A stretch of DNA of 64,000 nucleotides from positions 1 to 64,000 of the forward strand of contig NZ_JACIIV010000016.1 of assembly GCF_014205635.1 (NCBI RefSeq), given 5' to 3'. The notes under the pieces were generated by a model. It saw nothing but the letters and a program-made list of their open reading frames with translations, had not been told where the DNA came from and searched no databases. How positions within the stretch are numbered: position 1 is the stretch's first letter; every line of letters starts with the position of its first letter. The DNA is from Polymorphobacter multimanifer (lineage in GTDB: Bacteria; Pseudomonadota; Alphaproteobacteria; Sphingomonadales; Sphingomonadaceae). The position numbers were made by a program, and so were the translations under genes. Positions 1 through 64,000 of the stretch are shown here, one piece after another.

Positions 1-149
1 CGCACCCGCCGACCCTCGCGCGGCCGCTCGGGCGAAACCTGCCCCTCAAGAACATCGCGGCCGGGAATGACGCCAGACGGAACGGCGGGCTGGGCAAGAA
101 GCGGGCCGGCAACGGTGGCCAGCGCCAGCGCAAAGCCAAGGCACGGCAT
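1..149 (-). CDS. N-terminal fragment of an exported protein (runs off the left edge)
   Basis: Only the first 49 codons are present; the gene continues to the left of the window. It starts at an ATG whose complement is at 147-149. The first residues, MPCLGFALALATVAGPLLAQ, read as a Sec signal peptide with a cleavage site near LLA-Q. A Pro/Glu/Arg-rich stretch follows. No domain can be recognised from this piece, so no function is given. It is divergent from the potassium channel gene across about 227 bases with no other gene. Confidence 0.5.
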   Translation of the reverse strand, partial: MPCLGFALALATVAGPLLAQPAVPSGVIPGRDVLEGQVSPERPREGRRV

Positions 150-376
150 GCGCTTCGGGCGTCGTGCCCTGCTTCCCCCCCGGAAGTACAACTCTGCCCC
201 CACATCCAGCTATCGGCATCCGGCGGGTGCAACCCGTTCAAATATCGATACGCCGAGAAAGTCCCCAAGGATGCGTTCTCCACCCGGGCGGCGGCGAGTG
301 CAAGCAAATTTCTTTCCTGATCAGCCGCCGCGCTGCCACCCTTTTCCTTTCACGGCGCGCCGCTACAAAGGCTGCC

Positions 377-1375
377 ATGGCAATGATCCTCACCCGTGCA
401 AGCCCGGTCTCGCCGTGGCGTTCGCTCGGCATTCGGGTGCTCATGGTCGCTTCGCTCATCGCCATCGCCATCGCCGGCCACTGGTTCGGACGCGACGGGC
501 TGCACGACAACCTCGATGGCGTCATCAGCTTCTCCGATGTGCTCTATTTCACCATGATCACCGTGGCGACGGTGGGCTTTGGCGATATCGTGCCCGTCTC
601 GGAGGGCCAGCGCCTGTTCGCAACCTTCGTCGTCACGCCGATCCGGCTGTTCGTCTGGCTGCTCTTTGTCGGTTCGGCGTATGAATTCCTGATCAAGGGT
701 GCCTGGGAGACATTTCGCATGACCAAAATTCAAGAGCAGCTCAAGGGCCATATCATCGTGGCGGGCCATGGCGAGAGCGGCTCGCAAGCGGTGAGCGAGC
801 TTCTCCGCCGCGGATCGCTGCCGCAGGAAATCCTGGTCATCGAACAGAATGAAAAGGCGCGCGCCGCCGCGGTGGCACTCGGCGTCAACGTGATGGACGC
901 CGATGCCACGCGCAACGCGACCCTCGAAGCCGCGCGCCTCAAGACAGCGCGCGCTCTCATCGTGTCGACCGGCCGCGACGATACCTCGATCCTCGTCACC
1001 CTCACCGCGCACGGCCTGGCCCCGGATGTTCCGATCCGGACCGTCATTCGCCATGTCGACAACGAAACACTGGCGCGCACTGCGGGTGCCGACACGGTCA
1101 TCAATCCTGCAAGCTTTGCGGGACTGCTGCTGGCAGGCGCCTGCCACGGACCCCATACGGCCGACTATCTGGCCGATCTCGCTGCAACCGACGGCCGCGT
1201 GTCGCTCAACGAGCGACCGGTCGCACCCACCGAGATCGGCAAGTCGCTCGCCGACCTCGAAAGCGGTCTCGGCCTCCGCATCTACCGTGGCGAGCTGGCC
1301 ATCGGCTTCTGGGAAGACGGAGCCAGAACCCTCAAGCCAGGGGACATGATCGTGGAGATCGTCCCCAACAGCTGA
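377..1375 (+). CDS. Two-TM potassium channel with cytoplasmic RCK/TrkA-N domain
   Basis: Inner-membrane K+ channel subunit of 332 residues. A first membrane helix (about 17-34) is followed by a pore helix, the selectivity filter TVGFGD (65-70) and a second helix (about 78-103). The RCK nucleotide-binding domain begins at GHIIVAGHGESG (124-135). A TrkA-C-like segment ends the protein. Family members gate K+ flow in response to a ligand bound by the RCK domain. The start at 377 was chosen because upstream in-frame codons encode no plausible protein; a second ATG lies two codons on (383). It converges on regA with only a few bases between them. Confidence 0.88.
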   Translation: MAMILTRASPVSPWRSLGIRVLMVASLIAIAIAGHWFGRDGLHDNLDGVISFSDVLYFTMITVATVGFGDIVPVSEGQRLFATFVVTPIRLFVWLLFVGSAYEFLIKGAWETFRMTKIQEQLKGHIIVAGHGESGSQAVSELLRRGSLPQEILVIEQNEKARAAAVALGVNVMDADATRNATLEAARLKTARALIVSTGRDDTSILVTLTAHGLAPDVPIRTVIRHVDNETLARTAGADTVINPASFAGLLLAGACHGPHTADYLADLAATDGRVSLNERPVAPTEIGKSLADLESGLGLRIYRGELAIGFWEDGARTLKPGDMIVEIVPNS

Positions 1376-1381
1376 CAAGCC

Positions 1382-1960
1382 TCAGCGTGGCGAGCGCTTC
1401 GCGAGGATCCGCTGCAGCGTCCGCCGATGCATCTTCAGCCGCCGCGCGGTCTCGGACACATTGCGATCGCAAAGCTCGTACACCCGCTGGATATGCTCCC
1501 AGCGAACCCGGTCGGCCGACATCGGCTCGGGCGGCGCTTCCGGGCGCTCGCCCTCGTCGGCCGACAACGCCCGAACAATGTCCTCCGGGTCGGCCGGCTT
1601 GGCGAGATAATCGACCGCACCCGCCTTCACGGCAGCCACGGCAGTGGCAAGGTTGCCATAGCCGGTGAGCACGACGATGCGCATGTCGGGGGACATCGCG
1701 CGAAGCTCGGTGACGAGATCGAGGCCATTGCCGTCATCGAGTCGCATGTCCACCACGGCATGGCTGGGCTTCAGCCGCGCCGCTTCGACCCGCGCTTCGC
1801 CCAGGCTGCCGGCGGCAGTCACCGCAAAGCCCCGCCGCTGCAGCATGACCGTGAGGCGCTGGCGGAAGGGGGCATCATCATCGACGAGAAGCAGCGGCAT
1901 CAGTGGCGCGCTGCTCGGTGTGATCTCGCTGTCCGTGGGCATGGTCGCCATGGTGTTCAC
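1382..1960 (-). CDS. regA: RegA/PrrA/ActR-type redox response regulator
   Basis: Response regulator of 192 residues. The receiver domain has the acidic cluster DDD (27-29), phosphoacceptor D71 in VVDMRL, T99 and K121. A Pro/Glu linker follows, then a Fis-type helix-turn-helix (about 165-190) ending in MHRRTLQRIL, typical of RegA/PrrA/ActR/RegR. In other alphaproteobacteria this regulator controls energy metabolism in response to redox state: respiratory oxidases, carbon and nitrogen fixation and, where present, photosynthesis. Its start overlaps the stop of the kinase gene by four bases (1957-1960), so the pair is one operon with kinase first. The N terminus is some 10-15 residues longer than usual and M21 is an alternative start. 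Confidence 0.9.
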   Translation of the reverse strand: MNTMATMPTDSEITPSSAPLMPLLLVDDDAPFRQRLTVMLQRRGFAVTAAGSLGEARVEAARLKPSHAVVDMRLDDGNGLDLVTELRAMSPDMRIVVLTGYGNLATAVAAVKAGAVDYLAKPADPEDIVRALSADEGERPEAPPEPMSADRVRWEHIQRVYELCDRNVSETARRLKMHRRTLQRILAKRSPR

Positions 1961-3234
1961 TCCTGTCCTGTCGCTTCAATATGGGGTCGCGGCCACCGAA
2001 CGTCCACCTGCGCCCCACCGTCGCGGCGGTTGGTAAAGGCGAGGCGGCCTCCAGTGCGCTCAAGCAATGTCGTGGCGATGAAAATGCCGAGGCCGGTGCC
2101 GCCGCTGCCCGATTTCGAAGGCCCCAGATCGGGCTCGCCGAAACGCGGCAGCAATTCGGCCGGAAAGCCCGGGCCGTCGTCGAGCACGATGATATGGACG
2201 TCGCTGCCACTGGCCGTGGCGTGCAGCTCCACCGCCGAGCCAGCATGGCGCACGGCATTCCCGACAAGATTGGCAAGCCCGTGCAGCAGCTCGGGCGAGC
2301 GCTTCACATGCGGCAGCGCGCCCGGCGCATGGACGCGGATCGGCACCCGCGCCGGCTCGGCATTGCGCGCTACCTCGTGGAGCAGCACATCGAGACCGAG
2401 CGTCGCAAACGGATCTTCCGCCTCGGCCCGCCGCGCGATCCGCACGAGGATGCCGCGCGACCGAGCCGCTTCGCTTTCCAGCAGCCGGATATCGTCGCCG
2501 AATTCGGGGTCGTCGCCCAGCGCATCCGAAAGGCTGCGCGCGATCAGCGTGATGGTGCCGAGCGGCCCGCCAAGCTCATGGGCCGCAGCCGCGGCAAGGC
2601 TCCCGAGCGCGCTCATCTTGGCCTCGCGGGTGAGCGCCGCTTCGGTCGCCACAAGGGCCCGTGCCCGGTCGCGCGCCTGCGCGGACACGAGCCACAGATA
2701 AATACCAAGAAAGCCGATCGCCAGCGCCATCGAGGTTGCCACGCCGATCCGATACATCATCGGAAAATCAGGGGGCGTCCCGCCCTCCCAGGGCAGCGGC
2801 CGCGCCCACACCCAGAGTGCTGCCAGAATGAGCGCGGCCAGCCCGCCGAGCACCGCCATCGCGCGCGCCGGCAGCAGCGTGGCAGCAATCGTCACCGGCA
2901 TGATCAGCAGGACGGCAAACGGATTGGCCAGCCCTCCGGTGAGGAACAGCATCACGCCTGCCTGCACAAGGTCGAACGCCAGATGCAGCACCAGGTCCAT
3001 GCCCTGCAGCCGCGCATGGCGCCCGTAAAGCGTCACCAGCCCGATGTTGAGCACGGCAGACGCCGCCAGCGCTGCAATCAGCGAGGGCCAGGGCAGCGGA
3101 TAGCCGAGCCCCAGCCCCACCACGATCAGCGTCGCGAACTGGCCCCCCACCGCGATCCAGCGCAGGAACGCCAGCGTGCGAACCTTCACCCCCGGCCGGT
3201 CGAACGCAGCGGCAGCGATTGACGGAATTTCCAT
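1957..3234 (-). CDS. regB: RegB/PrrB/ActS-type redox sensor histidine kinase
   Basis: Membrane histidine kinase of 425 residues with six predicted helices in residues 20-185. The ubiquinone-site signature GGLANPF (100-106) lies between helices. The kinase core has H219 in the H-box AAAAHELGGPLGT, an N-box NLVGNAVRH (322-330), G1 DDGPGF (352-357) and G2 GGTGLGIF (378-385). It should phosphorylate the adjacent RegA. The whole protein contains no cysteine. Forty residues after the phosphorylated histidine, where R. capsulatus RegB has redox-active Cys265 (H225+40), this protein has S259. The start has an AGAGGG ribosome site. A RegA-type palindrome lies at 3247-3260. Confidence 0.92.
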   Translation of the reverse strand: MEIPSIAAAAFDRPGVKVRTLAFLRWIAVGGQFATLIVVGLGLGYPLPWPSLIAALAASAVLNIGLVTLYGRHARLQGMDLVLHLAFDLVQAGVMLFLTGGLANPFAVLLIMPVTIAATLLPARAMAVLGGLAALILAALWVWARPLPWEGGTPPDFPMMYRIGVATSMALAIGFLGIYLWLVSAQARDRARALVATEAALTREAKMSALGSLAAAAAHELGGPLGTITLIARSLSDALGDDPEFGDDIRLLESEAARSRGILVRIARRAEAEDPFATLGLDVLLHEVARNAEPARVPIRVHAPGALPHVKRSPELLHGLANLVGNAVRHAGSAVELHATASGSDVHIIVLDDGPGFPAELLPRFGEPDLGPSKSGSGGTGLGIFIATTLLERTGGRLAFTNRRDGGAQVDVRWPRPHIEATGQE

Positions 3235-3246
3235 GATCGCCCTCTA

Positions 3247-3260
3247 GCGACTCATGTCGC
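3247..3260. promoter_or_regulatory. Putative RegA/PrrA binding site upstream of regB
   Basis: GCGACTCATGTCGC is a perfect 5-bp inverted repeat with a 4-bp spacer. It fits the RegA/PrrA consensus GCGNC-(variable spacer)-GNCGC. It ends 13 bases before the regB start codon, and a third half site GCGAC lies at 3271-3275. Autoregulation of the regBA operon is known in purple bacteria; here it is inferred from the motif only. Confidence 0.45.
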
Positions 3261-3317
3261 ACCCCGCCATGCGACGAAAACGCGGGCAGCGCTCGCAAAA
3301 TTTCGCGGCAGCCGGCC

Positions 3318-3908
3318 TCAGATCGACGGCCCCTGCGCCGGACGCACCTTCTTCTCCGCCACCTCCGCCAGCCGCTTGGCAATGGCTGCGGCACGTGGAT
3401 CGGCCTTGGCGACGTCGCGGGCCGAGGTCCCGCTGTTGTCGGCGAGGTCGGGGTTGGCGCCGGCGCCGAGCAGCATCTCGACAATCTGCAGGTCGCGCGC
3501 CTGCACGGCCTTCAGCAGCGCCGTCTCGCCCAGCCGGTTCTGCAGATTGGGCTGCGCCTTGACGCGCACGAACAGGTTCACGCCATCGGTCCAGCGCGCC
3601 ACCGTCGCAAGCATCAGCGGGGTGTTGCCGTCGCGATCCTTCATGTTCACATTGGCCCCGTATTTCAGCATGAAGCCGACCCAGGGCAGGTCGGTGCGCC
3701 GGGTGGTGATATGGATGCCGCCTTCGCCCGTGTCGGCATCGCGGGCATTGGCAACGATGGTGCCAGGCTTTTCCGCAAGCTCGGTGGCCTTGCCGACATC
3801 CTTGTCCTTCACTGCCTTGATGAAGCTGTAGCTGTCCGAAAATTGCGCCGCAGCCGGGGAGCCGGCCAGCAGCACTGCTGCCGCAAGGGTGCGCATCACC
3901 AGGTTCAC
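3318..3908 (-). CDS. Exported ankyrin-repeat protein
   Basis: Periplasmic protein of 196 residues. It has a signal peptide (MRTLAAAVLLAGSPAAAQ from residue 5) and then about four ankyrin repeats, with clear units at DRDGNTPLMLA, NRLGETALLKAV and DNSGTSARDVA. Such proteins usually act in protein binding; no partner is evident. The start chosen is GTG at 3908, because a strong GGAGGAG lies nine bases upstream; an ATG four codons on (3896) is the alternative. It sits between regB and the divergent senC gene, and whether it shares their regulation is unknown. Confidence 0.82.
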   Translation of the reverse strand: MNLVMRTLAAAVLLAGSPAAAQFSDSYSFIKAVKDKDVGKATELAEKPGTIVANARDADTGEGGIHITTRRTDLPWVGFMLKYGANVNMKDRDGNTPLMLATVARWTDGVNLFVRVKAQPNLQNRLGETALLKAVQARDLQIVEMLLGAGANPDLADNSGTSARDVAKADPRAAAIAKRLAEVAEKKVRPAQGPSI

Positions 3909-4008
3909 GATTTCACTCTCCTCCAGCCCGAACGCCGCGCCGCATCGACAAGTGCGGGATGCCGGCTTATTTCGCGATGATGACATGGCATAGCCCCGGC
4001 AACCCTCG

Positions 4009-4623
4009 ATGAACAGTATCTTGAAACGCGCCCGCATCGTGGCGCTGGTGCTGGCCGTCGCCCTTGCCGGCTGGATCGGCTGGCAGCAGTTCGGCAGCCA
4101 AAGCAGCCCCCAGGGCAATCTGGTCGGCAGTTCGCTCGGCGGCGCCTTCCAGCTCGTCGATCAGGATGGCCAGCCGCGCAGCGACGCCGATTTCAGGGGT
4201 CAGTGGCGCCTCATGTATTTCGGCTACACCTTCTGCCCCGATGTCTGCCCCACCGACATGGCGGTCATCGGCCGTGCCCTCCAGCAGTTCGAGGCCAGCG
4301 ACCCCGCGCGTGGCGCGAAGGTGACGCCGATCTTCACCACGGTCGATCCGGCGCGCGACACGCCCGAGGCCATCAAGCCTTTCGTCAAGGCCTTTCACCC
4401 GCGCTTCATCGGCCTCACCGGGTCCGAGCCGGCGGTGGCAGCGGCAATGAAGACCTTCGGCATCTATGCGAAAAAGGCCGAGACGCGCGATCCGGAGAAT
4501 TACCTCGTCGATCATTTCGCCGTCTTCTACCTGTTCGATCCCGAAGGCCGCCCGGTGGCCTTCCTGCCCCATGGCAGCGAGGCCGCCGAACTGACGGCGA
4601 TGCTGAACACCCATGTCCGATAA
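4009..4623 (+). CDS. senC: SCO1/SenC family copper chaperone
   Basis: Membrane-anchored thioredoxin-fold protein of 204 residues. One N-terminal helix (about 9-26) precedes the domain. The copper-binding residues are C76 and C80 in TFCPDVCPT and H169 in [10 protein letters not shown]. Family members deliver copper to, or reduce thiols of, the CuA site of cytochrome oxidase. In purple bacteria senC lies with regA/regB; here it is close by but divergent from them, separated by the ankyrin gene. Its last 11 bases overlap the next gene, suggesting co-transcription through 5760. Confidence 0.9.
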
Positions 4624-5050
4624 GCCGTTCTGGGAGACCGTGCCGCTCGAGCGGATGACCCGCAAGGAGTGGGAGAGCCTGTGCGACGGCTGCGGCAAAT
4701 GTTGCGTCCACAAGCTCGAAGACGAGGAGACCGACGAGATTTTCCACACCAACGTCGCCTGCCGCCTCCTCAACGTGAAGACCGCGATGTGCAGCGACTA
4801 TGCCAACCGCAAGGCGCATGTGCCCGAGTGCGTGCGGCTCACCCCGGCGAAACTCGACGAGATCGAATGGCTTCCCGACAGTTGCGCCTATCTGCGCGTC
4901 CACCGGGGGCAGGGGCTGGCAGACTGGCACCCGCTGGTGAGCGGCGATCCGGATTCGGTCCGCAAGGCCGGCATTTCGGTAGCAGGCAAGGTCATCTCCG
5001 AGCTCGATGCCGGGGATCTCGAAAACCACATCATCGAGAACGAGCTTTGA
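4613..5050 (+). CDS. YcgN/YkgJ family cysteine-cluster protein
   Basis: Soluble protein of 145 residues of the UPF0260/YcgN family. It carries the motif CDGCGKCC (24-31) and more conserved cysteines (in VACRLL, TAMCSDY, PECVRL and SCAYLR) expected to bind a metal, zinc or an iron-sulphur cluster. The biochemical role of the family is not established. It overlaps senC by 11 bases and shares its stop region with the next gene, so it is translated in the senC operon. Confidence 0.85.
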
Positions 5051-5760
5051 GGCTGTTTTCACGATTGCCCGAAGCGGTGGTCGTGAACGGTCGCACGCTG
5101 CCGGTCGTCGCCACCCGCTATGCCCAGGCCCGCGCCATCCGCCTCAAGCCCTGCGCCATCGCAGGTGCGGTCAAGATCAGCTTGCCGGCGCGCGGCGGGG
5201 TGCGCGAGGCGATCGACCTGCTCGAGAGCCACCGCGGCTGGCTGGCGGCGCAGGTCGCGAAATGGCCGGTCGCCGTCCCGTTCGTCCATGGCACACGGCT
5301 GCCCTTCGACGGCGGCGAGCTGCTCGTCGACTGGGATGAAGCGCGCAGCCTCCGCGTGCTGCGCGCCGGAGACCGGCTGCTTGTCGGCGGCCCGGCGGCC
5401 GGGGTGGCGGACCGGGTGAAGCGCTGGCTGCTGCGCGAGGCGCGTGCGGCGCTGCTTCCTGAAACACAGTGTCTGGCCACCAGCGTGGACCGAACACTGG
5501 CCCGGGTGGCGCTGGGCGATCCGGTCGGCCGCTGGGGCAGTTGCAACGCCCGCACCGGCAGCATCAACTATTCGTGGCGGCTCATCCTGGCGCCGGCCTG
5601 GGTCCGGCAATCGGTGGTGGCGCATGAGGTGGCGCATCTCGTCCACGCCAACCATGGCCCGGGCTTCTGGGCGCTGGTCGCGGAGCTCGATTCGCGCGCC
5701 GGGGAAAGCAAGCGCTGGCTGGGCCGGCACGGACGCGGGTTGCATCTCGTCGGCCGGTGA
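5047..5760 (+). CDS. YgjP/SprT-like zinc metallopeptidase (M48-type fold)
   Basis: Protein of 237 residues with the zincin motif HEVAH in [15 protein letters not shown] and a downstream Trp/Glu segment, as in the YgjP-like (DUF45) family. GRWGSC just before it is also typical. Members are metal-dependent hydrolases of uncertain substrate. The start is probably TTG at 5047, overlapping the stop of the previous gene as TTGA; a later GTG (near 5076) is possible. It is the last gene of the senC run. Confidence 0.8.
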
Positions 5761-5800
5761 GGGGTTCACGCACAACCCCCGAAGCGACTAGGGTTGCCCG

Positions 5801-6556
5801 ATGTCCTACCAAACCAGTTTCGATCTGGCGCCGGCAGCGCCCCCCTCCCTGTCCACATCGCGCGATGCCGTCCTGCTCGATTTCGACGGAACGCTTGTCG
5901 AGCTCGTCGATCGGCCCGATTCCATCATCGTCGATCCTCACCTTGCTGCACTCCTGCAAGCGCTCGCGGTGCGCTTTGCCGGCCGCGTCGCGCTGGTGAG
6001 CGGCCGCTCGGTGGCACAGCTCGAACAGTTTTTCGGCGCAGCGCTGGGCGGGATTGCCCTGGTGGGCAGCCATGGTGCCGAAGTCGCCGCCGGCGGCCAC
6101 CGGCTGGCCCCCGCGCGCCCGCCGGCGCTGGAGGGCGCCGAGCAGGCCATCCGCCAGGCCTTTGCTGGCGAGGAGGGCGTGGTCGTGGAGGTGAAGACGC
6201 TCGGCGTGGCGATCCACTGGCGCCTCGCCCCGCACGCCGAGGAACGCGCGCTGGCCCTGGCGCACGACCTCGCCGCCGCCTCCGGGCTTGCCGTGCAACC
6301 GGGCAAGATGATGATCGAACTGCGCACCGGCGGGCACGACAAGGGCAGCGGCATCGCCATGCTGATGGCGCAGGCACCGTTCAGCGGCAGCGTCCCGGTG
6401 TTCGTGGGGGACGACCTCACCGACGAGCCCGGCTTCGAGGCCGTGCGCGCGCTCGGCGGTCACGGCATCCTCGTCGGTGCCGAGCGCCCCACGGCGGCCC
6501 TGTACAGGCTGAACGACGTCGCAGCGGTGCGCGGCTGGCTGGAGCAGGCGGCATGA
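5801..6556 (+). CDS. otsB: Trehalose-6-phosphate phosphatase
   Basis: HAD-superfamily phosphatase of 251 residues that removes phosphate from trehalose-6-phosphate. It shows the nucleophile motif LLDFDGTL (D27, D29), SGRS near 67 (motif II), K of HDKGSG and the acidic motif GDDLTDE near 203, in the order expected for OtsB. It is the first gene of a three-gene operon with GH15 and otsA. Its stop overlaps the next ATG as ATGA, so translation is coupled. Confidence 0.93.
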   Translation: MSYQTSFDLAPAAPPSLSTSRDAVLLDFDGTLVELVDRPDSIIVDPHLAALLQALAVRFAGRVALVSGRSVAQLEQFFGAALGGIALVGSHGAEVAAGGHRLAPARPPALEGAEQAIRQAFAGEEGVVVEVKTLGVAIHWRLAPHAEERALALAHDLAAASGLAVQPGKMMIELRTGGHDKGSGIAMLMAQAPFSGSVPVFVGDDLTDEPGFEAVRALGGHGILVGAERPTAALYRLNDVAAVRGWLEQAA

Positions 6557-8364
6557 TCGACCCTTCGGGCGTGGCCACGCTCGACCTGTGGCCCATCGGC
6601 AATTGCCAGGTCTCGGCGCTCATCAACCGCGCCGGCGACTTTGTGTGGGGGTGCATTCCGCGCGTCGATGGCGATCCGTTGTTCTGCAGCCTGCTCGGCG
6701 GCGTAGCACCGGACGACGCCGCCGCCTTCGGGCACTGGAAGATCGAACTCGACGGCGCCACCGAAAGCCATCAGGCGTATCTGCGCAACACGCCGGTGCT
6801 GCGCACCGTGCATGAGGACGGTCGTGGCAATGCCGTGGAAATCCTCGATTTCTGCCCGCGCTTCAAGCGCACCGGCCGCATGTACCGGCCGGTGGCATTC
6901 GTGCGGATCGTGCGTCCGCTGGCCGGCAGCCCGCGCATCCGCGTGGCGCTGCGCCCGGCGCGGCAATGGGGCACCGCGCGCGCCGGCACCACCCGCGGCT
7001 CCAACCATATCCGCTATCTCGTCGGCGATGGCGTGATGCGCCTGACCACCACGGCACCGATCAACTGGATCGAGGACGAGACGGTTTTCCGCGTCGAGCG
7101 CCCGCTCTACTTCTTCCTCGGGCCGGACGAGAGCTTTTCCGATGATCTCGCCGCCGGCCTCGAAACCATGCTCGATCGCACCATCGACGAATGGCGCCAC
7201 TGGGTACGTGGCCTCGCCACGCCCCATGAATGGCAGCAGGCGGTCATCCGCTCGGCGATCACCCTCAAGCTCTGCCAGCACGAGGAGACCGGCGCCATCG
7301 TCGCCGCGATGACGACCTCGATCCCCGAACATGCCGGGTCGGGCCGCAACTGGGATTATCGTTACTGCTGGGTGCGCGATGCCTATTACACCGTGCAGGC
7401 ACTCAACCGCCTCGGCGCCCTCGATGTGCTCGAAACCTATCTCGAATATCTGCGCAACATCGTCGACAATGCCGCCAGCGGCCATATCCAGCCGCTCTAT
7501 GGTGTCGGCGGCGAGGCGCTCCTCGTCGAGCGCGAGGCCAGCGCGCTCGCCGGCTATCGCGGCATGGGCCCGGTCCGCGTCGGCAACCAGGCCTATGAGC
7601 AGGTCCAGCACGATGCCTATGGCCAGATCATCCTGTCCAACGCTCAGGCGTTCTTCGATCATCGGCTGCTGCGGATCGCAACGCTCGAGGATTTCCACGC
7701 CCTCGAGCCCGTCGGCGAGCGCGCGTGGGAGAAGTTCGATCAACCCGATGCGGGTTTGTGGGAGCTTCGCACCAAAAGCCATGTCCACACCTATTCGGCG
7801 GCGATGTGCTGGGCGGCATGCGACCGGCTGGCCAATGTCGCCGAAGTGCTCGGAATCACGCAACGCGAAACATTCTGGCGCGAGCGGGCCGCGGTGATGC
7901 GCGCCCGGATCGAGGAAGCGGCATGGCGCCCCGAAACAGGCAGGCTGTCGGCAACCTTCGCCGGAGACGACCTCGATGCCAGCCTGCTGCAATTGCTCGA
8001 CCTGCGCTTCCTGTCTCCCGATGATCCGCGCTTTCGCGGCACATTGGCGGCCGTGGAGGGCGGGCTGCGGCGCGGCTCGCACATGCTGCGCTACGCCACC
8101 GAGGATGATTTCGGGCTCTCGCACACCGCCTTCAACGTCTGCACCTTCTGGCTGATCGAGGCGCTGCACTTCACCGGTCGCGATGCCGATGCGCGCGCGC
8201 TCTTCGAGGAAATGCTGTCGCGCTGCACTGCCGCCGGGCTGCTGTCGGAAGACATCGATCCCGTCACCGGCGAGCTCTGGGGCAACTATCCGCAAACTTA
8301 TTCGTTGGTGGGCATGATCAATTGTGCGGTTTTGCTCAGCAAGCCCTGGAGCGCCATAAGGTGA
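6553..8364 (+). CDS. Glycoside hydrolase family 15 enzyme (glucoamylase or trehalase type)
   Basis: Cytoplasmic GH15 protein of 603 residues with no signal peptide. The N-terminal beta-sandwich begins DLWPIGNCQVSALI. The (alpha/alpha)6 barrel carries RNWDYRYCWVRDA (about 265-277) and the C-terminal signature EDIDPVTGELWGNYPQTYS. Members release glucose from alpha-glucans; some bacterial ones are trehalases. Position between otsB and otsA, with four-base overlaps on both sides, points to trehalose or an alpha-glucan linked to it. Substrate cannot be decided from sequence alone. Confidence 0.9.
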   Translation: MIDPSGVATLDLWPIGNCQVSALINRAGDFVWGCIPRVDGDPLFCSLLGGVAPDDAAAFGHWKIELDGATESHQAYLRNTPVLRTVHEDGRGNAVEILDFCPRFKRTGRMYRPVAFVRIVRPLAGSPRIRVALRPARQWGTARAGTTRGSNHIRYLVGDGVMRLTTTAPINWIEDETVFRVERPLYFFLGPDESFSDDLAAGLETMLDRTIDEWRHWVRGLATPHEWQQAVIRSAITLKLCQHEETGAIVAAMTTSIPEHAGSGRNWDYRYCWVRDAYYTVQALNRLGALDVLETYLEYLRNIVDNAASGHIQPLYGVGGEALLVEREASALAGYRGMGPVRVGNQAYEQVQHDAYGQIILSNAQAFFDHRLLRIATLEDFHALEPVGERAWEKFDQPDAGLWELRTKSHVHTYSAAMCWAACDRLANVAEVLGITQRETFWRERAAVMRARIEEAAWRPETGRLSATFAGDDLDASLLQLLDLRFLSPDDPRFRGTLAAVEGGLRRGSHMLRYATEDDFGLSHTAFNVCTFWLIEALHFTGRDADARALFEEMLSRCTAAGLLSEDIDPVTGELWGNYPQTYSLVGMINCAVLLSKPWSAIR

Positions 8365-9728
8365 GCAGGCTCATCGTCATCTCCAACCGCGTCTCGGCGC
8401 CGACGGCAGACAAGCCGGGTGCGCAGGGCGGGCTGGCGGTGGCGCTCAGCGCAGCACTGCGCGAGGCCGATGGCGTATGGTTCGGCTGGTCCGGCGAAAC
8501 GGGAGAGACCGGCGAGCCGAACTTCCAGACCTTCGACGGCGTCACGTCGGCGACGATCGACCTGCCCGAGCAGGACGTCGAGGAATATTATGACGGCTAT
8601 GCCAACCGCACGCTCTGGCCGCTCTTCCACTATCGCCTCGGGCTCACCGAATTCGAGCGCGAATTCCAGGGCGGCTACGAGCGGGTCAACCGGCTGTTCG
8701 GCGATGTCATCGCGCCGCACATCCAGTCGGACGACCTGATCTGGGTGCATGATTATCACCTCATCCCGCTGGGGTGGATGCTGCGGCAGCAGGGGCTGAC
8801 CAACAGGCTCGGCTTCTTCCTCCACATCCCCTGGCCGCCGACACGGCTGCTGACAGCACTCCCCGAGCACCGCCGGCTGGTCGATGCGCTGTTCGCCTAT
8901 GATGTCGTCGGTTTCCAGACCCGCGAGTGGCTCGAAACCTTCCATGATTATGTGGTCCGCGAAATGGGAGGATCGATCGGCGAGGACGATCTCGTCACTG
9001 TCGGCGGGCGGACGATCCGTGTCATTGCCTGCCCGATCGGCATCGATGCCGACGAGTTCATCGCCAATGCCACGAGCGAACAGGCGCAGGCGGCCTACAC
9101 AAGGATGGTCGAGAGCTCGATCGGCCGCAGCCTCATCATCGGCGTCGACAGGCTCGACTATTCCAAGGGCCTCGAGGAACGGTTCAACGGCTATCAGCGC
9201 TATCTGGAAACCCGGCCCGATGCGCACGCCAATGTCTATCTGCTGCAGATCGCACCGCCGTCGCGTGCCACGGTGGAAAGCTATCAGATCATTCGCGCGC
9301 AGCTCGATTCGCTGTCGGGCCGCATCAATGGCGCCTTCGCCGATGTCGATTGGGTGCCGCTGCGCTATGTCAACCAGAGCTACCCGCGCGCCGCACTGGC
9401 GGGTATCTACCGCGCCGCGCGCATCGGGTTGGTCACCCCGCTGCGCGATGGCATGAACCTCGTGGCCAAGGAGTTCGTGGCGGCGCAGGATCCGGAAGAT
9501 CCCGGCGTCCTCATCCTGTCACGCTTCGCCGGTGCGGCCGAGCAGCTGGACAGCGCGCTGCTCATCAATCCCTACAGCCCCGACGACATCGCCGATGCCA
9601 TCGACAAGGCGCTCGCCATGAGCCGCGAGGAGAGGGTCGCCCGCTGGCGGCCGATGTTCGAGAATGTCCGCGACGAGAGCGTCATCTGGTGGCGCCGCTG
9701 CTTCACCGACAGCCTGATGCGGGTCTGA
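8361..9728 (+). CDS. otsA: Alpha,alpha-trehalose-phosphate synthase (UDP-forming), GT20
   Basis: Enzyme of 455 residues that joins glucose from a nucleotide sugar to glucose-6-phosphate. It has SNRVSAP and GGLAVAL at the N terminus, [13 protein letters not shown] in the middle and [14 protein letters not shown] in the donor-binding half, all standard OtsA motifs. The start is GTG at 8361, overlapping the GH15 stop as GTGA; the length fits the family. It ends three bases before the stop of the convergent edd gene, leaving no room for a classical terminator. Confidence 0.94.
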
Positions 9729-9731
9729 AGC

Positions 9732-11521
<1,790 letters not shown>

Positions 11522-11522
<1 letters not shown>

Positions 11523-12034
11523 CAGTTGGTGATCACTTCCTTCGGGTAGGTCCCCCAAAGATGCGCGCGCAGGATAAAGCCCGATCGGCCTTCGTTCGAC
11601 ACGCGGCACCACACATCCTCGCACAGCGTGATGTTGACGACCGTGCCGGGCTCGATCCGCCACGCCACCCGCGAGCGTGTATTGGGTGCAACATAAAGAA
11701 TGCGCTCGCGTTCCGTCACGACCGCGGTGCGGGTGCCGGTGAGCAGCGCCTTGTTCATCCAGCCGACGGTGCCATCGACATCGCGCACCTGCCGCCAGAT
11801 GCCATATTCGCGCACCACCTCGAGCGGCAGCCCCTTGCGGCGATACTCCCACAGGATCGGGAAGCGCTGGTCATCCGGCCCGGCGCGCATCATCGCCCTG
11901 TTCGAGCGCAACGATACGAATCGCGGCACCGGCAGCGTGGTGGTGCCATCGGCATTTTCCTGCGCGCGAACAGGTGTGGCGACAGAAGCGGCGAGCAGGC
12001 CGCACAGCAGGGTGAGGCGGAGGGAAGGGGGCAT
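11522..12034 (-). CDS. Exported protein with SH3-like domains
   Basis: Secreted protein of 170 residues with a signal peptide ([20 protein letters not shown], cleaved near VRAQ). Two bacterial SH3-like modules follow: one around [15 protein letters not shown]...[14 protein letters not shown] and a second around [17 protein letters not shown]...[10 protein letters not shown]. Such proteins often bind the cell wall, but no catalytic domain is present. It overlaps edd by one base at TGATG, so the pair is probably transcribed together. The ATG at 12034 gives a clean signal peptide. Confidence 0.85.
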
Positions 12035-12079
12035 GGATGCCGTCTTGACGCACACAAGGCGTGCGGGCAAGCCTTGCAT

Positions 12080-13090
12080 ATGTCCGCACGTCCCCGCCCC
12101 AAGGTCCCCCGCCCAAAGGTGATCGTCACCCGTCGGCTGCCGCAGCCGGTGGAAACGCGGATGGCCGAGCTTTTCGATGTCGAGCTCAACCTCGACGATT
12201 CGCCGATGAGTGCCGCAGCACTCGCCGATGCCGCCGGCCGCTGCGACGTGCTGGTGCCCACCGTCACCGACGAGATCGACGCCGCCGTGCTCGCTGCCGG
12301 TGCTGCCGGCGGGCGGTTGAAGCTGCTCGCCAATTTCGGCGTCGGCGTCGATCATATCGACCTCTCGGCCGCCCGCGCCCACCGCATCGCCACCACCAAC
12401 ACGCCGGGCGTGCTCACCGACGACACCGCCGACATGGTGATGGCGCTCATCCTCTCGGTGCCGCGCCGGCTGGGCGAAGGCGAGAAGTTGGTCCGCAGCG
12501 GCGAATGGCTCGGCTGGAGCCCTACCGGCATGCTCGGCCACCGCATCACCGGCAAGCGCCTCGGCATCATCGGCATGGGCCGCATCGGCCGCGCTGTCGC
12601 CACCCGCGCCCGCGCCTTCGGCCTCACGGTGCATTATCACAACCGCCACCGCCTCCCCGCCGAAGTCGAGAGCGAGCTTGAAGCGACGTGGTGGCAGAAC
12701 CTCGATGCCATGCTGGCGCGGGTCGATTTCATCACCCTCAACTGTCCGCACACCCCCGAAACGCATCACCTCATCGACGCCCGCCGCTTCGCGCTGATGC
12801 AGCGCCACGCCTATCTCATCAACGCCGCGCGCGGCGAGATCGTCGACGAGAATGCGCTGTGCGAAGCCCTGGCCGCCGGCCGCATCGCGGGTGCGGGCCT
12901 CGATGTCTTCGAGCGCGAGCCGGCGGTCGATCCCAGGCTGTTGGAACTCCCCGGCGTGGTGCTGCTGCCGCACATGGGCTCGGCCACCTTCGAGGGCCGC
13001 CAGGCAATGGGCGAGAAGGTCATTGCCAATATCCGGGTCTGGGCGGACGGGCATCGGCCGCCGGATCTGGTGTTGGAGGAGTGGGTGTAG
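12080..13090 (+). CDS. D-isomer-specific 2-hydroxyacid dehydrogenase (glyoxylate/hydroxypyruvate reductase type)
   Basis: NAD(P)-dependent dehydrogenase of 336 residues. The Rossmann motif is GIIGMGRIGRAVA. The catalytic Arg is in INAARGEIVDE, the Glu in DVFEREPAV and the His in LLPHMGSAT. LANFGVGVDHID in the substrate domain is typical of D-glycerate dehydrogenase/glyoxylate reductase. The exact substrate is not certain. It is divergent from the SH3 gene. A family-A structured repeat begins at the base after its stop codon. Confidence 0.9.
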   Translation: MSARPRPKVPRPKVIVTRRLPQPVETRMAELFDVELNLDDSPMSAAALADAAGRCDVLVPTVTDEIDAAVLAAGAAGGRLKLLANFGVGVDHIDLSAARAHRIATTNTPGVLTDDTADMVMALILSVPRRLGEGEKLVRSGEWLGWSPTGMLGHRITGKRLGIIGMGRIGRAVATRARAFGLTVHYHNRHRLPAEVESELEATWWQNLDAMLARVDFITLNCPHTPETHHLIDARRFALMQRHAYLINAARGEIVDENALCEALAAGRIAGAGLDVFEREPAVDPRLLELPGVVLLPHMGSATFEGRQAMGEKVIANIRVWADGHRPPDLVLEEWV

Positions 13091-13206
13091 CGCAGCGCGG
13101 CACAAAATAGCGGAGCTATTTTGCGACTCGCGCAAGCTCGGCCAGCGAGGCGGCTGGCCCTTAGCCAGCCGAACTCGTCTGACGTCAGTCGCGGCTTTGC
13201 CGCGAC
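13091..13206 (+). repeat. Family-A three-hairpin repeat, copy 1
   Basis: The element starts right after a stop codon. It has three perfect hairpins. Hairpin 1 (13103-13123) pairs CAAAATAGC with GCTATTTTG around GGA. Hairpin 2 (13152-13170) pairs GGCTGGC with GCCAGCC around CCTTA. Hairpin 3 (13188-13206) pairs GTCGCGGC with GCCGCGAC around TTT. Three related copies lie at 26314-26696. Stems differ between copies by paired changes while the loop of hairpin 3 stays TTT. The following bases up to 13287 hold only a short leader with the AAAGGAG site of the next gene. Confidence 0.85.
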
Positions 13207-13287
13207 CCTTTGCTAGACCCCCCTCCCTCCAAAGCCAGTCGCCGCCACCCTTCCACACCCCTAAGCTCCCCCCAAAGGAGCCCTCCC

Positions 13288-14313
13288 ATGCACGCCATCC
13301 GCCTCTACAAGCCCGCCGGTCTCGACAACCTCCGCCTCGAAGACCTCCCCGACGCCCCCGCGCCGGGCAAGGGCGAGATCAAGGTCCGCATCCGCGCATC
13401 GAGCCTGAACTATCATGATTACATGGTGGTCATGGGCGGCATCCCCACGCCCGACGGCCGCATCCCGATGTCCGATGGCGCAGGCGAAGTCCTGGCGGTC
13501 GGCGAGGGTGTTACCGAGTTCAAGCCGGGCGACCCGGTGGTGTCGGTATTCTTCCCCGCCTGGCCCGATGGCCTCCCCTCGATGGCTGGCTTCGCCAGCG
13601 TGCCCGGCGACGGTGCGGACGTTTTCGCCGCGGAGGAAGTCACCCGCCCCGCCACCGATTTCACCCATGTGCCAGTGGGTTACACCCATGCCGAGGCCGC
13701 CACGCTCACCTGCGCCGGGCTCACCGCCTGGCGTGCCCTCGTCGTCGAGGGCCAGTTGAAGGCCGGCCAGACGGTGCTGGTACAGGGCACCGGCGGTGTG
13801 TCGGTGTTCGCACTGCAATTCGCCAAGATCATGGGCGCAACGGTGATCGCCACCTCGTCATCCGACGAAAAGCTGGCGCGGATGACCGAACTCGGCGCCG
13901 ACCATGTCATCAACTATCGCACCACACCCGATTGGGGGAAGGCGGCGCTGGCGCTCACCGGCGGCCGCGGGGTGGATCACATCGTCGAGATCGGCGGTGC
14001 CGGCACCATGCCCGAATCGATCATCGCGGTGGCGGTCGGCGGTCATATCTCGCTCATCGGCGTGCTGGCGGGCTATGCCGGGCCCATCTCCACGGTACAT
14101 CTGATGGCCAAGCAGGTGCGGCTGATCGGCATCACCGTCGGCACAAGGCGCCAGCAGCAGGACATGATCCGCGCCATCGACGCCTCCGGGCTGAAGGGGG
14201 CCGGGCTGAAGCCGATCATCGACGATCGCCGCTTTCCGCTTTCAGAACTCGCCGAAGCCTTCAAGCTGCAGTCCAGCGGCGGCCATTTCGGCAAGATCTG
14301 CGTCGAAATTTAG
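13288..14313 (+). CDS. Zinc-free MDR-family NAD(P)H:quinone reductase/alcohol dehydrogenase-like enzyme
   Basis: Medium-chain dehydrogenase of 341 residues. The N-terminal GroES-like domain has LNYHDYMVVMGG. The cofactor-binding domain has VLVQGTGGVSVFALQFAK, and a typical C-terminal LSELAEAFKLQSSGGHFGKI closes it. The catalytic-zinc cysteine of true alcohol dehydrogenases is absent, as in the quinone-reductase and enoyl-reductase branches. The substrate is unknown. The start has AAAGGAG eight bases upstream. A strong hairpin follows the stop codon and separates it from convergent genes. Confidence 0.85.
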   Translation: MHAIRLYKPAGLDNLRLEDLPDAPAPGKGEIKVRIRASSLNYHDYMVVMGGIPTPDGRIPMSDGAGEVLAVGEGVTEFKPGDPVVSVFFPAWPDGLPSMAGFASVPGDGADVFAAEEVTRPATDFTHVPVGYTHAEAATLTCAGLTAWRALVVEGQLKAGQTVLVQGTGGVSVFALQFAKIMGATVIATSSSDEKLARMTELGADHVINYRTTPDWGKAALALTGGRGVDHIVEIGGAGTMPESIIAVAVGGHISLIGVLAGYAGPISTVHLMAKQVRLIGITVGTRRQQQDMIRAIDASGLKGAGLKPIIDDRRFPLSELAEAFKLQSSGGHFGKICVEI

Positions 14314-14314
14314 A

Positions 14315-14359
14315 GCGTGTTTCGCAAAACTGGGCACCGGTTTTGCGATAAAAACACGC
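14315..14359. terminator. Bidirectional hairpin between convergent genes
   Basis: An 11-bp stem CGCAAAACTGG/CCGGTTTTGCG (one G-T pair) with loop GCA is nested in an outer stem GCGTGTTT/AAACACGC. A/T runs sit on both sides. It lies two bases after one stop and 12 bases before the convergent TAG at 14372, as expected of a terminator working in both directions. Confidence 0.6.
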
Positions 14360-14371
14360 GACAACAATACA

Positions 14372-15049
14372 CTAGCCCCGCGCCTCCAGCCAGTCGGCAA
14401 CCTCCTGCACCGGCACCACATCGGCATATTTCAGCTGCAGGTCGGTCAGATTGGCGAAGTGATAACTGGCATGCTTGTCGGCGGTCGTCTCGATCGGCAC
14501 GATCGTCCGGTAGCCGCGCGACAGGCTGTCGACCGCGGTCGCGCGCACGCACCCCGACGTGCTGCCGCCGGTCACGACCACCGTATCGACCTGGTGCCAC
14601 ACGAGCAAGGACTGCAGCGGCGTCTCGTGGAACGCCGAAGGCATGCGCTTGGTGAACTGCGTGTCGGACGCCTGGATGTCGCAGCGCTCGTCATAGGCAT
14701 GCCGGTCCGAGCCATATTTGATGTTCTGCAGGCTGTCGGGCGTATCGGTGCGCGTGCCCCACACGCCAGCGTCCGACGCGTCGTCGGCGAAAGCCACGCG
14801 CGTCCACACCACTGGCATCGCTGCAGCCCGGGCGAGGCGGCTGATTGTGTTGGCATGCTCAATCTGGCGAGGGTCGGTCTCGTACGCCGTCTTGTAGCGG
14901 TCGATCCGCGTATAGGCGTTCTGGAAATCGACGTTGACGATGGCGAGCTTGCCGCCGAACCCGAACCGCGCGCGCGCCGGATTGGCCATCACATCCTCGA
15001 AGATCTCGCGCGCGGTGCGCCCGTCCTCGACCATGCGCGTGCCGATCAT
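14372..15049 (-). CDS. Isochorismatase-family cysteine hydrolase (N-carbamoylsarcosine amidase-like)
   Basis: Hydrolase of 225 residues. The catalytic triad of the family is visible: Asp in VNVDFQNAYT, Lys in FTKRMPSAF and the nucleophile Cys in TGGSTSGCVRATA. The long N-terminal segment with EIFEDVMANP resembles N-carbamoylsarcosine amidase and maleamate amidohydrolase relatives. The substrate is not known. Its ATG overlaps the stop of the M20 gene as ATGA, so both are in one operon. Confidence 0.85.
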   Translation of the reverse strand: MIGTRMVEDGRTAREIFEDVMANPARARFGFGGKLAIVNVDFQNAYTRIDRYKTAYETDPRQIEHANTISRLARAAAMPVVWTRVAFADDASDAGVWGTRTDTPDSLQNIKYGSDRHAYDERCDIQASDTQFTKRMPSAFHETPLQSLLVWHQVDTVVVTGGSTSGCVRATAVDSLSRGYRTIVPIETTADKHASYHFANLTDLQLKYADVVPVQEVADWLEARG

Positions 15050-16404
15050 TTCGCTGTTTCCCTGATCAGCGTCCGCCAATGCTCCACTGCCGGCGCAATC
15101 GCCGCCAGCGGCACTCGCTCGTTGAGCCCATGCGCAAACGCATCCGCCGAGCGCATGAACAGCCCCGACACGCCGTAGCTCGGGATACCTTGGGCGCGGT
15201 AGAACACGCTGTCGGTTGCCCCCGCCGACATGTCCGGCGTCGGCTCCAGCCCGGCAAAGCGCGCCTGCACCGCCTTGCGCACCGCACCGGTGATCTCGGG
15301 GGTGAGCGGCGAAGCCGGGGTGGCCGGCCAGTCGGACACCGGCTTCACCGTGATCGCCGGGTCCCCCGCCAGTTCGGTGAGCGTCGCCTGCACCGCCTTC
15401 ACATCGGTCCCCGGCAAAATCCGGCAATTCACGATCAAACTGGCGCGCTGCGGCAGCGCATTGGGGGCATGGCCGGCTTCGAAGATCGTCGGCTCGCAGG
15501 TGGTGCGGATCAGCCCCACCGTGCCCGGATCGGCAGTCAGCGCCGCAATGGCAGCCGCGTCCTGCTCGTTCGCCAGCAGCGCCTTGATCTGCCCGCCCAG
15601 CGCATCGGTGCGCCGCCGCGCCTGCTCGGCCAGCATCCCGCGCGTGATCGGCGAGAGCGCCACCGGGAACTTGTGCCCGCCGATCCGCGCCGCAGCCGCC
15701 GACAGGCGGGTGATCACATTGTCCCCCGTCGGCCGGCTCGAATGGCCGCCGGGGCCGGTGAGCTGCAGCGTGAAATCGGCATAGGTCTTTTCCGCCGCCT
15801 GCAGCCCATAGCCAAGCGGCCGCCCGGCATCGTCCAGTTCGCCGCCGCCGGCATCGGTGTTGAGCACCATCACCACGCCCGCCGCTTTCGCTTCCAGCGC
15901 CTGGGGGGCGGCGGTGAGGCCATCGGTCTCCTCGTCGCCCGAGAAGAACAGGTGGACATCGCGCCCCGGCTTGAACCCCTCGCGGCGCAGCGACGCGATT
16001 GCCGTCAGCGACATCGACAGGTCGAACTTGTTGTCCGCCACGCCGCGCCCGAACAGCAAACCATCCGCCGCCGTCGCCACGAACGGGTCGCGCGTCCAAT
16101 CGGCGGCCTTGGCCTCCACCACATCCATATGGCTGATGATGGCGATCGGCGGCTTTTCCCCGGTCCCGCGCCACACCGCGTGCAGCCGGCTTTCATCGCC
16201 TTTCGCCGTCAATGTCACGTCAGCCGGTGCAAAGCCCATCGCCAGCAGCTCGCCGCGCAGGAACTCGGCATAGGCCAGCCCCTGGCCGCGCCCCTTCACC
16301 GTGGCGAAGCCCACCGACTTTTCGAGCAGCGTGCGCGCCTCGTCTGCCGGAGCGGCCTGAACCGAAGTGCTGACGAGAAGGGCGAGCGCTGCAAGTGTCT
16401 TCAT
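15046..16404 (-). CDS. Exported M20 family metallopeptidase/amidohydrolase
   Basis: Protein of 452 residues with a signal peptide (MKTLAALALLVSTSVQA). M20 metal ligands appear in order: H and D of ISHMDVVEA, D of RGVADNKFD, and the EE of FSGDEETDG. The dimerisation domain starts near LQLTGPGGHSSRPTGDN. It should hydrolyse amide bonds of a peptide or acyl-amino acid in the periplasm. It is the first gene of the pair with the isochorismatase-like hydrolase and is divergent from the DAACS transporter. Confidence 0.88.
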   Translation of the reverse strand: MKTLAALALLVSTSVQAAPADEARTLLEKSVGFATVKGRGQGLAYAEFLRGELLAMGFAPADVTLTAKGDESRLHAVWRGTGEKPPIAIISHMDVVEAKAADWTRDPFVATAADGLLFGRGVADNKFDLSMSLTAIASLRREGFKPGRDVHLFFSGDEETDGLTAAPQALEAKAAGVVMVLNTDAGGGELDDAGRPLGYGLQAAEKTYADFTLQLTGPGGHSSRPTGDNVITRLSAAAARIGGHKFPVALSPITRGMLAEQARRRTDALGGQIKALLANEQDAAAIAALTADPGTVGLIRTTCEPTIFEAGHAPNALPQRASLIVNCRILPGTDVKAVQATLTELAGDPAITVKPVSDWPATPASPLTPEITGAVRKAVQARFAGLEPTPDMSAGATDSVFYRAQGIPSYGVSGLFMRSADAFAHGLNERVPLAAIAPAVEHWRTLIRETAK

Positions 16405-16479
16405 GGCCGACGTGGTAGCCCAACGCATGCCGCACAGAAAGGGGTTGACGATACGCCGCCCCGCTTCCAGCGTCCCGGC

Positions 16480-17754
16480 ATGGCGACCAACAAACTCACC
16501 CGAAACATCCTCATCGCCCTCGTGCTGGGGCTGGTGGTGGGATACATCATCAACCTGACCGCCGGCTCGCCCGAGGCGACGCGCGAAATCGCCCGCTATC
16601 TCGGCATCATCACCCAGCTCTTCCTGCGGCTGATCAAGATGATCATCGCCCCGCTGGTGCTCTCCACCCTCATCGTCGGCGTCGCGCACATGGGCTCGGG
16701 CGGCTCGATCGGCCGCACCTTCGCGCGCACCCTCGCCTGGTTCATCGTCGCCTCGGTGGCGTCGCTGTCGCTCGGCATCCTGATGGTCAACATCCTGCAG
16801 CCGGGTGTGGGTGTCGGCCTCACCCTGCCCGATGCCGCGGCATCGTCGGGGATCACCAAGGCGGCGTTCGACGCGACGACCTTCTTCCCCAACCTCGTGC
16901 CCAAATCGATCTTCGAAGCGATGGCGACCAACGAGATCCTGCAGATCGTCGTCTTCTCGCTGTTCGCCGGTGTCGGCCTCATCGCCATCGGCGAGCAGGG
17001 CGCGCCGATCATCCGCGGGCTTGATGCGCTGATGCACCTGATGCTGAAGATCACCGGCTATGTGATGCAGACTGCACCCTTTGCCGTCTTCGCCGCCGTC
17101 GCCTCCTCGATCGCGGTCGAGGGGCTGGGAATCATCATCACCTTCGGCAAGTTCATCGGCAGCTTCTATCTCGGCCTCGGGATGCTCTGGGTGCTGCTGC
17201 TCAGCGCCGGTGCCTTCGTCATCGGTGCCGCCAACGTCAAGCGGCTCATCGGCACCATCCGCGAGCCCTTCCTCATCACCTTCGCCACCGCCTCGTCCGA
17301 AGCCGCCTACCCCAAGATGATCGAGGCGCTCGATCGCTTCGGCGTGCCGACGCGGATCACCAGCTTCGTGCTGCCCTTGGGGTACAGCTTCAACCTCGAT
17401 GGCTCGATGATGTACTGCGCCTTCGCCAGCATCTTCATCGCCCAGGCCTATGGCATCGAGCTGACACTGGCGCAGGAGATCTTCATGCTCGGCCTGCTGA
17501 TGATCACGTCCAAGGGCATCGCCGGCGTACCGCGCGCGTCGCTCGTCGTCATCGCCGCCACGCTGCCCTATTTCGGCATCCCCGAAGCCGGGCTGCTGCT
17601 CATCCTCGCCGTCGACCATTTCCTCGACATGGGCCGCAGCGCCACCAACGTCATCGGCAATGCCGTGGCAACGGCGGTGATCGCCAAATGGGATGAAGCC
17701 GATGTCGTCAAGGCTGCCGCCGCTTCAGCGCTGCTGGCCAAGCCGGCGGAGTAG
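16480..17754 (+). CDS. Dicarboxylate/amino acid:cation symporter (DAACS family)
   Basis: Inner-membrane transporter of 424 residues with about eight helices. Family marks include the Ser-rich hairpin region (TFATASSEAAYPKMIEAL), the cation-site motif NLDGSMM in helix 7 (NMDGT in close homologues) and MGRSATNVIGNAVAT in helix 8. It probably imports glutamate, aspartate or C4-dicarboxylates with Na+ or H+. It is divergent from the M20 peptidase gene, so imported products of that enzyme are a possible link. A TTGACG at 16445-16450 could be a -35 element. Confidence 0.92.
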   Translation: MATNKLTRNILIALVLGLVVGYIINLTAGSPEATREIARYLGIITQLFLRLIKMIIAPLVLSTLIVGVAHMGSGGSIGRTFARTLAWFIVASVASLSLGILMVNILQPGVGVGLTLPDAAASSGITKAAFDATTFFPNLVPKSIFEAMATNEILQIVVFSLFAGVGLIAIGEQGAPIIRGLDALMHLMLKITGYVMQTAPFAVFAAVASSIAVEGLGIIITFGKFIGSFYLGLGMLWVLLLSAGAFVIGAANVKRLIGTIREPFLITFATASSEAAYPKMIEALDRFGVPTRITSFVLPLGYSFNLDGSMMYCAFASIFIAQAYGIELTLAQEIFMLGLLMITSKGIAGVPRASLVVIAATLPYFGIPEAGLLLILAVDHFLDMGRSATNVIGNAVATAVIAKWDEADVVKAAAASALLAKPAE

Positions 17755-17763
17755 GGCAGGGCC

Positions 17764-18156
17764 ATGGCAACGACCGCGACCGAATCGTCCGTCGATGCCT
17801 TTCTCGAAAGCGTTGCCCCCGAAGGCCGGCGCGACGATGCGAAGCAGCTTTGCGCGATCATGGCAGATGTGGCGCAGCTGCCGCCGGCCATGTGGGGCAG
17901 TGCCATCATCGGCTTCGGCAGTCATCACTACCGATACGCCAGCGGCCGCGAGGGAGACATCTGCAGAATCGGCTTCAGCCCGCGCAAGGCTGCCAATGTC
18001 ATCTATCTCGCATGCGATCTGGCGCCGCTCGAAGCGATCCTTGCCCGCCTCGGCAAGCACGAGCGCGGCGCCGGCTGCCTCTACATCAAGAAGCTCAAGG
18101 ACATCGACCGCACGGCGCTCGGCGAGCTGCTCAACGCCGCCTGGGCAGCGACCTAA
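17764..18156 (+). CDS. DUF1801 domain protein
   Basis: Small soluble protein of 130 residues matching the DUF1801/YdhG-like family. It has the conserved MWGSAIIGFGSHHYRYASG, GFSPRKAANVIYL and GAGCLYIKKLKDID. No biochemical role is established for the family. It starts 10 bases after the transporter gene and is likely co-transcribed with it. Its TAA is interleaved with the stop of the convergent aldolase gene. Confidence 0.82.
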   Translation: MATTATESSVDAFLESVAPEGRRDDAKQLCAIMADVAQLPPAMWGSAIIGFGSHHYRYASGREGDICRIGFSPRKAANVIYLACDLAPLEAILARLGKHERGAGCLYIKKLKDIDRTALGELLNAAWAAT

Positions 18157-18926
18157 TCCCGGAAGGAAGCATCCGCCCGGTCGAGCTTGCGCAGCAGCGC
18201 CGGCCACGCCAGCATGTTGCCCACCAGCTTCAGCCCGGCGCGTCCCTGGTTCGCCGCCTTTTCCGGCGTCCCCTGCGGCGGGTGATTGAGCAGCGCGGTG
18301 CCGCCGGCCAGCGCCAGGCACTGCGCCTCGCAGGCGCGCTCCAGAAAGTACATCTTGATGAAGGCCTCCGCCACCGTCTCGCCCACCGTGAGTGTGCCAT
18401 GGTTGCGCAGGATCATCGCCGATTTGGTGCCGAGGTCGGCCACCAGCCGTTCGCGCTCCTCGAGGTCGGTCGCGACCCCCTCGTAATGATGGTAGGCCAG
18501 CTCGTCGCGGATCAGCATCGCCGTCTGGGTGATCGGCATCAGCCCCTCCGCCTGTGCAGCCACGGCCTGCCCATGGGGAGTGTGAAGATGGATCACCGCA
18601 TGCGCATCCTCGCGCGCCATATGAATGGCGGAATGGATGGTGAAGCCCGCAGCGTTGGTCAGGTACGGCGTTTCCATCACCGGATGGCCATCGACATCGA
18701 TCTTGACGAGGCTCGACGCGGTGATCTCCTCGAACATCAGATTGTACGGGTTGATGAGGAAGTGATGTTCCGGCCCCGGCACCCGCACCGAGAGATGCGT
18801 GAAGATCAGGTCATCCCAGCCATGCATCGCCACCAGCCGATATGCGGCGGCGAGATCGACGCGCAGCGCCCATTCCGCGTCCGAAACCTGTTCCTGCACC
18901 GATTGCGGCTTCATCTGGGTGGCCAT
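18153..18926 (-). CDS. Class II aldolase/adducin family protein
   Basis: Protein of 257 residues with the class II aldolase fold. The zinc histidines are in VIHLHTPHG and LRNHGTLTVG, and FTHLSVRVPG gives the phosphate/substrate loop. Relatives act on fuculose-, ribulose- or threonate-type substrates, but many bacterial adducin-like members are uncharacterised. The start at 18926 is chosen because GGGAGG lies nine bases upstream; ATGs at 18932 and 18935 overlap the stop of the DUF2256 gene. The two genes are translationally linked. Confidence 0.85.
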   Translation of the reverse strand: MATQMKPQSVQEQVSDAEWALRVDLAAAYRLVAMHGWDDLIFTHLSVRVPGPEHHFLINPYNLMFEEITASSLVKIDVDGHPVMETPYLTNAAGFTIHSAIHMAREDAHAVIHLHTPHGQAVAAQAEGLMPITQTAMLIRDELAYHHYEGVATDLEERERLVADLGTKSAMILRNHGTLTVGETVAEAFIKMYFLERACEAQCLALAGGTALLNHPPQGTPEKAANQGRAGLKLVGNMLAWPALLRKLDRADASFRD

Positions 18927-18931
18927 GGTCA

Positions 18932-19102
18932 TCATCCTCCCTTCGCGCGGGCATAGGCCCCGCTGCGACATGCGTCGGAACAATAGCGCACATTTTCCCA
19001 GTCGCGTGCCCATTTCTTTCGCCAGCTGAACGGCCGCCCGCAGGCGGCGCAGTCCTTCGTCGGCAGGTCGGCCTTGTTGCGCATCCTTGCCACGCGGGGC
19101 AT
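18932..19102 (-). CDS. DUF2256 small zinc-ribbon-like protein
   Basis: A 56-residue protein with [19 protein letters not shown] and, later, YCSDACR. This is the four-cysteine pattern and W-R-K-K-W core of DUF2256. The family has no proven function; the paired cysteines suggest a bound zinc. The ATG at 19102 is used, with GTG at 19093 and ATG at 19084 as alternatives. Its stop overlaps the first ATGs of the class II aldolase gene. It is divergent from phoD. Confidence 0.85.
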
Positions 19103-19163
19103 CCTCACAAACTGTCACATTCCCGCATTAACGGGGCCAGCATTCCTTATCCGGAGAACTGCA

Positions 19164-20780
19164 ATGCGTCTCGCCCTCGATCGTCGCGCCTTCATCGCTG
19201 CATCCGCGGCCGGGCTGCTGCTGCCGGTGCGCCCCGCACTGGCGCAGCTCTGGCCGGCCTCGGGATTCACGCACGGCGTGGCATCGGGAGACCCCGGCGC
19301 CGATTCGATCCGACTGTGGACGCGCTATGCCAGTGCCGATGGCCGCGATGCCACACTCAAGGTCGAAGTCGCGCGCGATCCGGGCATGACCGACATCGTC
19401 GCCCGCAGCGAAGTGGTGGCGGGGCCGGCGAGCTGGGGAACCGCCCAGGCACGCATCGCCGGGCTGCCGGTGAGCGGCTGGCTCTTCTACCGCTTCACCG
19501 CCCCCGATGGCACCCAGTCGGCCGTCGGCCGCACCCGCACGCTGCGGCAAGGGCCGCTCAGCCGCTTCAACATCGCGGTGGTCAGCTGCTCGAACAAGCC
19601 GTTCGGCCATTTCAACGCCTATGCCCATATCGCCCAGCGCACCGACATCGATCTGGTCGTGCACCTCGGCGATTACATCTACGAATATCAGCGCGGCGCC
19701 TATCCGAGCGTGGCCGAGGCGCTCGAAGGCCGCACCATCGAGCCCGCGCACGAGATGGTGGCACTCGACGATTATCGCCAGCGCTATGCCAGCTACCGCA
19801 TCGATCCGGCACTGCAGGAGCTGCACCGCAACTTCCCGATGATCGCGATCTGGGACGATCACGAGATCTGCAACGACAGCTGGAAGGCCGGCGCCCAGAA
19901 CCACCAGCCGAACGAAGGTGATTACGCCGTGCGGCTCGCCGCCGCCACCAAGGCGCACAAGGAGTGGCTGCCGCAGGCCGACCGCATGTGGCAGCGCTAC
20001 GACATCGGCAATCTCGTCAGCCTCATTACCGTCGACACGCGCATCCATGGCCGCGACCAGCAGCTCGATATCGTCCCCGTGCTGCGCGCCGGCCCCACTG
20101 CCATCGCCCAGTTCCGCGATGGCCCGCTGGGTGCGGCCGACCGCCAGCTGCTCGGCGCCGACCAGGAAGCATGGCTGTTCGATACGCTCGCCAGCTCGGT
20201 CAAGGCCGGGCAGAAGTGGCAGCTCCTCGCCCAGCAGGTCATCATGGGCAATGTGCTCACCCCGCCCAATGCGATGGAGTTCCTCAGCCCCGATGCCGAT
20301 CCGCGCGCCAAGGGCTTTGTCGCGGCGGGGCTGGCGGCATCGCAGGCCGGCGTTTCAGCCGCCATGGACATGTGGGCCGGCTATCCCGCCGCCCGCCGCC
20401 GCCTGCTCGCCGCCGCCCAGAAGGCAAATGCCGACCTGGTGGTGCTGGCCGGGGACAGCCACAACGCCTGGGCGTTCGACCTCGCCAACGACGGCAAGCC
20501 CGCCGGCGTCGAATTCGCAGTCCAGTCGGTCACCTCGCCGGGCTATGAAAGCGCGCTCAAGTCCGATCCGGCAAAGATCCGCGACGCGCTGGTCGGCGCC
20601 AGCCCCGAGCTCAAATGGTGCGACACCAGCCAGCGCGGCTACATGACCGTCAGCTTCACCCCCGAGAAGGTGACGAACGAGTGGACCTTCATGTCCGGCA
20701 TCCGCAGCGTCAGCACTGCCACCAGCGGCACGCGCGCCGCCACGGTCGCGCGCGGCGCGCGAAAGATGGTCATCGCCTGA
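19164..20780 (+). CDS. phoD: Alkaline phosphatase D (PhoD family), Tat-exported
   Basis: Exported phosphodiesterase/phosphatase of 538 residues. The N terminus has the twin-arginine motif DRRAFIA and a hydrophobic stretch ending PALAQ. The mature part has GVASGDP, VVSCSN, HLGDYIYEY, IWDDHEICND, LAGDSHNAWAF and VEFAVQSVTSPGYE, the standard PhoD metal and phosphate ligands. It releases phosphate from organic esters in the periplasm. A CTGTCAC at 19112-19118 resembles one half of a Pho box. The start has CGGAGA nine bases upstream. Confidence 0.93.
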   Translation: MRLALDRRAFIAASAAGLLLPVRPALAQLWPASGFTHGVASGDPGADSIRLWTRYASADGRDATLKVEVARDPGMTDIVARSEVVAGPASWGTAQARIAGLPVSGWLFYRFTAPDGTQSAVGRTRTLRQGPLSRFNIAVVSCSNKPFGHFNAYAHIAQRTDIDLVVHLGDYIYEYQRGAYPSVAEALEGRTIEPAHEMVALDDYRQRYASYRIDPALQELHRNFPMIAIWDDHEICNDSWKAGAQNHQPNEGDYAVRLAAATKAHKEWLPQADRMWQRYDIGNLVSLITVDTRIHGRDQQLDIVPVLRAGPTAIAQFRDGPLGAADRQLLGADQEAWLFDTLASSVKAGQKWQLLAQQVIMGNVLTPPNAMEFLSPDADPRAKGFVAAGLAASQAGVSAAMDMWAGYPAARRRLLAAAQKANADLVVLAGDSHNAWAFDLANDGKPAGVEFAVQSVTSPGYESALKSDPAKIRDALVGASPELKWCDTSQRGYMTVSFTPEKVTNEWTFMSGIRSVSTATSGTRAATVARGARKMVIA

Positions 20781-20857
20781 CCCGCGGCGCCGCGCGGGGT
20801 TGCGCGCTGCGGGGTGGCCTGCTTGAGTGCTGACGGTCGCAGCGATCGAGGCCGGGG

Positions 20858-21850
20858 ATGAGTGTTTCCGCATCAGGCAGAGGTCGCCACCACACACTCG
20901 TGCCATTGGCGCTGCTGGCCGGTCTCCTCGTTTCCGGCCCGGCGCTGGCGACGCGCTGCGAAAGCCTTGTGCGCGATCCCGCACGGCAGCGCAGCATCCC
21001 GGTCGCGGTCACCCTGCCGGAGGCGGGTGCGGCTTTGCCGGTGGTGATCTGGAGCCCCGGCCTCGGCGGCGGGCTGGCACAGGGCCGCCGCTATGCGGAA
21101 GCCTGGGCCGCCGCCGGCATCGCCACCGTGCAGATCGAGCACCCCGGCTCCGATGCCACCGTCTATCGCGAGGCGGCGGCGCTGGCGAAGGCGGAGGATG
21201 ATCCGGCCGCCGGCCAGCGGGCAAGCGCTGCCCGTGTGCGCGCCGGCGCCAGCGGCGGCCAGGTGGCGGCGCGGCTCGGCGATGTGGCACTCGTCCATGC
21301 GCTGCTGGCCGGCGGGGACACGCTGGGTGCCTGCATCACGTCGCGCATCGATGCGGCCAATGCGGGAATCGCCGGGCACAGCATGGGCGCCTGGGTGGCG
21401 CAGATCATGGCTGGCCAGGCGCTTCCGGGGCTGATGATGAGCAATCTGCCCCCGTTTCGCGCAGCCCTTGCGATCAGCGGCTCGGCATTGGCGCCTGCGG
21501 CCGCGCTGCCCACAAGCGCCGCCGGCATCGCCATGCCCTTCATGCTCGTCACCGGCGCGCTCGACGGCGCTCCCGAAAATGCCGACGCCGCCGCCCGCGC
21601 CGCCAATGTAAAGACGCGCACCGCGCTCTGGCCGCACCTGCCGGCCGGGGACAAATATCTGCTGGTCCTGGGCCGAGCCACCCACATGCAATTCGACGGC
21701 TCCGCACGCAACCTGACCGCCAGCATCGCCGCGCGCCTCCTTCCCGCCACCACCGACTTCTGGCGCGCCAACCTGGCCGATGACACCGTGGCGGCGGCGA
21801 GGCTGAAGGGCTTCAGGCCTGCCGAGGGCGAAGTGTTCGAGCTGCGCTGA
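20858..21850 (+). CDS. Exported alpha/beta hydrolase (dienelactone-hydrolase-like)
   Basis: Protein of 330 residues with a signal peptide (hydrophobic VPLALLAGLLVSGPALA). The fold is a predicted dienelactone hydrolase/PAF-acetylhydrolase type. The oxyanion region is VVIWSPGLGGG, the nucleophile elbow GHSMGAW, and a late His is in GRATHMQF. The substrate is unknown. It follows phoD on the same strand after 77 bases and converges on aroB. Confidence 0.8.
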   Translation: MSVSASGRGRHHTLVPLALLAGLLVSGPALATRCESLVRDPARQRSIPVAVTLPEAGAALPVVIWSPGLGGGLAQGRRYAEAWAAAGIATVQIEHPGSDATVYREAAALAKAEDDPAAGQRASAARVRAGASGGQVAARLGDVALVHALLAGGDTLGACITSRIDAANAGIAGHSMGAWVAQIMAGQALPGLMMSNLPPFRAALAISGSALAPAAALPTSAAGIAMPFMLVTGALDGAPENADAAARAANVKTRTALWPHLPAGDKYLLVLGRATHMQFDGSARNLTASIAARLLPATTDFWRANLADDTVAAARLKGFRPAEGEVFELR

Positions 21851-21866
21851 ACGTCAGCCCAGGACC

Positions 21867-22979
21867 TCAGCCCACCACCTCGGCCAGAAACGCCTCCACC
21901 TCCGCCAGCGCCACGTCCCGCGCCACAAAGGCTTGGCCGATCCCGCGCACCAGGATGAAGGGCAGGCGGCCGGCCGATACTTTCTTGTCCTGCATCATGT
22001 GCGCGATCAGCCTCGCCGGCGGTGCCGCCAGGCCGAGCGCCGCCGGCGAAAGGGTGAAGCCATGCGCTGCCAGATGCGCCTGCGCCCGCGCGGCATCGGC
22101 GGCCGGGCAGAGCCCGAGGCGGGCCGAGAAGGCAAAGGCCAGCGCCATGCCCAGCGCCACGCCTTCGCCGTGCAGCAGCCGGTCCGAAAAGCCGGCCTCA
22201 GCCTCGAAGGCATGGCCGAAGGTGTGGCCCAGGTTGAGCAGTGCGCGCACATCCTCGGTCTCGCGCTCGTCGGCAGCGACGATCCGCGCCTTGGCCCGGC
22301 ACGAGACGGCAATCGCCTCGGCCTGTGCCGCCGCATCGCCCGCCAGCACCGCCGCCGCATTGGCCTCGCACCAGTCGAAGAAGCCGGCATCGCCGAGCAG
22401 GCCGTATTTCACCACCTCGGCATAGCCGGCGCGCAGTTCGCGCGGCGGCAGCGTGGCGAGCACCTGCGGGTCGATCAGCACCATCGCCGGCTGGTGGAAG
22501 GCGCCGATCAGGTTCTTGCCCGCTGCCGCGTTGATCGCGGTCTTGCCGCCCACCGAACTGTCCACCTGCGCCAGCAACGTGGTCGGGATCTGCACGAACC
22601 CGCAGCCGCGCCGCAGGATGCTGGCTGCAAAGCCCGTCAGATCCCCGACCACGCCGCCGCCCAGCGCCACAACCACATCGCGCCGCTCCACCCCAAGCGC
22701 CAGCAGCCCCTCGCACACCCGCTCCAGCCCGGCCCAGTTCTTCGCCCCCTCGCCGGGCTCGAGCACGATCGCATCGACGGCAATGCCTTCCGCTGCCAGG
22801 CTGGCCTCGAGCGCCGGCAGATGCAGGCCCGCCACCGCCCGGTCGGTCACCACCGCCAGCCGCTTGCCGCCCGGCTTCGCCGCCACCAGCGGCGCCAGCA
22901 ATGCCCCGGCACGCGCCAGCAGCCCGGCTTCGATATGGATGGGATAGGTGCGCGCGCCCAGCGCGACATCGACGATCAT
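21867..22979 (-). CDS. aroB: 3-dehydroquinate synthase
   Basis: Second enzyme of the shikimate pathway, 370 residues. NAD-binding and active-site motifs are clear: LGGGVVGDLTGFAAS, PTTLLAQVDSSVGGKTAIN, LRAGYAEVVKYGLL, LNLGHTFGHAFE and LHGEGVALGM. The ATG overlaps the aroK stop as ATGA (22976-22979), so the two enzymes are translated together in the usual aroK-aroB order. Confidence 0.96.
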   Translation of the reverse strand: MIVDVALGARTYPIHIEAGLLARAGALLAPLVAAKPGGKRLAVVTDRAVAGLHLPALEASLAAEGIAVDAIVLEPGEGAKNWAGLERVCEGLLALGVERRDVVVALGGGVVGDLTGFAASILRRGCGFVQIPTTLLAQVDSSVGGKTAINAAAGKNLIGAFHQPAMVLIDPQVLATLPPRELRAGYAEVVKYGLLGDAGFFDWCEANAAAVLAGDAAAQAEAIAVSCRAKARIVAADERETEDVRALLNLGHTFGHAFEAEAGFSDRLLHGEGVALGMALAFAFSARLGLCPAADAARAQAHLAAHGFTLSPAALGLAAPPARLIAHMMQDKKVSAGRLPFILVRGIGQAFVARDVALAEVEAFLAEVVG

Positions 22980-23563
22980 TTGCGTCCCCGGTTCGCGGCA
23001 AAAAGTGCGGCGATGATGGCTTCGACGGTCTCGGCGTGCGGCCCGCCGCTGCTCCTCACGGTGATCGGCGCCTCGGCATAGAAGGGCGCGCGCACCTCGG
23101 CCAGCGCGCGCAGCACCGTCGCCGGGTCCGAGCCTGCAAGCAGCGGCCGCGTATCCCGCTTCTGCACACGCTCCACCAGCGTCTCGATATCGGCATCGAG
23201 CCACACCGCCAGGCTGCGCTCCAGAATCAGCGCGCGGGTATCGGCCTGCACAAAGGCGCCGCCGCCGGTGGCCACCACCTTGGGCGCCCCGTCGACCAGC
23301 CGCGCGATCACCCGGCGCTCGCCATCACGAAAATGCGCCTCGCCGAAGCGCTCGAAAATCTCGGGAATGGTCATGCCGCACGCCACCTCGATCTCGGCAT
23401 CGGCATCGACGAACGGCAGCCCCAGCCGCGTGGCGAGCCGCTTGCCCACCGTCGTCTTTCCCACCCCCATCAGCCCGACAAGCGTGATCGGCCGCAAGGC
23501 AGCGGTGCGGAGCTTTCCGGCCACCGACCGAACCGAAGAGATTTTCGCGTCGCACTCCATCAT
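22976..23563 (-). CDS. aroK: Shikimate kinase
   Basis: Kinase of about 195 residues that phosphorylates shikimate. It has the Walker A GLMGVGKTTVGK, the substrate Asp in FVDADAEIE, FRDGERRV and VATGGGAF, and the lid arginine in KRDTRPLL. Two adjacent ATGs (23563 and 23560) are possible starts; both follow a run of G that may act as ribosome site. Only 22 bases separate its start from that of the divergent exported-protein gene, so its promoter must lie inside the neighbour. Confidence 0.94.
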   Translation of the reverse strand: MMECDAKISSVRSVAGKLRTAALRPITLVGLMGVGKTTVGKRLATRLGLPFVDADAEIEVACGMTIPEIFERFGEAHFRDGERRVIARLVDGAPKVVATGGGAFVQADTRALILERSLAVWLDADIETLVERVQKRDTRPLLAGSDPATVLRALAEVRAPFYAEAPITVRSSGGPHAETVEAIIAALFAANRGRK

Positions 23564-23585
23564 CCCCCCCGCTATAGCTGCCGCC

Positions 23586-25439
23586 ATGGGCGAAACACCA
23601 TCCCCCCGCACACCGGCTCCCCGCAGCCCGGTCCCTCGCACCGCCAGCGCGCGGCGCGGCCTGCTGCTCGTCGCCACGGCAGCACTGCTCGTCACGCCGG
23701 TGGTCGGCCAACAACCGGAGCCCCCGCCAGCGCCAGCGCCGTCACCAAGGTCGCTGCTGCCCGAAGCCTTCCGCCAGTCGGACGAGGGGCAGACCGAAGC
23801 CGCACCGCTCCCCGGCGTCGCACCGCCCCCACCTGTCGGCGCGGCCGCACCCGAGGTGCTGTCCGGCGACGCGCTGCTGCAGCCACCACTCGATGGCGTC
23901 GAGCTCCCCGGCACCGCGGAAGCCCCCGATCCCTTTGCAAACGACCCCGTCCTCGATGCGCGAATGACCGGCGTGCTCGACACGGCCAGTGGCGGCTGGG
24001 GCAATGCAGTGTTCGCCGGCTCGGACGGTCGATACCTTGCCGCCCTCGCGCGCCGCATCGATGCGCCCGTTGCATCACGCTGGGCGTCGATCGGCCTGCG
24101 CCGCGCCCTCATCACCCGGGCAACGGCACCATCGCGCATTCGCGCCGGCGATTGGGTCGCGGCGCGCGCCTGGCTGCTGCTGCGGATGGGCGAGATCGAC
24201 GCCGCCTCGCTCCTCATCAGCCGGCTGCCCGTCGAAGCGCACACCAGCAACACTACGCGCATTGCCGGCCAGGTGGCGCTGGCAGCCGGAGATCTCGGCG
24301 CACTGTGCCCCATCGCCCGCGCCGGGCGGCAGGCAAGTGCCGACACGATGTGGGAGCTCGCCATGGGCATGTGCGCAGCCCTCGAAGGCGATGACATCTC
24401 GGCTGCCGCGCTGTTCGATTCGCTGCGCAACCGCCAGACCGGCATTTCCGCCTTCGATGTGCGCCTCGGCGAGCGCATCGCCGTCGTTGCTGGTGGCGGC
24501 GGCCGCGCCACCAACATCGAATGGTCCGAGGCGCCCCGCATAACTCCCTATCGCTACGGCGTGTCGATGGCCGCCGGCGTGCAGGTCCCTGCGGACCGGC
24601 TGACGTCGCTCGGCGCCGGCCGGCACGGCTGGTTCGTTCGCCAGCCGGCGCTGGCCCCGGCAGTTCGTCTCGCCAGCCTCGGTCCCGCTGCGGTGCAGGG
24701 CAGCCTTTCGGTGCAGGAATTCGTCTCGGGGATAGCAGCGCTCGCCCCCGACGATGCGGACACCAGCCGCGGCGCGCGGCTGCGCCAGGCCTTTGCCGGC
24801 GCCGGCCCCGTGCAACGCGTGGCGGCAATGAAGGCGATCTGGGACGAATCCGCCGAAGGCATGACCATCGAAGCCGCACGCTACGCCGGGCTGCTGCAGA
24901 CCGCCCCCGCCGCCGCCCGGCTGCCGGTGAGCGCCAGCGTGGCCGCCGACAGTGCGGACATCATCGCCAGCCTGCTCGCCGCCGGCAACACCGCACGCGC
25001 GCGCAGCTGGTGGCGCGTTGCGAGCGAAGCCGATGCCCCGGTGCGCGCCCGTGCCTGGGCGCTGCTGGCGGTGAGCGGCGGCATCGCCCCCACGGCAGAC
25101 GCTTTCAGCGATTGGCAGGATGCGACCAACGCCGATGACCGCAGCGCAGCACGGCTGCTCGCCGCGCTTGCCGGGCTGGGTCTGGCGCGCGAAAGCGGCT
25201 GGAACGGCCTCAAGGACGATCTGCTGCCCAAGGCGGAAACCAGCTGGAGCCGTGCCATCAGCGCCGCCGGCACGGCGCGGCGGCCGGGCGAAGTGGCCAT
25301 CCTCACCGCCACCGGCCTGCAGGGCGCCTGGGCCGATGTCCCGGCGCTGCACCTGTGGCGGATCACCGAGGCGCTCACCCGCGCCGGCCGCGTGCAGGAT
25401 GCGCGGCTGATCGCCGCCGAAGCGCTTACCCGCGCCTGA
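23586..25439 (+). CDS. Large exported protein of unknown function upstream of xerD
   Basis: Protein of 617 residues. A 28-residue basic, Pro-rich N terminus precedes one hydrophobic segment ([16 protein letters not shown]), then a Pro/Glu-rich linker. The rest is Ala/Arg-rich and helical, with repeated short helices such as [18 protein letters not shown], suggesting a TPR-like or solenoid fold in the periplasm. No catalytic motif is seen and the family is not recognised. It overlaps xerD as TGATG, so the two are co-translated. Confidence 0.7.
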
Positions 25440-26335
25440 TGGCCGAGAGCGACCAGAGCCTCATCGCCCTTTTCCTGGACATGCTCGCCAGCGAGCGCGG
25501 CGCCGCACGCAACACCCTCTCCGCCTATGCGTCCGATCTCGCACAGGCATCCTCCGCCCTTGAAGGCCGGCTCGCCGTTGCCGACGCCGCGGCTCTGGCC
25601 AGGCTGGCCGCGCACTGGATGCCGCTGGCGCGCGCATCGGCAGCGCGCAAGCTGTCGGCCGTGCGGCAGTTCATGTCGTTCCTGCTGCGCGAGGGCATCC
25701 GCAGCGACGATCCGGGGCGTGATCTGGCAATGCCCGCACAACCGCGCACCCTTCCAAAATCACTCGGGCCCGGCGATGTCGAGGCGCTGTTCACGACGCT
25801 TGCCGCGCGATGTGCAGCGTCCCCCGATGATGCCCGGCTGGTGCGGCTGCAGGCGCTCATCGAGCTGCTTTATGGTTCAGGCCTTCGGGCTTCCGAGTTG
25901 GTCAGCCTGCCGCGCCATGCGGTGCGGCCGGGCAGGGGGCATCTGGTCCTCGCCGGCAAGGGTGGCCGCGAGCGGCTGGTGCCGATCGGCCGCGCCGCAG
26001 AGGCTGCGGTGGCGGCGCATGTGGCGAATGTGCCGGCGGATGCGCGCTGGCTGTTCCCGTCGGGCAAGGCCCATCTCACCCGGCTGCGCCTCTGGCAGCT
26101 GGTCAAATGGTTGGCTGCCGAGGCGGGCATCCCGCCAGCGCGCATCAGCCCGCACGTGCTGCGCCATGCCTTCGCCACGCACCTGCTCGAGGGCGGGGCC
26201 GACCTGCGGGTGGTGCAGACTTTGCTCGGGCATGCCGATATCGCGACGACGCAGATTTACACGCATGTGGCTGGGCGGGCGTTGATCGCCCTGGTGAATG
26301 AACGGCATCCGCTGCGCAGCGCGGCGACAAAATAG
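25439..26335 (+). CDS. xerD: Site-specific tyrosine recombinase XerD
   Basis: Recombinase of 298 residues that acts with XerC at dif to resolve chromosome dimers. Catalytic residues are visible: Arg in GSGLRASEL (about 150), Lys in AGKGGRER, His and Arg in [10 protein letters not shown], His in LLGHADI and the nucleophile Tyr in TTQIYTHV. The start overlaps the preceding stop. The last residues and the TAG stop (26333-26335) are encoded by a family-A repeat whose first hairpin spans 26328-26348. The C terminus is therefore shaped by the repeat. Confidence 0.92.
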
Positions 26336-26428
26336 CGGCGCTATTTTGCGACTCGCGCAAGCACGGCCGGCGGGGCGGGCGCGCCTTCTGCGCCCGAACC
26401 CGTCCGACGGCGCGGGCTTTGCCCGCGC
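26314..26428 (+). repeat. Family-A three-hairpin repeat, copy 2 (overlaps the xerD stop)
   Basis: The element begins inside the last codons of xerD. Hairpin 1 (26328-26348) pairs CAAAATAGC with GCTATTTTG around GGC. Hairpin 2 (26376-26396) pairs CGGGCGC with GCGCCCG. Hairpin 3 (26410-26428) pairs GCGCGGGC with GCCCGCGC around TTT. The xerD stop codon TAG lies in the 5' arm of hairpin 1. Confidence 0.85.
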
Positions 26429-26432
26429 TCTT

Positions 26433-26516
26433 GCGCAGCGCGGCGACAAGATAGCGGCGCTATTTTGCGACTCGCGCAAGCACGCCCCGTCCGACGGCGC
26501 GGGCTTTGCCCGCGCC
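26433..26516 (+). repeat. Family-A repeat, copy 3 (lacks hairpin 2)
   Basis: A tandem copy directly behind copy 2. Hairpin 1 (26447-26467) has CAAGATAGC against GCTATTTTG, one G-T pair. Hairpin 2 is deleted. Hairpin 3 (26496-26516) pairs GGCGCGGGC with GCCCGCGCC around TTT. The whole gene-free stretch 26336-26696 consists of copies 2-4 plus about 70 unremarkable bases (26517-26584). Confidence 0.85.
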
Positions 26517-26584
26517 CTGTTCTTCCTTCCGTCCCTCCCTCTTGCTTCACCCAGCCACGCCGCCAGAAGAACAAGAAGAAAAGA

Positions 26585-26696
26585 GCGCGGGCAAAGCCTG
26601 CGCCGACGTCGGACGAGTTCGGTCAGCGAAGCTGCCCGCCTCGCCGGCCGGGTCTGATGCGAGTCGCGAAATAGCTTCGCTATTTCGTCGCCGCAT
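26585..26696 (-). repeat. Family-A three-hairpin repeat, copy 4 (inverted)
   Basis: An inverted copy that begins at the stop codon of the minus-strand gene at 26697. Read on the minus strand, hairpin 1 (26667-26687) pairs CGAAATAGC with GCTATTTCG around GAA. Hairpin 2 (26621-26637) pairs GGGCAGC with GCTGACC around TTC, with one mismatch. Hairpin 3 (26585-26603) pairs GCGCAGGC with GCCCGCGC around TTT. The change at the second base pair of hairpin 1 is compensated relative to the other copies. Confidence 0.82.
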
Positions 26697-27236
26697 TCAG
26701 ACTTTACACCCCTTCGCCCGCGCCGTGCCCTTGATATACGACCGCCGCACCGTGCCCGCATAAACCGCCGCCTGCGCATAGCGCTCGCGCTTCTGCGCGC
26801 CGGAAACGAAACGGATCACCCCGGCAAACGGAATCAGGCTCCCCGCAATCGCCTCGGTGGCGCCAAAGGCGAACTCTGCCGGCGTCTGCTTCTTCTTGTC
26901 GGCGCGAGCCTCCGCCGAGTCGACATCGGGCCCGACCATCTCGGTGATCTTGGTGACTTCGGCCGCATATTGCCGGCACGTCTTCAGCCCGGTGAGCGCA
27001 TAGGGATTTTCCATCATCGCTTCCAGCTCGGGCGGAACCTTCTTTTTCATCAAGTTGAGGTCTTTCAGCGGCTTGGTCGCAATATTCTCCATCGTGTCGA
27101 GCGCGCGATCACCGTCGTTTATCTTGTCGCTGCCCTTGTCCTTGGGGTCGGCAGTCTGGGCAGTGGCGGCCGCCGCGCCAAGCAGCAACGCCATGGCTGC
27201 GGCGAAGGTTGCCGTCGTTGTGGTCGGTCGTGACAT
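26697..27236 (-). CDS. Exported protein of unknown function
   Basis: Protein of 179 residues with a signal peptide (hydrophobic ATFAAAMALLLGAAAATAQ). The mature part is Lys/Asp-rich and contains KTCRQYAAEVTKITEMVGPD, a hydrophobic patch AIAGSLIPFAGVIRFVSGA and a basic C terminus ending GCKV. It has no recognised domain. The ATG at 27236 is preferred because GGAGA lies seven bases upstream. It is divergent from the rimP operon, and a family-A repeat follows its stop. Confidence 0.75.
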   Translation of the reverse strand: MSRPTTTTATFAAAMALLLGAAAATAQTADPKDKGSDKINDGDRALDTMENIATKPLKDLNLMKKKVPPELEAMMENPYALTGLKTCRQYAAEVTKITEMVGPDVDSAEARADKKKQTPAEFAFGATEAIAGSLIPFAGVIRFVSGAQKRERYAQAAVYAGTVRRSYIKGTARAKGCKV

Positions 27237-27339
27237 GTAATTCTCCACAGGCGAAATTCACAGGATGCGGGTCGGGCTTGCCCGGCGCGAACGGGCGCAG
27301 TATAGCGATCGAACTTCCACATGGGTAACCGAGTGAGGT

Positions 27340-27357
27340 CGGCAGGGTTTCCTGCCG
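27340..27357 (+). other. Hairpin in the rimP leader
   Basis: A perfect 7-bp stem CGGCAGG/CCTGCCG with loop GTTT lies about 52 bases before the rimP start, in the 173-base divergent region. There is no T run behind it, so it is not a classical terminator. It may be a leader structure in the mRNA. Confidence 0.4.
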
Positions 27358-27409
27358 CCGCGCCCCGCTTCATGTGTCCATCAATCGCCTTAGCGGAATC
27401 TGACCTGTC

Positions 27410-27985
27410 TTGAGCCTGAACACCACTCTCGAAGCGATCATCGCCCCCATCGTCGCCGATCTCGGCTTCGCGCTCGTGCGCGTGCAGATGAACGGCCGCG
27501 CCGGGGGCTCGCAGACGTTGCAGATCATGGCGGAGGATCCCGTCACCGGCCAACTCACCATCGCGCAATGCAGCGCCATCAGCCGTGCGCTCGACGAGCC
27601 GCTCGAGGCCGCCGATCCGATCGAGGGCGAGTATTCGCTCGAAGTCTCTTCACCGGGCATCGACCGCCTGCTCACCCGCCTGGCGGACTGGGCGCGCTGG
27701 GCCGGCCATGAGGTGCGCCTCAAGCTCGCCGCCGCTGCCGAAGATGGCACCATCTCGCGCAAGACGACTGCGATGAAGGCCGTGATAATCGGCCATGAAG
27801 GCGACATGGTGCATCTCGACATGCCGGGCACCGGCAAGATGAATGTGCCTTTCGGCCAGATCGTCAGCGCCAAGCTGGTGCTCACCAACAAGCTCATCGC
27901 CGCCACCCGCCCGCTCGACATGGGCGACGCCGATGAAATGATCGACGAGCCGGGCATCGAGACCGACGCCGAAAACGACAACTGA
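27410..27985 (+). CDS. rimP: Ribosome maturation factor RimP
   Basis: Cytoplasmic factor of 191 residues needed for 30S subunit maturation. It has LVRVQMNGR near the N terminus, and CSAISRALDEPLEAADPIEGEYSLEVSSPGIDRLL is split here between CSAISRALDE and YSLEVSSPGIDRLL, the family signature. The start is TTG at 27410. It is the first gene of the rimP-nusA-ylxR-infB-rbfA cluster, and its acidic C terminus is common in alphaproteobacteria. Confidence 0.93.
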   Translation: MSLNTTLEAIIAPIVADLGFALVRVQMNGRAGGSQTLQIMAEDPVTGQLTIAQCSAISRALDEPLEAADPIEGEYSLEVSSPGIDRLLTRLADWARWAGHEVRLKLAAAAEDGTISRKTTAMKAVIIGHEGDMVHLDMPGTGKMNVPFGQIVSAKLVLTNKLIAATRPLDMGDADEMIDEPGIETDAENDN

Positions 27986-28007
27986 GCCGAACCGAAGGAC
28001 ACACCCC

Positions 28008-29561
28008 ATGGCCACCGCCATCACTGCCAACCGCGCCGAGCTGCTCGCCATTGCCGATGCCGTGGCACGCGAAAAGTCGATCGACCGCGGCATCGTCATC
28101 GAGGCGATGGAAGACGCCATCCAGCGCGCGGCGCGCGCCCGTTATGGTGCCGAGAACGACATTCGCGCCAAGATCGACGCCAAGAGCGGCGAAACCCGGC
28201 TGTGGCGCGTCCTCGAAGTCGTCGAGGAGCCTGAGGATTTCTTCAAGCAGATCGGCGTCAAGGAAGCACTCAAGAAGGACAAGTCGGCTGTGCTTGGCGA
28301 TTTCATCGTCGATCCGCTGCCGCCCGTCGAATTCGGCCGCATCGCCGCCCAGGCCGCCAAGCAGGTCATCGTGCAGAAGGTGCGCGATGCCGAGCGCGAG
28401 CGCCAGTTCGAGGAATACAAGGACCGCGCCGGCGAGATCATCATCGGCGTCGTCAAGCGCGCCGAATTCGGCCATGTCGTCGTCGATCTCGGCAAGGCCG
28501 AGGGCGTGATCCGCCGCGACCAGCAGATCCCGCGCGAAGTGCTCAAGCCCGGTGACCGGGTTCGCAGCCTCATCCTCAGCGTGCGCCGCGAAGTGCGCGG
28601 GCCGCAGATCTTCCTCAGTCGCGCCGCCGGGGACTTCATGAAGAAGCTCTTCGCGCAGGAAGTCCCCGAGATCTACGACGGCATCATCGAGATCAAGGCC
28701 GTCGCGCGTGATCCGGGCAGCCGCGCCAAGATCGGCGTCATCAGCCGCGATTCGAGCATCGACCCCGTCGGCGCCTGCGTCGGCATGAAGGGCAGCCGCG
28801 TTCAGGCGGTGGTGCAGGAGCTGCAGGGCGAGAAGATCGACATCATCCCCTGGTCGCCCGATGTCGCCACCTTCGTCGTCAATGCACTGCAGCCTGCCGA
28901 AGTCGCCAAGGTGGTGCTCGACGAGCAGGACAACCGCATCGACGTCGTGGTCCCCGACGATCAGCTGAGCCTCGCCATCGGCCGCCGTGGCCAGAATGTC
29001 CGCCTCGCGTCGCAGCTCACGGGTCGCCAGATCGACATCATGACCGAGGCCGACGAGAGCGAGCGCCGCCAGAAGGAGTTCGTCGAGAAGTCGACGATGT
29101 TCGAATCCGAACTCGATGTCGACGAGACGCTGGCACAGCTGCTGGTCGCCGAAGGCTTTTCGGAGCTCGAGGAGGTCGCCTATGTCGAGCTCGACGAAAT
29201 CGCCAGCATCGAGGGCCTCGAGGAAGTGGCGAGCGAGCTGCAGAGCCGTGCCGTCGAAGCGCTCGAGCGCCGCGACGCCACGGCCCGCGAAGAGCGTCGT
29301 GCGCTCGGCGTGGACGATGCGCTCGCCGAAATCCAGGGCCTCACCGAGGCGATGCTCGTGGTGCTCGGCAAGAAGGGCGTCAAGACGCTCGACGATCTGG
29401 GCGATCTCGCCACCGACGAACTCGTCGGCCGCTCGGGAATCCTCAAGGACACCCCGCTGACCGAGGACGATGGCAACCGCATCATCATGGCCGCCCGCGC
29501 GCACTGGTTCGAAGACGAAGCCTCCGACGAAGGGGACGCCCCGGCGGATGGCGGACAATGA
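28008..29561 (+). CDS. nusA: Transcription termination/antitermination factor NusA
   Basis: RNA polymerase-associated factor of 517 residues. The N-terminal polymerase-binding domain (about 1-135) is followed by an S1 domain (from about 140, GEIIIGVVKRAEFGHVVVD), KH1 (near 254, GACVGMKGSRVQAVVQEL) and KH2 (near 321, LAIGRRGQNVRLASQL). Acidic helix-hairpin-helix repeats form the C terminus. It starts 22 bases after rimP and overlaps the ylxR gene by 14 bases. It modulates pausing, termination and antitermination. Confidence 0.96.
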   Translation: MATAITANRAELLAIADAVAREKSIDRGIVIEAMEDAIQRAARARYGAENDIRAKIDAKSGETRLWRVLEVVEEPEDFFKQIGVKEALKKDKSAVLGDFIVDPLPPVEFGRIAAQAAKQVIVQKVRDAERERQFEEYKDRAGEIIIGVVKRAEFGHVVVDLGKAEGVIRRDQQIPREVLKPGDRVRSLILSVRREVRGPQIFLSRAAGDFMKKLFAQEVPEIYDGIIEIKAVARDPGSRAKIGVISRDSSIDPVGACVGMKGSRVQAVVQELQGEKIDIIPWSPDVATFVVNALQPAEVAKVVLDEQDNRIDVVVPDDQLSLAIGRRGQNVRLASQLTGRQIDIMTEADESERRQKEFVEKSTMFESELDVDETLAQLLVAEGFSELEEVAYVELDEIASIEGLEEVASELQSRAVEALERRDATAREERRALGVDDALAEIQGLTEAMLVVLGKKGVKTLDDLGDLATDELVGRSGILKDTPLTEDDGNRIIMAARAHWFEDEASDEGDAPADGGQ

Positions 29562-30249
29562 TCTTCCCCGGAATCTGACAGAGGCACCCGAACGCCGCTG
29601 CATCCTGACCCGCGTCAGCGGGCCGAAGGAGCAACTTGTCCGCCTGGCCCTGGGGCCGGACGGGCAGGTGGCGGCTGACCTCGGCGAAAAACTGCCCGGG
29701 CGCGGTGCCTGGGTGCGCGCTGATCGACCCCTCATCGAAAAAGCCATGGCGCGCGGCCAATTGAAGGGCACGCTGGTGCGCGCCCTCAAGCATGAGCCGA
29801 TCGTGCTTTCGCCGACACTGGCGGACGATATCGCCGCCGGCCTGCGCAAGCGGCTGCTCGACCAGCTCGGGCTTTGCGCCCGCGCCGGGCTGCTGGTCTG
29901 GGGGCATGAGCGGATTTCGGATGCGCTCGGCAAGGGACGCGTCGAGCTGCTCCTCCACGCCGCCGATGCCGGCGAGGATGGATCGGGCAAGCTGGAAATG
30001 AAGCGACGCGCGGCCTGCCCCGATTCGCGGACCTTGAACCTGCCCTTCGACCGCGCCACATTGTCGGTGGCCTTGGGGCGCGGAAATGTAGTAAGTGCGG
30101 CACTTGTCGATGCGGGTGCCGCCGCGCGTGTATCCGCGGCGCTGGCACGCTTGATGGCCTTTGAGGGGCCGGAAGCGCTGCCCGGAATGACTGAATTTGA
30201 AGACGAGGTGCCATCGGCGGTTGCCGAGGGCGCTGATGAAAGGCATTAG
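29548..30249 (+). CDS. YlxR-domain RNA-binding protein with L7Ae-like C-terminal half
   Basis: Protein of 233 residues in the nusA-infB interval. The N-terminal YlxR domain has ERRCILTRVSGPKEQLVRLA and LPGRGAWVRAD. The second half (from about 95, LLDQLGLCARAGLLVWGHE) resembles the ribosomal L7Ae/YlxQ fold. The alphaproteobacterial fusion of these two functions is common. It probably binds RNA or assists NusA or the ribosome. It overlaps nusA by 14 bases. Confidence 0.88.
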   Translation: MADNDLPRNLTEAPERRCILTRVSGPKEQLVRLALGPDGQVAADLGEKLPGRGAWVRADRPLIEKAMARGQLKGTLVRALKHEPIVLSPTLADDIAAGLRKRLLDQLGLCARAGLLVWGHERISDALGKGRVELLLHAADAGEDGSGKLEMKRRAACPDSRTLNLPFDRATLSVALGRGNVVSAALVDAGAAARVSAALARLMAFEGPEALPGMTEFEDEVPSAVAEGADERH

Positions 30250-30260
30250 GCGCGACCTGT

Positions 30261-33035
30261 ATGAGTGACGACACCAAACCAAAGCTGGGCATGCGCGCCC
30301 CCCTCGGCCTCAACAAGGCGGTCGAAGTGGGCAAGGTGAAGCAGCAGTTCAGCCACGGCCGCACCAAGCAGGTGGTGGTCGAGGTCAAGCGCCAGCGCGT
30401 GTTGCACCGGCCGGGCGATGCGCCCGCTGCCGAGGTCGCACCTGCGCCAGCCCCCGCACCCGCCCCCGCCCCGGCGGTCGCCAGCACGGCGCCGGCACCC
30501 GCACCGGCACCAGCCCCCGCCCCCACCTCCGCCGTTGCATCTGCGCCGGCAGCGGCACCCGCTGCCGAGGCCCGGCGCGCGGCTGCCCCGCAAGCTGCCG
30601 AACCCCAGCCGGCACGGCCCACGCCGCCGCCGGTGATGTTCCGTCCCGTCGAGCGTGCGCCCCTGCCGGTTCGCCCGACCCCGTCGGAGCCGACGCCCGC
30701 AGCGGCTGCGCCAGCACCTGCACCTGCGCCAACACCAGCTCCCGCTCCCGCCCCCGCTCCCGCTCCCGCCGCTGCGCGTCCGGCTCCGGCTCCCGCCCCC
30801 TCACGGCCGGCTGCCCCCGTGCGTCGCCCGCCGCCGAGCAACCTCACCCCGCAGGAGCGTGCAGCGCTGCTGATGCGCCAGGCCGAAGAAGAGCGGCTGC
30901 GCCTGGGTGAAGAAGCCCGAATCCGCGAGGAAGCCAAGCGCGTCGCCGATGCCGAAGCCGAGCGGCTGCGCCTCGAGGAAAAGCGTGCCCGCGAGGAAGA
31001 GGAGCAGCTCCGCATCCTCACCGAGCCCGATCCTGCCCCCGTCATGCCCAGCGGCGAGCTCGAGGACGAGGACGGCATGCGTGTGCGTGCCATCCCCGGC
31101 CGCAAGCCCGATGCCCCCAAGCCCGGCGGCAAGCTCCGCAGTGCCGATGATCGCCGCAAGTCCGGCAAGCTCACCGTCACCCGGGCCCTCGAATCGGAAG
31201 ATTCCACCCGCGTTCGCAGTCTCGCAGCCCTTCGCCGGGCGCGCGAGAAGGAGCGTGGCCGTCTGGGCAGCCAGGCCAAGCAGGTCCGCGATGTCACCGT
31301 GCCCGACAGCATCACCGTGCAGGAGCTCGCCGGCCGCATGGCCGAGCGCACCAGCAATGTCGTCCGCCTGCTCGCCCGCATGGGCGTGCCGACCGCGGCG
31401 CATGAGGAAATCGATCAGGACACCGCCGAACTGGTGCTGACCGAATTCGGTCACAACATCGTTCGCGTCTCCGATTCCGATGTCGAAATCGGCATGGTGG
31501 GTGCGGCCGATACCGATGAGCATCTGCTGCCCCGGCCGCCAGTGGTCACGATCATGGGTCATGTCGATCACGGCAAGACCAGCCTGCTCGATGCGCTTCG
31601 CGGCACCAGTGTCGTCAAGGGCGAGGCCGGTGGCATCACCCAGCACATCGGCGCCTATCAGATCGTGACCTCGGGCGGCGAGAAGATCACCTTCCTCGAC
31701 ACGCCGGGCCACGAGGCCTTCACCGCCATGCGCGCCCGCGGCGCCTCGGTCACCGATATCGTCGTGATCGTGGTGGCCTGGGACGATGGGATCATGCCGC
31801 AGACGATCGAGGCGATCCAGCACACCAAGGCGGCCGGCGTGCCGATGATCGTGGCCATCAACAAGATGGACAAGGCCGGCGCCAACGCCGCCAAGATCCG
31901 CACCGACCTGCTCCAGCAGGATGTGCAGGTCGAGGAGATGGGCGGCGACGTCCAGGATGTCGAAGTCTCGGCGATCGCCAAGACCGGTCTCGACGAGCTG
32001 ATCGAGAAGATCCTGCTGCAGGCCGAAGTCATGGAACTGAAGGCCAACCCCGACCGCGCCGCCGAAGGCTCGGTGATCGAAGCGAAGCTCGACAAGGGCA
32101 AGGGCGCGCTCGCCTCGGTGCTCGTGCGCCGCGGCACGCTCAAGCAGGGCGATATCCTCGTCATGGGCCAGGAGTGGGGCAAGGTCCGCGCCATGACCGA
32201 CGACAGCGGCAAGCAGGTGAAGACCGCGTTGCCCGCGACGCCGGTCGAAGTGCTCGGCATGACCGGGGTGCCGCTCGCCGGAGACCCCGTCACGGTCGTC
32301 GAGTCCGAAGCCCGGGCCCGCGAAGTGGCAGAATATCGTGCCGGCCTCGCCAACGCCAAGCGCATCGCGCAGGAGCCGGCAAACCTGGAAACGATGTTCT
32401 CGGTGCTCCGTGCGGCCAAGGTCGCCGAGTACCCGCTGGTCATCAAGGCGGACGTGCAAGGCTCGGCGGAAGCCATCGCCGGTGCGGTCAACAAGATCAG
32501 CACCGATCTCATCCGCGCCAAGGTGCTGCTGTCCTCGGTCGGTGGCATCACCGAGAGCGATGTCACGCTCGCCCGCGCCTCGGGTGCGCCGATCATCGGC
32601 TTCAACGTCCGTGCCAATGCCAAGGCTCGCGAACTCGCCCAGCGCGATGGCGTGGCGCTCAAATATTACGACGTGATCTACGATCTCGTCGATGATGTGA
32701 AGGCGGCGATGGCCGGCCAGCTCGGTCCGGAAATGCACGAGACCGTCGTCGGCCGCGCCCTGGTGCTCGATGTCTTCCAGGCGGGCAAGATCGGCAAGGC
32801 CGCCGGCCTGCGTGTGACGGAAGGCTATATCCGCAAGGCGCTGCGGGCGCGTGTCATGCGCGACGATGTCATCATCTACACCGGCAACATCGCGACGCTG
32901 CGGCGCTTCAAGGATGACGTTCCCGAGGTCAAGGTCGGCCTCGAATGCGGCATCACGCTGCTCGACTCGTCCGATGTGAAGGCCGGCGACATCGTCGAGA
33001 CCTATGAGGTCGAGAGCCGCGAACGGATCCTGTAG
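30261..33035 (+). CDS. infB: Translation initiation factor IF-2
   Basis: GTPase of 924 residues that brings initiator tRNA to the 30S subunit. The N terminus has the IF2-associated segment (KLGMRAPLGLNKAVEVGKV). A long Ala/Pro linker (about 57-195) with repeated Pro-Ala steps and a charged Arg/Glu helix (about 196-250) follow. The G domain starts near 430 with GHVDHGKTSLLDAL, then DTPGHEAF and NKMDKAG. Domains II, III and IV run to the end. It starts 11 bases after the ylxR gene and ends directly before rbfA. Confidence 0.97.
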   Translation: MSDDTKPKLGMRAPLGLNKAVEVGKVKQQFSHGRTKQVVVEVKRQRVLHRPGDAPAAEVAPAPAPAPAPAPAVASTAPAPAPAPAPAPTSAVASAPAAAPAAEARRAAAPQAAEPQPARPTPPPVMFRPVERAPLPVRPTPSEPTPAAAAPAPAPAPTPAPAPAPAPAPAAARPAPAPAPSRPAAPVRRPPPSNLTPQERAALLMRQAEEERLRLGEEARIREEAKRVADAEAERLRLEEKRAREEEEQLRILTEPDPAPVMPSGELEDEDGMRVRAIPGRKPDAPKPGGKLRSADDRRKSGKLTVTRALESEDSTRVRSLAALRRAREKERGRLGSQAKQVRDVTVPDSITVQELAGRMAERTSNVVRLLARMGVPTAAHEEIDQDTAELVLTEFGHNIVRVSDSDVEIGMVGAADTDEHLLPRPPVVTIMGHVDHGKTSLLDALRGTSVVKGEAGGITQHIGAYQIVTSGGEKITFLDTPGHEAFTAMRARGASVTDIVVIVVAWDDGIMPQTIEAIQHTKAAGVPMIVAINKMDKAGANAAKIRTDLLQQDVQVEEMGGDVQDVEVSAIAKTGLDELIEKILLQAEVMELKANPDRAAEGSVIEAKLDKGKGALASVLVRRGTLKQGDILVMGQEWGKVRAMTDDSGKQVKTALPATPVEVLGMTGVPLAGDPVTVVESEARAREVAEYRAGLANAKRIAQEPANLETMFSVLRAAKVAEYPLVIKADVQGSAEAIAGAVNKISTDLIRAKVLLSSVGGITESDVTLARASGAPIIGFNVRANAKARELAQRDGVALKYYDVIYDLVDDVKAAMAGQLGPEMHETVVGRALVLDVFQAGKIGKAAGLRVTEGYIRKALRARVMRDDVIIYTGNIATLRRFKDDVPEVKVGLECGITLLDSSDVKAGDIVETYEVESRERIL

Positions 33036-33476
33036 TTGGCAAGGGCGACCCCCGACGCACAGGGCCGTTCGGTGCGCCTGCTCCGCATCGGCGAGCAGGT
33101 GCGCCACGCCCTCGCCGAGGTGATCGGCCGTGGGGACCTGCGCGACGAGATGATCGCGCGCAGCCTCGTCAGCGTGTCCGAGGTGCGGATGTCCCCCGAT
33201 CTTCGCCATGCCACGGTGTTCATCAAGGCGCTGGCGAACAACGACGACCAGGCGATCGTCAAGGCGCTCGCCGGCCATGCCAAGTTCCTGCGCGGCGAAG
33301 TCGCGCGGCGGCTGGCGACCAAATACACGCCCGACCTGCGCTTCCGCGTCGATGAAAGCTTCGAGGCGAGCGCGCGCATCGAAGCCGTCCTCAAGCGCCC
33401 CGCCATCGCCCGCGACCTCATCCCGCCCGAGCCCAAACCAGCCCCGCTCGCCGACGAGCATGACGACGCTGATTGA
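33036..33476 (+). CDS. rbfA: Ribosome-binding factor A
   Basis: Small KH-fold protein of 146 residues needed for late 30S maturation and 16S rRNA 5'-end processing. It has RLLRIGEQVRHALAEVI, SVSEVRMSPDLRHATVFI and LRFRVDESFE. The start is TTG at 33036, immediately after the infB stop. The C terminus is acidic. It overlaps the following acetyltransferase gene by 17 bases, where most alphaproteobacteria would have truB. Confidence 0.93.
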   Translation: MARATPDAQGRSVRLLRIGEQVRHALAEVIGRGDLRDEMIARSLVSVSEVRMSPDLRHATVFIKALANNDDQAIVKALAGHAKFLRGEVARRLATKYTPDLRFRVDESFEASARIEAVLKRPAIARDLIPPEPKPAPLADEHDDAD

Positions 33477-34041
33477 CGCACTCCACGTGCCGCTCGCCGC
33501 CGGCCGGGTGCGGCTGGAGCGGTTCGATACCGCCATCCACGCCGAGCTGCTGCGCACCGCCTGCGCGCAGGATCCCGACATCTGGCACATCTATTCGGTG
33601 TCGCTCAACGGCGACCAGTTCGAAGCCGGGCTGGCAAAGCTCACCGCCCCCGCAAACCGCGCCTATGCCATCTTCGACGGCGCCGCGATGGTCGGCTGCA
33701 CCAGCTGGTACGGCTGGGACGACGCCAGCCGCAGCGTCGCCATCGGTTTCACCTATCTGGCACCCGCGGTGCGGGGCGACGGCTTCAACCTGGCGCTCAA
33801 GGCGCTGATGATCGGCCATGCCCGCGCCTGTAGCGTCATCCGCATCCACTTCGATATCGATGTCCGCAACACCCGCAGCCAGGCCGCCGTCCTCAAGCTC
33901 GGCGCCACCCGCGAAGGCGTGCTGCGCGCCAACAAGCGCACCTGGACCGGCCATCTGCGCGACACGGCAATCTTCAGCCTGCTCCCCGGCGAAGAATCTG
34001 ATTCGCTCAAGGCCGCAATCGCAGCCTTGTCCCGTCGCTGA
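33460..34041 (+). CDS. GNAT family N-acetyltransferase
   Basis: Acetyltransferase of 193 residues of the RimJ/RimL-like GNAT branch. It shows RLERFDTAIHAELL at the N terminus, FTYLAPAVRGDGFNLALKALM for the acetyl-CoA region and IDVRNTRSQAAVLKLGATREGVLR. The substrate is not known; ribosomal protein N termini are one possibility for this branch. It overlaps rbfA by 17 bases, so it is in the translation operon. The toxin-antitoxin palindrome starts at its stop codon. Confidence 0.86.
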   Translation: MTTLIDALHVPLAAGRVRLERFDTAIHAELLRTACAQDPDIWHIYSVSLNGDQFEAGLAKLTAPANRAYAIFDGAAMVGCTSWYGWDDASRSVAIGFTYLAPAVRGDGFNLALKALMIGHARACSVIRIHFDIDVRNTRSQAAVLKLGATREGVLRANKRTWTGHLRDTAIFSLLPGEESDSLKAAIAALSRR

Positions 34042-34066
34042 ACTGGTCATATATTGCTGACCAGTT
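34027..34066 (+). promoter_or_regulatory. Promoter with palindromic operator of the Phd/PIN module
   Basis: A perfect inverted repeat AACTGGTCA (34041-34049) and TGACCAGTT (34058-34066) encloses TATATT (34050-34055), which fits a -10 box. Seventeen bases upstream lies TTGTCC (34027-34032), a plausible -35 box. A palindrome over the -10 box 11 bases before the antitoxin start is the usual design for toxin-antitoxin autoregulation. The binding protein is inferred to be the antitoxin at 34078. Confidence 0.6.
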
Positions 34067-34077
34067 GGAGACCGATC

Positions 34078-34365
34078 ATGGCCGCGCGCCGCGAAGAAAC
34101 CATCACAGCCACCGACTTCAAGGCACGCTGCCTCGAGCTGATGAACCGGCTGGCGCGGCGCGAACTCGACCGCGTGCTGGTAACCAAGCGCGGCCGCGTC
34201 GTGAGCGTGCTGGCGCCGCCCCCCGAGCCCGAAGCCGCCGGTTTCGACGCCATCATCGGCAAGCTCAGCGGAAGCACCGGCCTGTCCGCCGATCATGGCT
34301 GGGAAGCCGCCGGCGATGACGACCTGCCCGCCCGCCTCGAAGAGAAGTTCAAGCAACTCCTGTGA
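34078..34365 (+). CDS. Phd/YefM-type antitoxin
   Basis: Protein of 95 residues. The N-terminal Phd fold has ITATDFKARCLELMNRLARR and RVLVTKRGRVVSVLAPP, the DNA-binding and dimer part. The C-terminal acidic helix region (FDAIIGKLSG onwards to LEEKFKQLL) would wrap the toxin. The ATG at 34078 has TTGGAG eight bases upstream and lies just beyond the palindrome. An earlier in-frame start at 34054 would fall inside the operator. It overlaps the toxin gene as GTGA. Confidence 0.85.
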   Translation: MAARREETITATDFKARCLELMNRLARRELDRVLVTKRGRVVSVLAPPPEPEAAGFDAIIGKLSGSTGLSADHGWEAAGDDDLPARLEEKFKQLL

Positions 34366-34775
34366 TCCTGCTCGATACCAATGCCCTCATCGGCCTCGCC
34401 GAGGGCTGGCCGTTTCGCGCGGCTGCCCGCGAGGCGATCGACAGCGCCAGCCGTTCCGGACGGCTGATGGTATCGGTCACCTCGGCTTGGGAAATCGGGC
34501 TTCTGGCGGTCCACACCCAGCGCACCGGCGCGCTGTTCGGCGGTGACCCTCGGCGCTGGTTCGATCGCGCGCTGGCAGCGCTGGGGGTGACCTCCGTGCC
34601 GCTCGGCACCGACATGGCGATCGAGGCAGCACTGCTGCCGCCGGGCCACCCAAACGATCCCGCCGACCGCTGGATCATTGCCACCGCACGCGCCCTCGAT
34701 CTGCCGCTCATCACCTCGGACCGCGCCATCCTGGCCTATGCCGAAGCCGGCTTCCTGAAAGCGATCCGCCGATGA
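34362..34775 (+). CDS. PIN-domain toxin (VapC-like ribonuclease)
   Basis: Toxin of 137 residues. The PIN acidic residues are visible: D5 in MILLDTNALIG, the Glu in TSAWEIGLL, the Asp in PADRWIIATA and the Asp in LITSDRAI. Such toxins cut tRNA or rRNA when the antitoxin is lost. The start is GTG at 34362, overlapping the antitoxin stop. The module sits between rbfA and truB. Confidence 0.88.
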   Translation: MILLDTNALIGLAEGWPFRAAAREAIDSASRSGRLMVSVTSAWEIGLLAVHTQRTGALFGGDPRRWFDRALAALGVTSVPLGTDMAIEAALLPPGHPNDPADRWIIATARALDLPLITSDRAILAYAEAGFLKAIRR

Positions 34776-34855
34776 CTGTTCTCCCCGGCTTCGATATGGA
34801 CAGCCGCAATGATCCCAACCATTCTGCGATCGCCGGCTGACGCGCGACGGCCGAC

Positions 34856-35164
34856 ATGCTATCCAGAGCCATGCGCCGCGCAGAAACCAGCAGCCGCCTC
34901 AAGGCGCACGCCGATGCCCTCCGGCAGGCAGGCGTCGCGTCGCTCTTCGTGTTCGGCTCCACTGCGCGTGATGAAGCGACCGCTGCCAGCGACGTCGATA
35001 TCTTCTTCGATCCGTCGCCCGCGCGCTTCAACCTCTTCGACGTGATGGCCGTGCGGGAAAAAATCGAAGAATTTCTCGGCTGCCGCGCCGACGTAATGAC
35101 GCGCAAATCGATCCATCCGCATCTGCGAGACCGCATCGAAGCCGAGGCCGTGCAGATTTTCTGA
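34856..35164 (+). CDS. MNT-type nucleotidyltransferase antitoxin (MntA-like)
   Basis: Minimal nucleotidyltransferase of 102 residues with the motif GS-x10-DxD (GSTARDEATAASDVD), the active-site pattern of MntA. MntA enzymes neutralise the partner HEPN toxin by adding AMP to its tyrosine. Starts at 34856 or 34871 are both possible, and neither has a strong ribosome site. Its stop overlaps the toxin ATG by one base. About 80 bases separate it from the PIN toxin gene, so it may have its own promoter or be read from the first one. Confidence 0.86.
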   Translation: MLSRAMRRAETSSRLKAHADALRQAGVASLFVFGSTARDEATAASDVDIFFDPSPARFNLFDVMAVREKIEEFLGCRADVMTRKSIHPHLRDRIEAEAVQIF

Positions 35165-35514
35165 TGGTGAAGCGATCGCAGCGCTTGCGGCTGCTCGATA
35201 TGCAACGCGAGATCGGCGCCATCGAAGCGGCTTTGGCGAAAGTCGAGGCCGCGCATTTCGAGACCGATTGGCTCCTTCGCAACGCTGTCGAACGAGGCAT
35301 CGAGATCATTTCCGAAGCCAGCCGCCATCTCGATCCTGCCCTTACGGCAATGCATCCCGATGTGCCGTGGCGGCGCGTGGCCGACATCGGCAACTGGCTG
35401 CGACACGCCTATGAGCGCGTCGATCCATCGTTGATCTGGTTCATCGTGGTCGACGAGTTTCCGGCTCTCAAGGCGAGTGTGAAAGCGATGCTGGAGATGG
35501 CAGCCGATGACTGA
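35164..35514 (+). CDS. HEPN-domain toxin (HepT-like, DUF86)
   Basis: Helical protein of 116 residues, partner of the MNT antitoxin. The conserved C-terminal motif reads IGNWLRHAYERVD. Canonical HepT has R-x4-HxY; here the HxY (HAY) is kept but the Arg five residues before the His is Gly. The target Tyr for AMP addition is therefore present while a ribonuclease catalytic residue is missing, unless another Arg takes its place. Its last eight bases overlap the truB start, giving translational coupling to truB-rpsO-pnp. Confidence 0.84.
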   Translation: MVKRSQRLRLLDMQREIGAIEAALAKVEAAHFETDWLLRNAVERGIEIISEASRHLDPALTAMHPDVPWRRVADIGNWLRHAYERVDPSLIWFIVVDEFPALKASVKAMLEMAADD

Positions 35515-36397
35515 CCTCCACGGCTGGATCATCCTCGACAAGCCGCTCGGCCTGTCGAGCGCGCAGGGCGTCGCTGCGGTCAAGCGCATCCTGCGCCAGG
35601 CGGGGCATGGCAAACCCAAGATCGGCCACGGCGGCACGCTCGATCCGCTTGCCACCGGCGTGCTGCCGATTGCGCTGGGCGAAGCGACCAAGCTCGCCGG
35701 ACGGATGCTCGATGCCACCAAAGGCTATGATTTCACCATAAGCTGGGGCAGCGCCACCTCGACCGAGGATGCCGAGGGCGAGGTGATTGCCACCAGCGCC
35801 GTGCGCCCGACGCCCGAGGCGCTGCAGGCCATCCTCCCCCAGTTCACCGGCCCGATCGCCCAGGTGCCGCCCGCCTATTCCGCCCTCAAGGTCGATGGCG
35901 TCCGCGCCTATGCCCTCGCCCGCGCCGGGGAGACGGTCGAGCTCGCCACCCGCCATGTCACAGTCCACAGCCTCACCGTCCTCGCCACCACCCCGGACAG
36001 CGCCACAATCTCGGCCAGCGTCTCCAAGGGCACCTATATCCGCAGCCTCGCGCGTGACATCGCGCTGGCCCTCGGCACCGTCGGCCATGTTACGATGCTG
36101 CGGCGGACAAAGGCCGGTCCGTTCGGGCTGGATCAGGCGTTATCGCTGGACAATCTGGCGCTTCTGGTGCAGGACCCCGGCCCAGAACAGGTCATCCTGC
36201 CACTGATGGCGGGGCTGGACGACATCCCGGCTCTTGCAATCGATCCCGATCAGGCGGCGGCGCTCAAGCAAGGGCGCCTCCTGACGGGACACCCCGCCGC
36301 ACCCGGCACCTATCTCGCCTGCCTCGGCCCTGTTCCCGTGGCGCTTGTCGAGATCGACCAGAACCAGGTCCGGGTCTTGCGCGGGTTCAACGTCTGA
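35507..36397 (+). CDS. truB: tRNA pseudouridine(55) synthase
   Basis: Enzyme of 296 residues that makes pseudouridine 55 in the tRNA T-loop. The catalytic Asp is D46 in HGGTLDPLATGVLPI. KGYDFTISWGSAT, VPPAYSALKVDG and SKGTYIRSLARDIA are further TruB signatures. It is placed before rpsO as usual, but rbfA is separated from it by five inserted genes. Its ATG lies inside the HEPN toxin gene, with GGAG about ten bases upstream. Confidence 0.95.
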   Translation: MTDLHGWIILDKPLGLSSAQGVAAVKRILRQAGHGKPKIGHGGTLDPLATGVLPIALGEATKLAGRMLDATKGYDFTISWGSATSTEDAEGEVIATSAVRPTPEALQAILPQFTGPIAQVPPAYSALKVDGVRAYALARAGETVELATRHVTVHSLTVLATTPDSATISASVSKGTYIRSLARDIALALGTVGHVTMLRRTKAGPFGLDQALSLDNLALLVQDPGPEQVILPLMAGLDDIPALAIDPDQAAALKQGRLLTGHPAAPGTYLACLGPVPVALVEIDQNQVRVLRGFNV

Positions 36398-36413
36398 TTT
36401 GAAGGAGTAACCG

Positions 36414-36683
36414 ATGTCGATTGCAGCAGAACGCAAGGCCGAAGTCATCAGCTCGAACGCACGCGGCGCCAATGACACCGGGTCCCCGGAAGTCCAGGTC
36501 GCCATCCTGTCCGAGCGCATCACCAATCTCACCGAGCATTTCAAGACGCACGCCAAGGACAATCACTCGCGCCGTGGCCTGCTCGTGCTCGTCAACAAGC
36601 GCCGTTCGCTCCTGAACTATCTCAAGAAGATCGACCAGCAGCGCTACACCGATCTCATCACCAAGCTGGGCCTGCGCAAGTAG
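36414..36683 (+). CDS. rpsO: 30S ribosomal protein S15
   Basis: Ribosomal protein of 89 residues with the S15 signature [33 protein letters not shown] and [17 protein letters not shown]. It binds 16S rRNA early in 30S assembly. It has a strong AAGGAG site and starts 16 bases after truB. A rho-independent terminator follows eight bases after its stop. Confidence 0.97.
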
Positions 36684-36690
36684 CCAGCAC

Positions 36691-36723
36691 CGAACGGCCC
36701 CAACCGGGGCCGTTCGCTTTTTC
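36691..36723 (+). terminator. Rho-independent terminator after rpsO
   Basis: An 11-bp stem CGAACGGCCCC/GGGGCCGTTCG with a short loop around AACC is followed by CTTTTTCC. It would end or attenuate the rimP-to-rpsO transcript before pnp. Read-through into pnp is common in other bacteria. The remaining leader to 36822 shows no further gene. Confidence 0.85.
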
Positions 36724-36822
36724 CGGCAGGCCGGCCATGGGGGTCGGCACCGGGCATGGTCCCGATAGGGGACCAACAGGCCGCCCGAGGCAATCTGGCC
36801 AAGGGCCGACAGGAAGACACAC

Positions 36823-39189
<2,367 letters not shown>

Positions 39190-39209
39190 TCGTCCAACCT
39201 CGAACACGG

Positions 39210-39239
39210 AAAGGGCCGCCCCCCGGGGCGGCCCTTTTC
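39210..39239 (+). terminator. Rho-independent terminator after pnp
   Basis: An AAGGGCCGCC/GGCGGCCCTT stem with loop CCCCGG or similar is followed by TT. It lies 20 bases after the pnp stop and just before the stop of the convergent LytTR gene, and may serve both. Confidence 0.8.
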
Positions 39240-39242
39240 ATG

Positions 39243-40010
39243 TCAGGTTGTTGGCCGCAGCCAGCCGCGCGCGCGCACCCTCGCCAGATGCGACGCACTC
39301 ACCGGCACCTCACGTCCATCGTGCAGCACCAGCTTCCACCGCCGCCCGTCGCGCACCGCGCCACGCACCATCGCGGATGCGACCCAGGCACTGCGGCTGA
39401 CCTGCAGCCCGTCCGCCGGCGCCAAGTCTTCGAGCGCATCGCCGAAGCGGTGGAGCAGCAGCGGCTGGCGGCCATCAGCGAGCACCAGCCGCAGATAATG
39501 GTCCTCGGCAAGAACGAGCCGTATGTCCGAAAGGTCGGCGATCCTGGCACGCGTGGCGAGCGGTGGCACCCGTTCGGTCGGCGGTGCCGCTACTTGCTGG
39601 CCGGGCAGGCTGTGCGACGCCCGCGGGGTGCGCAGCACGACCGCAATCGCCGAGATGCTCGCCGAAATCAGCACGGCCTGCACGAACAACGCCCACCAGT
39701 CCAACCTGAGCGGCATGCCGACGAGCCGATAGGCGGTCTCGATCTCCACCGGCAGCAGCGCGTTGAGCAGCACCGCCCCCAGCACTGCCGTGGTGATCGC
39801 CTCTTGCCGCCCCTCGGCGCGCTCGCCGACCCAGCTGTACCAGCCCCACCATTTGGCGCTGTTCCAGCCGATCAGCAGCAGCCAGAACAGCGCCCGCGCT
39901 GGCAGCGGCAGCACCTGTGTCCCGAACGGCCCGGCCAGCACGCACGCCAGCACGGCAGCAAGGCTGGCAACGGTGGTCACACGCGGGGAAGGGGTGCGGG
40001 TCGATTCCAC
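39243..40010 (-). CDS. Membrane-anchored LytTR-family transcription regulator
   Basis: Protein of 255 residues. Four hydrophobic helices (within about 12-130) are followed by a linker and a C-terminal LytTR DNA-binding domain (about 155-250) with RLVLAEDHYLRLVLADG and LVLHDGREVPVSASHLARVRARGW, given here as LVLHDGREVPVS. Membrane-bound LytTR proteins of this layout often pair with an inhibitor or respond to membrane signals. No partner is obvious here. Targets are unknown. It is convergent with pnp. Confidence 0.86.
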   Translation of the reverse strand: MESTRTPSPRVTTVASLAAVLACVLAGPFGTQVLPLPARALFWLLLIGWNSAKWWGWYSWVGERAEGRQEAITTAVLGAVLLNALLPVEIETAYRLVGMPLRLDWWALFVQAVLISASISAIAVVLRTPRASHSLPGQQVAAPPTERVPPLATRARIADLSDIRLVLAEDHYLRLVLADGRQPLLLHRFGDALEDLAPADGLQVSRSAWVASAMVRGAVRDGRRWKLVLHDGREVPVSASHLARVRARGWLRPTT

Positions 40011-40128
40011 GAAGCGTCAATCCTGCAACGGACAAGGTTGGCGAAAGCGCAGGCAGAATAGGCGAAACCGGCGTTGCAGCAAGCGTGCCACCTGCGGAAC
40101 ACCGGTCCGGTCAACAGGGGACCTCGCC

Positions 40129-40635
40129 ATGTTCGCCAATCTCTCGCCGCTCATCCTCGCCCATCTCGTCGCCTCCTCCATCGCGCTGCCGCTGGGGCTC
40201 CACCAGCTCACCATCGGCCAGGGCACGCCACGCCACGCCCTGCTCGGGCGGATCTACATCATCGCCATGCTGCTCGCCCTGCTCACCGCGCTTGCCACCT
40301 TCCGCCCCGGCACGCCGTTCCTTCCCTTCTACATCCTGGCGTTTGTCGGCCTCTATTCGCTCATCGCCGGCACGGTCGCGCTGCGGCGCTGGCTGCGCCG
40401 GCGTGAGCCGAAGCACCTCCGCGCGCACAAGATCAACATGGCCTTCAGCTGGCTGGGCCTCGCCATGGCAGGCGTATCGCAAATATCCTCCAACCCGCGC
40501 TTCGGCATCGTCCAGGGGCTCGATCCGGTCGGCTTCTGGGTCTGGCTCATCCTCCTCAACCTGTGTCTCTACGGCATCGGCAGCTGGTGGATCTTCGCCA
40601 GGCTGGTCCGCGACGGTTCGGCGCCCAGGCGCTGA
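40129..40635 (+). CDS. DUF2306-like four-helix membrane protein
   Basis: Integral membrane protein of 168 residues with about four to five helices. The conserved His-containing segments LGLHQLTIGQGTPRHALLGRIY and HLRAHKINMAFSWLGLAMAG are typical of the DUF2306/COG5395 group; quoted cores are HALLGRIY and RAHKINMAFSW. The role is unknown. The ATG at 40129 follows AACAGGGG. The 118-base gap on its left holds no gene that could be supported. Confidence 0.72.
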   Translation: MFANLSPLILAHLVASSIALPLGLHQLTIGQGTPRHALLGRIYIIAMLLALLTALATFRPGTPFLPFYILAFVGLYSLIAGTVALRRWLRRREPKHLRAHKINMAFSWLGLAMAGVSQISSNPRFGIVQGLDPVGFWVWLILLNLCLYGIGSWWIFARLVRDGSAPRR

Positions 40636-40719
40636 CACTTGACCCAGGAGACCGGCCCCAGGGAACCAGCTGCAGGGGCTGCCGTTGTCCATGCGCATCC
40701 TCCCGCTAAAGGCGCATCA

Positions 40720-41577
40720 ATGCAGCTTCGCGTCGGCTTCGATCTCCAGTTCAGTTGCCCCAAGCCGACCGAACTCATCATGATGCTCAGTCTCCACCCA
40801 AGCCAGGGCAGCCGCCTGCTCAGCAACGATGCGCTCACCGTGTCGCCGGCATTGCCGGTGCGCAGCTATATCGACAGCTTCGGCAATCGCGCGCACCGGC
40901 TCACCGCACCCGCAGGCCCCATCCGCTTCCAGTCGGATTTTCTCGTGCAAGGCGATGATTCGCCCGACGTGCTTCCGGTCGATGCTGTCCAGCACCCGAT
41001 CGCCGACCTGCCCGACGACGTGCTCATCTTCCTGCTCGCCAGCCGCTACTGCGAGGTCGAGAAGCTGTCTCCCATGGCATGGCAGCAGTTCGGCGCGCTT
41101 CCCGATGGCTGGCCGCGCGTCCAGGCCATCCTCGATTTCGTCCACGGCCACATCCGCTTCGATTACAATTGCGCGCGCGGGGATCGCAGCGCCCATGATG
41201 CTCTCACCGACGGCGAGGGCGTGTGCCGCGATTTCGCGCATCTCTCGGTCGCCCTGTGCCGGGCCATGCACATTCCGGCGCGCTACGTCACCGGCTGGCT
41301 CGGAGACATCCGCTGGCCGCGCGTGCCCGGCCCCATGGACTTTTCCGGCTGGACCCAGGTGTGGCTCGGTGGCCGCTGGTGGGATGTCGATGCCCGCCAT
41401 GTCACGCCGCGCCACGGCCGAGTGCTGATGGCGGTGGGGCGCGATGCCGCCGATGTCGCCATTTCCACAGCCTTTGGCGCGGCAACGGTCACCCGCTTCC
41501 ACGTCATCTCCGATGAAGTCGATCCGCCGGCCGAGTGGCTCGGCAGCAATCATGAAACCGTTCCGTTCGCTGCGTGA
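40720..41577 (+). CDS. Transglutaminase-like protein with altered triad
   Basis: Protein of 285 residues with the bacterial transglutaminase N-terminal beta domain and a papain-like core. The nucleophile C169 lies in GEGVCRDFAHL and the Asp in WWDVDARH (D224). Where many relatives have His in DFHAW, this protein reads DFSGWTQVW, so the usual catalytic His is Ser209. It may belong to a subfamily with a different His or be non-catalytic. No signal peptide is seen. It is 75 bases upstream of the next gene. Confidence 0.8.
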   Translation: MQLRVGFDLQFSCPKPTELIMMLSLHPSQGSRLLSNDALTVSPALPVRSYIDSFGNRAHRLTAPAGPIRFQSDFLVQGDDSPDVLPVDAVQHPIADLPDDVLIFLLASRYCEVEKLSPMAWQQFGALPDGWPRVQAILDFVHGHIRFDYNCARGDRSAHDALTDGEGVCRDFAHLSVALCRAMHIPARYVTGWLGDIRWPRVPGPMDFSGWTQVWLGGRWWDVDARHVTPRHGRVLMAVGRDAADVAISTAFGAATVTRFHVISDEVDPPAEWLGSNHETVPFAA

Positions 41578-41652
41578 ACATTGCGGCGCAAAGGCCGCAG
41601 GCGCTTGCATTGCCGCCCTGTCCCAAGCATGGAAGCCAGTGAAGGGACGATA

Positions 41653-43077
41653 ATGACAATCTTGCAGGGCATCGGCAGCATCACCATGGGCGGCCGCGAA
41701 GTCTGGCCGCTCGTCGAAGGCGGCAAGGGCGTGGCGGCAACCAACCACCAGTCCTCCGGCGCCTGGGCGATGGCCGGCGGCGTCGGCACCATCTCGGCCG
41801 TCAACGCCGACAGCTACGATCCCACCGGCAAGATTATCCCGCAGGTCTACAATGCTCTCACGCGACGCGAGCGGCACGAGGAGCTGGTGGAATATGCCAT
41901 CGAGGGTGCCGCCCAGCAGGTCACCCGCGCCTATGAAATGGCGTCTTCCGAGCTGCAGCGCGGCATCGGCGGCATCAACATCAACGTGCTCTGGGAGATG
42001 GGGGGCGCCCAGCGTGTCCTCCACGGCGTGCTCGAGCGCACCAAAGGCATGGTCAACGGCGTCACCTGCGGTGCCGGCATGCCCTACAAGCTCTCCGAGA
42101 TCGCCGCGCACTACGGCGTGCATTATTACCCGATCATCAGCAGCGCCCGTGCCTTCCGCGCGCTCTGGAAGCGCGCCTACAGCAAGGCCGCCGAATGGCT
42201 GGGTGCCGTCGTCTATGAAGACCCCTGGCTCGCCGGCGGCCACAACGGCCTCAGCAACGCCGAAGACCCGCGCGTCCCGCAGGACCCCTATCCCCGCGTC
42301 AAGGATCTGCGCGCCACCATGCGCGAAACCGGCATCAGCGATTCCGTGCCCATCATCATGGCCGGCGGCGTCTGGCGCCTCGACGAATGGACCGACTGGC
42401 TGGACAATCCCGAGCTCGGCACCATCGTCTTCCAGTTCGGCACCCGCCCGCTGCTCACCAAGGAAAGCCCGATTCCCGAAGGCTGGAAGGCCAGGCTGAT
42501 GACGCTCGAAAAGGGCGACGTCCTCCTCCACAAATTCTCGCCGACCGGCTTCTATTCCTCCGCCGTCCGCAACCCCTTCCTGCGCGATCTCGAAGCCCGG
42601 TCGGAGCGGCAGGTCGCCTTCTCCACCACCGCCACCGGCGATCATCAATTTCAGCTCGATGTCGGCGTCGGCGCCAAGCGCTATTGGGTGACGCGCGATG
42701 ATCTGCTGCGCGCCCGCGAATGGCACGGCGAAGGCTTCACCGACGCGCTCAAGACTCCCGACAACACGCTGGTCTTCGTCACCCCCGATTCAAAGGCGAT
42801 GATCCGCAAGGACCAGGCCGATTGCATGGGCTGCCTCAGCCAATGCGCCTTTTCGAGCTGGTCCGATACCGAGACCAACACCACCGGCCGCCTCGCCGAT
42901 CCGCGAAGCTTCTGCATCCAGAAAACCCTGCAGGACATCGCGCATGGCGGGGACACCGAGCAGAACCTCATGTTCGGCGGCCACAGCGCCTATCGCTTCG
43001 CCTCGGACCCGTTCTATTCGAACGGCTTCGTGCCGACGGTGAAGCAGCTGGTGGACCGCATCCTCACCGGCGCCTGA
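41653..43077 (+). CDS. Nitronate monooxygenase-family flavoprotein
   Basis: TIM-barrel flavoprotein of 474 residues related to nitronate monooxygenase (2-nitropropane dioxygenase). It shows INVLWEMGG, NGVTCGAGMPYKL, IMAGGVWRLDEW and FQFGTRPLLTKES, which would form the FMN site. Typical members have about 330-380 residues. The extra C-terminal part carries a cysteine cluster DCMGCLSQCAF and a later Cys in SFCIQKT, which could bind a metal or iron-sulphur cluster. The substrate is not known. The ATG at 41653 has AAGGGA upstream. Confidence 0.82.
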   Translation: MTILQGIGSITMGGREVWPLVEGGKGVAATNHQSSGAWAMAGGVGTISAVNADSYDPTGKIIPQVYNALTRRERHEELVEYAIEGAAQQVTRAYEMASSELQRGIGGININVLWEMGGAQRVLHGVLERTKGMVNGVTCGAGMPYKLSEIAAHYGVHYYPIISSARAFRALWKRAYSKAAEWLGAVVYEDPWLAGGHNGLSNAEDPRVPQDPYPRVKDLRATMRETGISDSVPIIMAGGVWRLDEWTDWLDNPELGTIVFQFGTRPLLTKESPIPEGWKARLMTLEKGDVLLHKFSPTGFYSSAVRNPFLRDLEARSERQVAFSTTATGDHQFQLDVGVGAKRYWVTRDDLLRAREWHGEGFTDALKTPDNTLVFVTPDSKAMIRKDQADCMGCLSQCAFSSWSDTETNTTGRLADPRSFCIQKTLQDIAHGGDTEQNLMFGGHSAYRFASDPFYSNGFVPTVKQLVDRILTGA

Positions 43078-43081
43078 GCCT

Positions 43082-43288
43082 TCAGCGCCGCAGCACCGCC
43101 AGCATCAGCCCCGCCACCACCAGCGCCACGCCGGGCCACACGGTCACGAAAAACAGCATCCCCAGCCCCACCGGGTTGGGATTTGGCTCTGTCAGCCCCA
43201 CCACATGCGCCGCCATGAACAGCAGCAGTGGCCCGCAGCCGAGCGCCAGCACCCAGAGCCCCCAGCGCAACAGGCCATTCATCCGCAT
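43082..43288 (-). CDS. Small two-helix membrane protein
   Basis: A 68-residue protein with two hydrophobic helices (GLLRWGLWVLALGCGPLLLF and, later, MLFFVTVWPGVALVVAGLML) joined by a short polar loop rich in Asn and Pro. No family is recognised. Starts at 43288 or 43282 are possible. It lies on the opposite strand between the flavoprotein and the first NodB-fold gene. Confidence 0.6.
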   Translation of the reverse strand: MRMNGLLRWGLWVLALGCGPLLLFMAAHVVGLTEPNPNPVGLGMLFFVTVWPGVALVVAGLMLAVLRR

Positions 43289-43374
43289 GGCGTGAGTGTT
43301 CCGCACTCTTCCCCGCGCGACAAGCCCCGAAAAACCGATGCATCGTCGCATCACCCCGGCTATTGTCCGGACAA

Positions 43375-44265
43375 ATGCCCAATCCTCCCGCCCCTTCCGA
43401 CCCCCAGCTCTACGACCCCATCCCTGACCCGCGCCCCATCCGCTGGCCCGGCGGCAAGACCTGCGCCGTGTGGGTCGCCCCCAACCTCGAATTTTACGAG
43501 CTCGATCCGCCGCCGCACCCGCGCCGCAAGAGCTGGGCACGCCCGCATCCCGATGTCGTCGGCTACAGCCACCGCGACCACGCCAACCGCGTCGGCCATT
43601 GGCGCATGGCCGATGCCATGTCGCGCCACGGCTTCCCCGGCTCGGTCAGCCTGTCGGTGGCGCTCTGCGACCATATCCCCGAGGTCGTCGCCGATGCCAA
43701 CGCCCGCGGCTGGGAGTTCTTCAGTCACGGCATCTACAACACCCGCTACGCCTATGACATGGACGAGGCCCAGGAGCGCGCGATCATCGAAGACAGCATC
43801 GCCACGGTCCAGGCCGCCACGGGCCAGCGCATCCGCGGCTGGCTGGCCCCCGCCCTCACCCACACCCCGCGCACCATGGACCTGATCGCCGAATACGGCC
43901 TCGACTACACCTGCGACCTCTACCACGACGATCGCCCTGGCCGGGTGCGCACCGCTTCGGGTGACCTGATCTCGATGCCCTACAGCCTCGAAGTCAACGA
44001 TCACTACGGCTTCTTCATCTACAACATGAGCCCGCGTGAATACGCCCGAGCCCTCATCGACCAGTTCGACCGCCTCGCCCGCGAGGGCCAAAACAGCGGC
44101 ACGGTCATGTGCATCCCCCTCCACGCCTATCTCATCGGCCAGCCGCACCGCATCGGCCCCTTCGAGGAGGTGCTTCGCCACATCGCCGCCGATGGCCGCG
44201 CCTGGATCACCACCGCCGGTGCCATCGCCGATGCATGGCGAACCGGGGGGAGGGCAGGGGAATGA
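43375..44265 (+). CDS. NodB-fold hydrolase, PuuE/allantoinase-like (first of two)
   Basis: Polysaccharide-deacetylase-fold protein of 296 residues. The fold is recognised from DHANRVGHWRMADAM, GWEFFSHGIYNTR, ATGQRIRGWLAPALTHTP and the final HAYLIGQPHRI. The metal-binding set of chitin deacetylases is not intact: the HxxxH motif reads HGIYN. This is typical of the PuuE branch, which includes metal-independent allantoinase. The substrate is unknown. Its stop overlaps the next gene as ATGA, so the two related proteins are made together. Confidence 0.82.
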   Translation: MPNPPAPSDPQLYDPIPDPRPIRWPGGKTCAVWVAPNLEFYELDPPPHPRRKSWARPHPDVVGYSHRDHANRVGHWRMADAMSRHGFPGSVSLSVALCDHIPEVVADANARGWEFFSHGIYNTRYAYDMDEAQERAIIEDSIATVQAATGQRIRGWLAPALTHTPRTMDLIAEYGLDYTCDLYHDDRPGRVRTASGDLISMPYSLEVNDHYGFFIYNMSPREYARALIDQFDRLAREGQNSGTVMCIPLHAYLIGQPHRIGPFEEVLRHIAADGRAWITTAGAIADAWRTGGRAGE

Positions 44266-45179
44266 GCCTCGATCCGAGCTACCTCGAATACCCGCACCGC
44301 CGCCGCGGGCTCGACCATGATCTCTTCCCCTGGTCCGCCCTCCACACGCGCCCGCCCATCACCTGGCCGAACGGCAAGCGTGTCGCGGTCGTCATCGTCA
44401 TCAGTTGCGAATTCTTCCCGCTCACCCCCACTGATACGCCCTTCCGCGCCCCCGGCCACATGCAGACGCCATTCCCCGATTATCGCCACTTCACCGCGCG
44501 CGACTATGGCTCGCGCCTCGGCGTGCCGCGCCTCGTCGAAGCGGTGGCCAAGGTCGGCGCGCACGCCAGCTTCGCCATGAACAGCCGCTGGGCGGCGCGC
44601 TTCCCCGATCTGGCGCGCAGCATCGTCGCCGCCGGCCATGAAGTGGTGGCGCACTCGACCGACATGAACGGCACCATCGCCACCGGCCTGCCGGAAGCCG
44701 ACGAACGTGCCCTCATCACCGCCTCGCTCGAAGTCCTCCACGCCGTCACCGGCGTCCGCCCCTCGGGCTGGCTGAGCATCGCCCGCTCGCAAAGCTGGAA
44801 CACCCCCCGCCTGCTCGCCGAAGCCGGGCTTCGCTACTGTCTCGATTGGGTCAACGACGAGCTGCCCTACCGCATGACGACCCCCGCCGGCGCGCTCGTC
44901 AACCTCCCCCTCAACCACGAACTGTCCGATCGCCAGATCATCGCCACCTGCCAGCAGAGCGCCGCCAGCTTCAAGGAGCAGCTCCTCGATGCGCACGACT
45001 GGCTCGATGGCGAGGTCGATGCGCACGGCGGCCGGTTGCTCCCGGTTCATCTGACTCCCTATATAAGCGGATTGCCCTATCGCATCGACGCGATCGAGCA
45101 ATTGCTGGTCACCCTCGCTTCCAGGCCGGGAGTCTGGTTCGCACGGGGTGCCGATGTCGTCGATGCAAGCGGGGCCTGA
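44262..45179 (+). CDS. NodB-fold hydrolase, PuuE/allantoinase-like (second of two)
   Basis: Protein of 305 residues, a distant paralogue of its upstream neighbour. It has RDYGSRLGVPRLVEA, AGHEVVAHSTDMNG, TGVRPSGWLSIARSQSWNTP and VHLTPYISGLPYRI. The second His of the HxxxH motif is again missing (HSTDM). A GGGGAGGG ribosome site lies upstream. Tandem production suggests a shared pathway or a heteromer; this is inference. Confidence 0.82.
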   Translation: MSLDPSYLEYPHRRRGLDHDLFPWSALHTRPPITWPNGKRVAVVIVISCEFFPLTPTDTPFRAPGHMQTPFPDYRHFTARDYGSRLGVPRLVEAVAKVGAHASFAMNSRWAARFPDLARSIVAAGHEVVAHSTDMNGTIATGLPEADERALITASLEVLHAVTGVRPSGWLSIARSQSWNTPRLLAEAGLRYCLDWVNDELPYRMTTPAGALVNLPLNHELSDRQIIATCQQSAASFKEQLLDAHDWLDGEVDAHGGRLLPVHLTPYISGLPYRIDAIEQLLVTLASRPGVWFARGADVVDASGA

Positions 45180-45197
45180 AACCACAGGAGCCTCCCG

Positions 45198-45407
45198 ATG
45201 CGAATGACGACCCCCATCCTTCTCACCACCGCCCTTCTGGCCCTCGGTGCCTGCAACAGCGGCCGCAGCGGCGCGCTCATCGGCGGCAGCGCCGGTGCCG
45301 TCGCCGGCCAGGCGGTCGGTGTCGGCCCCGTCGGTGGCGCCCTCGTCGGCGGTGCCGCCGGCGCCATCGCCGGGGACCGCAACGAGAACCGCGACAACAA
45401 GGAATGA
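45198..45407 (+). CDS. Small glycine-zipper lipoprotein
   Basis: A 69-residue precursor with a lipoprotein signal (lipobox LGAC, Cys19). The mature part is a glycine-zipper segment (GALIGGSAGAVAGQAVGVGP and further GGALVGGAAGAIAG) and a charged tail. It is of the YMGG/Gly-zipper type found in the cell envelope. It follows the NodB-fold pair by 18 bases. The function is unknown. Confidence 0.8.
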   Translation: MRMTTPILLTTALLALGACNSGRSGALIGGSAGAVAGQAVGVGPVGGALVGGAAGAIAGDRNENRDNKE

Positions 45408-45453
45408 GCGCTGCGGCGACCGGCTGGCCCAGCCACCGGTCGCCGCTGCCGCC

Positions 45454-46419
45454 TCAGGCGCGGGGGTGCGCCCCGCGATAGGCATCCAGCAGCGCCGCTG
45501 CATCCACCGCCGTATAGATTTGCGTCGAAGACAGCGATGCATGCCCCAGCAGCTCCTGGATCGCCCGCAGGTCCGCCCCCGCGCCAAGCAGATGGGTCGC
45601 AAAGCTGTGGCGCAGTGCATGCGGCGTCGCACTTGTCGGCAGTCCCAGCGCCGGCCGCGCCGCGCGCATCGCTGCCCGTATATGCCCGGCATCGAGCGGC
45701 CCGCCCCGCCGCCCGCGGAACACCGCCCCTTCGGTCACCGCGAACGGCATCAGCGCCCGGTAGGCATCCACCGCCTCGCGCACCACCGGCAGCAGCGGCA
45801 CCTGCCGCACCTTGCCGCGCTTGCCGGAAATCGTCAGCACCTCGCCGAGCGGCAGATCTGCCACGCTCAAGGCCAGCGCCTCGGAAATCCGCAGCCCCGC
45901 TCCCCACAGCAGCAGCAGCACGGCCGTATCGCGCAGTCGCTCCCATTCCGGCGCGTCTCCATCATTCGTCATCGCCAGCAGCGCATGTGCATCGGGCGCA
46001 CTCAGCGGCCGCGGCACCCGCCGCGCCAGCTTGGGCGATTTCACCCCCGCCAGCGCCTCCAGCTTCAGGCCCGATCCCCGCACGAAGCGCGCAAAGGTGC
46101 GGAGTGCGGAAAGCTCGCGCGCCACGCTGGTGCTGGCCAGCCCCTCGCCCCGCCGCATCGCCAGAAAGCCGCGCACATCGGCGGCGGTCAGCGCCTCCAG
46201 ATGCACGAGCGTCACCGCCCCGCCGAAATGCCGCGACAGAAAATCCTCGAAGCGCTCGATCGACGCCGCATAAGCGCGCAGCGTGTGCGGCGAGAGCCGC
46301 CGCTGGTGCGCGCACTGGTCGAGCCATTCCGCTGCCGCCGCGGCCAGCGGGCGGCTGCCGCTCAAATGATCGAACCGTTCAAAGGATGGATTGGCCGGAC
46401 TTCGCCCAATCGGTGGCAA
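45454..46419 (-). CDS. xerC: Site-specific tyrosine recombinase XerC
   Basis: Recombinase of up to 321 residues, partner of XerD at dif. It shows [12 protein letters not shown] (catalytic Arg), [13 protein letters not shown] (Lys), [14 protein letters not shown] (His, Arg), LLGHASLSS and TQIYTAVD (nucleophile Tyr). The ATG at 46419 overlaps the transaldolase gene by 41 bases. A TTG at 46365 would avoid the overlap and give 303 residues, the usual XerC length. The start is therefore uncertain. Confidence 0.9.
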
Positions 46420-47032
46420 AGCCTTCCAGCCCCTTGTCGGTCAGCGGGTGGTTGGCCAGCGCGCGAATCACTGCCGCCGGCATCGTCGCCACATCGGCGC
46501 CGATCTTCGCGGCCGCCAGCACATGCGCAGGGTGCCGCACGCTCGCCGCCAGGATCTCGGTCTTGAATTCGTAATTGTCGTAGATCAGCCGGATGTCGGC
46601 GATCAGTTCCATCCCGTCCTGGCTGATGTCATCGAGTCGGCCGATGAACGGCGATATGAAGCTCGCTCCCGCCTTGGCAGCGAGCAACGCCTGGTTTGCC
46701 GAAAAGCACAGCGTCACGTTCGTCATCGTGCCTTCGCCCGAAAGCGCCTTGCACGCGCGCAGCCCGTCCATGGTCAGCGGCAGCTTGATGCAGATGTTGC
46801 GCGCCAGCTTGCGGAGCACCTCCGCTTCCCTGAGCATCGTCGCATAGTCCGTCGCCACCACTTCGGCAGACACGGGACCATGCGCAATGTCGGCAATCTC
46901 CTTCACCACCTCGAGGAAATTGCGCCCCGATTTGGCAATAAGCGACGGGTTGGTCGTCACGCCATCGAGCAGGCCGGTTTCCACAAGCGCAGTAATTTCG
47001 GCGATATCGGCCGTGTCGACGAAGAACTTCAT
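46379..47032 (-). CDS. tal: Transaldolase/fructose-6-phosphate aldolase family (TalC type)
   Basis: Short transaldolase of 217 residues. It has [13 protein letters not shown] and [19 protein letters not shown], the Schiff-base Lys83 in NICIKLPLT, and [12 protein letters not shown] and [14 protein letters not shown]. It transfers dihydroxyacetone units in the pentose phosphate pathway, or splits fructose-6-phosphate. Length and motifs fit the small TalC/MipB class. It is immediately upstream of xerC on the same strand. Confidence 0.94.
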
Positions 47033-47083
47033 GGGAAAGGGGCTTTCTGAAAGGAATCGGCCCTCTCTAGCCCAGCCGCGCGT

Positions 47084-47161
47084 CTAGAAAAAGAAGAACC
47101 AGATAAGCAGCACCACCGGCAACGGCACTCCGATCATCCACAACAAACAGCCCTTGCCCAT
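47084..47161 (-). CDS. Hydrophobic microprotein of 25 residues
   Basis: A tiny ORF encoding MGKGCLLWMIGVPLPVVLLI followed by WFFFF. It has one short membrane helix and a GVPLP turn. A GAGGA ribosome site lies seven bases before its ATG (47161), which argues that it is translated. Similar short MGKG-type hydrophobic proteins occur in proteobacteria, but no function is known. It lies upstream of the transaldolase gene on the same strand. Confidence 0.5.
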   Translation of the reverse strand: MGKGCLLWMIGVPLPVVLLIWFFFF

Positions 47162-47240
47162 GGTCACATCCTCGAATGATTGAGCATGTCAACTTGTGCA
47201 CAAGCATCTGGTTCCCGAAGCGAAGCCGCGGGCTCCCCCC

Positions 47241-48965
47241 TCACGCCTCCAGCAGCGCCTTCAGGTCGCGCTTCAGGATCTTGCCATTGGCATTGCGCGG
47301 CAGCGGCTCGGCCTGCAGCATCACCGCCACCGGCACCTTGAACGCCGCCAGCCGGGCGGCAACATGCGCCTGCAACTCCAGCGCGCTCGCATCTGCCCCC
47401 GGTGCCAGCGTCACGAACGCCACCGGCTCCTCGCCCAGCGTCCGGTGCGGGCGGCCGACAAGCGCTGCGTCCATCACTGCCGGATGCTCGTAGAGCGCGC
47501 TCTCCACCTCGACGCAGTAGATGTTCTCGCCGCCGCGGATCAGCATGTCCTTGGCGCGGTCGAGAATGAAGCAGAAGCCCTCCTCGTCGAGCCGCGCCAG
47601 ATCGCCGGTGCGCACCCAGCCATCGACGAACGTCTCGGCATTCGCCTCGGGCCGGTTCCAATAGCCCTTCACCACATTCGGCCCATAGCCGAACAGCTCG
47701 CCGACCGCGCCCGGCGGCAGCACACGCCCGTCCGGATCGCGCACCTGCAGCTCGCACACCGGCACCGCCGGCCCGCAGCTGTCGGGGCGATGCTCGTAAT
47801 CCTCGCCGACATGGCTGGTGAAGGTGGCGCTCGTCTCGGTCATCCCCCAGCCATTGCCCGGCATCGCCTTGGGAAACACCGCCTTGATCTGCCGCACCAG
47901 CTCGGGTGCGGAAGGCGCGCCGCCATAGCTCACCGTCTCGAGGCTGGAGAGATCGAAACGATGCCGATCGGGATGCTCGATGATCTGCCAGGCGATCGTC
48001 GGCACCCCGCCGCATCCCGTCACCCGCTCGGCCTCGATCAGCCGCATCGCCTCCAGCGGCTCCCACTTCCGCATCAGCACCAGCTTGGCGCCGGCGAAGA
48101 GCGAAGGGGAGAGCACCGCATGGCAGCCGGTCGCATGAAAGAACGGCACCGAGAGCAGCGTCGCCTTCTGCGGCCCAGCAGGGTCGGGCACCGGCGGCAT
48201 CTCGCCCCGCCGCAGATAGGCGCGCGCCCCCGAGCACGCACTCGCCATGATGTTGGACACGATGTTGCGGTGCGTGCCGAGCGCCCCCTTGGGCTTGCCG
48301 GTGGTGCCGCTGGTGTAGAACAAGGTCGCCTCGTCCTCGGGCTGCAGCATGATCTCGCCGAGCGACCGGTCAGGCAGCGCCGCCCAGCCATGCGGCGTCC
48401 CGATCACGTCTTCCAGCGCAGACACCCGCGGATCGGCCGTCTCCTGCCCATCGCCCCGCGCCACCAGCACTGCCTCGATCCCCGGCAGCGACCCGAGATG
48501 CTCCGAAAGCCGCGACAGCCGCTCGCCATCGATCACCACGAAGCGCGTGCCGGAATCGCCCAGCGCAAACTCCAGCTCCGCTCCCGTCCACCAGGCGTTG
48601 AGCGGTGTCACGATCGCGCCGCAAAGCGCTGCCGCAAAGAACGCCACCGGCCATTCGGGCAGGTTGCGCATGATCACTGCCACCCGGTCCCCCTTGGCGA
48701 GCCCCAACCCCTTGAAATGCTCCGCCAGCTGCAGCGTCGCGCGGGCAAACGCCTCGAAGCTCACCCGCTCGTCCTCGTTGACGAGAAAGATCTTGTCCCC
48801 ATGCCCGCGCCCGGCGGCAAACACATGCGCCAATGATGGCGGTGCATGCTTCCACGCCTTCACCGGCCGCCCCTCGATCATCACCGTCTCGATCTCGAGC
48901 ATCTGCCCGGGGGCGGTGAGTGCCGCGTGTGCCTGTGCGATCGACATTGCGGGCCATGCGGCCAT
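47241..48965 (-). CDS. Acyl-CoA synthetase (AMP-dependent, class I)
   Basis: ANL-superfamily ligase of 574 residues that activates a carboxylic acid through an acyl-AMP. The P-loop-like motif is LFYTSGTTGKPKGAL, followed by NGWGMTETSA, YGPNVVKGYWNRPE, VRTGDLARLDEEG and the C-terminal hinge and lysine in RNANGKILKRDL. The acid is not known; fatty or aromatic acids are candidates. The ATG at 48965 has GAGGGG upstream. It is divergent from the aldehyde dehydrogenase gene over 114 bases, and the two could act in the same catabolic route. Confidence 0.9.
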   Translation of the reverse strand: MAAWPAMSIAQAHAALTAPGQMLEIETVMIEGRPVKAWKHAPPSLAHVFAAGRGHGDKIFLVNEDERVSFEAFARATLQLAEHFKGLGLAKGDRVAVIMRNLPEWPVAFFAAALCGAIVTPLNAWWTGAELEFALGDSGTRFVVIDGERLSRLSEHLGSLPGIEAVLVARGDGQETADPRVSALEDVIGTPHGWAALPDRSLGEIMLQPEDEATLFYTSGTTGKPKGALGTHRNIVSNIMASACSGARAYLRRGEMPPVPDPAGPQKATLLSVPFFHATGCHAVLSPSLFAGAKLVLMRKWEPLEAMRLIEAERVTGCGGVPTIAWQIIEHPDRHRFDLSSLETVSYGGAPSAPELVRQIKAVFPKAMPGNGWGMTETSATFTSHVGEDYEHRPDSCGPAVPVCELQVRDPDGRVLPPGAVGELFGYGPNVVKGYWNRPEANAETFVDGWVRTGDLARLDEEGFCFILDRAKDMLIRGGENIYCVEVESALYEHPAVMDAALVGRPHRTLGEEPVAFVTLAPGADASALELQAHVAARLAAFKVPVAVMLQAEPLPRNANGKILKRDLKALLEA

Positions 48966-49079
48966 GAAATTTCCCCTCAAGGCATGTTATGCTTGCGCAG
49001 CACGATGCGCGGCAGTCGGCACCCTTGCAAGCACTGCCCACATCGCTCACGTTCATATTGTCATTTCAGGGAGGGCCAC

Positions 49080-50528
49080 ATGGCCACCGCCATCAAGATC
49101 AACGATCCCGAGACCGCGATGCTCACGCTGCTCGCCCGCCAGCGCGCCGCCTTCGAGGCCGAGCGCCCGGTCAAGGCCGATGCCCGCCGCAGCCGGCTCG
49201 AGCGCGCCCTCGACCTGCTGCTCACGCATAAAGATGCGCTCGTCGACGCGATGAGCGAGGATTTCGGCCACCGCAGCCGCGAAATGTCGCTGGTCACCGA
49301 CCTCATGGCCTCGGTCAAGCCGCTCAAGCACGCCCTCAAATATGTCGAAGTCTGGATGGCGCCCGAAAAGCGCAACCTCGATTTCCCGCTCGGTCTGCTC
49401 GGCGCCAAGGCGCGGATCGACTATTGCCCCAAGGGTGTCGTCGGCATCATCAGTCCCTGGAATTTCCCGGTCAACCTCACGTTCGCACCGCTGGCCGGCG
49501 TGCTCGCGGCCGGCAACCGCGCGCTCATCAAGCCCTCCGAATTCACCCCCGTCACCTCCGAGCTGATGGCGAAGCTCATCGCCGATTATTTCGATCCGTC
49601 CGAAGTCGCCGTCGTCACCGGTGATGCCACCGTCGGCCGCATCTTCTCCGGCCTGCCGTTCGATCATCTCCTCTTCACCGGTTCCACCCCCGTCGGCCGC
49701 CACATCATGGCCGCCGCCGCAAAGAACCTCGTCCCCGTCACCCTCGAGCTCGGCGGCAAGTCCCCCACCATCATCAGCCGCACCGCCGATGTCGCATCCG
49801 CCGCGGAACGCATCACCATGGGCAAGCTGATGAACGCCGGGCAGATCTGCCTCGCCCCCGATTATCTGCTCGTTCCCCATGAAATGCAGGGCCTCGTCAT
49901 CGGCGCGCTCAAGGCCGCCACGGGCAAGCTCTATCCCACGATGCTCGCCAACCCCGATTACACCAGCGTCCTCGGCGATCGCCACCGTGCGCGGCTTGAG
50001 GCGCATGTCGAGGATGCCCGCGCCAAGGGCGCCACCGTCCACATCGTCAACCCGGCCAACGAAGACTTCGCCAGCCAGAACGGCAACAAGATGCCCCTCC
50101 ACATCATCGAGAACGCCACCGACGAGATGACCGTGATGCAGGAGGAAATCTTCGGCCCCCTGCTGCCGGTGCAGGCCTATGACAAGATCCACGACGCCAT
50201 CGCCACCGTCAATCGCCGCGATCGCCCCCTCGGCCTCTACTGGTTCGGCACCAACATGGACGAAGCCCAGCTGGTGCTCGACCGCACCCTCTCGGGCGGC
50301 GTGACGATCAACGACGTCATCTTCCACATCTCCGCCGAAGACCTGCCCTTCGGCGGCGTCGGCCCCTCGGGCATGGGCCGCTACCACGGCCATGATGGCT
50401 TCAAGGAGTTCAGCCACGCCCGCAGCGTCTATTCGCAGCCGAAACTCGATCTCGCCGGCCTCGCCGGCTTCAAGCCCCCCTATGGCGCCAAGACCGCCAA
50501 GGCGCTCGCCCGCGAACTGAAGAAATGA
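49080..50528 (+). CDS. Aldehyde dehydrogenase (coniferyl-aldehyde dehydrogenase type)
   Basis: NAD(P)-dependent dehydrogenase of 482 residues. It has the cofactor and oxyanion region PWNFPVNLTFAPLAG, the general base Glu in TLELGGKSP, the nucleophile Cys in NAGQICLAPDY, and EEIFGPLLPV and LPFGGVGPSGMGRYHG. The sequence resembles coniferyl aldehyde dehydrogenases more than betaine or succinate-semialdehyde types. It would turn an aldehyde into the acid used by the divergent ligase. It has GGGAGGG upstream and overlaps the next gene as ATGA. Confidence 0.9.
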   Translation: MATAIKINDPETAMLTLLARQRAAFEAERPVKADARRSRLERALDLLLTHKDALVDAMSEDFGHRSREMSLVTDLMASVKPLKHALKYVEVWMAPEKRNLDFPLGLLGAKARIDYCPKGVVGIISPWNFPVNLTFAPLAGVLAAGNRALIKPSEFTPVTSELMAKLIADYFDPSEVAVVTGDATVGRIFSGLPFDHLLFTGSTPVGRHIMAAAAKNLVPVTLELGGKSPTIISRTADVASAAERITMGKLMNAGQICLAPDYLLVPHEMQGLVIGALKAATGKLYPTMLANPDYTSVLGDRHRARLEAHVEDARAKGATVHIVNPANEDFASQNGNKMPLHIIENATDEMTVMQEEIFGPLLPVQAYDKIHDAIATVNRRDRPLGLYWFGTNMDEAQLVLDRTLSGGVTINDVIFHISAEDLPFGGVGPSGMGRYHGHDGFKEFSHARSVYSQPKLDLAGLAGFKPPYGAKTAKALARELKK

Positions 50529-50989
50529 AGCCGCTCCTGCTCGCCCTGCTGCTGGTCGCCACCCCGGCACTTGCCGGCCCCAAGGAGGATGCCGTCCGCG
50601 CCGCCGGCCGCGAATGGGTCAGCGCCTTCAAGGCCGGCAACCTCGAAGCCCTCATGGCCCTCTACGCCGAAAATCCCGAAGTCGCCCTCCACGACCAGCC
50701 CAAACTCACCGGCCGGGACGCCGTGCGCGGCTATTTCGCCAACCGCCTCCGCACCCCGCCTGACGCCGATTTCCTGCTCCTCGAAGAAAGCCTCGAAGTC
50801 CGCGGCAACACCGCCCTCTCGATGAACAAATACTGGTTCACGCTTCGCACCCAGGGCCGCGAATACAAGGACGCCGGCCGCTCCCTCATCGTCTACACCC
50901 GCGACCGCAAAGGCCGCTGGCTCATCCGCCACGACATCGACCAGACCACCCCCGACGTGAAGTTCCCCGCCCCGCCCGAGGCGAAGTAA
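50525..50989 (+). CDS. Exported NTF2-like (SnoaL/DUF4440) protein
   Basis: Protein of 154 residues with a signal peptide (MKPLLLALLLVATPALAG). The mature part has the cone-shaped NTF2-like fold: WVSAFKAGNLEALMALYAEN, RDAVRGYFANRL, and RDRKGRWLIRHDIDQTTP. Members of this group bind small molecules or act as isomerases or adaptors; the role here is unknown. It overlaps the aldehyde dehydrogenase stop, and a family-B hairpin element begins one base after its own TAA. Confidence 0.78.
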   Translation: MKPLLLALLLVATPALAGPKEDAVRAAGREWVSAFKAGNLEALMALYAENPEVALHDQPKLTGRDAVRGYFANRLRTPPDADFLLLEESLEVRGNTALSMNKYWFTLRTQGREYKDAGRSLIVYTRDRKGRWLIRHDIDQTTPDVKFPAPPEAK

Positions 50990-50990
50990 A

Positions 50991-51029
50991 GGGGCCTCCG
51001 GCGGGCAGGGGACTTGTCCCCTGCACCCC
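50991..51029 (+). repeat. Family-B stop-proximal hairpin element, copy 1
   Basis: GGGGCCTCCGGCGG is followed by a hairpin GCAGGGGAC/GTCCCCTGC with loop TT (51005-51024) and then ACCCC. It begins one base after a stop codon. Two related copies follow minus-strand genes at 52384 and 55534. Two more hairpins lie downstream: TTTTGGG/CCCAAAA (51031-51054) and GCCCCGGG/CCCGGGGC (51064-51084). The remaining bases to 51179 hold no supported gene. Confidence 0.8.
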
Positions 51030-51179
51030 ATTTTGGGAGGCATGAAGCCCAAAATTCACCGTCGCCCCGGGCTCGACCCGGGGCCCAAGGACCGTCCAGG
51101 CCGCCATCCCCGCGCGCAGCGCAATCAAATGCCTGCACCGAGCCCAGCCCTTGCAAAATGCGATAGTGTCGCTTGCAAT

Positions 51180-51629
51180 CTATTGGCCGCTTTCTGCTCG
51201 GGCGCCGAATGGTGCAACAAGCTGCTGCGCGGAGGCTTCGGCAATCAGCGTGCCGTCATCTCTGCGGAAATCAGCGCGAACCGTAAGCAACCGCTGTGTC
51301 GTCGCCACGACCCGAGCTTCGATCCACAATGGGTGTGCCCGGCCGACCCTTATGAAATTGACGTGCAGATTGATGGTCCGAAAAGCCGCATCGGGCGGCA
51401 CCATGGTCATTGCGGCAAACGCGAGTGCCTGGTCAGCCAGCGCAGCTATATAGCCGCCAAACAGCGAACCGTCGGAATTCAGCAGCTCAGGCGCTGGCGC
51501 CCAGTCCTTCTTGATCCAGCCCTCACCCCATTCCCGAAGGGTGCCAAGGCGCAGCGTCTCCACAACCGGCGGGGTAACCGCCGTGCCGGCAACAAGTGCG
51601 TCCAACCGCTCCTTGGCCCAAGTCATCAC
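51180..51629 (-). CDS. Hotdog-fold thioesterase family protein
   Basis: Protein of 149 residues of the PaaI-like hotdog group. It has LLNSDGSLFGGYIAALADQALAFAAMT (core: GSLFGGYIAALAD) and INLHVNFIRVG, which form the central helix and sheet. It probably hydrolyses an acyl-CoA thioester. It is divergent from a TetR-type regulator over 87 bases, the usual layout for local control. Both genes have visibly lower GC than their surroundings. Confidence 0.8.
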   Translation of the reverse strand: MMTWAKERLDALVAGTAVTPPVVETLRLGTLREWGEGWIKKDWAPAPELLNSDGSLFGGYIAALADQALAFAAMTMVPPDAAFRTINLHVNFIRVGRAHPLWIEARVVATTQRLLTVRADFRRDDGTLIAEASAQQLVAPFGARAESGQ

Positions 51630-51716
51630 AATCTCCCCAACCTCGACTTCGACAACGCTATGAGCAAAGCTCCGCTTTTCTTACTCCAGTTCCAAAAGGG
51701 GCAAGGATAGGCAAGT

Positions 51717-52328
51717 ATGACTGAACAAGTTGTTGCTATCCAGAGGGTTAGGCCGCGCCAGCAGCGCTCGCTGGCAACCGTGGATGTGATTCTCGAGGCG
51801 GCAGCTCAGATTCTGGAGATCGCGGGTGAGCCCGGTTTCAACACCAACGCCATTGCTGAACGCGCCGGCGTTGGGGTGGGCTCAATCTACCGTTATTTTC
51901 CGGACAAACATGCGATCCTGGTGGAGATGGGCAGACGAGAGATGGCGCTCGTAGGCGCTCAACTCAGAAACGATCCAGCACCCAAACCAGGCAGCGTCGC
52001 TCCCGACCGACAAGCGATCCGAACCTTTCTACGCGCTTTCGGCGAGCGAACACGCGCGCGGCGGGTGGTGGTATTGGCGTTGTTGCGTCAGCTCTCAGCA
52101 GCGGAGTTGCAGATGGCCTTTGCCCAGGCTGAAGCGGGTATGGCAAGTCGCAGCGCCGCTCCGCTTGATCGGATACAGCTCTTTGTGCTTAGCCGCGCCC
52201 TGCTCGGCGCGATGCGCGCTGCCGTGTTGGAGGACGCAGAGTTCCTGTTGTCGCAGCAGTTCGAGGATGAGCTTGTCCTGCTTGGGCGGGCTTACGCTGG
52301 TGCCGCGAGGGGCAAGCACGCTGACTAG
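51717..52328 (+). CDS. TetR-family transcription regulator
   Basis: Regulator of 203 residues. The N-terminal helix-turn-helix reads FNTNAIAERAGVGVGSIYRYFPDK, here quoted as AIAERAGVGVGSIYRYFPDK. The C-terminal ligand domain is helical and variable. It probably represses the divergent thioesterase gene and itself. Base composition is lower in GC than that of neighbouring genes, suggesting acquisition with the thioesterase. Confidence 0.88.
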   Translation: MTEQVVAIQRVRPRQQRSLATVDVILEAAAQILEIAGEPGFNTNAIAERAGVGVGSIYRYFPDKHAILVEMGRREMALVGAQLRNDPAPKPGSVAPDRQAIRTFLRAFGERTRARRVVVLALLRQLSAAELQMAFAQAEAGMASRSAAPLDRIQLFVLSRALLGAMRAAVLEDAEFLLSQQFEDELVLLGRAYAGAARGKHAD

Positions 52329-52383
52329 GGCGACAGATATCCGCCATCCGGACAGCTTTGCAAACGCCCCAAACCCGCAACGC

Positions 52384-52426
52384 AAGGGGTCTGGGGGCGC
52401 CGCCCCCAGCCGCCGGAGGCCCCTTC
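52384..52426 (-). repeat. Family-B stop-proximal hairpin element, copy 2
   Basis: On the minus strand the element begins next to the M28 gene stop. GGCCTCCGGCGG is followed by a hairpin CTGGGGGC/GCCCCCAG with loop GGC (52391-52409) and then ACCCCTT. The outer bases AAGGGG and CCCCTT can also pair. Confidence 0.8.
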
Positions 52427-54661
52427 CTACCCCATCACCCCCCGCGCCGCATCGATCCGCGCCGCAAAGCGCAGGATCGCTTCCGCCGTCTTCCCCGCAT
52501 AAGCATTGGCATCGGCAAAGCGTCGTTCCTCGATCGCCTCGCGCACGCCGGGCAGGGTCTTGGCGCCATAGCCGGTGAAGCGGCCCGGGGCGTAGAGCGA
52601 ATGCCGGTACCAAGGCCGGAACGGCAGCCCCTCGGGGATCAGCAGCGCCTGGTCGATCCCCATCAGCGCCTTGTTGAGCCGGTCGCGCGCAGTGGCATCG
52701 AGGCTGCCCCCCTTGGCGGCGAACGCCGCATCATAGGCGCGCGCGCTGGCTTCCAAAGTCGCCACCGCATTCTCCAGCGCCGCCAGCTCGATCTGCGGGG
52801 TCTTCTCCACCTCGGGCAGCTCCGCCACCGGCACCTTGGGGTCGCTCGCCAGCTTGTAGATGCCGGCAGCGGTCAGGCCCGCGCGCTTCTCGTCCTGCCG
52901 CTGGCGGTTGCTCACAAGTGCCCGCACCTCGGCCAGATAGCCCTTCACCGTCGCGGCGAGGTCGGTGAAGCGCACCGGCACAACCTCGGCCTCGGCGATC
53001 CGCAGCACCATCCGCCCCATCGTCTGCGAAAGCGTCGCGCCATACACCAGCCCCGGATCGTCGAAGCGCACGAAATGGTCATAGCTGTCGTAGATCGAAT
53101 GGTAGCTGCCCGAGCTCTCGTTCTCGCCGCCATAGCTGATGTTGAGCGACGGGATGCCGAGATGCTGCAGGAACGCCGAATAGTCCGATCCCGAGCCCAG
53201 CGGCCCGATCGGCAGGTCGCCCCCGGCCTCGGCCGCCACCAGCGCTGCATCGCTCAATCGCCCGCGCCCGTCATAGGCATCGGCACGCACTTTCGCGCGA
53301 AGGCGAGCACCTGCACTCACCCCCGTCTGCGGATCCTTCACATCGTTCGCCACCGCGTTGACGAGCTTCTGATACTGGTGGCTGCCCTGTGCCGAGAAGA
53401 ACCCGCGGCCGTTCGAATCGGAGTTGAGATACACCACCGCCTTCTTCCGCAGCTCGTCGCCATGGTGCTCGGCCCATTCGGTCGACCCCAGCAGCAGCGG
53501 CTCCTCGGCATCCCAGGCGGTGTAGACGATCGTCCGCGAAGGCTGCCACCCGGCCTTGGCCATCGCCCCCAGCGCCTTGCCCTCGCTCATCATCGCCACC
53601 ATTCCCGAAAGCGGATCGGACGCGCCGAACACCCAGCCATCGAAATGGTTGCCGCGCACCACCCACTCATCGGGCCGGTCCTTGCCCACCAGCTTGGCGA
53701 TCACATTGTTCGCCGGCTTCAGGGACCATTCGCTCTGCACCTTCAGCCGCAGCTGCACCTTGCCCGCCCCGCCGGTGTGGTAGGACAGCGGCAGCTGGCC
53801 CTTGAACTGCGCCGGCGCAATCGGCCCGCCGATCACAGCAAAAATCTTCATCGCATCGCCATAGGAGATCGGCAGCGTCGGGATCTTCATGAGCGCCGGC
53901 GCCGTCGCGCGGTCGAGCCGCTTGGCGCCCTTCACTGCACCATAGCCGGGTGTGAGCGGATCACCCGGATACAGCGTCATGTCCGCCACCGAGCCGCGCT
54001 GCACACCCGTCGAGGGCCGCCCGCCGCCGTTGGGATAGACCTCGGCATCGCCATAGCCATCCTGTGCCGGGTCCGAATAGATGAGCGAGCCGATCGCCCC
54101 CTGCTCCTGCGCCAGCTTGGGCTTCAACCCGCGCCAGCCGCCGCCATAGCGCGCCAGCGCGATCTTGCCCTTCACGCTGATTCCCATCCGCGCCAGCGCC
54201 TCATAATCCTCGGGCAGACCGTAATTCACATAGACGACATCGGCGGTCACATCGCCGTCCGCGCCAAACGCCACATAAGGCGGCAGCGCGCCCTCAAGCC
54301 GGTTCGACGTCTCGTCCTCGGGGATGCCCGGCTCCTGCCCCCCCAGCACGGGGCCACCAACTATCTCCAGCCGCGTCTCCAGCGGTGTCGGGTAGAGCAC
54401 ATCGAAGGTCTCGATCTCGGCCTGCCACCCCCAGGCACGGAACTGGTCGCGGATGAAGCGCGCATTCTCCAGATTGTGCGGGCTCCCGACATGGTTGGGC
54501 GCCGATGCCATCTGCTTGAGCCACGCCATCTGGTCGGCCGACTTCACACTGGCATCGAACCGGGCTTCAAGCGCTGCAATCTCCGCCGGCGTCGCTGCCC
54601 AGGCGCCCATGCTGCTGCTGCCGCTCATCAGCGCCGCAATCGCCAAAGTCATCATCCGCAT
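52427..54661 (-). CDS. Exported M28 family metallopeptidase (glutamate carboxypeptidase II-like)
   Basis: Protein of 744 residues with a signal peptide (MRMMTLAIAALMSGSSSMGA, then WAA). A PA domain lies in the first half (TADVVYVNYGLPEDYEAL). The M28 domain has RGNHFDGWVFGASDPLSG (zinc His and Asp), YTAWDAEEPLLLGS (catalytic and zinc Glu), LNSDSNGRG (Asp) and YHSIYDSYDHF (His). A dimerisation domain follows. It resembles glutamate carboxypeptidase II and would release amino acids from peptides in the periplasm. The start has GGAGGGG nine bases upstream. Confidence 0.92.
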   Translation of the reverse strand: MRMMTLAIAALMSGSSSMGAWAATPAEIAALEARFDASVKSADQMAWLKQMASAPNHVGSPHNLENARFIRDQFRAWGWQAEIETFDVLYPTPLETRLEIVGGPVLGGQEPGIPEDETSNRLEGALPPYVAFGADGDVTADVVYVNYGLPEDYEALARMGISVKGKIALARYGGGWRGLKPKLAQEQGAIGSLIYSDPAQDGYGDAEVYPNGGGRPSTGVQRGSVADMTLYPGDPLTPGYGAVKGAKRLDRATAPALMKIPTLPISYGDAMKIFAVIGGPIAPAQFKGQLPLSYHTGGAGKVQLRLKVQSEWSLKPANNVIAKLVGKDRPDEWVVRGNHFDGWVFGASDPLSGMVAMMSEGKALGAMAKAGWQPSRTIVYTAWDAEEPLLLGSTEWAEHHGDELRKKAVVYLNSDSNGRGFFSAQGSHQYQKLVNAVANDVKDPQTGVSAGARLRAKVRADAYDGRGRLSDAALVAAEAGGDLPIGPLGSGSDYSAFLQHLGIPSLNISYGGENESSGSYHSIYDSYDHFVRFDDPGLVYGATLSQTMGRMVLRIAEAEVVPVRFTDLAATVKGYLAEVRALVSNRQRQDEKRAGLTAAGIYKLASDPKVPVAELPEVEKTPQIELAALENAVATLEASARAYDAAFAAKGGSLDATARDRLNKALMGIDQALLIPEGLPFRPWYRHSLYAPGRFTGYGAKTLPGVREAIEERRFADANAYAGKTAEAILRFAARIDAARGVMG

Positions 54662-54768
54662 CGAAAAGTCCCCTCCAGAATTGCCGCATCTTCCCGCAAA
54701 ACCCTGCGCACGCAACCACCTAATGCAGGGGGCTTTGTCACGCCACGCGGCTGGGCTACACCGCTGCC

Positions 54769-55551
54769 ATGCCAGTCTCCCAACAAGATATCGCCCTCAT
54801 CCAGCATCTCGCCGATGCCGCTGGCGCCGTCATCCGCCCGCACTTCCGCCGCCAGATCGCCGTCGAAACCAAGAGCGACGCCTCCCCCGTCACCCAGGCC
54901 GACGAGGCCGCCGAAACCGCCATCCGTCAGCTGCTGGCCGAGCATCGCCCGAACGACGGCGTCATCGGCGAGGAGCATGCCAGCACCAACGCCAGCGCGG
55001 CGCGGCTCTGGGTGATCGACCCCATCGACGGCACCCGCGCCTTCATCAGCGGCCGCCCGCTGTTCGGCACGCTGATAGCACTTCTGGAGGACGGCGTGCC
55101 GGTGCTCGGCATCATCGACCAATGCATCATCGGCGATCGCTGGCTCGGCGTGGCGGGCGAGCCGACCCTCTTCAACGGCGAGCCAACCCGAACCCGCGCC
55201 TGCGCCAGCCTCGCCGAGGCGCGCATCGGCACCACCAGCCCGCACGCCTTCGAGCTGGCCGACCTCACCGCCTTCGCCCGCGTCCAGCAGGTCGCCCTCG
55301 ATGTCCTCTACGGGGGAGATTGCCACAATTACGGCCTCGTCGCCTCGGGCCATCTCGATGCCGTGGTCGAAGCCAGCCTCAAGCTCCACGACTGGGCCGC
55401 CCTCGTCCCCATCATCGAGGGTGCCGGCGGCGCCATCACCGATTGGGAAGGCCACCCCCTCACCCAGACCAGCAACGGCCAGGTCATCGCCACCGGCGAC
55501 AAGACCCTCGTCGCCCAGATCGCAGCCCAACTAAAGGGGTCTGGGGCCTAA
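54769..55551 (+). CDS. Inositol-monophosphatase-family enzyme (histidinol-phosphatase type)
   Basis: Mg2+-dependent phosphatase of 260 residues. The metal-binding motifs are GEEHAS, WVIDPIDGTRAFISG and LHDWAALVPIIEGAGG. It resembles the HisN-type histidinol-phosphatases of alphaproteobacteria, but inositol phosphatase or 3'-phosphoadenosine phosphatase roles are not excluded. The last residues (KGSGA) and the TAA stop come from a family-B repeat, and the stop codon is the loop of its hairpin. It is divergent from the M28 peptidase. Confidence 0.88.
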   Translation: MPVSQQDIALIQHLADAAGAVIRPHFRRQIAVETKSDASPVTQADEAAETAIRQLLAEHRPNDGVIGEEHASTNASAARLWVIDPIDGTRAFISGRPLFGTLIALLEDGVPVLGIIDQCIIGDRWLGVAGEPTLFNGEPTRTRACASLAEARIGTTSPHAFELADLTAFARVQQVALDVLYGGDCHNYGLVASGHLDAVVEASLKLHDWAALVPIIEGAGGAITDWEGHPLTQTSNGQVIATGDKTLVAQIAAQLKGSGA

Positions 55552-55572
55552 GGCCCCAGCCGCCGGAGGCTA
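55534..55572 (-). repeat. Family-B stop-proximal hairpin element, copy 3
   Basis: On the minus strand it follows, and includes, the stop of the prolyl oligopeptidase gene: GCCTCCGGCGG, then a hairpin CTGGGGCC/GGCCCCAG with loop TTA (55541-55559), then ACCCCTTT. On the plus strand the loop TAA is the stop codon of the convergent gene. Confidence 0.82.
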
Positions 55573-57660
55573 CTTCCTCGTCAGGCCCGTCCAATACCCC
55601 GCAAACGCCCAAAGGTCCGCCGCCTCGGCGATGATCTTGTCGGTCGGCTTGCCGCTGCCATGCCCGGCGCGGGTTTCGATGCGGATCAGCTGCGGTTTCG
55701 GCCCCAGCTTCGCTGCCTGGATCGCGGCGGCATATTTGAAGCTGTGCCCCGGCACCACCCGGTCATCGGTATCGGCGGTGGTCACCAGAATGGCGGGGTA
55801 GGGGGTGCCGGCCTTGATGTTGTGGTAGGGCGAATAGGTCCGCAGCACCTTGAAGTCGGCGGCCTTGGCGGGGTCGCCATAATCGTCGATCCAGTAGCGC
55901 CCGGCGGTGAACTTGTCGAAGCGCAGCATGTCCATCACGCCGACCGCGGGCAGCGCCGCAGCAAACAGGTCGGGCCGCTGGTTGACGACCGCGCCCACGA
56001 GCAGCCCGCCGTTCGAGCCACCCTGGATGGCAAGCTGCGCGGGCGACGTCAGCCCCGCCTTCACCAGCGCTTCGCCGGCGCCGATGAAGTCGTCGAACAC
56101 ATTCTGCTTGTTCGCGAGCCGCCCGGCATCGTGCCAGGCCGCGCCATATTCGCCGCCGCCGCGCAGGTTGGCCTGTACGAAGATGCCGCCCATCGCCATC
56201 CACGCCAGCCGCGACGCCGAATAGCCCGGCGGCAACGAGATGTTGAAGCCGCCATAGCCATAGAGCAGGGCAGGGTGCGTCTTCGCGGGGTCGAGGTCCT
56301 TGCGGTGGCTCACGAACATCGGCACCCGCGTCCCGTCCTTCGAGGTGAAGAACATCTGCCGCACGACATAATCGGCGGCGTCGAACGCCACCTTGGGTTG
56401 GCGCAGCACGCTGGCGGCGTTCGATCGCGCATCATAGCGCCAGATCGTCGCCGGCGTGGCGAAGGACGAGAAGCTGAAATGCGTGACGCCGTCAGCACTC
56501 TCTTCGAAGCCCGTCACCGAGCCGATCCCCGGCAGCGGCACTTCGCCCACCAGCGCGCCGGTGGCTTCGTGCAGCCGCACCTTCGAGCGCGCATCGGCAA
56601 GCGTCTCGATCACGAAGCGGTTGCCCAACTTGGCAGCCCCCACGATCGTGTCGGGCCCTTCGGCCACCAGCTCCGTCATCGCCCCGGTGCGGGCATTCAT
56701 AGCGACGAGCCGGTAGCGCGGCGCTTGCTTGTTGGTGGTCAGGAACAGCGTGTCGCCCTCGCTCCCTGCCAACCCCCAGCTATGCTCCAGCCCCTTGATC
56801 AGCGTGCGCGGCGCTTCGCCCGAGGCGAGATCGGCCACCGTCACCTGAAACCGCTCGTCGGTGCCTTCGGACGAGGTGATCACCAGCCAGCGGCCATCCT
56901 CGCTCACTTCAGCCGAGTTGTTCCACTTGGGGTTTTCAGGCGTCGCAAACACCAGCCGGTCGGCCGATTGCGGCGTGCCGAGCGCGTGGAAGTAAACCTG
57001 CTGGTTGAGGTTCTCCGACTGAAATTCCTGTCCCTTCGCCGGGGCGGCAAAGCGCGAGTAGAAAAAGCCCTTGCCATCCTTCGTCCAGGCCAGGCCTGAG
57101 AACTTCACCCACTCGATCCGGTCGGCAAGGTCCGCCCCCGTCGCCACATCGCGCACCTTCACCGTCCGCCAGTCGCTGCCGCCATCCTGCACCGCATAGA
57201 GCAGGTGCTTGCCATCCGGCGACGGCTCCCATTCCGCCAGTGCGGTCGCGCCATCGGCCGCCCAGGGGTTGGGATCGATCAGAACCTTGTCGCCCGCATA
57301 AAGCACCGCCTGGTTCTGCAGCCCCGAATTGCGCGTGTAGAATTGCACGCCCCCACGCACCCGCGGCACGCCGAACCGCTCATAATCCCACAGCGCCTTC
57401 AGCCGCGCGGCAATCGCGTCGCGCTCGGGCAGGGTGGCGAGATAGGCACCCGTCACCTTGTTCTGCGCCGCCACCCATTCCGCCACCGCCGGCGAGGTGC
57501 GCACATCATCCTCGAGCCAGCGATACGGGTCGGCAATCCGCTCGCCGTGCAGCGTCTCGGCCACCGGGCCGGTCGCCGTCACCGGATAGGTCTGCGCCGT
57601 TGCCGCCACACTCATGCCCGAGCCCATCAAAGCCACCCCTGCTGCCAGCAATCCACGCAA
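55570..57660 (-). CDS. Exported prolyl oligopeptidase (S9A)
   Basis: Serine peptidase of 696 residues with a signal peptide (MRGLLAAGVALMGSGMSVAA). A seven-bladed propeller starts with DPYRWLEDD. The catalytic domain has the nucleophile Ser in IQGGSNGGLLVG (about 550), Asp in TADTDDRVVP and His in RAGHGSGKP. It cleaves short peptides after proline. The start is TTG at 57660, because a strong GGAGGG lies seven bases upstream and the signal peptide then begins normally; an ATG further upstream (57708) lacks a ribosome site. Confidence 0.92.
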   Translation of the reverse strand: MRGLLAAGVALMGSGMSVAATAQTYPVTATGPVAETLHGERIADPYRWLEDDVRTSPAVAEWVAAQNKVTGAYLATLPERDAIAARLKALWDYERFGVPRVRGGVQFYTRNSGLQNQAVLYAGDKVLIDPNPWAADGATALAEWEPSPDGKHLLYAVQDGGSDWRTVKVRDVATGADLADRIEWVKFSGLAWTKDGKGFFYSRFAAPAKGQEFQSENLNQQVYFHALGTPQSADRLVFATPENPKWNNSAEVSEDGRWLVITSSEGTDERFQVTVADLASGEAPRTLIKGLEHSWGLAGSEGDTLFLTTNKQAPRYRLVAMNARTGAMTELVAEGPDTIVGAAKLGNRFVIETLADARSKVRLHEATGALVGEVPLPGIGSVTGFEESADGVTHFSFSSFATPATIWRYDARSNAASVLRQPKVAFDAADYVVRQMFFTSKDGTRVPMFVSHRKDLDPAKTHPALLYGYGGFNISLPPGYSASRLAWMAMGGIFVQANLRGGGEYGAAWHDAGRLANKQNVFDDFIGAGEALVKAGLTSPAQLAIQGGSNGGLLVGAVVNQRPDLFAAALPAVGVMDMLRFDKFTAGRYWIDDYGDPAKAADFKVLRTYSPYHNIKAGTPYPAILVTTADTDDRVVPGHSFKYAAAIQAAKLGPKPQLIRIETRAGHGSGKPTDKIIAEAADLWAFAGYWTGLTRK

Positions 57661-57766
57661 AGTCGTTCCCTCCAGCGCCTGAAATTCCGCAACGTCCGCG
57701 GCGCACACGCCACGCCGATCATTGCCCCGATTTCCCCCGCCAGCACAAGCACCCGCCCAAATCCGG

Positions 57767-57788
57767 GATATAAAGAAAGTTGCATATC
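57767..57788 (+). promoter_or_regulatory. Inverted repeat in the ahcY leader
   Basis: GATAT (57767-57771) and ATATC (57784-57788) form an inverted repeat with a 12-base centre beginning AAAGAAAG. It lies about 54 bases before ahcY. It may be an operator for a regulator of the methionine/SAM cycle; which protein binds is not known. No known SAM or SAH riboswitch was recognised in the 181 bases upstream of ahcY. Confidence 0.3.
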
Positions 57789-57841
57789 AACCCCGCGGAG
57801 CGTATCAGCGCGCCATTCCCCACGATTCCGGAGCGCTACCC

Positions 57842-59251
57842 ATGGCCACCCAAGCCAGCGAAACCCTCAACGATTATGCCATCGCCGATATCGGCCTCGC
57901 CGGCTTCGGCCGCCGCGAAATCGCCATCGCCGAAACCGAAATGCCCGGCCTCATGGCACTCCGCGAAGAGTTCGGCACATCCAAGCCCTTGAAGGGTGCG
58001 CGCATCGTCGGCTCGCTGCACATGACGATCCAGACCGCGGTGCTCATCGAAACGCTTGCAGAGCTTGGTGCCGACCTGCGTTGGGCCACCTGCAACATCT
58101 ACTCCACCCAGGATCACGCCGCCGCCGCCATCGCCGAGCGCGGCATCCCGGTCTATGCCATCAAGGGCGAGAGCCTCGCCGATTATTGGGATTATGTCGG
58201 CCGCATCTTCGATTGGGGTGACCAGACCGCCAACATCATCCTCGACGATGGCGGCGATGCTACCATGTTCGCGCTCTGGGGCGCCAAGCTCGAAGCCGGC
58301 CTGCCGATGGGCGAGCCCGAGAATGAGGAAGAAGTCGAGTTCCAGCGCGCCCTCAAGGCGTTCATCAAGGCGCGCCCCGGCTATCTCACCGAAACCGTCA
58401 GGAACCTGAAGGGCGTCTCCGAAGAGACGACCACCGGCGTCCACCGCCTCTACGACATCGCGAAAAAGGGCGAGCTGCCCTTCCCCGCAATCAACGTCAA
58501 CGACAGCGTCACCAAGTCGAAGTTCGACAATCTGTACGGGTGCAAGGAATCGCTCGTCGATGCCATCCGCCGCGCCACCGATGTCATGCTCGCCGGCAAG
58601 GTCGCCTGCGTCGCCGGCTTCGGCGATGTCGGCAAGGGCAGCGCCCAGTCGCTCCGCAACGGCGGCGCCCGTGTGATGGTGACGGAAATCGATCCCATCT
58701 GCGCGCTCCAGGCCGCGATGGAAGGCTTCGAGGTCGTCACCATGGAAGACGCCGTCAAGCGTGCCGACATCTTCTGCACCGCCACCGGCAACGCCGATGT
58801 CATCACCGCCGAGCACATGAAGAACATGCGCCCCAACGCCATCGTCTGCAACATCGGCCACTTCGACAGCGAGATCCAGATCTCTGCACTCAGCAACTAC
58901 AAGTGGACCGAAGTGAAGCCCGGCACCGACATCGTCGAGTTCCCTGATGGCAACCAGATCATCGTCCTCGCCAAGGGCCGCCTCGTCAACCTCGGCTGCG
59001 CCACCGGCCACCCGTCGTTCGTCATGTCCGCCAGCTTCACCAACCAGGTGCTGGCGCAGATCGAGCTCTTCACCAAGGGCGAGCAGTATGACAACCAGGT
59101 CTATGTGCTTCCCAAGCACCTCGACGAAAAGGTCGCCATGCTCCACCTCGAAAAGCTCGGCGTGAAGCTCACCACCCTCACCGACAAGCAGGCCGGCTAT
59201 ATCGGCGTGCCCACCAGCGGCCCGTTCAAGCCGGACACCTACCGCTACTGA
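57842..59251 (+). CDS. ahcY: Adenosylhomocysteinase (S-adenosylhomocysteine hydrolase)
   Basis: NAD-dependent enzyme of 469 residues that splits S-adenosylhomocysteine into adenosine and homocysteine, keeping methyl transfer going. It has [19 protein letters not shown] (core: [13 protein letters not shown]), [40 protein letters not shown], the NAD motif [12 protein letters not shown] and the C-terminal KPDTYRY. The insertion around residues 150-200 is typical of bacterial forms. Leader bases 57709-57841 hold an inverted repeat but no second gene. Confidence 0.97.
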
Positions 59252-59262
59252 TCTCATCAGAT

Positions 59263-59295
59263 TATAATATACACTTTACGCGAATCATTCTCATG
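59263..59295 (+). promoter_or_regulatory. Promoter -10 box with Fur-like box for the TonB receptor
   Basis: A perfect -10 hexamer TATAAT is at 59263-59268. The sequence GCGAATCATTCTCAT at 59280-59294 resembles half or more of a Fur box and would cover the transcription start. No good -35 box is seen. Iron repression of the following receptor gene is inferred from this. Confidence 0.5.
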
Positions 59296-59312
59296 GGCAT
59301 GAGGGAGCGATG

Positions 59313-61372
59313 ATGGCTCTCCGCTCCCTGCTGCTGCTCGGTCTCGTCGTCCCGGCAGCAGCCGGGGCGCAGGCTGTTCCGGTCCCTCAACCCCCGCTTC
59401 CGCAAGCCCAGCTTCCCGAAGCCCAGCTCCCGAAGCCCAGCCCCCCATCGCCGCGCCCGGCGCCATCACGCCGGACGATTCCCCGCCGCCCCCTGAAACC
59501 GCGGTCGCCGCCACCGGCAGCCGCGCCGGGGAAAACGCCGTGCGCTCCGCCGGCGATGCCTTCGGCACCAGCATCGGCCGCGAGACCATCGGCGTCTACA
59601 GCCAGGGCAGCGTTCGCGGCTTCTCCCCCGTCGCCGCCGGCAACATCCGCATCGATGGCCTGTATTTCGATCCGGTCAACGTGCCGACCAGCCGGCTCCT
59701 GCGCACCTCCACCATCCGTGTCGGCCTGTCGGCGCTCGGCAGCCCGTTTGCCGCCCCCACCGGCGTCGTCGATTTCGGCTTCCGCCGCCCCGGGGACACT
59801 GCCGCCGCCAGCCTGCTGGTCAGCTTCAACAGCTGGACCAACGCCACCGCCGAAATCGACGCCGTGCTGCCGGCCTCCGATCGCCTCAGCTTCGGCCTCG
59901 GCGCGTCGGCGGAACGCGACATCAGCTACAACAAGACGCAGGAATACCGCGTCGAAGGCGCCCTGATCGCGCGCTGGCGTCCGGCGGAAGGTCTCGAATT
60001 CGTGCCCTTCATCAACGTCATCCGCAACATCGTCGATGATACCGGGCCCATCTACCAGCCCGCCGCCGACGCCCTGCCGCCGCGCCTTCCCGAACGTGTG
60101 TTCATCGGGCCGGACTGGGCCGAGGTGAAGGGCACCGACATCACCGCCGGCCTGCTCGCCGATTGGGACCTGTCGCCGGATTGGCAGCTTCGCGCCGGCC
60201 TGTTGCGCTCATCGGTCGATTCCGAGCTGTCGGTCGCCAACATCCTGCGCGATGTCACCCCCGATGGCACCGGCAGTCACCGCGTGGTGGTCGATCCCGC
60301 CCTCGTCTCGATCAAGACCAGCGGCGAAGTGCGCCTCACCCGCAATTTCACCGACGGCGCGCGCCGCCATCTCGTCCATGCCATCGTCCGCGCCCGCGCC
60401 AACGACCGCCGCTTCGGCGGCACCGATGTCGTCGAGCTCGGCCGCGTGCGGCTCGGCGAGCGCAACCGCACCCCCCGCCCGGATTTCGATTTCTCGGCCC
60501 AGCAGGATGATCGCGTCCGCCAGCTCACCCTCGGCCTCGGCTATGAAGGCCGCTGGGATGATGTCGGCGAGCTGTCCGCCGGCCTCCAGGCCACCGACTA
60601 CAGCAAGCGCGTGGGTTTGCCCGATGGCACCCTCGTCGAAACCGACGCCCGGCTGCTGCTCTACAATGTCACTCTCGCCGCCCAGCTCGCCCCGGGCCTC
60701 GTCTTCTATGCCGGCGCCGTCACCGGGCTGGAGGAAAGCGGCATCGCCCCGGCCAACGCCCTCAACCGCAACGAGGCGCTGCCCGCCATCAAAACCCGGC
60801 AATTCGATGCCGGCCTCCGCTATGCCGTCACCCCTGACATCACCCTGGTCGCCGGTGCCTTCGATATCGCAAAACCCTATTTCAATCTCGGCCCCGGCGG
60901 CCGTTTCGATGTGCTCGGCGATGTCATCAATCGCGGCGTCGAAGCCTCGGTCGCCGGCCCGATCACCGACACGCTCAGCGTCGTCGCCGGCGGCGTCCTG
61001 CTCTGGCCTCGCGTCACCGGCCTCGCCGTCGATCTCGGCACCGTCGGCCCCCGCCCGGTCGGCGCCATCAGCCACCGCATCGAGGTGAGCGGCGATTGGC
61101 GGCCAACGTTCGCCCCCGGCATGTCGCTCGACATGCGCCTCTCCTACCGCAGCGCCGAAACCGCCACGGTCAGCAACCTCACCGCCATCCCCGCCCGCGC
61201 CGTGATCGATCTCGGCGGCCGCTACGCCTTCCGCCTCGCCGACAAGGCCGCCGTCCTGCGCCTGCAGGTCGCCAACCTCCTCGACACGGAAAGCCTCGAA
61301 CTCCGCGGCGCCGGCGCCTACTCGCAATTCCCGCGAAGGCTGATCCAGGGCTATGTCACGGTGGATTTCTGA
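59313..61372 (+). pseudogene. TonB-dependent receptor with a one-base frameshift near the N terminus
   Basis: An intact signal peptide (MALRSLLLLGLVVPAAAGAQ) is read in one frame from 59313. After a 15-nt repeat (PQAQL-PEAQL-P) the rest of the receptor continues in another frame up to 61372. The third repeat unit (59427-59440) has 14 bases instead of 15, lacking one T. Adding it restores a single reading frame into IAAPGAITPDD and the plug domain. The barrel ends in VTVDF with the aromatic terminal residue of outer-membrane proteins. It is a small receptor (about 685 residues if repaired). It may be a true lesion or a sequencing error. Confidence 0.8.
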
Positions 61373-61455
61373 GGGACGCGTCAACAGGAACGCGTCAACG
61401 AGCATAGCCGGCCGACATCCGCGGCCCGAGGCAGGTCATCCAGCGCCAACCGTCC

Positions 61456-62130
61456 TCAAAGCAACCCCAGCACCCGCTCCGCTGCCTCTGCCGAAGACGC
61501 CGGGTTCTGCCCCGTCACCAGCTTGCCATCCACCACCACGAACGACTCCCAATCCGCACCCTTGCGATAGTCGCCGCCCTTGGCCACCAGCATGTCCTCC
61601 AGCAAAAAGGGCACCACATCGGTCAGCCCCACCCCCTCTTCCTCGCTGTTGGTGAAGCCCGTCACCGTCCGCCCCGCCACCAGCGGCGCGCCATCGGGCC
61701 GCAGCGCATCCTTGAACACGCCCGGCGCATGGCACACCGCGCCCACCGGCCGGTCGCTCACCGCAAAGGCCTCGATCAGCGCCCGGCTGTCGGCATCCTC
61801 GGCGAGATCCCACAATGGCCCGTGTCCGCCTGGATAAAACACCGCGTCGAATCCATCGGCGGAAACCTCCGAAAGCACCACCGTGCCCGCCAGTGCCGCC
61901 TGCGCCTCGGCATCGCCCTTGAAGCGCGCCGTCGCCTCGGTGTGCGCATCGGCTTCGTCGCTCTTCGGGTCGAGCGGCGGCTGACCGCCCTTGGGGGAGG
62001 CAATCACGATCTCCGCCCCGGCATCCTTGAACACATAATAGGGCGCTGCAAACTCCTCCAGCCAGAAGCCGGTCTTCTTCCCCGTGTCGCCCAGCCGGTC
62101 GTGCGATGTCAGGACCATCAGGATCTTCAT
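61456..62130 (-). CDS. DJ-1/PfpI family protein (class I glutamine-amidotransferase-like)
   Basis: Protein of 224 residues of the Hsp31/DJ-1 type. It has MVLTSHDRLGDTGKKTGFW at the N terminus, VFYPGGHGPLWDLA with the acidic pocket, and the nucleophile Cys (about 132) in VGAVCHAPGVF. Members are glyoxalase III or chaperone-like protein repair enzymes; which applies here is open. The ATG at 62130 has GAGG seven bases upstream; a TTG two codons earlier is possible. Confidence 0.88.
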   Translation of the reverse strand: MKILMVLTSHDRLGDTGKKTGFWLEEFAAPYYVFKDAGAEIVIASPKGGQPPLDPKSDEADAHTEATARFKGDAEAQAALAGTVVLSEVSADGFDAVFYPGGHGPLWDLAEDADSRALIEAFAVSDRPVGAVCHAPGVFKDALRPDGAPLVAGRTVTGFTNSEEEGVGLTDVVPFLLEDMLVAKGGDYRKGADWESFVVVDGKLVTGQNPASSAEAAERVLGLL

Positions 62131-62252
62131 GGGCAAGCCTCATTTGCTGGGGGGCCGCAGTCGCACGGCATCCCACCCGCAACCCCCGCTCCGGCTTTTG
62201 GTTCCGTCAGACAGGTCTTGACCCCGCCCCCGCGCCGAGGCTCAAGCCTCCC

Positions 62253-62696
62253 ATGGCAATCGACCTTCCCGATGAAGCGGCAACCGCAGCCCTTGGTGCT
62301 GCGATGGCCGCCGTGCTGCGCGCCGGTGATGTCGTCGCCCTGTCCGGCGCGCTGGGAGCGGGCAAGTCGACGCTGGTCCGCAGCATGCTTCGGGCACTCG
62401 GCTGGGAAGGCGAAGTCCCCAGCCCCACCTTCACCCTTGTGCAGGAATATGACGTCACCCCCCCGGTGTGGCATATCGATCTCTACCGGCTGAACGGGCC
62501 GGACGAGGCCGATGCCCTCGGCCTGTTCGAAACCGATGCCGCCCTGCTCATCGAATGGCCCGAGCGGCTGGAGGACCGGCTCCCCGCCGATGCGCTGCGG
62601 CTCACCCTGTCGGGCTCCGGCGATGCACCGCGCCGCTTGACTTGGAACCTGCCTGCGGCTTGGAAGGGCCGGTGGCCACCTCTCCCGCACTCATGA
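62253..62696 (+). CDS. tsaE: tRNA threonylcarbamoyladenosine biosynthesis ATPase TsaE
   Basis: ATPase of 147 residues that works with TsaB and TsaD to make t6A37 in tRNA. The Walker A is LSGALGAGKSTLVRSML. PSPTFTLVQEY and HIDLYRL follow, and the second-half IEWPERL is typical. It overlaps the kinase gene as ATGA. The tsaE-amgK-murU order is known from other proteobacteria. Confidence 0.93.
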   Translation: MAIDLPDEAATAALGAAMAAVLRAGDVVALSGALGAGKSTLVRSMLRALGWEGEVPSPTFTLVQEYDVTPPVWHIDLYRLNGPDEADALGLFETDAALLIEWPERLEDRLPADALRLTLSGSGDAPRRLTWNLPAAWKGRWPPLPHS

Positions 62697-63667
62697 TCCC
62701 CCCCGCAACCGCGCCCGCCTTCCTCGCCGCCAACGGCTGGGCGGGGGCCGACATCCGACCGCTCGCCGGCGATGCCAGCTTTCGCCGCTATTTCCGCATC
62801 CATCATGGCGAGCGCACCGCCGTGCTGATGGACGCTCCGCAGCATCTCGAGGATTCGCGCCCCTTCCTCGCCATCGGCGCCCGTCTCCACCAACTCGGCT
62901 TCTCCGCCCCCCAGCCGCTGGCGGTCGATCTCGACGCCGGCCTCGTCCTGCTCGAGGATTTCGGCGATGCCCGTGTCACCCCCGCCCTCGCCATGGACCC
63001 CGCCCCCGAGGTGCAGGTCTATGAAACCGCGGTGGACATCCTCGCCGCGCTCCATGCCCACCCCCCCGGCGATTCCGCCCCATACACCCGCGCCGAGCTG
63101 CTGCGCGAAGCCCGGCTCTTCCCCGATTGGTATCTCCCCGCCGTCGGCCTGGCCGAAGCCCCCGGCTACGACACGGCGTGGGAACAGCTCTGGCCGCACA
63201 TCTTCACCCACCCCCCGGTGCTCACGTTGCGTGATTACCATGCCGACAACCTGATGATGCTGCCGCGCCCCGGCCTGCAGTCCCTCGGCCTCCTCGATTA
63301 TCAGGACGCGCTCGCCGGCCACCCGGCCTATGATCTCGTCAGCCTGCTCCAGGATATCCGCCGCGAAGTCTCCCCGGCGCTCGAAGCCGCGATGCTCGAT
63401 CGCTACCTCGCCGCCCGCCCGCACATCGACGAGGCCGCCTTCCGCACCGCCTATGATGTCCTCGGCGCCCAGCGCAACATCAAGATTCTCGGCGTGTTCA
63501 CAAGGCTCTACGTGCGGGACGGCAAGGCCAGCTACCCCCGCTTCCACCCCCGGCTGTGGGAGCTCGTCACCCGAAGCCTCGCCCGGCCTGCGCTCGCCCC
63601 GGTCGCGGACTGGTTTGCGCACCACGTGCCCGCCCACGCCCGCCACGGCGTCCAGGTCCCTGCATGA
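62693..63667 (+). CDS. amgK: Anomeric N-acetylmuramate/N-acetylglucosamine kinase (AmgK-like)
   Basis: Aminoglycoside-phosphotransferase-fold kinase of 324 residues. It has GDASFRRYFRI at the N terminus, LVLLEDFGD, LRDYHADNLMML with the catalytic Asp and LGLLDYQDALAGHPAYDLVS with the metal Asp. With MurU it forms the recycling route that turns MurNAc into UDP-MurNAc, bypassing fosfomycin-sensitive MurA. Identity is supported by its place between tsaE and the uridylyltransferase gene. Confidence 0.9.
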   Translation: MIPPATAPAFLAANGWAGADIRPLAGDASFRRYFRIHHGERTAVLMDAPQHLEDSRPFLAIGARLHQLGFSAPQPLAVDLDAGLVLLEDFGDARVTPALAMDPAPEVQVYETAVDILAALHAHPPGDSAPYTRAELLREARLFPDWYLPAVGLAEAPGYDTAWEQLWPHIFTHPPVLTLRDYHADNLMMLPRPGLQSLGLLDYQDALAGHPAYDLVSLLQDIRREVSPALEAAMLDRYLAARPHIDEAAFRTAYDVLGAQRNIKILGVFTRLYVRDGKASYPRFHPRLWELVTRSLARPALAPVADWFAHHVPAHARHGVQVPA

Positions 63668-64000
63668 GCACCCGTGCCGCCGCCCCCATGCGCATGCGCC
63701 CCCGCGTCGAGGTCACCATGCCCCCCGTCGCCATGGTGCTCGCCGCGGGCCTCGGCAAGCGCATGCGCCCGCTCACCGCCACACGGCCGAAGCCGCTCAT
63801 CGAGGTCGCCGGCCGCACCTTGCTCGACCGCGCGCTCGACCGTGTCGAAGCCGCCGGCATCGGCACTGCGGTGGTCAACGCCCATTATTTCGCCGATCAG
63901 ATCGACGCCGCCCTCGCTTCCCGATCCGGCCCCCTCGAAATCCGCAAGTCGGACGAGCGCACCCAGCTCCTCGAAACCGGCGGCGGCGTGGTGAAGGCCC
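63664..64000 (+). CDS. murU: N-acetylmuramate-1-phosphate uridylyltransferase (MurU-like), partial
   Basis: The first 112 codons of a sugar-phosphate nucleotidyltransferase; the gene runs off the right edge. The N-terminal signature AMVLAAGLGKRMRPLTATRP and KPLIEVAGR are the nucleotide-binding loop. AHYFADQIDAAL and ETGGGVVKA continue the fold. It overlaps amgK as ATGA. The first ATG (63664) gives an extended N terminus; the core begins after the ATG at 63718. Confidence 0.9.
   Translation, partial: MSTRAAAPMRMRPRVEVTMPPVAMVLAAGLGKRMRPLTATRPKPLIEVAGRTLLDRALDRVEAAGIGTAVVNAHYFADQIDAALASRSGPLEIRKSDERTQLLETGGGVVKA

Follow-up and report, generated by a model that had tools for sequence, protein, structure and literature searches.

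A dispersed three-hairpin repeat at gene 3' ends in Sphingomonadaceae, probably a mosaic of movable terminator modules

Described repeats and the three-hairpin element

ERIC, BOX and Correia/NEMIS-type sequences are structured dispersed repeats of approximately 100-150 nt, BOX being modular as well, and BIMEs are mosaic in composition. Integron attC sites are folded, bear extrahelical bases and lie directly behind stop codons, with RYYYAAC/GTTRRRY core sites, and MITEs moved by a DDE transposase are expected to carry terminal inverted repeats. The element described here resembles REP, REPIN and BIME sequences in being a dispersed extragenic palindrome near gene 3' ends, and BIMEs also in being a mosaic, but it spans about 120 nt instead of a 20-40 nt unit and is made of three different hairpins in fixed order and orientation. 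It departs from ERIC, BOX and Correia repeats in its same-strand position at stop codons and its terminator-like last hairpin, and, unlike attC sites, its copies are scattered behind unrelated genes. With ordinary intrinsic terminators it has in common a GC hairpin and a T-rich tract at gene 3' ends, to which it adds two structured domains with nearly constant bulges and the behaviour of a repeat family. The nearest published account is that of the CGTC repeats by Di Nocera and others (2013; PMC3733652), where the REP CGTC class is defined by a CGTC-like tag, then a stem of 8-9 bp that begins with AT, and a loop of 4-5 nt, and where the CGTC-1 repeats of S. wittichii are located near ORF 3' ends, the convergent ones mostly within 20 bp. 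The structure of those repeats differs from that of the present element.

These classes were compared with a set of 140 elements, comprising 44 from the Polymorphobacter multimanifer genome and 96 from 80 other loci (among the matches listed). None of the 140 copies contained a CGTC-type hairpin (perfect stems only), and GTAG, the mark of the other REP class and of REPINs, was present within the first 8 nt of just 6 of them; in three P. multimanifer copies with GTAG, its TAG was the stop codon of the upstream gene. A RAYT/REP origin within the genus was likewise not supported, the Y1 transposase domain PF01797 being found in 1 of 19 genus genomes. The attC core pair RYYYAAC/GTTRRRY occurred in 0 of the 140 copies, and the best identity between element ends averaged 0.497 over them against 0.486 after shuffling, at odds with a MITE with terminal inverted repeats. 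Searches against Rfam 15 returned no match for the window and none on the element at six loci (E ≤5) and four loci (E ≤10), and no description of the element was seen in our search of openly accessible publications.

Fold, covariation and mosaic make-up

The window, i.e. the whole 64-kb stretch of DNA analysed, is contig C16 of an assembly of 72 contigs (3.9 Mb) and harbours four copies (Table 1). Three hairpins had been proposed at 13091-13206 in an earlier note made from the letters alone, and we found them as claimed: hairpin 1 with AAAATAGC/GCTATTTT, hairpin 2, and hairpin 3 with GTCGCGGC-TTT-GCCGCGAC. The base stem of hairpin 1 has a bulged A at 13126 and a bulged T at 13128. The same hairpin order, said to be common to the copies at 26314-26696, held overall but not for copy 3 (26433-26523), which is devoid of hairpin 2. 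Both stem variants on which the idea of paired differences in hairpin 3 was built, GTCGCGGC/GCCGCGAC in copy 1 and GCGCGGGC/GCCCGCGC in copy 2, were verified, as was the A-T to G-C change in hairpin 1 of copy 4; in copy 3 the change in this hairpin is one-sided only (A to G, giving G.T). The contacts with stop codons were also correct, copies 1 (TAG) and 4 (TGA) starting directly after a stop and copy 2 overlapping one, its hairpin 1 providing the TAG (26333-26335) of the tyrosine recombinase gene. Copies 2-4 all lie between this gene (25439-26335) and the convergent gene at 26697-27194. The called start of the gene upstream of copy 1 (11561-13090) is probably too early. Searching the window with covariance model R2 recovered three of the four copies, together with three weak opposite-strand matches (14-21 bits) at the same places, and model R1 recovered the fourth, copy 3. 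The tract 3' of hairpin 3, short at copy 1, is long and T-rich in genus g51. Elsewhere in the window, a 51-nt palindromic repeat (82% identical) is found at 52378-52428 and 55528-55578, in each case adjacent to the 3' end of a gene call on the minus strand; this is a second, simpler gene-end hairpin family.

Table 1 Three-hairpin copies in the 64-kb window and the genes next to them
Feature	Position	Strand	Details
Gene upstream of copy 1	11561-13090	+	C-terminal 330 aa are a D-isomer 2-hydroxyacid dehydrogenase
TAG stop of the upstream D-2-hydroxyacid dehydrogenase gene	13088-13090	+	abuts copy 1 directly
Copy 1, complete three-hairpin element	13091-13206	+	model match 13087-13214; 129 bits (R2), 144 bits (R1)
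Copy 1, hairpin 1	13095-13133	+	base stem GCGCGGC/G-a-C-t-CGCGC, upper stem CAAAATAGC/GCTATTTTG, GGA loop
Copy 1, hairpin 2	13140-13186	+	GGCCAGCGAG / CTCG-t-CTGACGTC, bulged T at 13178, G/AA internal loop, exchangeable upper stem
Copy 1, hairpin 3	13188-13206	+	GTCGCGGC TTT GCCGCGAC, terminator-like
Pyrimidine-rich tract with TTT, 3' of copy 1 hairpin 3	13207-13214	+	short here
Tyrosine recombinase, XerC/XerD type, upstream of copy 2	25439-26335	+	
Copy 2	26314-26423	+	hairpin 3 is GCGCGGGC-TTT-GCCCGCGC
Copy 3, tandem with copy 2, without hairpin 2	26433-26523	+	69 bits (R1); missed by R2
Copy 4	26590-26696	-	starts right after the TGA of gene 26697-27194 (-); points towards copies 2 and 3
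Gene upstream of copy 4	26697-27194	-	no NCBIfam or Pfam match

The element, of about 120 nt, is predicted to fold into three hairpins of fixed order with 41 base pairs. Hairpin 1 consists of a base stem with two bulged bases and a sequence-variable upper stem, often TAGC-GNA-GCTA. Hairpin 2 comprises CGGCC, its base stem is interrupted by a single bulged T, and it also has a G/AA internal loop and a variable upper stem. Hairpin 3 has a GC stem of some 8 bp and a TTT loop, and a T-rich stretch comes after it. Three alignments were used. A1 holds 25 of the 33 blastn matches in the P. multimanifer genome; A2, 96 copies from 80 loci (among the matches listed) that were picked by their hairpin 2 pattern, so that hairpin 2 owes part of its constancy in A2 to this choice; and A3, 73 copies (72 distinct) from other genomes that were drawn by and fitted to the model, 33 of the rows coming from the single genome G249. 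The bulged bases and the TTT loop varied little. In A1 the bulged A and the hairpin 2 bulge were each kept in 24 of 25 copies, the two internal-loop A's were kept in 25 and 21 copies, and the letters of the TTT loop in 24, 25 and 25. In A3 the hairpin 2 bulge was a T in 70 of 73 copies and the bulged A was an A in 67 of the 71 copies with a letter at that position; the AA side of the internal loop varied more (67/73 and 38/73).

An excess of compensating changes, which the earlier note had proposed to look for with a covariance model, was found in all three alignments. Two-sided changes affected 28 of the 41 pairs in A1, with a covariation score of 0.370 compared to 0.114 for shuffles and 0.053-0.082 when partners were slid; 34 of 41 pairs in the 96 copies of A2 (0.414 vs 0.101 shuffled); and 36 of 41 in A3 (0.538 vs 0.136, slid partners ≤0.090), where 95.7% of the cells were paired. 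Folding z-scores of the 44 P. multimanifer copies had a median of -3.53 (range -9.5 to -0.12). We take the 41-pair three-hairpin fold to be real.

That pairing kept during drift should reveal selection on the fold is a different matter. Pairing was kept, as had been claimed, but the inference drawn from copies of a single genome is weakened, since copies swap entire hairpins with one another. When copies were compared in pairs, the similarities of hairpins 1, 2 and 3 were uncorrelated among the 25 P. multimanifer copies (Spearman -0.02, -0.22 and 0.04) and weakly correlated in the 33 G249 rows (0.23, 0.20 and 0.29). In G249, hairpin 1 of locus L286 is letter-identical to that of L288, its hairpins 2 and 3 and its tail matching L281 instead. 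The hairpins thus behave as exchangeable modules, and many of the two-sided changes within one genome are, given this modularity, probably swaps, which recombination between copies would bring about. Orthologous copies had 0.63-0.98 of their letters in common, mostly 0.64-0.82 in multi-copy genomes, compared to an identity of 0.693 for unrelated pairs and often 0.8-0.87 for the best other copy of the same genome.

Independent variation of the modules, the composite L286 copy and the fact that, in multi-copy genomes, orthologous copies resemble each other scarcely more than unrelated ones do would all agree with gene conversion among pre-existing terminators, in which an immobile unit is homogenised and patched in place by recombination. 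This process does not by itself create copies at empty sites, yet the presence of the element is patchy, and in genome G314 a copy sits between a stop codon and a simple hairpin that is also present in G001, G003 and G011 (see below). We regard gene conversion as an improbable account, a step below the DNA-level alternative considered further on.

As to its boundaries, the repeat unit in P. multimanifer is sharp at both ends (approximately 0-125 nt). In G249 the three-hairpin unit forms the sharp 5' end of longer repeats that extend over 200-670 nt and fill much of the intergenic space. Further hairpins and a conserved stretch around GTGACAGCCTGAATCAAGGG were observed in loci L260-L288 of this genome, approximately 160-670 nt past the element start.

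Position at gene ends and the strand that folds

Distance and orientation relative to stop codons, which the earlier note had suggested measuring, turned out to be non-random in the set of 140 elements, with gene calls from a home-made finder, not standard annotation, leaving 2 of the 140 without an upstream gene call. The upstream gene was on the element's own strand in 121 of 138 cases (39/44 in P. multimanifer and 82/94 elsewhere). In 73 of these 121 the gene ended 1-9 nt inside the model start, which puts the start of the first stem 0-8 nt past the stop; among the rest, 12 overlapped by 10-30 nt, 27 were within 45 nt and 9 were further off. The remaining 17 of 138 elements had no same-strand upstream gene. 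The upstream genes are diverse, including acetoacetyl-CoA reductase (Sphingopyxis), ribosomal protein S9 and, from protein sequences read by eye, what we take to be LepA and FtsK. RNA genes are also served, as three P. multimanifer copies follow tRNA-Asn, tRNA-Val and tRNA-Lys and one follows the SRP RNA, all of them no more than a few nt away. At three places in this genome where convergent genes meet (contigs C1, C11 and C16), the intergenic region contained one copy per gene. In the one-contig genome G249, 22 of 30 copies examined had a same-strand upstream gene and 8 did not; three of the 22 genes were tRNA-Val, tRNA-Arg and tRNA-Gly. A serC leader RNA (RF00517, 45 bits; L271:1412-1464, minus strand) adjoins one copy that has no same-strand gene before it.

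Two further observations relate to placement. Among 70 adjacent copies, the stop codon was TAG in 28 and TAA in 19, compared to 39 and 25 of 195 P. multimanifer gene calls, two sets that come partly from different genomes. On contig 1 of G249, 35 of 47 copies ran along the assumed direction of replication, compared to 186 of 381 sampled genes, with the origin assumed at the contig start and the terminus first guessed from the element strands. Over five terminus positions the count varied between 32 and 35 of 47 (p 0.001-0.02, treating copies as independent, which they are not), and this co-orientation is only a lead.

Next, the 3' end of the element was inspected in the 104 of 140 copies in which hairpin 3 was recognised. 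The frequency of T at positions +3 to +8 after this hairpin was 0.26-0.52 and that of A was 0.03-0.08. The T tract was often poor outside G249, 56 of the 104 copies having 4 or more T in 12 nt; in the 30 G249 copies, T reached at least 0.5 over positions +2 to +25. Hairpin 3 had a median folding energy of -14.7 kcal/mol (103 of 140 copies). The combination by which intrinsic terminators are recognised, a stable GC hairpin and a T-rich tract, is therefore present, the T enrichment being strong in G249 and moderate elsewhere, and hairpin 3 with its tract probably acts as an intrinsic transcription terminator. By eye, some hairpin 2 modules are terminator-like too, with flanking A and T tracts. 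A defined, structured 3' unit with a terminator-like end and near-constant loop and bulge letters might also be expected of a family of small RNAs that are released from 3' ends and act in trans or as a sponge; however, we saw no conserved single-stranded seed beyond short linkers, and the upper stems and the hairpin 2 loop vary freely, which makes this explanation highly implausible.

The earlier note had left the choice between a role in mRNA 3' ends and one in DNA cruciforms. Isolated mismatches internal to stems were G.U or U.G in 38 cases and A.C or C.A in 11, in a test on the 140 copies from which 9 were excluded altogether and 6, 8 and 13 more for hairpins 1, 2 and 3, respectively. The same count on A3 gave 58 vs 11, with up to 25 of the 58 in one column where G.U is the rule. 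Whole-column counts showed no clear excess of G.U over A.C (13 vs 21 in A1 and 71 vs 55 in A2). We gave the stem-internal counts greater weight, as A1 and A2 are misaligned at the stem ends; it should be considered that this choice was made after the whole-column result was known. T was enriched after hairpin 3 (3.9 T in 12 nt) and no comparable A tract preceded it (1.8 A in 10 nt). Total folding energy, tried as a test of the RNA strand, went the opposite way, as the sense strand folded more stably than the antisense strand in no more than 14 of 44 P. multimanifer copies. Because of the predominance of G.U over A.C and of a T enrichment without a matching A tract, an RNA role is favoured, in agreement with the 3'-end placement; the raw columns and the energies of the sense strand leave some support for the cruciform alternative.

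A related possibility is that of a non-autonomous mobile DNA repeat which is recognised as folded single-stranded DNA and ends up behind genes because its insertion is tolerated at such sites. Its many copies (44 in P. multimanifer and 47 in G249), its sharp unit ends, its patchy presence at a fixed site, the near constancy of its extrahelical bases, the over-representation of TAG and TAA at adjacent copies and the co-orientation with replication in G249 would all fit such a repeat. However, the orientation of the element follows the upstream gene, G.U mismatches outnumber A.C, 18 of the 19 genus genomes gave no Y1 transposase match, no terminal inverted repeats were seen, and the argument from replication depends on an origin assumed at the contig start. 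Taken together, we consider a repeat of this kind unlikely, if the least unlikely of the rivals to a transcribed terminator repeat.

Distribution, turnover and proposed role

The range of the element was explored with R1, a covariance model built from the 25 P. multimanifer copies. Blastn with copy 1 had given 33 matches in its own genome (itself included); R1 gave 44 (E ≤0.01). Copies were found by R1 in all 19 genus genomes searched, the 18 others holding 9-49 each, and in none of 12 genomes from other families of the order. In larger samples, which were scored with stricter filters and for which counts are lower bounds, matches were obtained in at least 61 of 296 genomes of the order, all 61 in one family (f1) and in 14 of 79 genera, and in at least 2 of 240 genomes of the class, both again in f1. 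Within f1, model R2 detected the element in at least 26 of 119 genomes and 21 of 96 genera, five of these reaching at least 29 matches, and G249 searched alone yielded 47 (E ≤0.01). Among the matches listed in a pattern scan were Polymorphobacter, Sphingopyxis, Sphingomonas, Sphingosinicella, Sandaracinobacteroides and a Porphyrobacter MAG, and we take f1 to be the Sphingomonadaceae in the wide GTDB sense. The search of the genome and its relatives that had been proposed showed a repeat of many copies, common to a genus and confined to a single family in the genomes sampled.

Two gene ends were then compared across genomes. The 3' end of the dehydrogenase gene could be read in 23 of 24 genus genomes; the element was directly after the stop in 8 of the 23 and absent in 15, and 8 of these 15 carry a simple hairpin (by eye). 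On the dehydrogenase gene tree, 7 changes of presence were required, at least 3 of the changes being forced by well-supported branches, and the presence label was not clustered (358 of 500 shuffles were as low). Behind the SRP RNA gene, in a test using 30 of 31 genomes, the element was found in 7 of 19 genus genomes, two of the copies being weak (35.6 and 24.5 bits), and in 0 of 11 other genomes of the order. In G314, a weak copy (34.8 bits) is located between the dehydrogenase stop and a simple hairpin which, in the related genomes G001, G003 and G011, is 8 nt behind the stop. As a pattern, copies are gained and lost at fixed gene ends. A separate observation by eye concerns L236 and L239 (G008 and G010) behind the dehydrogenase stop, where hairpin 1 is replaced by a long perfect palindrome starting at or next to the TGA; in G008 it apparently draws the stop codon into the stem.

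Since copies come and go at gene ends and swap whole hairpins, the element behaves as a movable mosaic of terminator modules. Our main reading, to which we give a probability of roughly 0.6, is that of a dispersed, transcribed mosaic 3'-end or terminator repeat of Sphingomonadaceae, built of such modules. The unit of about 120 nt would be placed directly behind stop codons, and also behind some tRNA and SRP RNA genes, where hairpin 3 and the T-rich tract would terminate transcription. Hairpins 1 and 2 would fill the stretch from gene to terminator so that next to none of its RNA stays unpaired and, with their near-constant bulges and G/AA loop, probably protect the 3' end against RNases or bind a protein. 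Gain and loss at gene ends and the exchange of whole hairpins would proceed by recombination or through some mobiliser. A more specific version can be put forward only tentatively, and we consider it appreciably less probable: a 'mobile terminator', i.e. a ready-made 3' UTR that spreads in register with gene, tRNA and SRP RNA ends, whose hairpins are cassette-like and whose bulges dock a putative trans-acting factor, which could be a protein of RNA 3' ends or a nuclease that mobilises the element as a folded single strand.

The common view is that each terminator originates and decays in place, and here one structured 3' end is common to dozens of unrelated genes per genome. It should be borne in mind that compensating changes within one genome can stem from hairpin swapping and not from stepwise selection. 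The element keeps its fold despite large sequence change, and related species differ in whether a given gene end carries it. It thereby offers one system for three questions: in what way evolution rewires 3' ends, how a repeat gets placed exactly at stop codons and at the ends of RNA genes, and which factor recognises the constant bulges.
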